Positions 1 to 29,652 of a DNA stretch of 29,652 bases are shown here, piece by piece. Source of the DNA: a virus. Each line of letters starts with the position of its first letter. The first letter of the stretch is position 1. Both the position numbers and the translations under genes were made by a program. The notes under the pieces are model-generated. The model saw only the letters and a list, made by a program, of their open reading frames with translations. It was not told where the DNA came from and made no database searches. The stretch is taken from the IMG/VR virus record IMGVR_UViG_3300020188_000039, positions 1 through 29,652 of that record. One strand, given 5' to 3'.

Positions 1-1
1 G

Positions 2-58
2 AATTTCATCGCTGTTAGAACTGGTGTAGAATTCTCCGAAGTTATCGGTAATTTCTAA
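2..58 (+). CDS. 18: Tail sheath protein gp18, C-terminal end only (partial)
   Basis: Only the last 18 codons are present, ending in TAA at 56-58. The readable tail (residues NFIAVRTGVEFSEVIGNF) resembles the conserved C-terminus of T4-like contractile sheath proteins. The next gene is the tail tube, which follows gp18 in T4-like genomes. In that family the sheath polymerises around the gp19 tube and contracts during DNA ejection. The identification rests on this short tail and on gene order, so the upstream sequence is needed to confirm it. Confidence 0.65.
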   Translation, partial: NFIAVRTGVEFSEVIGNF

Positions 59-65
59 TAAATAG

Positions 66-73
66 TATAAATA
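66..73 (+). promoter_or_regulatory. T4-type late promoter before gp19
   Basis: A perfect TATAAATA octamer, followed by C, stands 31 bp before the gp19 ATG. This is the T4 late promoter sequence recognised by RNA polymerase carrying gp55, and a gp55 homologue is encoded in this window at 12248. The spacing matches the other late boxes in the virion module. Confidence 0.85.
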
Positions 74-104
74 CAACAAACTCTAACAAGTAGGAGAAAT
101 TTAA

Positions 105-611
105 ATGGCTTTTTCAATAGAAGAATTTAAAGGCGCATTTGCAAGTGACGGTTATCGGCCGTCACTTTTCAGCGTAATCTTAGCAGGTCCCCATGGTTTT
201 GATTCAAGAGTTGTTGTGCAGGCTACTTCGGTACCTGCACAGACTGTTGGCGTTGTTGAGGCGCCTTACTTTGGTCGTAAAATCAAACTTGCTGGCGACA
301 GAACTTATGCTGAATGGACCACAACTGTTCTTTGTACTGAAGATATGGCTCTGAGAAAACATCTTGAGTCATGGTCGGAGAAAATCAACTCAGGCGAACC
401 TAACCTGAGAGGCGAAACTCCTTCACAGTACAAGGGCATAGGCATAGTACAGCTTTATGGAAAACGATCTGCATCACCAATCCATAATCACTTCTTAGTG
501 GGTATTTGGCCAACTGATGTAGGTACATTGGATCTTGATTGGAATACAACTGATACAATTGCCACGTTTACAGTTACATGGGCATTTGATTACATGCTAC
601 CTGTTGTATAA
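105..611 (+). CDS. 19: Tail tube protein gp19
   Basis: At 168 aa this is close to T4 gp19 (163 aa). It is expected to form the stacked hexameric rings of the inner tail tube through which DNA passes. Family features visible are the early F-S-V-I-L segment, the VQATSVPAQ stretch, the AGD-x-x-Y turn and a Trp-containing helix near residues 85-92. It lies directly between gp18 and portal gp20, as in T4. The start has the AGGAG at 92-96 ahead of ATG 105 and a consensus late promoter at 66. A second protein of identical length and similar pattern is encoded at 7897. Confidence 0.93.
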   Translation: MAFSIEEFKGAFASDGYRPSLFSVILAGPHGFDSRVVVQATSVPAQTVGVVEAPYFGRKIKLAGDRTYAEWTTTVLCTEDMALRKHLESWSEKINSGEPNLRGETPSQYKGIGIVQLYGKRSASPIHNHFLVGIWPTDVGTLDLDWNTTDTIATFTVTWAFDYMLPVV

Positions 612-615
612 GACT

Positions 616-623
616 GATAAATA
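616..623 (+). promoter_or_regulatory. Late promoter variant (GATAAATA) before gp20
   Basis: GATAAATA differs from the T4 late consensus at the first base and lies 29 bp before the gp20 ATG, just after the gp19 stop. Position and spacing match the perfect boxes upstream of gp19, gp22 and gp23. It may be a weaker late promoter. Confidence 0.5.
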
Positions 624-652
624 ATATCAGTTACTAAACAGGAGTTTACTTT

Positions 653-2284
653 ATGGATTTATTTGGTTTTGAAATAACTCGTAAGAGAGAGGAGCGCGAA
701 GAGAAGAAAATAGTATCTTTCGCTCCTCCTTCTAACGATGACGGTTCACTTGTCGTAACGGCAGGTGGAGTTTATGGCACGTATGTTGATCTAGACGGCT
801 CAGTTCGCACTGAGGCGGAGCTTGTTAACAAGTATAGAGCAATTTCACTTGATCCCGTCATCGATTTGGCAATATCTGATATTGTCAACGAGGCAATTGT
901 TGAAGATAGCGAAGAAGAGACTATATCTATTCTGCTAGATGATTTGAGTGTTTCGGCAGGTATCAAGAAAAAAATTGATGAAGAATTCCAGCAGGTGTTG
1001 AATCTGCTGGAATTCAATCGTTACAGCTATGAAATTTTCAAACGCTGGTACGTTGATGGTAGATTATATTACCATGTAATAATCGATGAGTCTAAGCCTA
1101 AAAATGGCATCATCGAGATTCGTTACGTTGATCCACGAAACATCAAGAAAATAAAAGAAGTAAAGAAAGAAAAAAACAAAGAAGGTGTAACAATTGAGAA
1201 AACAGTTGGCGAATATTATCTTTATAATCCAGCTGGGTTTTTAAAGCGTTCAGGTTCAGTAGTAAATACTTACGGTTCATCCGCAGGACAATCTACTGAA
1301 GGTATTAAGATTGCGAAAGATTCTGTCGTATATTGTACGAGCGGATATCAAAACGCAGATAATAATTTAATATTGTCTTATCTACACAAGTCAATTAGAC
1401 CGCTAAATCAATTGCGTTCGATGGAAGACTCTCTTGTAATCTATCGTATTTCAAGAGCGCCAGAGCGCAGAATTTTTTATGTTGATGTCGGTGGTTTGCC
1501 AAAAGCGAAAGCAGAACAATACTTGGCAGACTTAATGACAAAGTTTAAGAACAAAGTCGTGTATGATTCATCTACTGGAGAAATTCGTGATGATCGTAAA
1601 TTCATGACAATGCTCGAAGACTTCTGGCTACCTAGAAGAGAAGGTGGCAGAGGAACAGAAATCACGACACTTCCAGGTGGTCAAAACTTAGGTGATATTG
1701 AAGATATTGTATACTTCCAGAATCTATTATACAAGTCTTTGAATGTTCCGTCAACAAGATTACAGCCCGATTCAACATTTACGCTCGGTAGAGCAACAGA
1801 AATTAGTAGAGATGAAGTAAAGTTTTCTAAATTTATTACAAGAATAAGAAATAAGTTTAGTGAGTTATTCACTTCAGTGCTTGAAAGACAACTCATTCTA
1901 AAAGGCATCTGCACACCAGAAGAGTGGCGCGAATGGAAGAATGAAATCGAGTATAAATATGCAATTGATAACTATTTCGAAGAACTCAAATCAATGGAGA
2001 TCATGCGAGATAGAGTTGCATTGATGCGAGACATGGATGAATATGTTGGTAAATATTATTCACATGATTATGTCAGAAAGTTCATACTTCAGCAAACTGA
2101 AAATGATATGAAAATGATTGACAAAGAAATTCAAGCAGAAAAAAATGATCAAAGATACAGTGAAGATGATATGGATTTTGGCGGCGACAGTAAAGAAAGA
2201 GATGATCGAGATGATCAGAATACTGAGACACCTCAAACTGCGCCAGTTTATAAATTAGTGCCTAGTGATGGAGAAGAAAAATGA
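653..2284 (+). CDS. 20: Portal vertex protein gp20
   Basis: 543 aa, compared with 524 aa in T4. The dodecameric portal occupies one capsid vertex, initiates prohead assembly and is the channel for packaging. Recognisable portal stretches are YVDPRNIKKIKEV (about residue 160), FYVDVGGLPKAKAEQYL (about 275), FWLPRREGG, the LPGG-x-NLG-x-IEDI-x-YF segment and NVPSTRL. The last 40 residues are highly charged and probably disordered. AGGAG at 640-644 precedes ATG 653. The stop overlaps the next ATG (ATGA at 2281-2284), which suggests translational coupling to the prohead core gene. Confidence 0.96.
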   Translation: MDLFGFEITRKREEREEKKIVSFAPPSNDDGSLVVTAGGVYGTYVDLDGSVRTEAELVNKYRAISLDPVIDLAISDIVNEAIVEDSEEETISILLDDLSVSAGIKKKIDEEFQQVLNLLEFNRYSYEIFKRWYVDGRLYYHVIIDESKPKNGIIEIRYVDPRNIKKIKEVKKEKNKEGVTIEKTVGEYYLYNPAGFLKRSGSVVNTYGSSAGQSTEGIKIAKDSVVYCTSGYQNADNNLILSYLHKSIRPLNQLRSMEDSLVIYRISRAPERRIFYVDVGGLPKAKAEQYLADLMTKFKNKVVYDSSTGEIRDDRKFMTMLEDFWLPRREGGRGTEITTLPGGQNLGDIEDIVYFQNLLYKSLNVPSTRLQPDSTFTLGRATEISRDEVKFSKFITRIRNKFSELFTSVLERQLILKGICTPEEWREWKNEIEYKYAIDNYFEELKSMEIMRDRVALMRDMDEYVGKYYSHDYVRKFILQQTENDMKMIDKEIQAEKNDQRYSEDDMDFGGDSKERDDRDDQNTETPQTAPVYKLVPSDGEEK

Positions 2285-2451
2285 ACGATGACGTAACAGA
2301 TTTTATTAGTGCGACAGTAAGTGATAAGCCTGTCGCGGCAGTTAAAGCATTCTCGGCGGCAATCGAGCCAAAAATTGACGCGGCTCTTGCACAAAAGAAA
2401 GAAGAGATTGCACAACAAATTTTTAACCCAGAGACAGAGGAAGCTGAGTAA
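2281..2451 (+). CDS. 67: Prohead core protein, gp67-like
   Basis: This is a 56-aa acidic/Ala-rich protein whose ATG overlaps the portal stop and whose TAA overlaps the next ATG. In T4 the order is 20-67-68-21, and gp67 is a small internal scaffold-core protein (80 aa) degraded by gp21 during maturation. The sequence is low-complexity and mostly helical (AAVKAFSAAIEPKIDAAL, then QKKEEIAQQIF). The call rests mainly on position, size and composition, because such small core proteins share little sequence. Confidence 0.7.
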   Translation: MNDDVTDFISATVSDKPVAAVKAFSAAIEPKIDAALAQKKEEIAQQIFNPETEEAE

Positions 2452-3011
2452 TGTCTAACTTAAAAAATATATTGGAAAAATATAAAGCTAGAAGCGGAGA
2501 CGAACAAGACTTTGCTGATAAGCACACCGAGAATGTTAAAGTTACTGATGCTCCTGGTAAAAAAGAACACGATGCTATTCAAGATAAAGCTAAGATGGCA
2601 TCGAGAAAGAAAAAAGGCTACGCTCCTGGCGAAGACGAAGAAGTATACGAAGGTTATTATTCAGTTGCCGACATCGCATCTGTTCTCTCCTCTACTGAAC
2701 TCTCTGAAGATCAAATCGAATACGTTTTAAACACACTCGAAGAATCTTCTCCTAGCAAACTCGTTTCAATGATTGATGAAGCAATGCAAGAATTCTACGA
2801 AGAAGCATCTGAAGATGAAAGAAAGATGCTTGATGAAATGATGAATGATGAAGAAGCATATGCTGAGTTTGTGTCAAATCTTTTCGAAGAAAAATGCGAA
2901 GAGTGTGGTTGCGAAGAATGCGAGTGTGATGATGACGGCGATGATGCAGAAGAAGATGACGGTGATATTGATGTCGATCCTAAAATGAAGAAAGCGAGCA
3001 AGTCAGAATAA
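2451..3011 (+). CDS. 68: Prohead core protein, gp68-like, with a Cys cluster
   Basis: 186 aa, in the slot of T4 gene 68 (141 aa, a minor scaffold-core protein). The N-terminal 55 residues are basic and Lys-rich. The middle is helical and acidic (around residues 70-145), and the last 40 residues are extremely Asp/Glu-rich. Five cysteines fall within 11 residues (C149, C152, C154, C157, C159; pattern C-x2-C-x-C-x2-C-x-C), embedded in Glu. That is unexpected for a core protein and could bind metal. ATG 2451 overlaps the preceding TAA. The assignment comes from synteny and composition. Confidence 0.6.
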   Translation: MSNLKNILEKYKARSGDEQDFADKHTENVKVTDAPGKKEHDAIQDKAKMASRKKKGYAPGEDEEVYEGYYSVADIASVLSSTELSEDQIEYVLNTLEESSPSKLVSMIDEAMQEFYEEASEDERKMLDEMMNDEEAYAEFVSNLFEEKCEECGCEECECDDDGDDAEEDDGDIDVDPKMKKASKSE

Positions 3012-3014
3012 TCT

Positions 3015-4295
3015 ATGGCACAGTTTCGTAAAGATACAAACCAATATCTGCAAGACAATAAAACACTCTTTGAAGTTGTTATGCTTGCAGATGTCGATGG
3101 CAGTCCAGTTTCTGGAGGCAATCCAACTGGTACTGCCGTTGATGCGTTTGGTCGAGCGAGACAGTCTTCACCACTCACACTTTTTGACTCATACAATCGT
3201 TATGAGGACAATGGGAAGTTTAGCGAAGATTTAACTTCTGGTGCCAATACATCCTTTGACACAAATGCTTCTACAGTTTCATTGAATGTTGATGGTACAA
3301 ATGGATCAAAAGTAATAAGAGAAAGCAAAAGAGTTTTTGCATATCAGCCAGGAAAGTCATTACAGATATTCAACACGCTAGTTATGGCGACACAATCAAC
3401 TGGTTTACGTCAAAGAGTTGGATATTATAATGACGAAAATGGTATCTTCTTAGAACAAGACGATGATGGAATTTATTTTGTAAGAAGAAGTTATATTAGT
3501 GGTTCTGCTGTAGATACGAGAGTAGAGCAAACAAATTGGAACTCTGATATCATGGACGGAAATGGTTCGTCCAAGAAAACTTTAGATATCACAAAAGCAC
3601 AGATATTCTGGATGGATATTGAGTGGTTGGGTGTCGGTTCAGTTCGGTGTGGTTTTGTAATTGACGGTGTGTTCGTACATTGTCATACATTCAATCATGC
3701 TAATCTTATCGACAGCGTTTACATGACCACAGCAATATTGCCGTTGCGTTACGAGATAGAGAATACATCCGTAGGCAGTGCGGCAACATTAAAACAAATC
3801 TGTTCTTCTGTGATTTCTGAAGGCGGTTACGAATTTCGCGGAGCTGGTGGTTATGCTTCACGAGGACTCAGTAGAAAATCAGTTGACACCACACTTGTAC
3901 CATTAATGTCGATTCGATTGAAGTCAACACGACTTGATGCGATTGCGGTGATTCAAGGCGTGACGGCAACAGGTGATGCGGCAGGACTATATGAATTGCT
4001 TGTTGTAAAAGGTGCAACTCTAACTAATTCAGATTTTAATCCTGTTAATAGTAATTCGTCAGTCGAATATGATATTGCCGCTACAGCATATACAGGCGGT
4101 GAAGTTCTTGGTGGTAACGTAGCAGAGATTACAAACCAAGCATCATTGGGATTAGAATTTGGTGGTTCGTTATTTGACTTGCAATTAGAACGCGATGCAG
4201 AAGCAGGAACAGCAACCACTTATACTCTTGTCGCTAGAACTGACGCTTCTTCTGCGTCAATGGCTGCCGCATTTAACTGGCAAGAAGTAACATAA
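3015..4295 (+). CDS. Putative virion structural protein (head-associated, beta-rich)
   Basis: 426 aa, not present at this place in T4. It begins with a repeated-looking N-terminal segment (FGRARQSSPLTLFD), followed by a central region with F-W-M-D-I-E-W-L-G-V-G-S-V-R near residue 200 and a matching GFVIDG-V-F-V-H-C-H-T-F-N-H strand, a pattern I associate with structural proteins of marine T4-like phages. The composition is rich in Ser, Thr, Gly and Asn with many predicted beta strands, and there is no signal peptide or membrane segment. Its place between the prohead core genes and protease gp21 suggests a capsid decoration or fibre protein, but no function is demonstrable from sequence. The start is 3 bp after the previous stop. 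Confidence 0.6.
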   Translation: MAQFRKDTNQYLQDNKTLFEVVMLADVDGSPVSGGNPTGTAVDAFGRARQSSPLTLFDSYNRYEDNGKFSEDLTSGANTSFDTNASTVSLNVDGTNGSKVIRESKRVFAYQPGKSLQIFNTLVMATQSTGLRQRVGYYNDENGIFLEQDDDGIYFVRRSYISGSAVDTRVEQTNWNSDIMDGNGSSKKTLDITKAQIFWMDIEWLGVGSVRCGFVIDGVFVHCHTFNHANLIDSVYMTTAILPLRYEIENTSVGSAATLKQICSSVISEGGYEFRGAGGYASRGLSRKSVDTTLVPLMSIRLKSTRLDAIAVIQGVTATGDAAGLYELLVVKGATLTNSDFNPVNSNSSVEYDIAATAYTGGEVLGGNVAEITNQASLGLEFGGSLFDLQLERDAEAGTATTYTLVARTDASSASMAAAFNWQEVT

Positions 4296-4298
4296 ATA
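4291..4298 (+). promoter_or_regulatory. Late promoter variant (CATAAATA)
   Basis: CATAAATA overlaps the stop of the 3015 gene and lies 27 bp before ATG 4326. It has one mismatch to TATAAATA, at the first base, and the same geometry as the other late boxes. Confidence 0.45.
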
Positions 4299-4325
4299 AA
4301 GATAATACAATAACGGAATAAGAAC

Positions 4326-4577
4326 ATGGGACTTAAATTACTTTCAGCCGAATCAACATTAACAGCGGCATCTACACTGAATGGCGCTGTACAAGTAAGA
4401 GTTTATGCGGCACTTGCGGCAGTAATAACTAGATATGACACAGACGGTACAACTCCTCTTGGTTCTTGTACTGTTCCAGCTGGAGCGATTTCTTATTTTG
4501 AAAAGAAACCGACTGAATATATCGGCGCTAATGTTGCGGTTCTAGCTACATCTGTTGCATTTACACACTTAGACTAA
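4326..4577 (+). CDS. Small virion-type protein, function unknown
   Basis: 83 aa, with a run of short beta-type segments (VQVRVYAALAAVITRYD, then GSCTVPAGAISYFEKKP). It is small, Ala/Thr-rich and has no membrane helix. It has its own late-promoter-like box and sits between a structural gene and protease gp21. I infer a small capsid-associated or decoration protein, perhaps acting with the 3015 product. No catalytic motif is visible. Confidence 0.55.
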   Translation: MGLKLLSAESTLTAASTLNGAVQVRVYAALAAVITRYDTDGTTPLGSCTVPAGAISYFEKKPTEYIGANVAVLATSVAFTHLD

Positions 4578-4587
4578 AGGCACTAAC

Positions 4588-5265
4588 ATGAAACTTATTA
4601 CAGAAGTTACAGAAAAAGTAAAGGTACTCATCGAAGAGTCAAAAGAAACTGGTAAGAAAAGTCTTTTCATTGAAGGTGTTTTCTTGCAGGCAAATATTCC
4701 AAACCGCAATGGTCGTAGATATAGTTCTGATATCATGGAGCGTGAAGTAAATCGCTACATGAAAGAAACTGTAGAGAAAGGCCGTGCGTATGGCGAATTA
4801 GGTCATCCTAATGGTCCAAGCATTAATCTAGATCGTGTATCACACATCATCACTGAATTGCGAAGAGATGGTGATAACTGGATAGGCAAAGCAAAAATTT
4901 CTTCTACACCTATGGGACAAATCGCGGCTGGTCTTATTGAAGACGGCGCAAATCTAGGCGTGTCTTCTCGAGGCATGGGTTCATTGAAAGAAGGCAAAGA
5001 TGGCGTTATGGAAGTACAAGAAGACTTCTATCTTGCCACTGCGGCTGACATTGTTGCTGATCCATCTGCACCTGATGCTTTTGTTAATGGTATCATGGAA
5101 GGAGTCGAGTGGGTATGGGATCATGGCAAAGTCGTTCAAAGATCAATAGAAGAAATGCAACGAGAAGTTGAAAAGAATGTTCGCAACCATAAATTGAATG
5201 AAGCGTTGAAGTTTCAACTTTTTGAGCGATTCATGAAAGATTTGTGCGGAAAGCCTTTAAAATAA
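4588..5265 (+). CDS. 21: Prohead core scaffold protease gp21
   Basis: 225 aa, close to T4 gp21 (212 aa). This serine protease is activated inside the prohead and cleaves gp22, gp23 and the core proteins. Seen are the N-terminal NIPNRNGRRYSSDIM segment, the GELGHP motif with candidate catalytic His73 and the GVSSRGMGS motif with the catalytic Ser at about 126-127. Further on come the EDF-x-L-x-x-AADIV-x-DPSAP stretch and a helical tail likely removed on self-cleavage. It is placed directly before the scaffold gene, as in T4. Confidence 0.95.
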   Translation: MKLITEVTEKVKVLIEESKETGKKSLFIEGVFLQANIPNRNGRRYSSDIMEREVNRYMKETVEKGRAYGELGHPNGPSINLDRVSHIITELRRDGDNWIGKAKISSTPMGQIAAGLIEDGANLGVSSRGMGSLKEGKDGVMEVQEDFYLATAADIVADPSAPDAFVNGIMEGVEWVWDHGKVVQRSIEEMQREVEKNVRNHKLNEALKFQLFERFMKDLCGKPLK

Positions 5266-5272
5266 CGATTTA

Positions 5273-5280
5273 TATAAATA
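5273..5280 (+). promoter_or_regulatory. T4-type late promoter before gp22
   Basis: A perfect TATAAATA, followed by G, lies 40 bp upstream of the gp22 ATG in the 55-bp gap after gp21. Confidence 0.85.
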
Positions 5281-5320
5281 GTAATTAGATCAAATACAAG
5301 TTTAACAGGAGCATACTGTA

Positions 5321-6349
5321 ATGACTGAAGAAATTAAAAACAACGTTGAAGAAGTCGTAGAGCAGACAGTTGAAGAGTCTGCCGCCTCCGATACTGTTAA
5401 AGCCAAATCTAGCAAATCTGAAATGATGCAGAAAGTTAACGCGGCTATGGCACATATGAGTATCGAAGACCTGTCTTCTTTTCTTACCAAAACACTAGCA
5501 CAAGTAGGCAATGAGCCTACGGTTGACAATTCATCTAAGAATCAAGGCACAGTAGCAAACAGCGGTTCTTCTAAGCCTAGTCCTACCACTGGTGGTGCTA
5601 CAGGCGCTATGAAAGAAGACGTTGATGCATTGTTCGGCGAGCAAGATGATCTGTCAGAAGATTTCAAATCAAAAGCCTCTACTCTTTTCGAAGCCGCTGT
5701 CCAGAACCGTGTTGTTCTTGAAGTTGCTCGTATCGAAGAAGAGTTTGAAGCTAAAGTAGAAGAGCAAGTATCTGAGTCTATTGACGAAATGCACAAGCAA
5801 GTCAATGACTACATGGACTACGTAGTTGAGAAGTGGATGGAAGAAAATTCTGTCGCTATCGAAAATAACTATCGTGTCGCTGTCACAGAAAACTTTATCG
5901 AAGGTCTGAAAGGTCTTTTTGCTGAGAACTACGTAGAAGTTCCCGAAGAAAAGATTGATCTTGTTGCAGAGATGGAAGAGAAGATTGCTTCACTTGAAGA
6001 GTCTCTTGAATCTGTTGAAGCAAACAATGTTCAACTCCGTAGTGAGATTGTAGATGCACAACGAGAGTCTGCTTTCGATGAAGTTGCTGAAGGTCTTGTT
6101 GAGACGCAAGTTGAAAAACTTCGCTCACTGTCTGAAAGCGTAGAATTTTCTTCTCAGGAAGAATATAGAGAGAAGTTGAATATTATTCGCAATCAATATT
6201 TCTCTGAATCTAGTAAGGAAGCACCTACTACCGGTTTAATCACAGAAGAAGAATCAGTTGGCTCGAATGATGCACCTGAAGAAACTTCAAAGATATCGGC
6301 AGAAATGAAGCCTTACTTCAATGCGATTTCTAGCACTGTTAGAAAATAA
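5321..6349 (+). CDS. 22: Major prohead scaffold protein gp22
   Basis: 342 aa (T4 gp22 is 269 aa). This is the main internal scaffold around which gp23 assembles and is later degraded by gp21. It is highly acidic and Glu-rich, with a long helical central region and a coiled-coil-like heptad stretch near residues 215-250 (EMEEKIASLEESLESVEAN). The conserved region includes VNDYMDYVVEKWMEEN and ENFIEGLKGLF, which are typical of gp22. The Ser/Thr-rich N-terminal 110 residues may be a lineage-specific extension. AGGAG (5308-5312) precedes ATG 5321, and a perfect late promoter stands at 5273. Confidence 0.92.
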   Translation: MTEEIKNNVEEVVEQTVEESAASDTVKAKSSKSEMMQKVNAAMAHMSIEDLSSFLTKTLAQVGNEPTVDNSSKNQGTVANSGSSKPSPTTGGATGAMKEDVDALFGEQDDLSEDFKSKASTLFEAAVQNRVVLEVARIEEEFEAKVEEQVSESIDEMHKQVNDYMDYVVEKWMEENSVAIENNYRVAVTENFIEGLKGLFAENYVEVPEEKIDLVAEMEEKIASLEESLESVEANNVQLRSEIVDAQRESAFDEVAEGLVETQVEKLRSLSESVEFSSQEEYREKLNIIRNQYFSESSKEAPTTGLITEEESVGSNDAPEETSKISAEMKPYFNAISSTVRK

Positions 6350-6354
6350 TTTTA

Positions 6355-6362
6355 TATAAATA
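6355..6362 (+). promoter_or_regulatory. T4-type late promoter before gp23
   Basis: A perfect TATAAATA lies 42 bp before the major capsid gene, 5 bp after the gp22 stop. Confidence 0.85.
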
Positions 6363-6404
6363 TAACGTAAAGCCCAAACTATACCAAATAGGAGTGTTAC
6401 TAAT

Positions 6405-7751
6405 ATGAATTTAAATGAGCAAATTCAAAACAAATGGGCGCCGGTTATTTCGCATCCTGATCTTCCTGAGATCCAAGATACGCATCGCCGCGCCGTAACT
6501 GCAATGGTTCTTGAAAACACCGAACGCGCTCTTCGTGAAAACGCAGAGATGGGTGCTTCACAGAATCTTCTTTCAGAAGCCGTACCTACTAACGCTATTG
6601 GCGCACAGGGTATGGGTTCAGGTTCTACAGGTCCTATCCAGGGCTTCGATCCTATTCTGATCTCACTTGTCCGTCGTGCAATGCCTAACTTGATGGCATA
6701 TGACGTATGTGGCGTTCAGCCCATGACTGGTCCTACTGGCTTGATCTTCGCTATGAAGTCTCGCTATGCGAACCAAGCTGGTGACGAAGCATTCTTCAAC
6801 GAAGCTGACACTGCATTCTCAACTAAAGTTGGTACTACTAACGCAGTTGGTGATCAACACGTTGGTACTGACTTCGGTACTGATGTTGCGGCAATTGCAG
6901 CCGGTAATACCTATAACTACGGTGACGCAATGGCTACTGCTACTGCTGAATCACTGGGTTCTTCTGGTAACGAGTTCGGCGAGATGGCATTCAGCATCGA
7001 CAAAGTAACTGTTACTGCTGGCACTCGTGCGCTGAAGGCTGACTACAGCCTTGAGTTGGCTCAAGACTTGAAAGCAGTTCATGGTCTTGACGCAGAAGCA
7101 GAATTGAGCAACATTCTTGCGGCTGAAATTCTTGCTGAAATCAACCGTGAAGTTGTTCGTACCATTAACGTTACTGCTGTTAAAGGTTCTGCAACTGGTA
7201 CTGCCGCAACTGGTATCTTCAACCTTGACGTTGACGCCAACGGTCGTTGGTCTGTTGAAAAGTACAAGGGTTTGATGTTCCACATCGAGCGTGAAGCCAA
7301 CGCGATTGCAAAAGCAACTCGTAGAGGCAAGGGTAACGTAATCATCTGTTCTTCTGACGTAGCATCTGCTCTTCAGATGGCTGGCGTACTTGATTACACT
7401 CCTGCTCTGAACAGCAACAACTTGCAAGTAGACGACACTGGTAACACCTTCGCTGGTGTACTGAACGGTCGTTATCGCGTTTACATCGATCCTTATACAA
7501 CTGGTAACTACATGACTATCGGTTACAAGGGTGCAAACGCATTTGACGCTGGCTTGTTCTACTGCCCATACGTACCTCTGCAAATGGTTCGTGCGGTTGA
7601 TCAAGACACTTTCCAGCCTAAGATTGGCTTTAAGACTCGCTACGGCATGGTCGCTAATCCTTTCCACGCTGGTGCGGGTGCTACATCTGGTGCGCTGACT
7701 GAAGACTCTAACGTCTACTACCGTCGTACTATCGTACAAAACTTGCTATAA
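6405..7751 (+). CDS. 23: Major capsid protein gp23
   Basis: 448 aa (T4 gp23 is 521 aa), of the HK97-fold family that forms the hexamers of the head. Conserved marker stretches include DLPEIQDTHRRAVTAMVLEN near the start, LISLVRRAMPNLMAYDVCGV, MTGPTGLIFAMKSRY and the C-terminal FKTRYGMVANPF. A gp21-type cleavage sequence (L-x-E) is visible as L56-S57-E58 before A59, so the mature chain likely begins at A59. Codon use is GC-richer than in the surrounding genes, as expected of a very highly expressed gene. There is an upstream late promoter at 6355 and a terminator at 7788. Confidence 0.97.
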   Translation: MNLNEQIQNKWAPVISHPDLPEIQDTHRRAVTAMVLENTERALRENAEMGASQNLLSEAVPTNAIGAQGMGSGSTGPIQGFDPILISLVRRAMPNLMAYDVCGVQPMTGPTGLIFAMKSRYANQAGDEAFFNEADTAFSTKVGTTNAVGDQHVGTDFGTDVAAIAAGNTYNYGDAMATATAESLGSSGNEFGEMAFSIDKVTVTAGTRALKADYSLELAQDLKAVHGLDAEAELSNILAAEILAEINREVVRTINVTAVKGSATGTAATGIFNLDVDANGRWSVEKYKGLMFHIEREANAIAKATRRGKGNVIICSSDVASALQMAGVLDYTPALNSNNLQVDDTGNTFAGVLNGRYRVYIDPYTTGNYMTIGYKGANAFDAGLFYCPYVPLQMVRAVDQDTFQPKIGFKTRYGMVANPFHAGAGATSGALTEDSNVYYRRTIVQNLL

Positions 7752-7787
7752 TAAAAAGAAGCAGGGCACCAACCCTGACTAATTTAG

Positions 7788-7812
7788 AGCGGCCTTCGGG
7801 CCGCTTTTTTTT
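7788..7812 (+). terminator. Rho-independent terminator after gp23
   Basis: A 7-bp stem AGCGGCC/GGCCGCT is closed by a TTCG tetraloop and followed by eight T's. It ends the virion transcript. A smaller hairpin (CAGGG at 7762-7766 with CCCTG at 7773-7777) lies between it and the gp23 stop. Confidence 0.93.
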
Positions 7813-7814
7813 GC

Positions 7815-7843
7815 TTGACAGAAAGTATTGTCCTGTGTATAAT
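7815..7843 (+). promoter_or_regulatory. Consensus sigma70-type promoter
   Basis: TTGACA (7815-7820) and TATAAT (7838-7843) are both perfect hexamers separated by exactly 17 bp, starting 2 bp after the terminator T-run. It should allow host RNA polymerase to transcribe the uvsY-uvsW-gp55 block before late sigma factor is made. Confidence 0.88.
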
Positions 7844-7857
7844 TCAATTGTGAAACA

Positions 7858-7865
7858 GATAAATA
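7858..7865 (+). promoter_or_regulatory. Late promoter variant (GATAAATA) before the 7897 gene
   Basis: GATAAATA followed by C lies 31 bp before ATG 7897 and about 15 bp after the sigma70-type -10 box. One mismatch to the T4 late consensus. With the promoter at 7815 it would form an early/late tandem. Confidence 0.5.
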
Positions 7866-7896
7866 CTATACTAACACTAATCACTGAGAGCAGATA

Positions 7897-8403
7897 ATGG
7901 CAGAATTTAATAAGAACATGTTATCGCCTGTAGGCTTTAACTTCAACATACTTAGAGCGCCTGATCTTAACTTCTTTGTTCAGAGCATCAATGTCCCTGG
8001 CATACAAGTCGGTGCTTACGAACAACCAACACCATTCAAAACTATTCCTCGTGCTGGCGATCATATCATATATGGAGACATTCAGCTAACGTTTAAGATC
8101 AATGAGGACTTGAGCAACTACATTGCAATGTTCAATTGGATCACAGGACTTGGCTTTCCTGATGAGTTCAAACAATACAGCGACTTAGCAAACAATCCAT
8201 CATATTCTGGCGATGGATTGTATTCAGACGGCAACGTAATGATTCTATCTAGTTCAATGAATCCTCTTGTTCGTATTGATTTCAAAGATATGTTTCCTGT
8301 TGGATTAACGGATATCACTCTAGACACAAGAGATTCCGCGATTGAATACATCGAAGCAAGCGTTACTTTTAAATTTAAGAACTATACATTCACGCCAGTA
8401 TAA
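7897..8403 (+). CDS. Tail tube-fold protein, candidate tail completion protein gp3
   Basis: 168 aa. The sequence follows the same pattern as gp19 (105-611): an early F-N-F-N-I-L strand, FVQSINVPGIQVG followed by E-x-P-T-P, an RAGDHIIYG turn, then L-T-F-K-I-N-E-D and a helix with a conserved Trp. This suggests a gp19-like tube fold. In marine T4-like phages the gene after gp23 is often annotated as gp3, the tail completion and sheath-stabiliser protein, and that is my leading guess. A second tail-tube or baseplate-tube protein is the alternative. It is the first gene after the terminator and has both an early and a late-like promoter. Its stop overlaps the next start (TAATG). Confidence 0.6.
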   Translation: MAEFNKNMLSPVGFNFNILRAPDLNFFVQSINVPGIQVGAYEQPTPFKTIPRAGDHIIYGDIQLTFKINEDLSNYIAMFNWITGLGFPDEFKQYSDLANNPSYSGDGLYSDGNVMILSSSMNPLVRIDFKDMFPVGLTDITLDTRDSAIEYIEASVTFKFKNYTFTPV

Positions 8404-9023
8404 TGCCTAATCAGAATCCAATTGTAAAGAAAGTCTTTGTCAAGAGAAAAAACTCACAAGATGAAAACAGAATATACAGTGTTTTTGATTTCTGGTCAGA
8501 GGATGAATGTAAATATTTTTTTGATGAAATAACAAAGAATGGCACATTCAGGCCAGCTGGCACATCTGGATCTGAAAGAGAAAATGAACTGATTCGCGAC
8601 AGCGAATACGGATTCAAAAATCTATGCATGTTTGATGAACAGCCAGTTAGTGTTACTCAAGTTATTCATAAGGTAGGCCGAAATATTATTGATTGGTCAA
8701 GCAAAAAACTTGACATTCACTTAGATATTCATTATACTTTAACGAATTGGTTCTTTTATGGCGATTATAGCACTGCGCATACAGATTCAAAAAGCGCACG
8801 TTTTACTGCTATAACTTTTTTGAATCCAGTATGGAATCATAATCATGGATCAGGCACAATGATATTCGAAGACGATCCAAGATATCTTGCACATTATGCT
8901 TATCCTAGTCCTGGTTCGTTTGTTTTATTTCCATCAAACATGTTTCACAAAGCTGTTCCGCCAGAGAAAATGAATACACAAGGAAGACTAAGCATAGCAT
9001 TCCAACTTAAAATGAGAGAGTAA
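8403..9023 (+). CDS. 2-oxoglutarate/Fe(II)-dependent oxygenase (prolyl 4-hydroxylase-like)
   Basis: 206 aa with the double-stranded beta-helix signature: metal ligands H126-x-D128 (motif HTD), distal H182 (SNMFHKAVPP) and a 2OG-binding Arg at about R195 (GRLSIAFQL). The conserved G-T-M-I-F-E-D-D and PGSFVLFPS strands lie between them. Such enzymes hydroxylate protein side chains, small molecules or nucleic acid bases with O2 and 2-oxoglutarate. They are frequent in marine T4-like phages, and their substrates there are mostly unknown. The gene is translationally coupled (TAATG) to the tube-fold gene upstream and lies 3 bp before uvsY, so a virion-protein or DNA substrate are both possible. Confidence 0.85.
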   Translation: MPNQNPIVKKVFVKRKNSQDENRIYSVFDFWSEDECKYFFDEITKNGTFRPAGTSGSERENELIRDSEYGFKNLCMFDEQPVSVTQVIHKVGRNIIDWSSKKLDIHLDIHYTLTNWFFYGDYSTAHTDSKSARFTAITFLNPVWNHNHGSGTMIFEDDPRYLAHYAYPSPGSFVLFPSNMFHKAVPPEKMNTQGRLSIAFQLKMRE

Positions 9024-9026
9024 ATA

Positions 9027-9464
9027 ATGACACTTGATGAAATATTTGCATTATGGAAAGAAGACGCAGAAATTGATCCCACGCAGTTAGGCAATTCTGC
9101 TCTAAGCATCGCAAAACTGCATCATAAATACTACGAGATATTCTCCAGAGAACGTTTGCTTTTACGAAAGATGGAAGCAGACATGAAGACATTGAGACTT
9201 GACAAGCAAGAATTTTATATGGATGGACCAACTGAAGAACACATAGCCAAAGGCTGGAAGCTACCAGCAAAAGGCAAGATTATTAAAACAGATGTTGCTA
9301 ATTATATTGATGCTGACAGTGATATCATTGCGCTCAATCTCAAGTTGGCATATCAACAAGAAAAACTAAATGTTCTCGAATCTATCATCAAGACTCTAGC
9401 GAATAGAGGCTTTCACATTAAGTCTGCAATTGATTTTGAGAAATTCAGGATGAACGATATATGA
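9027..9464 (+). CDS. uvsY: Recombination mediator UvsY
   Basis: 145 aa, close to T4 UvsY (137 aa). It loads the UvsX recombinase onto gp32-covered single-stranded DNA. The opening TLDEIFALWKEDAEIDPTQLG, followed by KLHHKYYEIFSRERLLLRKMEAD, is the family signature. The C-terminal half (LKLAYQQEKLNVLESIIKTL) is a long helix used in hexamer formation. It overlaps the next gene by ATGA at 9461-9464 and is close to uvsW, as in T4. Confidence 0.92.
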   Translation: MTLDEIFALWKEDAEIDPTQLGNSALSIAKLHHKYYEIFSRERLLLRKMEADMKTLRLDKQEFYMDGPTEEHIAKGWKLPAKGKIIKTDVANYIDADSDIIALNLKLAYQQEKLNVLESIIKTLANRGFHIKSAIDFEKFRMNDI

Positions 9465-10399
9465 ATAAAAGAATGAAACAGATTGTGGACTCGTGCTATA
9501 GAATAGATTTAGATATTACAGCACAGTGCAATCGCACATGCTCTTTTTGTCCTCGTGTTGATGACATCATATATCCTAACATGAAAAAAGAAATGTCACT
9601 GGACACTGTTGCAGAAGTACTTAAACAGTGCGTCAAGTATGGATACAATGGATGGATAGAACTCGCTGGACGTGGTGAGCCAACTTTGCATAAACACTTT
9701 GAGATGATTGTTTCTATGATCGCCGATCATCCTCAGAAGACATGGAAACTCAGACTTACAACCAATGGATTCTCAATTGAAAAATGGTGGGATTCTGTTT
9801 CACCTAAACTTGATTGGTTGATTTTAAACAGCTATGACAGCGAAGAAGAATATAAAGAACGTTGTGAGAAGTATGAGAAACTACCAAACGACCAATATGT
9901 TCAGAACGAATATAAGCCAGATGGCACTTCAATCGAAGAGATAAACAAGATATCTTATGAAGATAAGGCAAATCCTTTACCTGATGGATTTCAATGGAAA
10001 CATTCATTCAATAACAGAGCTGGATTTTTTAGTAATCAATCTCAAGCCTTGCTATGTACACATCCACACACGCAGATATTCATTAACTATGATGGCGATT
10101 ATCAGATGTGTTGCAACGACTGGCTCAATCAAGTTACGATAGGAAACATACATGAAAGAAGATTGTTCGATATGTATGCGAACGATGAAAAGCTAAAATT
10201 TATAAGAAAAGCACTACAAAATGCTCGAAGAGACTTAATTGCACCTTGCTCAAAGTGTGATGATAGCACTGATATGTCTGTAATGAAACGACTCAAGAAA
10301 GATCACGGCGACAACTGGTTTGATGAATTGAAAAACATGTCAATCTTAGTAAGTGAAGCAGAAGAAGGTAAATATATTACGAGAACAATTATTGAATGA
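9461..10399 (+). CDS. Radical SAM enzyme with SPASM-type C-terminus
   Basis: 312 aa. The radical SAM cluster motif C23-x3-C27-x2-C30 (CNRTCSFC) is at the N-terminus, followed by an ELAGRGEPTLH segment typical of SAM binding (GE motif) and an LTTNGF strand. The C-terminal part has a SPASM/twitch-like set of cysteines (C199, C217-C218 in the DG-D-Y-Q-M-CC-ND stretch, C263 and C266) that would hold an auxiliary Fe-S cluster. Enzymes of this group modify peptides or carry out other radical reactions, and the substrate cannot be read from sequence. The gene is wedged between uvsY and uvsW with ATGA overlaps on both sides, so it is co-translated with recombination proteins. Confidence 0.88.
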   Translation: MNKRMKQIVDSCYRIDLDITAQCNRTCSFCPRVDDIIYPNMKKEMSLDTVAEVLKQCVKYGYNGWIELAGRGEPTLHKHFEMIVSMIADHPQKTWKLRLTTNGFSIEKWWDSVSPKLDWLILNSYDSEEEYKERCEKYEKLPNDQYVQNEYKPDGTSIEEINKISYEDKANPLPDGFQWKHSFNNRAGFFSNQSQALLCTHPHTQIFINYDGDYQMCCNDWLNQVTIGNIHERRLFDMYANDEKLKFIRKALQNARRDLIAPCSKCDDSTDMSVMKRLKKDHGDNWFDELKNMSILVSEAEEGKYITRTIIE

Positions 10400-11847
10400 T
10401 TTTAACAGCTAAGAAAGTAGACGAGGTACATACGCAGATACAGATATCAGACAAAGGTATCGCTCAGGAGTTGTCTGCGTTTTTTACTTTCAAAGTTCCT
10501 GGTTATCAATTCATGCCTGCATATCGCAATAAAGTCTGGGATGGTAATATAAGACTTTACAATCCTATGAATGAGTTGCTATATTCTGGTCTCATGCACT
10601 ACGTAGAAGAGTTTTGTAAAGAGCGTGGCTACACATTAAAATATGACTATGATAATTCAGCAAAAGTTTTATCGGTAGTCGAAGCGGCTGAGTTTTTAAA
10701 AGAACAGAAGTTTACTCTTGAGCCCAGAGATTATCAAGTCGAAGCATTTATCGATGCAATTCGCTACAGACGCGGTCTGTTCGTTAGTCCTACAGCGTCT
10801 GGTAAGTCTTTCATTATCTATATGATTCTGCGCTATTACTTGCGCCCTACATTGATCATTGTTCCTACGACAACTCTCGTTCATCAAATGTATTCCGACT
10901 TCGAATCATACGGATTTAAGTCTGAGAAATATTGTCATAAAATATTCTCTGGTCAAGACAAAGATACTGATAGACCTATCGTCATCACTACATGGCAATC
11001 TATATACAAGCAGAAGAAAGAATGGTTCAAGAAGTTTGATGTTGTCGTTGGTGACGAGGCGCATTTATTTAAAGCTAAGTCGCTGACATCTATCATGTCA
11101 AAGATGACTGATACTAAGTATAGATATGGGTTTACAGGTACTCTGGACGGCACACAGACACATAAACTTGTGCTAGAGGGTTTATTTGGTCCTGTCAATA
11201 AAGTGATCACAACGAAAGAACTGATGGATCAAGGAACAGTTGCCGACTTTAAGATCAAGATAATTACATTGACATATCCAGAAGAAACACGTAAAATAGT
11301 ATCGAAAATGAGCTATCAAGATGAAATGGATTTCATCGTATCAAACGAACAGAGAAACAAGTTTATCACCAATCTTGCTCTCTCGCTGAAAGGCAATACG
11401 TTGATATTGTTCCAGTATGTGGACAAACACGGACAAGTACTGACGAATTGCATCAGAGATCGCGATGGTGAGAGAAAAGTATTCTTCATCCATGGCGGCG
11501 TAGACGGAGCAGAGAGAGATGACATACGTAGAGTTGTTGAAGGCGAAAGTAACGCTATCATTGTGGCAAGTTATGGTACTTTTAGTACTGGTGTCAACAT
11601 TCGGAATCTCCACAATGTTATCTTTGCATCGCCAAGTAAATCAAAAATCAGAAACTTGCAGTCTATTGGAAGAGGTCTCAGAAAGTCAGACACAAAATCT
11701 TCTGCTGTGTTATACGACATATCCGATGACTTGTCTTACAAATCCTCAACAAATTTTACTCTCAGACACCTACTGGAACGCATAGAGGTTTACGATGAAG
11801 AAAAATTTGATTACAAAATCTATACGGTAGGAATTCCTAATGACTGA
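10396..11847 (+). CDS. uvsW: UvsW RNA-DNA and DNA helicase
   Basis: 483 aa (T4 UvsW is 503 aa). A superfamily 2 helicase that unwinds R-loops and branched DNA and helps switch T4 from origin- to recombination-dependent replication. Visible motifs in order: Walker A SPTASGKS (residues 131-138), DEAH (GDEAHLF), motif III (GFTGTL), IVASYGTFSTGVNI and motif VI QSIGRGLRKS. The N-terminal 100 residues match the UvsW DNA-binding region. The start overlaps the radical SAM stop (ATGA), and the end overlaps the next gene by 8 bp. Confidence 0.95.
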   Translation: MILTAKKVDEVHTQIQISDKGIAQELSAFFTFKVPGYQFMPAYRNKVWDGNIRLYNPMNELLYSGLMHYVEEFCKERGYTLKYDYDNSAKVLSVVEAAEFLKEQKFTLEPRDYQVEAFIDAIRYRRGLFVSPTASGKSFIIYMILRYYLRPTLIIVPTTTLVHQMYSDFESYGFKSEKYCHKIFSGQDKDTDRPIVITTWQSIYKQKKEWFKKFDVVVGDEAHLFKAKSLTSIMSKMTDTKYRYGFTGTLDGTQTHKLVLEGLFGPVNKVITTKELMDQGTVADFKIKIITLTYPEETRKIVSKMSYQDEMDFIVSNEQRNKFITNLALSLKGNTLILFQYVDKHGQVLTNCIRDRDGERKVFFIHGGVDGAERDDIRRVVEGESNAIIVASYGTFSTGVNIRNLHNVIFASPSKSKIRNLQSIGRGLRKSDTKSSAVLYDISDDLSYKSSTNFTLRHLLERIEVYDEEKFDYKIYTVGIPND

Positions 11848-12238
11848 AGATAAAGTAATAATTCTACATCTCGTTGACGGCTGTGAGGTAGTCGGTAGAT
11901 TACTGTCAGAGAATGATCGAGGCATCGACATCGCTGACGCTATGCTTATCCGATACGGACTAAATAACTTAGGAAATCATGCGTTCTACTTTAATAAATA
12001 TTGTCCGTATGATTCATCTTCTGATGTTTATTTCAAAAAAGATATTATAGTATCGACACACAGAGAAATATTTCCATTTGTAGTAGATCATTATTTCAAA
12101 GCAGTTGATAAAATGAACAATTTAAACTATAATACTATAATGGGCGATGTTCTCGACCAGAATGAAGAAGAAGAAAAAGCTGAAGAGCTAGTCGAGCAAT
12201 TTTTTCAAAACTTGAAACCTAATAAAAAATTACATTAA
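11840..12238 (+). CDS. Small protein with an LSm/Hfq-like N-terminus, function unknown
   Basis: 132 aa. The first 35 residues (IILHLVDGCEVVGRLLSEND then GIDIADAMLI) follow the Sm1 pattern of small RNA-binding barrels, where a short helix is followed by strands carrying L-x-D-G-x-x-x-x-G. The middle has aromatic-rich strands. The end is acidic (NEEEEKAEELVEQFF) and probably helical. It sits between uvsW and gp55 and overlaps uvsW by 8 bp, suggesting coupling. The LSm idea is a fold-level guess; a structure prediction would settle it. Confidence 0.45.
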   Translation: MTEDKVIILHLVDGCEVVGRLLSENDRGIDIADAMLIRYGLNNLGNHAFYFNKYCPYDSSSDVYFKKDIIVSTHREIFPFVVDHYFKAVDKMNNLNYNTIMGDVLDQNEEEEKAEELVEQFFQNLKPNKKLH

Positions 12239-12247
12239 GGATTTATT

Positions 12248-12772
12248 ATGAGTAACTACATTGATAACAAAGAGTTTTATGCAATGTTGGTAGATTACAG
12301 AGAGAAATGTAATGAGGCCAGAAGTCAGGATAAACCTTTACCAAGAATTCCAGAGAAAATTGGTGAGTGTTTTTTAATGATAGCAACGAGACTTTCATCT
12401 AAAGTCAACTTCTCTGGTTACACATATAAAGATGAAATGGTCAGTGATGGCCTAGAGAATTGTATTGTTGCTGTTCACAGTTTTAATCCTGAAAAATCTA
12501 AAAATCCTTTTGCTTACTTCACACAGATTATCTGGTATGCATTCTTGCGCCGAATAGAAAAAGAAAAGAAGCAGACATATATCAAATTTAAGTCACTTGA
12601 AAATTTAGCTGTTGATATGAGTTTGTCAGACGATCCGTTAGATCAAGAAATATATGCAAGCATTGATTTGACAAATGAGAAGATGATACCAATACTTGAA
12701 AAATTCGAAAAGAAAAAAACTAAATCAAAGACTGAGAAGGTAGGTCTGGAGAAATTTATTGATGAAGACTGA
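12248..12772 (+). CDS. 55: Late-transcription sigma factor gp55
   Basis: 174 aa (T4 gp55 is 185 aa). This sigma70-region-2-like protein directs host RNA polymerase to TATAAATA late promoters and is normally activated by the sliding clamp gp45 through gp33. Seen are the N-terminal YIDNKEFYAMLVDYREKC, the IPEKIGECFLMIATRLSSK-x-NFSGYTYKDEM stretch typical of gp55, and PFAYFTQIIWYAFLRRIEKEKKQ, corresponding to the promoter-contacting helix. AAGGA (12236-12240) precedes ATG 12248. The late boxes found before gp19, gp22 and gp23 are its expected targets. Confidence 0.94.
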   Translation: MSNYIDNKEFYAMLVDYREKCNEARSQDKPLPRIPEKIGECFLMIATRLSSKVNFSGYTYKDEMVSDGLENCIVAVHSFNPEKSKNPFAYFTQIIWYAFLRRIEKEKKQTYIKFKSLENLAVDMSLSDDPLDQEIYASIDLTNEKMIPILEKFEKKKTKSKTEKVGLEKFIDED

Positions 12773-14507
12773 AACACCAATCAACACAGTGATGTCCTTT
12801 TATCTTGAAGGTCATGATAATTGCGTAACAATCTACCATCATCAATTTAAAAAATTGTTTCATATTAGTCTGTCTACCTTGTTAGATATTAAACATTTTA
12901 GTTTCTGGAGAGATGCTGGAAATCAAGACAGAAGAAAAACAGTTAAACAGGCACTACAATTTTACATAAGTAAAATACTACGAATTGAAAAAATTGATTT
13001 ACTTATTGTTAATATTCCTGAGGGCTTTAAAGATAACATACCTGACTCAGATTCGCCTATAGCAAGATCGCTTAATTTTATCTTGCAGTTAGATGTATGC
13101 AAAAACTCATTGATTGAATACTCTCCAAATACACATCATCAGAGACATGCATGGTGTGCATATGGACAGTCTGGTTTTGACAAGTGTGTGGTTCTTTCGC
13201 AAGATGGTGAAGGTGATAGAGAATCTTTTAATTTTTATTCATTCATAGACAATAATTTGACAACCATAGAAAAATATATAGAAATGAATGGTATCTGTTA
13301 TAATGCATATTCAGATATTGCGCTTGCATTGTGGAACTCAAAAAAAGAGCCACATCATATAAAAAACTTTAAAAAGATTATCAAGAGTAAAAAAATAAAA
13401 GAACGTCAAATCGTAACAACCAGAAAGCGATCTGAGTTGTTAGACTGTGCGGGTAAAGGTATGGGAATGTGTGCATTTGAAATGCCAGACAGAGAAATGG
13501 AAATAAAACTGAGAAAAAACTTCAGAACCATAATTCCTAATCCTCACGAAGAAAAACCTAAATTCGGAATGACTTTGTATAATATTAATAAAATAAAGCC
13601 TGGAATATTTGATGCTGATGAAGAAACACAGAAATCATTTGCAAAACAAATGATGTGGGTTGCTCAGAAAGAAATAGAAAATTCTACTCTCGCGACAATT
13701 GAAAATCACAAAGTTGACATTCAAAAACATGATAATAACTTAGTACTTTCGGGTGGAGTAGCACTGAATGTTCTACTCAATCAAAAAATAAAAGACAGAT
13801 ATCCACATTTTAATGTTTTTGTTCCTCCTAATCCAGATGATAGTGGATTATCGATGGGTAATATGTTACAGTGGATGATAACGAATGATATTGAAACTGA
13901 TTTTGAGTTTATCTATTCAGGAATGCAAATACAGAATGATTTTCCTATTGAAGATTTGTTGCTCATGAGTAGTGAAACTTCCTTGGAAGAGATTTCAAAA
14001 CTGCTATCACGTGGAAAGATACTAGCATTGTTCAGAGGTCGTTCTGAGATAGGACCTAGGGCTCTTGGAAATAGGTCAATACTTGCTGATCCTAAGTTTG
14101 CTGACACTAAAGACAAAATAAACAAGAAAGTTAAATTTCGCGAAATATACAGACCCTTTGCTCCAGTATGCAGGAAAGAAGACGCGCCAATATATTTTGA
14201 AAGTACAGATTATGAAAATATGGAAGCTATGGGTTATTGTCCTAGAGTACGTGAAGAATATAGAGATGTATTTCCTTCTGTTGTACATGTTGATGGCACA
14301 GCTAGATTGCAGACAGTCACAAAGGATCAGTCATCTTTACTATATGACTTATTAACGATTCATCCTACCGATGTCTTACTAAACACATCGTTTAATGTCG
14401 CAGGAAAACCTATCTGCAATAAAATGTCTACTGCATTGGATATACTAGACCAAACAGGTTTAGATCATCTTGTCTGGGAGCATAAAAGGAAGTTGTATAT
14501 TATTTGA
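12762..14507 (+). CDS. NodU/TobZ-family O-carbamoyltransferase
   Basis: 581 aa from ATG 12762 (GGAG at 12748-12751); an in-frame TTG three bases earlier is less likely. The family transfers carbamoyl from carbamoyl phosphate, with ATP, onto a hydroxyl. Motifs visible: N-terminal EGHDNCVTIY (the GHD-x-S-like site), NTHHQRHAWCAYGQSGFD with the metal-binding His residues, VVLSQDGEGD, LSGGVALNVLLNQ, then the C-terminal RGRSEIGPRALGNRSILADP and LLNTSFN. All expected motifs are intact, so it should be active. It overlaps the end of gp55 by 11 bp. Members of the family from phage metagenomes carbamoylate 5-hydroxymethylcytosine, so DNA modification is a reasonable role, but an antibiotic- or sugar-type substrate cannot be excluded. 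Confidence 0.9.
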   Translation: MKTETPINTVMSFYLEGHDNCVTIYHHQFKKLFHISLSTLLDIKHFSFWRDAGNQDRRKTVKQALQFYISKILRIEKIDLLIVNIPEGFKDNIPDSDSPIARSLNFILQLDVCKNSLIEYSPNTHHQRHAWCAYGQSGFDKCVVLSQDGEGDRESFNFYSFIDNNLTTIEKYIEMNGICYNAYSDIALALWNSKKEPHHIKNFKKIIKSKKIKERQIVTTRKRSELLDCAGKGMGMCAFEMPDREMEIKLRKNFRTIIPNPHEEKPKFGMTLYNINKIKPGIFDADEETQKSFAKQMMWVAQKEIENSTLATIENHKVDIQKHDNNLVLSGGVALNVLLNQKIKDRYPHFNVFVPPNPDDSGLSMGNMLQWMITNDIETDFEFIYSGMQIQNDFPIEDLLLMSSETSLEEISKLLSRGKILALFRGRSEIGPRALGNRSILADPKFADTKDKINKKVKFREIYRPFAPVCRKEDAPIYFESTDYENMEAMGYCPRVREEYRDVFPSVVHVDGTARLQTVTKDQSSLLYDLLTIHPTDVLLNTSFNVAGKPICNKMSTALDILDQTGLDHLVWEHKRKLYII

Positions 14508-14532
14508 CAAACGAGTTTTTACCTGCTATTAT
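14504..14532 (+). promoter_or_regulatory. Sigma70-type promoter overlapping the carbamoyltransferase stop
   Basis: TTGACA (14504-14509), a 17-bp spacer and TATTAT (14527-14532). The TGA stop of the upstream gene (14505-14507) lies inside the -35 hexamer. It drives gp47-gp46, whose first ATG is 27 bp beyond the -10 box. Confidence 0.8.
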
Positions 14533-14558
14533 AGTACTTTTAGACAAGAGTTTTATCT

Positions 14559-15617
14559 ATGAAAATAGCACTTATTACAGATCAGCACTTCGGTGCGCGA
14601 GGCGACAATGCACAATTTCATGATTACTTTTCTTTCTTCTATAAAGAGTTTTTCTTCCCATTCCTGGAAGAACATGGCATCACCACGATCATTGAGTTAG
14701 GCGATATTTTTGACAGGCGCAAGTATGTCAATTTTGACTCTCTTAACAGATGCAAACAATATTTCTTTGATCCCATACGAGATAAGAATATCGATCTTCA
14801 CTGCATCGTTGGTAATCATGACATCTATTATAAAAATACCAATCGAGTAAACTCACCAGAACTCCTCTTAGGCGAGTATGAATACACTGTCTATAGCGCC
14901 ACGACTGAGGTAGAGTTTGATGGCTTAAAAATACTTTTTGTACCATGGATCTCACCAGATAATACTGAAGAATCAATGGAGAGAATCTCCAGTACGTCTG
15001 CCACTGTTGTTATGGGTCACTTAGAACTACAAGGCTTTGAGATGTATAAAGGATCAATTAATGATCACGGCTTAGATCGAAAAGTATTTGGTAAGTTCGA
15101 GTCTGTCATGTCAGGTCATTTTCACCATAAATCTTCACGCGAAAATATCCACTATCTTGGCGCACCATACGAGATGACATGGAGTGACTATGATGATCCA
15201 CGCGGCTTTCATATCTTTGACACCGAAACAAAAGACTTGACATTCATTCAGAATCCATATAGTATGTTCTATAAAGTATTCTATGATGACATTGTAGAAA
15301 GTGAGGATGATATTCTCTCTAAAGATTTCTCGTATCTTGAAAACAAGCAAGTCAAAGTGATTGTAAAGAACAAACAGAATCCTTACATCTTTGATTTATT
15401 TGTTGACAGAATAAATGCATGTCTACCATCGCACATTCAAGTCGTAGAAGATAACTTGAATCTGAATGTCGAAGATGATTCTATCATTGATGAAGCAGAG
15501 GACACAGTGACTATTGTGAAAACATATATTGATAATCTGAAACTAGATGATACGAAAACTAGTAATCTAAAAGTATTGTTCGAGAATTTGTATCACGAAG
15601 CATTGAGTGTTGAATAA
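14559..15617 (+). CDS. 47: Recombination nuclease subunit gp47 (Mre11/SbcD-like)
   Basis: 352 aa (T4 gp47 is 339 aa). The calcineurin-like phosphoesterase motifs are all visible: D8-Q-H10 in ITDQHFG, GDIFDRR (about residues 48-54), VGNHDIYY, MGHLEL and SGHFHHKS. Together with gp46 it makes the Mre11-Rad50-type complex that resects DNA ends to start recombination-dependent replication and degrades host DNA. Its TAA overlaps the ATG of gp46 at 15617 (TAATG), giving tight coupling of the two subunits. Confidence 0.95.
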   Translation: MKIALITDQHFGARGDNAQFHDYFSFFYKEFFFPFLEEHGITTIIELGDIFDRRKYVNFDSLNRCKQYFFDPIRDKNIDLHCIVGNHDIYYKNTNRVNSPELLLGEYEYTVYSATTEVEFDGLKILFVPWISPDNTEESMERISSTSATVVMGHLELQGFEMYKGSINDHGLDRKVFGKFESVMSGHFHHKSSRENIHYLGAPYEMTWSDYDDPRGFHIFDTETKDLTFIQNPYSMFYKVFYDDIVESEDDILSKDFSYLENKQVKVIVKNKQNPYIFDLFVDRINACLPSHIQVVEDNLNLNVEDDSIIDEAEDTVTIVKTYIDNLKLDDTKTSNLKVLFENLYHEALSVE

Positions 15618-17323
15618 TGATTCACTTTAAGCGAGTACGCTGGCAGAACTTCCTGTCCACTGGCAATCAGTGGACTCAGATCGATATGAATCGTTCGCAG
15701 AATACATTAATTCTAGGCGAGAATGGCGCAGGCAAGTCTACGTTACTTGACGCTGTTCTCTTCTCGTTATATGGTCGACCATATAGAAACATCAACAAGC
15801 CATTACTTGTCAATAGCATAACAGGCAAAAACTGTCTCGTTGAGATAGAATTCCAGATCAAAGAGAAAAACTATAAAGTCATTCGCGGCATCAAGCCTGC
15901 TGTTTTTGAAATCTATTGCAATGATGTTCTGGTCGATCAAAATGCTTCAGTTAAAGAATATCAAGAGCATCTAGAGAAAAATATTCTCAAACTCAATCAT
16001 AAATCATTCACTCAAATTGTCGTGATTGGCTCTGCTAATTTCACACCGTTTATGCAACTCAAAGCGCAAGAGAGAAGAGATGTCATCGAAGATTTGCTTG
16101 ATATCAAAATCTTTTCGATCATGCATGGCATACTTAAACAGAAAATTACTGATAATAAAAATGAAATCATAGAAGCAAAACATAGCATTGATTTACTTGA
16201 GCAGAAGGTCGAGATGACCAAGAAGCATATGAATCAGATTCGCTCGTTGAAGTGCAGTGATAGAGAAGCAAAAGCAAACAAGATTCAGCAACTCAATATA
16301 AAAATTAAAGAGAGTCAAGCAAACATAGAACACTACATGAATGAAAATAGAATGCTTGAGGCGTTCATTGAAGATCATGATAGAATGAAAACGAAACTGA
16401 AAAAGTTACGTGAGCTAGAATATCGTGTGAGTAGTAAGATAGAAACGATTTCAAAAGAGATTGATTTCTTCGAAAACAATGATGAGTGTCCTACGTGCCA
16501 GCAAGACCTCGACTCTTTATTTGTCGAGAAACGTGTCGAGAAACAAAAATATAAGATGCAGGAACTCGAAGATGGTATTAGAGCATTCGCCGACGAATAT
16601 CAAGATATCAATGAGCGTCTTGAAGAGATAGCTGGAATACAAAACAAGATAAACAAACTGAATCAAAAGATAATGGAAGAAAATTCTAATATCAAGATTT
16701 CAACTAATGCGATCAAACAGTTCCAGACTGAGATAACCGAAGAAGATGTGACTGATGATAATTCGCTTGAAGAACTAAAGAGTTTGGAAGAACAGATCAA
16801 GCAGACACAAGCGATACATGAGAAAGCGTTACTGTTGAAAGAGGAATATGATGTCGCTGTATCTATGCTAAAAGATTCAGGAATTAAAGCAAAAATCATA
16901 AAACAGTATATTCCTATTATAAATAAGCTAGTGAATAAGTATCTCGCAACTATGGAATTCTTTGTTCAGTTTGAACTTGATGAGAATTTCAACGAGAAAA
17001 TTAAGTCACGATTTAGAGATGAATTTACATATGAGTCCTTCTCAGAAGGTGAAAAGATGCGGATTGATTTGTCATTGCTATTCACATGGAGAGCAGTCGC
17101 TAAGTTACGCAACTCAATCTCCACCAATCTTTTGATCATGGACGAAGTGTTCGATAGTTCTCTCGATAACACTGGAACAGAAGAGTTCCTTAAGATCATC
17201 ACGCAGTTGGCTGGCGATACGAATGTATTTGTAATCAGTCACAAAGGTGATCAGTTGTTTGATAAGTTTCACAGCGTGATCAAGTTTGAAAAGATTAAAA
17301 ACTTTTCTAGAATAGCAACATAG
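15617..17323 (+). CDS. 46: Recombination nuclease subunit gp46 (Rad50/SbcC-like ATPase)
   Basis: 568 aa (T4 gp46 is 560 aa). An ABC-type SMC-like ATPase with Walker A GENGAGKST near residue 35, a long coiled coil broken at its middle by the zinc-hook CPTC (in NDECPTCQQDL, about residue 292), the ABC signature FSEGEKMRIDLS and Walker B LLIMDEVFDSSLD. It dimerises through the zinc hook and works with gp47. The coil is short compared with cellular Rad50, as usual for phages. Confidence 0.96.
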   Translation: MIHFKRVRWQNFLSTGNQWTQIDMNRSQNTLILGENGAGKSTLLDAVLFSLYGRPYRNINKPLLVNSITGKNCLVEIEFQIKEKNYKVIRGIKPAVFEIYCNDVLVDQNASVKEYQEHLEKNILKLNHKSFTQIVVIGSANFTPFMQLKAQERRDVIEDLLDIKIFSIMHGILKQKITDNKNEIIEAKHSIDLLEQKVEMTKKHMNQIRSLKCSDREAKANKIQQLNIKIKESQANIEHYMNENRMLEAFIEDHDRMKTKLKKLRELEYRVSSKIETISKEIDFFENNDECPTCQQDLDSLFVEKRVEKQKYKMQELEDGIRAFADEYQDINERLEEIAGIQNKINKLNQKIMEENSNIKISTNAIKQFQTEITEEDVTDDNSLEELKSLEEQIKQTQAIHEKALLLKEEYDVAVSMLKDSGIKAKIIKQYIPIINKLVNKYLATMEFFVQFELDENFNEKIKSRFRDEFTYESFSEGEKMRIDLSLLFTWRAVAKLRNSISTNLLIMDEVFDSSLDNTGTEEFLKIITQLAGDTNVFVISHKGDQLFDKFHSVIKFEKIKNFSRIAT

Positions 17324-17332
17324 GAGAATATT

Positions 17333-17608
17333 ATGCCTTATAAAATTTATACGAGAATATCTAAAGACGCTAGTATTTGGTCACCAGTGATTGATACTGA
17401 TGCATCATGGAAAAAAGCAAATGTTATTGACAAAATTTTTATGTCAGAAGCAGAATGTAGAGAGTTTATTGATAGAGTCGTCAGCGGCGGCGAAGAGGCT
17501 TATCAATATGTAGATTCCGAACTTCATAAAATTGTAGAAATTGATGGAACTGAGCCTAGTTATAAAGAGCAAGTAGAGCAAGTTCTCAGGGAAAATAATG
17601 TTATTTAA
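17333..17608 (+). CDS. Small protein, function unknown
   Basis: 91 aa, acidic, with a predicted mixed alpha/beta fold (a YKIYTRISKD strand, a WKKANVIDKIFMSEAECREFIDRVV helix, then QYVDSELHKIVEIDG strands). It has no membrane segment and no recognisable catalytic motif. AGGAG at 17322-17326 precedes ATG 17333. Its last codons overlap the first of the JmjC-like gene by 11 bp, so the two are probably co-translated. I do not recognise a family. Confidence 0.6.
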   Translation: MPYKIYTRISKDASIWSPVIDTDASWKKANVIDKIFMSEAECREFIDRVVSGGEEAYQYVDSELHKIVEIDGTEPSYKEQVEQVLRENNVI

Positions 17609-18377
17609 AGACCTTATTGATCCTATTTCAGAAGAAGAGTTTGTCAGTGAATACAAAGGCAAGAAGCCATTCGTCTCACGTGGCAACAAAGTAAGAAAGA
17701 AATTCTTCTCTGATATTATATCATGGAAAAAGTTCAGTGAGTACATTAGCAATGATAGGGCTGTATCTGGCTTACAGGCGATTGTTCCTGCTGAACCAAT
17801 GCCATTGAAACTCTGCATGGAAAAGCCAGGACCTAACTACCTGAAACCAGAGGGTTCTAAGTTCTGGCGTAGAGAAGACTATTGGTTTGATGCAAAGAGA
17901 TTGCAGACATTATGGTATAATAATGACACATCGATAATTTTGACAAAAGCTGGAAAATTGACACCTAACATCAATTCTATCTGTGGCGGATTTGAGAAAG
18001 GCTATGAGTCAATAGTAAAAGCTGGCTGTGCGGCTGATGCACATTTTTATTGTTCACAGAATAAAGGTGCGCATTCATTCGAGTGTCATGCCGACGGTTT
18101 GGATAACTTCATAATTCACAGTATTGGAAAAGTTCATTGGAAAGTTTATCCAATTTTTACCAATGGCAAAAAGAACATAATGACTGAAGAAGAAGAATCG
18201 AAGCATGAGCCTTTCATTGATGAGGTATTATCTGAAGGTGACGTTCTCTATTTGCCTAAAGGAATATTTCACAGGGCGCATTCGATTGGGCCTAGAATCT
18301 CAATCTCAGTACAAGTCGCTGAAAATCAGGGCGCTATCGACAGGAACTGGTATGACTTCACTCCAAAATTTGCTTGA
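17598..18377 (+). CDS. JmjC/cupin-4-type 2-oxoglutarate oxygenase
   Basis: 259 aa. The N-terminus (FVSEYKGKKPFVSRG) matches the entry strand of the ROX/cupin_4 group. The iron site is visible as H164-A-D166 in FECHADGLDNFIIHSIGKVHW, with the distal histidine H225 in LYLPKGIFHRAHSIG. The K-V-H-W-K-V-Y-P strand after the HxD motif is typical of JmjC-like enzymes, which hydroxylate protein side chains such as ribosomal His or Arg in bacteria. The target in the phage is unknown; candidates are a ribosomal or virion protein or a modified base. Its TGA forms part of the -35 box of the next promoter. Confidence 0.82.
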   Translation: MLFKDLIDPISEEEFVSEYKGKKPFVSRGNKVRKKFFSDIISWKKFSEYISNDRAVSGLQAIVPAEPMPLKLCMEKPGPNYLKPEGSKFWRREDYWFDAKRLQTLWYNNDTSIILTKAGKLTPNINSICGGFEKGYESIVKAGCAADAHFYCSQNKGAHSFECHADGLDNFIIHSIGKVHWKVYPIFTNGKKNIMTEEEESKHEPFIDEVLSEGDVLYLPKGIFHRAHSIGPRISISVQVAENQGAIDRNWYDFTPKFA

Positions 18378-18402
18378 CAACCATGACAACATCTGTTATA
18401 GT
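18374..18402 (+). promoter_or_regulatory. Sigma70-type promoter overlapping the JmjC-like gene stop
   Basis: TTGACA (18374-18379), a 17-bp spacer and TATAGT (18397-18402). The stop codon TGA at 18375-18377 lies inside the -35 hexamer. It heads the glycosyltransferase-gp45-gp44 block. Confidence 0.8.
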
Positions 18403-18425
18403 ATTGAAAACTTAGAGGAAACACT

Positions 18426-19394
18426 ATGGAATTAACAATTAAAATGGAAGAATTGAGACAGTGTAAACTGTTTCTCGCTGTTCCGATGTATGGCGGTCAG
18501 TGTGCTGGTATGTTCACGAAGTCTATTGCTGATCTAACTGGTCTCTTGGCTAAGTACCAAGTTCCTCTTCAGTTCTATTTCTTGTTCAATGAATCATTAA
18601 TTACGAGAGCAAGAAATTACTGTGTAGACGAATTCATGCGCTCGGACTGTACTCACTTGATGTTTATTGATGCTGACATTGGTTTCAAAGCTGAAGATGT
18701 TGTTGCGATGTTAGGTATGTCTTGTCAGAATCCAGACTATCACGTTCTCTGTGGTCCTTATCCTAAGAAGACTATCTCATGGGAAAAGATCAAGCGAGCA
18801 GTCGATAAGGGTGTTGCTGACGAAGATCCTAATGTACTTGAGAACTTCGTAGGCGACTATGTATTTAATCCTTTACGCACTGATAAAGATGGCGCGATTA
18901 AGATCGGCGAGCCATGTCAGGTACTCGAAGGCGGCACTGGTTTCATGATGATTCAGAAAGAAGTGTTTCACAAATACGATGAAGCATATCCTCAGTTCAA
19001 GTATCGCCCAGATCATGTTCGAACGGCTAACTTCGATGGCAGTCGTGAGATCATGGCATATTTTGATGCGCTGATTGATGACAAGTCACAGAATCTTATG
19101 AATGAAATCAATGCGTTCTATGATCAGAATCCTGATGCATCACGAGATGATGTGGTAGAATTTTTGTCAGATAAAACTACAGGAATTCATACAAAAGAAT
19201 ATTCAAATAGGTACTTGTCAGAAGACTATATGTTCTGCTATAATGTACAGAGAATGGGTATGAAAGTTTGGTTATGTCCTTGGATGGAACTGAAGCACGT
19301 AGGCAGTTATATCTTTGGTGGATCATTAGCGCATTTAGCATCTGTTGGAGCCGCGGCCACCGCAGACGCTAAAGAACTTGGTAAAAAGAAATAG
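18426..19394 (+). CDS. GT-A fold glycosyltransferase
   Basis: 322 aa. An opening LFLAVPMYGG strand leads to TRARNYCVDEFMRSDCTHLMFIDADIGF, with the D82-A-D84 metal-binding DxD. Further on come the GGTGFMMIQKEVF acceptor-side segment, SEDYMFCYNVQRMG (a catalytic-base-like Glu-Asp) and LKHVGSY. This fits an inverting GT2-like enzyme without membrane helices. The C-terminus ends in a short Ala-rich and Lys tail. AGAGGA precedes ATG 18426. It is the first gene of the clamp/clamp-loader transcription unit, so it is expressed early. The substrate could be DNA, a virion protein or a host glycan. The N-terminal motif is shared with the proteins at 24605 and 28508. Confidence 0.85.
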   Translation: MELTIKMEELRQCKLFLAVPMYGGQCAGMFTKSIADLTGLLAKYQVPLQFYFLFNESLITRARNYCVDEFMRSDCTHLMFIDADIGFKAEDVVAMLGMSCQNPDYHVLCGPYPKKTISWEKIKRAVDKGVADEDPNVLENFVGDYVFNPLRTDKDGAIKIGEPCQVLEGGTGFMMIQKEVFHKYDEAYPQFKYRPDHVRTANFDGSREIMAYFDALIDDKSQNLMNEINAFYDQNPDASRDDVVEFLSDKTTGIHTKEYSNRYLSEDYMFCYNVQRMGMKVWLCPWMELKHVGSYIFGGSLAHLASVGAAATADAKELGKKK

Positions 19395-19406
19395 GAGAAG
19401 TATATA

Positions 19407-20078
19407 ATGAATCTCAATGATCGTTCAATTGAAGTGTTACAGAATTTTTCTCAAATCAATCCTTCGATTGTTTTTAATGAGGGTGATGTTCTTAGGACAA
19501 TCTCGCCAACGAAAACAGTCATTGCGAAAGCGAGACTAAATCACGAGGTAGAGACACAGTTTGCAATCTATGATCTGTCTAGATTTCTTGGCATTCTCTC
19601 AACGTTCCGTGGCTTTGCAGATCCAACGTTTGAGATTGAAGAGAAGAAACTCAAGATTTTTGCTGACGGACGAGTGGTTACATTTACGTGTGCGCCGACT
19701 GATCTAGTTGTGTCACCGCCGCAAAAAGATCCAGCTTTCGATGGATCAGTGGTGTCGATGAAGATTACCGAATCAAATCTGGAAGAAGTGCGCCGAGCAA
19801 TTGGTATCATGGACTTTCCTGAGTTGACAATTGTTGGTGAAGATGGTAAGATTATTCTTCGAGGCACTGACACTAAAAATACAACATCTGATAAATATGA
19901 TGTTGTAGTCGGTGAGACTGATCAAGAGTTCTGTGCTGTGTTCAAAATTGATAACTTGAAGTTGATCAGCCAAGACTATGATGTATCAATCTACTCGAAG
20001 GGTGGTGCTGGTATCTCACACTTCAAGGGTTCTGACGTAGAATACTGGGTAGCAATCGAAAAGAATTCTACGTTGTAA
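19407..20078 (+). CDS. 45: Sliding clamp gp45
   Basis: 223 aa (T4 gp45 is 228 aa). A trimeric PCNA-like clamp tethers the DNA polymerase and, in T4, also activates late transcription with gp33 and gp55. Family stretches visible are the N-terminal L-N-D-R-S-I-E-V-L-Q-N-F-S-Q-I-N-P-S-I, the acidic-strand EIEEKKLKIFADGRVVTF and DFPELTIVGEDGKI. GGAG precedes ATG 19407. The gene order 45-44-62-regA is the T4 replication cassette. Confidence 0.94.
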   Translation: MNLNDRSIEVLQNFSQINPSIVFNEGDVLRTISPTKTVIAKARLNHEVETQFAIYDLSRFLGILSTFRGFADPTFEIEEKKLKIFADGRVVTFTCAPTDLVVSPPQKDPAFDGSVVSMKITESNLEEVRRAIGIMDFPELTIVGEDGKIILRGTDTKNTTSDKYDVVVGETDQEFCAVFKIDNLKLISQDYDVSIYSKGGAGISHFKGSDVEYWVAIEKNSTL

Positions 20079-20090
20079 TGGTTATATGGG

Positions 20091-20149
20091 AAGCACTTGG
20101 GAGAGTGTTTGTCATGAGAGCGAAGGGCGTCATCGGGGCTACTCATGAA
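20091..20149 (+). promoter_or_regulatory. Structured leader between gp45 and gp44
   Basis: Two hairpins can form in the 96-base gap. The first pairs AAGCACT (20091-20097) with AGTGTTT (20104-20110) around a 6-base loop. The second pairs TCATGAGAGC (20112-20121) with GCTCTCATGA-type sequence at 20138-20149 with one bulged A and a 16-base loop. No T-run follows, so this is not a typical terminator. It ends 25 bases before ATG 20175 and may tune clamp versus clamp-loader expression, since the proteins are needed in different amounts. Confidence 0.5.
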
Positions 20150-20174
20150 TTTAATACATTATGGAGATTATGTT

Positions 20175-21113
20175 ATGCGCGAAGAATTCCTGTGGGTAGA
20201 AAAGTATCGTCCTGCCAAAGTAAAGGACACTATTCTACCGCCTGAGCTTAAAGCTACCTTCCAACAATTCGTAGATCAAGAAAATATCCCTAATATGATT
20301 TTATCTGGCACTGCTGGTGTCGGTAAGACTACGATTGCCAAAGCAATGCTCGAAGAACTCAACTGCGATTATATCGTGGTGAACGGTTCTCTTGATAGAA
20401 ACATTGACACACTTAGAAATCAAATCATGACTTTTGCATCGTCCATGTCGCTCATGGGTGGTCGCAAGTATGTCATTCTAGATGAGGCAGATTATCTGAA
20501 CCCTCAGTCAACACAGCCCGCACTGAGAAACTTCATGGAAGAATTCTCTAGCAACTGTGGATTCATTCTGACTTGTAACTTTAAGAATCGAATCATTGAG
20601 CCACTACACTCACGATGTTCTGTGATTGAATTCAAGCTGTCTGGTGAAGATAAGGTCAAGTGTGCGGCACAGATGTTTAAACGTACCTGCAACATACTTG
20701 ACCAAGAAAACATTGAGTATGACAAGCAAGTCATTGTTGAAATCATCAACAAACATTTTCCAGACAATCGCCGTATTCTCAATGAACTGCAACGATACTC
20801 TGCTAGTGGTAAGATTGACACTGGCATCCTAGCAAATTTCCAAGACATTTCAATCAATGAACTTGTGAAGAGTCTGAAACAGAAAGATTTCACTGCTATA
20901 CGAAAGTGGATCGCGATGAACACTGATACAGATGCAGTATCACTTTTTCGTCAGATATATAATAAGTGTTCAGAATTTTTACAGCCAGCGAGCATACCTC
21001 AACTCGTATTGATTCTTGCTGACTATCAATACAAGTCTGCGTTTGTCGCTGACCAAGAAATCAACACTACTGCCTGTCTGACCGAGGTCATGGCGAACTG
21101 TGAATTTAAGTGA
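20175..21113 (+). CDS. 44: Clamp loader large subunit gp44 (AAA+ ATPase)
   Basis: 312 aa from ATG 20175, which has GGAG at 20163-20166; an upstream in-frame ATG at 20145 lacks a good site. T4 gp44 is 319 aa. AAA+ motifs in order: LWVEKYRPAKVKD (box II), Walker A SGTAGVGKTT (44-53), Walker B with DEAD (VILDEADYLN) and the SRC arginine-finger motif in LHSRCSVIEF. Four gp44 and one gp62 open and load gp45 onto primed DNA. Confidence 0.95.
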   Translation: MREEFLWVEKYRPAKVKDTILPPELKATFQQFVDQENIPNMILSGTAGVGKTTIAKAMLEELNCDYIVVNGSLDRNIDTLRNQIMTFASSMSLMGGRKYVILDEADYLNPQSTQPALRNFMEEFSSNCGFILTCNFKNRIIEPLHSRCSVIEFKLSGEDKVKCAAQMFKRTCNILDQENIEYDKQVIVEIINKHFPDNRRILNELQRYSASGKIDTGILANFQDISINELVKSLKQKDFTAIRKWIAMNTDTDAVSLFRQIYNKCSEFLQPASIPQLVLILADYQYKSAFVADQEINTTACLTEVMANCEFK

Positions 21114-21123
21114 GGAGAATATC

Positions 21124-21336
21124 ATGGATATTAAAATTCTAGAAAATCTAATCGACAAATACAATGCAGAGATGCAAGCGGCGAGTTTGAACATTGATGT
21201 ATATGGCAAATCTGCTGTAGGTATCGGTGAACATCCAGATATCGTTGAAGCTGTAGAGTCACAGGTCAAGCGATATAGTGAAGCAAAAGAAATGCACGAT
21301 GCCGCATATGATCTCTTAGTTTCTAGAACTCAATGA
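21124..21336 (+). CDS. Small protein, function unknown
   Basis: 70 aa from ATG 21124, which has a strong GAGGAG 7-12 bases before it; an upstream GTG at 21100 overlaps gp44 and is unlikely. Two helices are predicted (DIKILENLIDKYNAEMQAASLN and IVEAVESQVKRYSEAKEMHDAAYDLL) around a short Gly-rich turn, with no catalytic motif or membrane segment. Its stop overlaps the following ATG (ATGA), implying coupling to the FkbM-type gene. I do not recognise a family. Confidence 0.6.
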   Translation: MDIKILENLIDKYNAEMQAASLNIDVYGKSAVGIGEHPDIVEAVESQVKRYSEAKEMHDAAYDLLVSRTQ

Positions 21337-22010
21337 AAGGCTATTCAGAGCTTCTACACATCATTAAAGAGCAAGTCGATGATGTAGAACAGTGGCTATG
21401 GATTGCAGAAGACTGGGAAGGCTATCGTTGGCCTAAAGAAGACTGGCAGAATGCAATCAAAGGCTTGATACAAAAGCATGTCAAAAAGTTTGGTGTTGTG
21501 GTACAAGCAGGTGGACTGCAAGGAATGTATCCACGATTGCTGAGTGACATGTTTGAGCGTGTCTATACATTCGAGCCTGATCCTATGAGTTTTCACTGTC
21601 TCGTTAACAACTGTCAGAAAGACAACATCGTCAAGTTGCAAGCGGCTGTCGGTGAAACGTTTGGTCTGATTGATGTCAATCGATTCTGCTCGCATAACGT
21701 AGGCATGAATAACGTAGTCGCTGGTAATAAGTATCCTATGCTCACGATTGATTCTCTATGTCTAGATGACTGTAGTTTCATGCAGTTGGATGTAGAAGGC
21801 TTTGAACTCGCCGCACTCCGTGGTGCAAAGAATACAATCGAGAAATACAAGCCAGTGATATGTCTTGAGACTAGAATTGGCACAGAGAAGCCAGTTGATG
21901 ACTACATGAAGTCGATAGGCTACTATGAGATGGACAAATATCACCATGACTCTTTCTATGTCTTTGGTGGTTCACTTAGCACTGAGAGCGTTAATTATCT
22001 AACCATGTGA
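21333..22010 (+). CDS. FkbM-family SAM-dependent methyltransferase
   Basis: 225 aa. The family pattern is present: VVVQAGGLQGMYPRLLSDMF at the SAM site (motif I), FEPDPMSFHCLVNNC (motif II), KLQAAVGE, and the hallmark QLDVEGFELAALRGAKNTI with PVICLETR. FkbM-type enzymes O-methylate sugars or small molecules, and relatives occur in phage glycan or DNA-modification loci. The N-terminal 45 residues (Trp-rich, EQWLWIAEDWEGYRWPKEDW) are an extension I do not recognise. It is inserted between clamp-loader genes 44 and 62, unlike T4. Confidence 0.85.
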   Translation: MKGYSELLHIIKEQVDDVEQWLWIAEDWEGYRWPKEDWQNAIKGLIQKHVKKFGVVVQAGGLQGMYPRLLSDMFERVYTFEPDPMSFHCLVNNCQKDNIVKLQAAVGETFGLIDVNRFCSHNVGMNNVVAGNKYPMLTIDSLCLDDCSFMQLDVEGFELAALRGAKNTIEKYKPVICLETRIGTEKPVDDYMKSIGYYEMDKYHHDSFYVFGGSLSTESVNYLTM

Positions 22011-22020
22011 GATTTATATT

Positions 22021-22536
22021 ATGAAACAAAAAGATATGGAAATACAAATGCTAGGCAAGACTGGTGAAGCGATTATTCGTAATCTGCTAGTCGAAGCTGG
22101 CTTTACGGTGAAAGATTCTTTTGATCAGTTTGACAGCGAGAAAGATTTTCTAGCAACAAAAGATGATACGACATATACGGTCGAAGTCAAAACAGAACAG
22201 CCGTATGTCTTAAAAGATATGATATCATTCGGCGAGAGACAACTCAAGAAGTGCATGAATGTTGACTATCTGTTTTTCGTTCTTGCGCCACCAGTGATGC
22301 GGCCAGATTATAAACATGCAGGCAAGATTCTTTTCGCAAGACCACTCAAAGAAGCGCCAGTCTTTGAACGATACACAACTAAAGATGGCAAGAAGAAAGT
22401 TGGTTTCAGAATAGAGCAAGCCGCGCTAAAGCATGTCGCTGATCTCTCAAGAGAAGAGATTGCGGCATTGACGCGACACACTGTGTCAAACTACAAGCGA
22501 GGATATGGCAATGGAATGCGAAGTACCACAATGTAG
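22021..22536 (+). CDS. PD-(D/E)XK-like nuclease fold protein
   Basis: 171 aa. The N-terminal 60 residues fit the PD-(D/E)XK core: a helix with Glu (GKTGEAIIRNLLVEAGF, E16), then D42 in SEKDFLATKDDT and E55-V-K57 in YTVEVKTEQP, giving an E...D-x12-E-x-K arrangement. This fold is used by restriction-type endonucleases, resolvases and repair nucleases. The later residues are basic and end in a Lys/Arg-rich tail (HTVSNYKRGYGNGMR) suited to DNA contact. It lies in the cassette between genes 44 and 62, so a replication- or repair-linked nuclease is plausible. The Cys-rich mini-gene overlaps its 3' end. Confidence 0.6.
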   Translation: MKQKDMEIQMLGKTGEAIIRNLLVEAGFTVKDSFDQFDSEKDFLATKDDTTYTVEVKTEQPYVLKDMISFGERQLKKCMNVDYLFFVLAPPVMRPDYKHAGKILFARPLKEAPVFERYTTKDGKKKVGFRIEQAALKHVADLSREEIAALTRHTVSNYKRGYGNGMRSTTM

Positions 22537-22684
22537 AAACGAGGTTAGTTCACAGCCGCATACCATACGCATAGACTGTGGCGATGAGTATATTGACTTT
22601 ACTGTGTGTGATGAATGTGCTAAACTAATGGAAGTGATTGAGGAACGTAGTAGAGAATTGAGGCCAGATAATGAATCCATTTGA
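22511..22684 (+). CDS. Cys-rich mini-protein, possible zinc ribbon
   Basis: 57 aa from ATG 22511, chosen because GAGGA (22499-22503) is 7 bases upstream; ATG 22505 is in frame but too close to that site. Cysteines occur as C3-x4-C8 (MECEVPQC), C23, and C33-x2-C36 (VCDEC), a layout compatible with one zinc site. It overlaps the nuclease-like gene by 26 bp upstream and gp62 by 14 bp downstream, in different frames. Such nesting argues for a real, coupled gene. No family is recognised. Confidence 0.55.
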   Translation: MECEVPQCRNEVSSQPHTIRIDCGDEYIDFTVCDECAKLMEVIEERSRELRPDNESI

Positions 22685-23054
22685 CTATCTTAACAGTATC
22701 AACAGCACAAAAAACAACATGATGCGCGACAGCGAAAATGATGAGATCGCTGAGAAAGAATATCCTGCCTTCCTAGTCAATCGCGGACTATCTTATTTTC
22801 AAGACACTATCTTTATGGCGAATGAGATGAATCGTTTCACTCATTTGGATAAAAAACTTCAATATGAGTTTTTGCTAAATATAATTAGACCACGTAAGAG
22901 ATTTTCGAAGTGGTTCAAAAAAGAGCAGAACGATGATATTGAGGCGATAAAAGAATACTATGGTTATAGTAATGCAAAAGCCCTTCAAACGTTACCTGTT
23001 CTTTCTGATGAGCAAATAACAATTATAAAAGAGAACCTACAGAAGGGTGGTTAA
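22671..23054 (+). CDS. 62: Clamp loader small subunit gp62
   Basis: 127 aa, shorter than T4 gp62 (187 aa) but the size usual for marine T4-like phages. Family-like segments are NPFDYLNSINSTKNNMM, EKEYPAFLVNRGLSYFQDT, ANEMNRFTHLDKKLQYEFLL and RKRFSKWFKKEQNDDIEAIK. It joins four gp44 subunits to make the clamp loader. Its position immediately before regA agrees with the T4 order 45-44-62-regA, although four genes are inserted between 44 and 62 here. Confidence 0.88.
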   Translation: MNPFDYLNSINSTKNNMMRDSENDEIAEKEYPAFLVNRGLSYFQDTIFMANEMNRFTHLDKKLQYEFLLNIIRPRKRFSKWFKKEQNDDIEAIKEYYGYSNAKALQTLPVLSDEQITIIKENLQKGG

Positions 23055-23056
23055 CC

Positions 23057-23458
23057 ATGGAAAACTTAATTGATACCTTTGTCGAGATCATTCTTGACAA
23101 GGAAGATGATTTCTTGAAAGTCCGAGAGACGCTGACGCGCATCGGCATTGCATCTCCTAAGGAGAGAAAACTTTATCAGTCGTGCCACATCCTTCATAAA
23201 CGTGGTAAGTACTATATCGTACACTTCAAAGAACTCTTTGCACTTGACGGCAAAAGCACCAACTTCGGCGATGAAGATCGCCATAGAAGAAACACTATTG
23301 CGCGGTTGCTTCAAGAGTGGAGTCTGGTGAAGCTAGTCACCGAGATCGATGACGAAGAGACCTGTCCAATGAGTCAGATCAAGATTATTTCCCACAAAGA
23401 AAAGAAAGACTGGGAACTTGTGACAAAATACAACATTGGAAACAAGAAAGCCTATTGA
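23057..23458 (+). CDS. regA: Translational repressor RegA
   Basis: 133 aa (T4 RegA is 122 aa). It binds ribosome-binding regions of early phage mRNAs, including its own and the clamp-loader messages in T4. Recognisable are the D-x-F-L-K-V-R-E-T-L-T-R-I-G-I-A stretch, ERKLYQSCHILHKRGKYYIVHFKELFALDGK and the DRHRRNTIARLLQEW segment. Instead of a clean Shine-Dalgarno it has AAGGGTGG, and the start lies on a perfect 10-bp palindrome TGGTTAACCA (23048-23057) that also holds the gp62 stop. Its own stop forms part of the next promoter's -35 hexamer. Confidence 0.95.
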   Translation: MENLIDTFVEIILDKEDDFLKVRETLTRIGIASPKERKLYQSCHILHKRGKYYIVHFKELFALDGKSTNFGDEDRHRRNTIARLLQEWSLVKLVTEIDDEETCPMSQIKIISHKEKKDWELVTKYNIGNKKAY

Positions 23459-23483
23459 CATTGGCTCTGTAGCCTGTTAATAT
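23455..23483 (+). promoter_or_regulatory. Sigma70-type promoter overlapping the regA stop
   Basis: TTGACA (23455-23460), a 17-bp spacer with GGCT...AGCC symmetry, and TAATAT (23478-23483). The regA TGA (23456-23458) lies inside the -35 hexamer. It reads toward the HTH gene and tRNA cluster. Confidence 0.8.
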
Positions 23484-23542
23484 GTGTAAATACAGTGACT
23501 TAGAGAAGTGTGAAAAGTTCACAAAAAAACTTGAGAAAGTGC

Positions 23543-23571
23543 TTGACTTCTTCAGAACTTCCAAGTAAACT
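23543..23571 (+). promoter_or_regulatory. Second, weaker sigma70-type promoter candidate
   Basis: TTGACT (23543-23548), 17-bp spacer, TAAACT (23566-23571). A stronger looking -10 (TATAAG at 23575) is too far away to pair with this -35. If the 23566 box is used, the RNA would begin near 23578-23579, at the base of the hairpin that follows. Confidence 0.5.
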
Positions 23572-23578
23572 GTGTATA

Positions 23579-23616
23579 AGAGAGTGAGAAATGACTCTCT
23601 GTTTAACTTTCTAAAC
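23579..23616 (+). promoter_or_regulatory. Two-hairpin leader before the HTH gene
   Basis: Hairpin 1: AGAGAGT (23579-23585) with ACTCTCT (23594-23600), 8-base loop. Hairpin 2: GTTTA (23601-23605) with TAAAC (23612-23616), 6-base loop. They sit back to back directly before the GGAG at 23621 and ATG 23631. They could stabilise the mRNA end or limit ribosome access. Confidence 0.5.
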
Positions 23617-23630
23617 TATGGAGATATAGT

Positions 23631-23894
23631 ATGAGTAATAAGCAACGTGTATTGGAAGCATTTCAAAGTGGTGAAACTCTGACTGTAAAGCAGATTCAGT
23701 CTCGTTTTGGTGTTGCTAATCCAACTGCCCTCGTTAGTGATCTGCGTATGAGTGGATTTCCTATCTACCTCAACAGCGGATCTAAAGACAACCGCGGTCG
23801 CGTTCGTGCGGCACGTTATCGTCTTGGCACTGCGTCTCGTGCAGTGATCGCCGCTGGCTATCGGGCACTTGCGCAAAGCAATGTCGCTGTCTAA
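23631..23894 (+). CDS. Small helix-turn-helix (winged-helix-like) DNA-binding protein
   Basis: 87 aa, basic. The N-terminal half, KQRVLEAFQSGETLTVKQIQSRFGVANPTALVSDLRMSGF, reads as helix, turn, recognition helix and start of a wing. The rest is Arg-rich (NRGRVRAARYRLGTASRAVIAAGYRAL). Small proteins of this pattern recur in marine T4-like phages and are presumed transcription regulators; the target is unknown. It has its own promoter(s) and a structured leader, and it is followed by a terminator-like hairpin. Confidence 0.8.
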   Translation: MSNKQRVLEAFQSGETLTVKQIQSRFGVANPTALVSDLRMSGFPIYLNSGSKDNRGRVRAARYRLGTASRAVIAAGYRALAQSNVAV

Positions 23895-23912
23895 GTCTCA
23901 TAGACTTTTAAG

Positions 23913-23942
23913 AAAGGACAGTGCAATGCTGTCCTTTTCTTT
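23913..23942 (+). terminator. Terminator-like hairpin between the HTH gene and tRNA-Gly
   Basis: A 9-bp perfect stem AAAGGACAG (23913-23921) with CTGTCCTTT (23929-23937) around a 7-base loop, followed by T-rich sequence. The first base of tRNA-Gly is at 23944. It could terminate part of the transcription or serve as a processing signal for the tRNA 5' end. Confidence 0.75.
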
Positions 23943-23943
23943 T

Positions 23944-24019
23944 GCGGGTGTAGCTCAGTTGGTAGAGCGTCTGCTTGCCAAGCAGAAGGTCACGAGTTCG
24001 ACCCTCGTTACCCGCTCCA
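23944..24019 (+). tRNA. tRNA-Gly (anticodon GCC)
   Basis: Cloverleaf: acceptor GCGGGTG/TACCCGC (last pair G-T), D arm GCTC...GAGC, anticodon stem TCTGC/GCAGA with loop TTGCCAA, T arm ACGAG-TTCGACC-CTCGT, discriminator T, and an encoded CCA at 24017-24019. Confidence 0.95.
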
Positions 24020-24021
24020 AA

Positions 24022-24085
<64 letters not shown>

Positions 24086-24097
<12 letters not shown>

Positions 24098-24433
24098 TTC
24101 TTAACGAAACAACCAAAAACACTTTTTGAATTAGTTCCAGAAATTGGTATAGAGAGAGGCTCGGCCGACAGTATTATTGACGAACAGTTTCCTCATATCA
24201 AAGAGAAACTTTTATTGTTATGGGGTAGTAGAGAGTGCATGGAATATCTTCAATCACTCATTGAGTACAGTGTAAGTACAGATAGATCAGGTAGGCAAGG
24301 GTTCCCTTTTCATGCAGTCGTAGAACTCAACATCATTCGAAGAGTTCACCACAGAGATTTTTCTTATGAAGACACAACATTTGCCATGAGACAAAACGAC
24401 ATATGGAATCCAGGACGTAAAGATGGAAACTGA
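24086..24433 (+). CDS. Protein of unknown function whose start falls inside tRNA-Thr
   Basis: 115 aa if initiated at GTG 24086, which is within the 3' acceptor strand of tRNA-Thr. The frame is open back to a stop at 24050. No ATG occurs until 24239, which would remove the N-terminal 51 residues. The sequence has a helical part (DEQFPHIKEKLLLLWGS, CMEYLQSLIEYS) and a basic stretch (ELNIIRRVHHRDFSYED). Initiation may be at GTG 24086 or a near-cognate codon, or the gene may have lost its original start when the tRNAs arrived. The end overlaps the next small gene by 11 bp. Family not recognised. Confidence 0.55.
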
Positions 24434-24608
24434 TAAATCAACATTTGAAATGAGCGTTAGAGTACTGGGCAATGAATTGTTTGGTGTTAAACTACAGACA
24501 GAAGATTTCAGTACAAAACTATTAATAATCTCACTAGTAGCATTCATTGGATTCGGTGGCGGTATTGCTACGTTTGGACCTGATATAGTAGAACTATTCG
24601 GCAAATGA
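24423..24608 (+). CDS. Small single-span membrane protein
   Basis: 61 aa. An acidic, soluble N-terminal 30 residues (METDKSTFEMSVRVLGNELFGVKL) are followed by one hydrophobic segment, LLIISLVAFIGFGGGIATF (about residues 34-52), and a short tail. It likely sits in the host inner membrane. The ATG overlaps the previous gene and its stop overlaps the following glycosyltransferase ATG (ATGA), so the three are translationally linked. Function unknown. Confidence 0.6.
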   Translation: METDKSTFEMSVRVLGNELFGVKLQTEDFSTKLLIISLVAFIGFGGGIATFGPDIVELFGK

Positions 24609-25669
24609 AAATACTGCCCGCTATCTTAACTTCAGAGCATCCAGAGAGTCTTCAGATATCAATGAAGCAGATGGGATATATCCCAGAACTTACAATCTTT
24701 GTTGACACATGGGATGAGAATTATAAGCAGTGGGTAGTTGATACTTACTCGAAGTATTACAAGGTAGTTGTATCAGACTCACGGTTGAGAGGTTCCCCAG
24801 GACGAGGTAAGAATTTTGTATTGGAATATTTTCTTAACTCTGACTACACACATCTGATACCTGTTGATGGCGATGACTTTCTGTGGACAGGCAGTTATGA
24901 AAAAATGTCAAAAATCATCGAGCGTCATCCAGCAGATTTTTACCATTACGAGTATACAGATTTCTTGTACTCGTATAAAGATCAAGCGGCCGAGTTGTGG
25001 TGGACTAAAGAGTGGTACAAGAGTCTATATGAGTCGTTTCTAGACTTCGATAAACTGGATAAGATTTCACAGAGCCACAGATACTTGAAATACATATATG
25101 ATGTTGATCGAATTGCAATCGAAACAAAAAAGTCTGCCGAGCATAAGTATGTCGAGGAAGTATATACGCTAGAAGACGTACATAGAAATCTCAGATTGAA
25201 GTACGAGGCTCTATCTGAAAACATGACAGGATACTCGATACGTTCGAGAGATTTTTACATGCACATAAAGACTTTCTCACACTCAGAAAAGAAGAGGCGA
25301 CCTAGGCATTTTCAGAGTGGTGATCCTAGAGATTACGATTTCAACTTCGATTGCGGCTTCGACTGGCACACTAATGATTGTATTCGCAGAAATAAAAAAT
25401 TGCTATCGACACTTAGATGGAATGAAGAAGATGAAAAAATTATGTCTTCTAGACTACCGTCCATTGCAATGAGAGACAATATCAGTTATAATTACAAGAA
25501 AGATTTTTTGAACAAAAATTATACTGATTGGCCTATCGAGACGGATTACTATGTTGATCCATTGTACGGTAACTTTTTTGAAGACTACAGAGTAGATGCT
25601 GATGAAACAATCGAAGAATATATTGAAAAAAAGATACAACTGCCTTGGCGATCTGAAGACAGCGATTGA
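24605..25669 (+). CDS. GT-A fold glycosyltransferase (second)
   Basis: 354 aa. The N-terminal half carries the nucleotide-sugar fold: ILPAILTSEHPESL, then RGSPGRGKNFVLEYFLNSDYTHLIPVDGDDFLW with the metal-binding D88-G-D90-D91. The C-terminal half (about residues 190-340) is rich in Arg, Lys, Asp and aromatics and contains SGDPRDYDFNFDCGFDWHTND; I do not recognise it, and it could be the acceptor-binding part. There is no membrane helix. It shares the R-G-K-N-F...T-H...D-D pattern with the proteins at 18426 and 28508. Confidence 0.75.
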   Translation: MKILPAILTSEHPESLQISMKQMGYIPELTIFVDTWDENYKQWVVDTYSKYYKVVVSDSRLRGSPGRGKNFVLEYFLNSDYTHLIPVDGDDFLWTGSYEKMSKIIERHPADFYHYEYTDFLYSYKDQAAELWWTKEWYKSLYESFLDFDKLDKISQSHRYLKYIYDVDRIAIETKKSAEHKYVEEVYTLEDVHRNLRLKYEALSENMTGYSIRSRDFYMHIKTFSHSEKKRRPRHFQSGDPRDYDFNFDCGFDWHTNDCIRRNKKLLSTLRWNEEDEKIMSSRLPSIAMRDNISYNYKKDFLNKNYTDWPIETDYYVDPLYGNFFEDYRVDADETIEEYIEKKIQLPWRSEDSD

Positions 25670-25787
25670 GCGAGAGACAAACGAGAAAGTTGTTAGCTTT
25701 AATGGATATAAGTTGACAACGAACAAAAATCAATATACAATGTTTGATAGTACCATTTATGTTAACGGTAAGAGTGTAGAAGAGTAA
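25602..25787 (+). CDS. Small protein, function unknown, overlapping the glycosyltransferase
   Basis: 61 aa from ATG 25602 (63 aa from ATG 25596); neither start has a clear Shine-Dalgarno. The ORF overlaps the last 68 bp of the glycosyltransferase. The later part (LGDLKTAIERETNEKVVSFNGYKLTTNKNQYTMFDSTIYVNG) reads as a small beta-rich domain and is not what the random overlap frame would give, so the gene is probably real. It carries a TTGACA/TACAAT promoter in its coding sequence and stops 1 base before tRNA-Asn. Confidence 0.5.
   Translation: MKQSKNILKKRYNCLGDLKTAIERETNEKVVSFNGYKLTTNKNQYTMFDSTIYVNGKSVEE
25713..25741 (+). promoter_or_regulatory. Sigma70-type promoter within the small gene before tRNA-Asn
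   Basis: TTGACA (25713-25718), 17-bp spacer, TACAAT (25736-25741), reading toward tRNA-Asn at 25789. It is placed to transcribe tRNA-Asn, the 25881 gene, tRNA-Arg and the peroxiredoxin. Confidence 0.65.
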
Positions 25788-25788
25788 A

Positions 25789-25864
<76 letters not shown>

Positions 25865-25880
25865 ATTAAGGAGATATAGT

Positions 25881-26039
25881 ATGGCTAGAGCATGGCGTAA
25901 AAACAACGAGACTGCACGGCGAGCAGTTGCGCTACAGAATTTGAAGAACTCAAAGTTCTTTGAGAAGAATGATCGAACGCAGGATGCTTGGCAGGCACGT
26001 AAAGATGCTGAGATCGCGATCTTGGAAAAGAGAGTTTAA
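25881..26039 (+). CDS. Small basic protein between two tRNAs
   Basis: 52 aa, strongly basic at the N-terminus (MARAWRKNNETARRAVALQN) and mostly helical, with no Cys. AGGAG (25869-25873) precedes ATG 25881. It lies in the 190-bp gap between tRNA-Asn and tRNA-Arg. Small, Arg/Lys-rich helical proteins in this position could bind RNA or DNA, but nothing more can be said. No family is recognised. Confidence 0.55.
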   Translation: MARAWRKNNETARRAVALQNLKNSKFFEKNDRTQDAWQARKDAEIAILEKRV

Positions 26040-26053
26040 TTCTCACCGAACAT

Positions 26054-26130
26054 CTCCCGATAGCACAATCGGATAGTGCAACAGCCTTCTAAGCTGTAGG
26101 TTGTAGGTTCGAGTCCTACTCGGGAGGCCA
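26054..26130 (+). tRNA. tRNA-Arg (anticodon TCT)
   Basis: Acceptor CTCCCGA/TCGGGAG, D arm GCAC...GTGC, anticodon stem ACAGC/GCTGT with loop CTTCTAA, T arm GTAGG-TTCGAGT-CCTAC, discriminator G, encoded CCA at 26128-26130. It would serve AGA and AGG codons, which are common in the genes here. Confidence 0.94.
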
Positions 26131-26153
26131 ATCTAAACAACAAGGAGTATAGA

Positions 26154-26699
26154 ATGACTTATTTTGATGATTTGCCTGAACCTGATGTTCAGATTCTACC
26201 AGACGCGATGTTTCGTATGCGTGTGCGTGATGATAGTATTGAAGGCGACAATCCTTTTCGCTGGGATTACAAAACGACCAAAGAACTTTTTGCTGGGAAG
26301 AAAATTCTTCTGATCAGTCTGCCAGGAGCATTTACTCCTACATGCTCAAACAGTCAGGTCCCTGGCTTCGAAGAGATGGCGCAGAAGTTCTATGACAAAG
26401 GTGTCGATGAAATCTGGTGCGTATCAGTCAATGATGCATTCGTAATGTATCAGTGGTCACAGCATCTCGGCGTGAAAGAAATTAAGATGTTGCCTGATGG
26501 CAATGCTGAATTCACAGAAGGCATGGGTATGCTTGTCGATAAGCGCAATCTTGGATTCGGTGGTCGTTCATGGCGATACGTAGCACTCATTGATAATCTG
26601 TTTGTTGAGCATCTGTTTGTCGAAGATGGCATGATGAACAACTGTCCTTATGATCCATATGTTGCAACTACGCCAGAAAACGTGTATAATAATATCTAG
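26154..26699 (+). CDS. Peroxiredoxin, Prx5-like
   Basis: 181 aa. It contains the peroxidatic motif PGAFTPTCS with the reactive Cys at C64, the L-x-x-S-L-P-G-A strand before it, the V-N-D-A-F-V stretch and a later RSWRYVALIDN with the conserved Arg of the Prx5 group. Such enzymes reduce hydroperoxides using thiol donors. Cys91 in IWCVSVND or Cys161 in NNCPYDPY could be the resolving cysteine, though neither is a standard Prx5 position. The start has AGGAG at 26142-26146. Placed beside tRNA-Arg as a single gene, it looks like an auxiliary metabolic gene protecting the infected cell or its enzymes from oxidation. Confidence 0.88.
   Translation: MTYFDDLPEPDVQILPDAMFRMRVRDDSIEGDNPFRWDYKTTKELFAGKKILLISLPGAFTPTCSNSQVPGFEEMAQKFYDKGVDEIWCVSVNDAFVMYQWSQHLGVKEIKMLPDGNAEFTEGMGMLVDKRNLGFGGRSWRYVALIDNLFVEHLFVEDGMMNNCPYDPYVATTPENVYNNI
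26662..26690 (+). promoter_or_regulatory. Sigma70-type promoter candidate at the end of the peroxiredoxin gene
   Basis: TTGCAA (26662-26667), 17-bp spacer and a perfect TATAAT (26685-26690), located in the last codons of the peroxiredoxin gene and reading toward the 26724 gene. The -35 has one mismatch. Confidence 0.6.
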
Positions 26700-26723
26700 A
26701 CTTGTGAACATCTTGGAAAAGAC

Positions 26724-27296
26724 ATGACTAAAAAACGACACAGCCAGTTGACATTGAATCAGAAACGAATCGCTTTTGACGCAATCGACTTCTGTGTCGA
26801 TAAATTTTTATCAAGACAAAAAAGAGAGATTACTATCAAGGTGCAAGGCATTGAAAATCTCTTACAGAAGGAAAATATCTATGCCGACTGTGATTACGAG
26901 GAGAATGAAGATGGCGGAACGCCTGTTGAATTTCTGATTCGAATCGATAACACACTCGACTTGGAGACGTTTCTTCGTACAATGATGCATGAGTTGGTTC
27001 ACATGAAGCAGTGGTGCAAAGGCGAGATGAAGCAATTGATTCGCGGTTGCAAAACGATGACTTACAAGTGGCATTCACAGAAAATTAAACTCAATTCAGT
27101 TGACTACTATGATTATCCTTGGGAGATAGAAGCGCATGGTAGAGAAGTAGGATTGACTATACAGTTTTTTGCGAAGAATCCAAAATGGCAGGAGATTGTG
27201 GAAAATGAAACAGATGTTACTGATACAGACTTGCAAGGATCAAAGCAAATGGTACTCCCACTTGATTGGTCAGACTGTGCCGTTTCTAGGCGATGA
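26724..27296 (+). CDS. SprT-like zinc metalloprotein (HExxH)
   Basis: 190 aa. Zinc-site motif H89-E90-L-V-H93 (MMHELVHMKQ) and, about 40 residues later, YPWEIEAHGRE, where Glu134 or Glu136 could be the third ligand; this HExxH plus PWExEA layout resembles SprT-type peptidases. No signal peptide or transmembrane helix is present, so it acts in the cytoplasm or is packaged. Possible targets are DNA-protein crosslinks (the SprT role) or virion proteins. The small gene at 27205 starts inside its 3' end. Confidence 0.72.
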   Translation: MTKKRHSQLTLNQKRIAFDAIDFCVDKFLSRQKREITIKVQGIENLLQKENIYADCDYEENEDGGTPVEFLIRIDNTLDLETFLRTMMHELVHMKQWCKGEMKQLIRGCKTMTYKWHSQKIKLNSVDYYDYPWEIEAHGREVGLTIQFFAKNPKWQEIVENETDVTDTDLQGSKQMVLPLDWSDCAVSRR

Positions 27297-27390
27297 AGGT
27301 GATCATTGGGAATATCGTTCACGCGAACCTGCTGGCTATATAAATTTTGTTGACAAGTCAGATGCCGTTGTGGTATCATATGATGAATAA
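27205..27390 (+). CDS. Small beta-rich protein, function unknown
   Basis: 61 aa from ATG 27205 (GGAG at 27191-27194); a longer in-frame start at 27169 is possible. It overlaps the metalloprotein gene by 92 bp in another frame. The body reads WYSHLIGQTVPFLGDEGDHWEYRS then GYINFVDKSDAVVV, a compact beta pattern. The long overlap with a conserved gene is notable. No family is recognised and no catalytic residues stand out. Confidence 0.5.
   Translation: MKQMLLIQTCKDQSKWYSHLIGQTVPFLGDEGDHWEYRSREPAGYINFVDKSDAVVVSYDE
27350..27379 (+). promoter_or_regulatory. Sigma70-type promoter candidate before the 27408 gene
   Basis: TTGACA (27350-27355), 18-bp spacer, TATCAT (27374-27379), inside the 27205 small gene and reading toward the MTase/TAGT cluster. 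The -10 has one mismatch and the spacing is 18. Confidence 0.55.
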
Positions 27391-27407
27391 TTGTAGTGGA
27401 GAGTACT

Positions 27408-27737
27408 ATGTCAGATGTAAAAGAATCTGGTTCTTATGATAACTTTGTTGGCAAGAAAGAAAAAGTAGAGCAAGCGACTCTTGAAGATTTCTTTGATGTT
27501 CAAATAGAAACTCCTAAGAACTCTTGGGAGAAACATTGGCAAGATATGCCAGAGTTTGATCAAGAAGAAAATAAAACGTATAAGACTATCAGTGTCCATT
27601 TCCGAACGAAAGAAGACTATGATGCGTTCGCTAAACTAGTAGAGCAGAATATCACTGATCGAACTAAATCTATCTGGTATCCTAAACTTGAGATCACTAA
27701 AAATTCTTTGTTGAGATGGATCGAAGATGATGAATAG
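27408..27737 (+). CDS. Protein of unknown function at the head of the TAGT cluster
   Basis: 109 aa from ATG 27408; an upstream GTG at 27396 is less likely. The N-terminal 45 residues are acidic and look disordered. The C-terminal half (YKTISVHFRTKEDYDAFAKLVE then RTKSIWYPKLEI, NSLLRWIEDD) is well structured with aromatic-rich strands. Its ATG is not coupled upstream, but its end overlaps the methyltransferase by 11 bp. The repeated association in marine phages with DNA-modification-type genes is my recollection, not shown here. No catalytic motif is evident. Confidence 0.55.
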   Translation: MSDVKESGSYDNFVGKKEKVEQATLEDFFDVQIETPKNSWEKHWQDMPEFDQEENKTYKTISVHFRTKEDYDAFAKLVEQNITDRTKSIWYPKLEITKNSLLRWIEDDE

Positions 27738-28515
27738 TTTTCTAACAGAGAAGCCTATTGCATTATATGAATATTTTTTGAGAGATTATAGTTCACTGTT
27801 TGACATTGATCTAGAGAAAGCCAGAAGAATTCGGAAAGATAACTCGCTGTTCACGGAACTGACCGAGCGTTGGTACGAACACCTCGATGCTGGAAACTTA
27901 GACGAAGCATTTAAAGTGTATGATGACGATTATTATTTTGTTGATATCTTTAATTGCTTTGTAGGATATAGTAGACAGTATATTAGAAGACTCATGAAGC
28001 CATCTCTTCCCTATGGCGGATCGATGTATGAAGTGCTAAAAGATACCAAGTCTTTTGTTGACATCGGCTGTGGTATCAGTTATAGTACTTGCACGTTGAA
28101 AGAAATCTTTCCCAATGCTAATGCTTATGCTATCAATCTTAAAGATACAAAGCAGTGGAAATTCTGTGAAATAATGTCAGAAAGAATGGATTTCAATTTG
28201 ATCGAATCTATCCATGATGTGAAGCACGATGTAGATTTTGTTTTTGCTTCTGAGTATTTCGAACATATTTACAATCCAGTTGAACATGTGAAAGAAATAA
28301 TTGATGCAGTATCGCCGAAATACTTTATCATTGCTAATGCGTTCAATACATGGTCTATCGGTCACTTTAGACAGTACGAACACGGTCACTCGATTGTTGA
28401 TCAAAAAAATATGTCAAAAATTTTCAATACATTTATGAAATCACAGGGATATATACAAGCCGAGTGTAAGATGTGGAATAACAAGCCTGTGATATGGAGC
28501 AGAATAGATGACTAA
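27727..28515 (+). CDS. Class I SAM-dependent methyltransferase
   Basis: 262 aa. Motif I is clear: FVDIGCGISYS (residues 110-120), followed by FPNANAYAINL (post-I), D-V-D-F-V-F-A-S-E-Y-F-E-H (motif IV region) and YFIIANAFNTW. It lacks the (D/N)PP(Y/F) motif of adenine/N4-cytosine DNA methylases and the PC motif of C5 methylases, so it does not look like a standard restriction-type DNA MTase. The N-terminal 100 residues (EKPIALYEYFLRDYSSLF) are helical, perhaps substrate recognition. Overlaps the preceding gene (11 bp) and TAGT gene (8 bp), so the three appear to be one operon. Confidence 0.8.
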   Translation: MMNSFLTEKPIALYEYFLRDYSSLFDIDLEKARRIRKDNSLFTELTERWYEHLDAGNLDEAFKVYDDDYYFVDIFNCFVGYSRQYIRRLMKPSLPYGGSMYEVLKDTKSFVDIGCGISYSTCTLKEIFPNANAYAINLKDTKQWKFCEIMSERMDFNLIESIHDVKHDVDFVFASEYFEHIYNPVEHVKEIIDAVSPKYFIIANAFNTWSIGHFRQYEHGHSIVDQKNMSKIFNTFMKSQGYIQAECKMWNNKPVIWSRIDD

Positions 28516-29449
28516 TCCTAAGTATCCTGTTTATATTATTTCTAAAGGTAGACATGAAAGCATGTTTACCTCTAAGTCTTTGGCGCGCATGAAAGTACCA
28601 CACTACATCGCGATTGAACCACAAGACGAAGAGAACTATGAGAAAGCACTGGATAACTTCGGCATTCGAGACTATGTTACTTTACTGATTGCTCCTTTCA
28701 GTAATCATGGTGATGGTCCTGGTCGTGCGAGAAACTGGTGCTGGGATCACTCTATCAGTATCGGCGCAACAAGCCACTGGGTACTCGATGACAACATTCA
28801 AGACTTCTATCGACTTCACCAGAATGTTCGTATACGTGTCGGCAGTGGTGTATGCTTTAAGATCATGGAAGACTTTGTTGATCGATATGAGAATGTGATG
28901 ATTGCTGGTCCACAATATCGTTTCTTCTGCGCACCAAATCAGAAGTATCCGCCATTTGTAGCGAACACTCGAATCTATTCTTGCTTGTTGATTCGCAATG
29001 ACTGCAAGCATCGTTGGCGTGGACGTTACAATGAAGATACTGATATTTGTTTGCGTGTATTGAAAGACGGTGACTGTACAGTACAGTTCAATGCTTTTCT
29101 GCAAGGTAAAGCCGCGACACAGACACTTAAAGGTGGCAACACTGAAGAATTTTATCACAAAGAAATTGGTTATGATCCTGAAACTGGTGAAGCAATCAAA
29201 GCAGAAGATTTAGTTGAGACCAGAGAACGATACAATACTTCTGGTACGATTGCGAAGTCACAGATGCTTGTAGACATGCATCCAGACGTTGCCACGCTCG
29301 TTTGGCGCTACGGCCGCTGGCATCACCATGTCAACTATGATCCATTTAAAGCAAATGAATTAAAGTTTAAATCTGGTGTTACAGTGAAGAAAGGTATAAA
29401 TAACTATGGGCTAAAGCTCATCGATAATTATACTGGACCAGTTTCATAG
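28508..29449 (+). CDS. TET-associated-type glycosyltransferase (TAGT)
   Basis: 313 aa. The opening YPVYIISKGRHESMFTSKSL, then GPGRARNWCWDHSISIGATSH and WVLDDNIQDF (D94-D95-N), the EDFVDRYENVMIAGPQYRFF segment, FVANTRIYSCLLIRND and RWRGRYNEDTDICLRVLKDG match the TAGT family as I know it from phage hypermodification loci. That family is proposed to glycosylate oxidised methyl groups of DNA pyrimidines. The C-terminal 60 residues are a Trp/His-rich extension (VWRYGRWHHHVNYDP). It overlaps the methyltransferase by 8 bp. No TET or JBP-like gene was found in the window, so the substrate must come from elsewhere. The family call is by motif, not by search. Confidence 0.8.
   Translation: MTNPKYPVYIISKGRHESMFTSKSLARMKVPHYIAIEPQDEENYEKALDNFGIRDYVTLLIAPFSNHGDGPGRARNWCWDHSISIGATSHWVLDDNIQDFYRLHQNVRIRVGSGVCFKIMEDFVDRYENVMIAGPQYRFFCAPNQKYPPFVANTRIYSCLLIRNDCKHRWRGRYNEDTDICLRVLKDGDCTVQFNAFLQGKAATQTLKGGNTEEFYHKEIGYDPETGEAIKAEDLVETRERYNTSGTIAKSQMLVDMHPDVATLVWRYGRWHHHVNYDPFKANELKFKSGVTVKKGINNYGLKLIDNYTGPVS
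29395..29402 (+). promoter_or_regulatory. Candidate T4-type late promoter before the kinase gene
   Basis: A perfect TATAAATA within the 3' end of the TAGT gene, 51-57 bp before the kinase starts. Inside a coding region it could be chance, but the octamer is exact and in the right direction. Confidence 0.4.
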
Positions 29450-29453
29450 GATA

Positions 29454-29652
29454 ATGAAAATGCTAGGATTTCAAGACTTTCACGATAAAACTCAAATAGA
29501 AGAATTGTGTGAGGCGCTGATCACCTTCGGAGGTAAAGCGTATCCCAAATTCAACAACGTCATTATCATGGCGGGCGGAGCTGGATCGGGTAAAGGATTT
29601 GTTCTTAGCAATCTTGTTGGTGCAGAAGGATATGTATTTGATGTTGATGCTC
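29454..29652 (+). CDS. P-loop kinase/nucleotide-binding protein, 5' part only
   Basis: The window ends inside the gene. Two starts are in frame: ATG 29454 and ATG 29460; AGGA at 29448-29451 is better spaced for 29460. The first 66 residues include the P-loop GGAGSGKG (residues 41-48 from 29454) after a hydrophobic strand, VIIMA, and the stretch GYVFDVDA, which would carry a base- or Asp-type contact. The family resembles small-molecule or polynucleotide kinases; DNA hypermodification loci in other phages also use P-loop kinases that phosphorylate modified bases. The C-terminal part is needed for a firm call. Confidence 0.6.
   Translation, partial: MKMLGFQDFHDKTQIEELCEALITFGGKAYPKFNNVIIMAGGAGSGKGFVLSNLVGAEGYVFDVDA

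Follow-up and report, generated by a model that had tools for sequence, protein, structure and literature searches.

Which of the genes found together at the end of a T4-like phage fragment form a functional unit, and on what would this unit act? The window, that is, the whole stretch of 29,652 nucleotides (29.6 kb) analysed here, comes from a marine T4-like phage and encodes a portal protein, a prohead protease, a major head protein, UvsY, a UvsW-type helicase, gp47/46, the clamp gp45, the clamp loader 44/62 and RegA. An earlier note, made from the letters alone, had described four overlapping or adjacent genes at its 3' end, encoding a TET-associated-type glycosyltransferase (TAGT), a class I SAM methyltransferase (MT), an unrecognised partner and a P-loop kinase, as one cluster that could make a new sugar-based DNA modification on oxidised pyrimidine methyl groups. 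The four open reading frames and their family names are borne out by coordinates and profiles (Table 1). The partner and MT genes overlap by 11 bp and the MT and TAGT genes by 8 bp, and a gap of 4 bp separates the TAGT stop from the P-loop gene. The latter is complete (285 aa) at 10947-11804 of contig L003, which is 100% identical to the last 11.1 kb of the window. Promoter-like sites of the type found ahead of the partner gene occur in this region at a frequency expected by chance.

Table 1. Features of the gene cluster at the 3' end of the window
Feature	Position	Strand	Remarks
Promoter-like TTGACA-18-TATCAT	27350..27379	+	11/12, TG ahead of second hexamer; just 5' of partner
Partner	27408..27737	+	109 aa; ATG with GGAG upstream; earlier GTG at 27396 possible
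MT, predicted O-methyltransferase, class I SAM	27727..28515	+	262 aa; sits in the slot between partner and TAGT
TAGT glycosyltransferase, GT-A fold	28508..29449	+	313 aa; PF20691, phrog_842
P-loop protein, Zeta_toxin/AAA_33 type, phrog_5268	29454..29652	+	cut by the window end, 66/285 aa

The glycosyltransferase and its partner domain

The TAGT assignment, which the earlier note had staked on a profile search, holds by a wide margin: the protein matches PF20691 with an E-value of 1.5e-45 and 156.1 bits against a cut-off of 27.5, over positions 1-204 of the 205 in the profile, and phrog_842 with an E-value of 2.9e-47. An acidic metal-binding motif, D94-D95-N96, is invariant in the TAGT of 11 relatives. 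Solved structures include no sequence relatives of this protein, and the fused relative L036, which has 78% identity to the window TAGT, stood in for it in the structure search; its AlphaFold2 model (pLDDT 83) finds GT-A glycosyltransferases as its best PDB matches (E 3e-5), so that both family and fold are established. "TET-associated" is here a family name that implies no pathway, since searches of the viral relatives gave neither TET nor C5-methylase, and a clear separate hydroxymethylase of the thymidylate synthase (TS) family only in PTm1.

The unrecognised partner turned out to be real, and its linkage to the TAGT is the strongest element of the cluster. The protein consists of a domain of ~70 aa, with the motif W..MPEF...F..I.VHFR..EDY..FAKL..Q..T..TKSIWYP, and an acidic N-terminal leader. 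The domain is itself acidic (pI about 4.7) and no obvious DNA binder; a Pfam search gave no family for it, and its PHROG match is weak (phrog_22103, E 2.4e-4). Among 105 loci selected by TAGT or MT, the partner adjoins the TAGT in 103, and in the two exceptions the TAGT starts at the contig end. An independent count, with the partner alone as query and thus without choosing loci by their TAGT, agrees: of the 70 partner genes that are followed by a long enough stretch of contig, 69 have a TAGT next to them (45), one gene on, or fused. The association is therefore near-obligate, and it extends to fusion, the partner forming the N-terminus of the TAGT in Aeh1, phiAS5, Ah1, PTm1 and POP12, and being present in duplicate in the fused proteins of six contigs (L026, L029, L030, L032, L036 and L045). 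Taken without the rest of the chain proposed below, the glycosyltransferase assignment and the partner linkage are practically certain.

A second kind of fusion bears on the target. In prophage-like loci of Erwinia, Pantoea, Chryseobacterium and others, the partner makes up the C-terminal part of a ParB_N protein, and the gene for this protein overlaps the TAGT gene or abuts it; in L141 ParB_N, partner and TAGT share one reading frame. Over their ParB part, these prophage proteins match the DNA-methyltransferase PHROG phrog_498, and ParBc domains are often fused to DNA methyltransferases (PMC12783734). Together, these links constitute the best, though indirect, evidence for DNA as the target, and from its family and this linkage the TAGT would be expected to transfer a glycosyl group to a DNA base.

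The methyltransferase and the exchangeable slot

The MT matches Methyltransf_11 exactly at the cut-off (E 4.6e-4), and its relative L182 matches Methyltransf_23 (E 3.2e-7); a DxGCG loop and an EYFEH motif are invariant in the family. Its AlphaFold2 model (pLDDT 91) has small-molecule O-methyltransferases as nearest Foldseek neighbours (E 1.8e-6), with modest TM-scores, at most 0.55 among the 50 matches listed, in agreement with the class I fold. Neither the Pfam and PHROG profiles nor the fold search gave a match to a C5, N6 or N4 DNA-methylase family, in keeping with the earlier description of a class I methyltransferase devoid of DNA-methylase motifs, and the enzyme appears to be of a generic class I small-molecule type.

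The phage and plasmid collections gave no MT match. The tie between MT and TAGT proved right across many phages, since all 25 loci found with the MT alone as query (three belong to the window's own population) have an adjoining TAGT. In L143, an unrelated contig from a Bacteroidetes MAG, a homologue (profile E 9e-73) precedes partner-TAGT, and in other contigs homologues lie 3' of the TAGT. The Erwinia and Pantoea prophages have, ahead of ParB-partner-TAGT, a GT9-like gene and a class I methyltransferase of another kind.

The place that the MT takes between partner and TAGT is a slot that is either empty or filled by one gene: the MT, an FkbM methyltransferase (L234), a second, divergent TAGT, a GT4-type glycosyltransferase, a 354-aa protein without family or, once, an HNH gene. 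Apart from the last two, all slot contents are thus methyltransferases or glycosyltransferases, and methyl and glycosyl transfer are the activities expected for glycan finishing. The slot has turned over repeatedly: on a quick tree of 106 TAGTs, with 13 labels uncertain ("other"), the arrangement label changes at least 38 times and the presence of MT 9 times. Such swapping gives the impression of a rapidly changing disguise that would protect against the defences of bacteria. A kinship of the 354-aa slot protein with T4 alpha-glucosyltransferase was considered, but neither Pfam and PHROGs nor PDB sequences and hhalign lent it support.

Fused versions can also be preceded by an additional gene, either for an FkbM methyltransferase (L032, L036) or for a kinase/nucleotidyltransferase-like protein. 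The latter, at L026:8568-9356 and likewise in L029, L030 and L045, is a P-loop kinase with a nucleotidyltransferase-like C-terminus encoded directly upstream of the fused TAGT and could be the source of an activated sugar. The window has an FkbM methyltransferase gene of its own (21333-22010, E 3.6e-11), adjoining a clamp loader gene.

These data bear on the order in which the enzymes would act. We consider the sugar to be probably the substrate of the MT. Alternatively, the MT would make or mark the acceptor base ahead of the TAGT. Such an order would agree with the position of the window MT, upstream of the TAGT and overlapping it, and with the methyltransferase that adjoins the TAGT where TET-linked clusters are found, for instance in P12024L. 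However, the MT is dispensable, as most TAGT loci do without it and some slots are empty, and glycosyltransferases and the FkbM methyltransferase substitute for it there; the absence of a DNA-methylase family match and a fold closest to small-molecule O-methyltransferases also speak against this order, which we regard as improbable.

The P-loop protein

The fourth gene had been grouped with the other three as that of a kinase acting on modified bases, and linkage across relatives contradicts this grouping. The complete protein from L003 is a Zeta_toxin match (E 2e-8) and a member of phrog_5268 (E 1.5e-105). Its homologues lie within 10 kb of a TAGT in 6 of the 105 loci, all from the window's own population. 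It is found in 209 phage records, mostly of Klebsiella, Enterobacter and Cronobacter phages and nearly all without this TAGT; the same collection has 24 records with this TAGT, so that at most 24 of the 209 could have both. Even though the kinase gene starts only 4 bp past the TAGT, a four-gene pathway, with the kinase phosphorylating a modified base for further processing by TAGT and MT, is, on these counts, barely credible. Since its position is not conserved beyond this population, the kinase was rejected as a pathway member.

Two further genes lie 3' of the kinase in the window's own population, GT29-like (L003:12132-12851, PF00777, E 2.7e-5) and GT8-like (L003:12854-13522, E 1.9e-4), the GT29-like protein having only two weak phage relatives.

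The search for an acceptor

If the TAGT acts on DNA, a base able to receive the sugar may be made by an accompanying enzyme, and the earlier note had called for a search for a hydroxymethylase, TET-like or TS-like gene. Run on the relatives, this search returned a clear second TS-family gene in PTm1, and neither TET nor C5-methylase in viral relatives. Tet_JBP is absent from the contigs of 25 relatives and from 9 isolate phages with partner-TAGT, whereas the control, P12024L, was found (E 2.8e-29). The TS family is likewise absent from the 25 contigs, with gp42 of T4 and T6 detected as controls; among the isolates, Aeh1 has a weak second copy besides the clear one of PTm1, and phiAS5, 65, Kuja and POP12 have one gene. 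No C5-methylase occurs in 29 records (the 25 contigs plus 4 isolates); one lies two or three genes downstream of the TAGT in the MAG contigs L140 and L143. These absences leave oxidised pyrimidine methyl groups without support as the acceptor, but are only suggestive, as many contigs, including the window's genome, are fragments.

Other candidates fared no better. JmjC_2 occurs, among the partner-TAGT records searched, only in the window's own population, where it is a 2OG oxygenase gene at 17598-18377 (E 1.4e-16); 2OG-FeII_Oxy_3 is found in 5 of 27 records, and so is ThyX (5 of 27), which we read as serving ordinary dTMP synthesis. None of the TS family, ThyX, Tet_JBP, C5-methylase, JmjC_2 and 2OG-FeII_Oxy_3 is common to the group, and all were rejected as a shared acceptor maker. 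Two unrelated 47-kb Vibrio phages have TAGTs that are 64.5% identical; beyond these, all that they share is a small gene and about two genes of replication, at 30-38% identity, and no other accessory gene is common to these compact genomes.

Either the acceptor comes from host chemistry or from an unrecognised enzyme, or is unmodified, or else the target is something other than DNA. In its boldest form, the DNA reading would make this a self-contained glycosylation module that dispenses with TET, dCMP/dUMP hydroxymethylase and C5-methylase, with a new acceptor chemistry, an exchangeable slot and O-methylated sugars on DNA; we put this forward tentatively, as the less likely outcome.

Proposed mechanism and the target of the sugar

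According to our working model, partner and TAGT would act as one sugar transferase, made of two chains in the window phage and of one in other phages. The TAGT would transfer a sugar from a nucleotide-sugar to an acceptor, for which a base of the phage's own replicated DNA is the likeliest candidate, while the partner domain may dock or position the TAGT on this target. The MT would next O-methylate the sugar or glycan and in this way cap or diversify it, and the enzymes found in the slot of relatives (FkbM methyltransferase, second TAGT, GT4 glycosyltransferase) would lead to different final glycans. Taken as a whole, this chain, with a partner-TAGT sugar transferase acting probably on DNA, an MT methylating its sugar and a slot diversifying the product, appears to us about evenly poised between right and wrong. 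A sugar-based system stands as the most likely role, as had been proposed, with DNA as a target deduced indirectly, whereas the kinase and the oxidised-pyrimidine chemistry did not find support.

DNA is favoured because the TAGT lies within a T4-type recombination/replication gene cluster in many relatives, just as T4 a-gt adjoins gene 47, because of the ParB_N link, and because the TAGT of T6 reportedly acts on DNA. On the other hand, the reading is weakened by the lack of an acceptor enzyme travelling along, by the acidic partner, by the little that the Vibrio pair shares and by phage 1.076, where the TAGT gene lies between portal and head morphogenesis genes, a position that fits a virion-protein target. 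Nucleoside data for phages with this module were not found in the literature, nor did a search of open papers yield restriction digests of phiAS5 or Aeh1 DNA.

In the corresponding alternative, partner-TAGT would act on a capsid, tail or host protein, and the slot enzymes would trim the protein glycan. Besides the location in phage 1.076, proximity to terminase genes in prophages and the missing base-hydroxylating enzyme are consistent with it, as is the presence of the protein glycosyltransferases LH3 and POMGnT1 among the top GT-A fold matches of the L036 model; virion glycosylation is known in mycobacteriophages (cited in PMC12619734). However, ParB_N linkage is typical of DNA-modifying enzymes, the characterised members of the TAGT family act on DNA, the T4-like relatives have their TAGT in the replication cluster, and the module occurs in a wide range of unrelated phages, which have no known virion protein in common. 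We regard a protein target as a serious possibility, though clearly a minority one.

Relation to known systems

A characterised relative is the TAGT of T6 (Ggt). It is reported to place another sugar on hydroxymethylcytosine that is already glucosylated, in DNA, giving gentiobiosyl-hydroxymethylcytosine (PMC13216743; PMC13390438). Like the window TAGT, it belongs to PF20691, is of predicted GT-A type and comes from a replication-associated region of a T4-like phage. The window enzyme could accordingly be imagined to put a second sugar on alpha- or beta-glucosylated hydroxymethylcytosine, the activity for which phrog_842 is named, and T6 ggt adjoins gene 42. Against this stand an identity of only 17%, the lack of the partner domain in T6 Ggt, and its substrate, which depends on gp42: searches of the window phage's relatives did not turn up this enzyme, the TS family being absent from the 25 contigs while the T4/T6 control was positive. 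We consider a T6-like reaction very unlikely.

Other systems resemble the module in part. The TAGT of the Nonlabens phage P12024L shares the Pfam family and an adjoining methyltransferase gene, but is 27% identical, has Tet_JBP directly upstream (not found here) and lacks the partner domain. Proteins of the Aeh1p093 / phiAS5 ORF218 type, from Aeromonas phages, do have the partner domain, with 51% identity over the TAGT core, and their phages are also without a clear separate hydroxymethylase; they differ in that partner and TAGT form one chain and no slot enzyme is present. A glucosyltransferase of Aeh1, "Aeh1ORF087c", which is likely the same gene as Aeh1p093, is listed in PMC8056088, with reference to Iyer 2013, among presumed modifiers of DNA, its base being given as unknown. 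T4 alpha-glucosyltransferase (a-gt, PF11440) is also a DNA glucosyltransferase encoded next to genes 46/47, but has a GT-B fold and unrelated sequence, and acts on hydroxymethylcytosine. In the CmoX/CmoY carboxymethylcytosine system (PMC12783734), DNA hypermodification genes likewise accompany a ParBc protein, whereas its chemistry is that of carboxymethyl and amide groups, with no sugar and no TAGT.

According to a 2026 study, of 753 phage genomes with such glycosyltransferases, 288 have solitary TAGTs, which are recognised as unexplained and considered potentially novel transferases (PMC13216743). One large group of TAGTs now gains a signature, the partner domain, and a ParB_N link pointing to DNA. 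As far as the literature examined shows, the partner domain, the ParB_N link and the exchangeable slot are new. Phage glycosyltransferases reportedly make diverse glycans on 5hmC (work ascribed to Pyle, 2024), so that sugar diversity as such is already known. Sister phages, whose slot enzymes form a natural series, are predicted to differ in their end products, and isolated phages with the partner-TAGT module exist.

Other genes of the window and its relatives

Several further genes may be mentioned. A phrog_1574 protein without Pfam match is encoded at 18426-19394 and is conserved in 55 relatives, close to the gene of the sliding clamp; the relatives' sequences, with a FIDSDI motif, resemble yet another glycosyltransferase, a possible first-sugar enzyme. 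An open reading frame of 354 aa (24605-25669) with a DGDD motif resembles a GT-A glycosyltransferase, and gave no match to Pfam or PHROG families or to phage records. At 12759-14507 lies a carbamoyltransferase gene of NolO type (PF16861, E 1.6e-51), a type known from phage base hypermodification and glycan decoration. A Radical SAM/SPASM protein is encoded between UvsY and a helicase (9461-10399), and another radical SAM/SPASM gene lies directly 3' of the TAGT in L127. Finally, four tRNA genes (Gly, Thr, Asn and Arg) are located between the RegA and peroxiredoxin genes (23944-26130).
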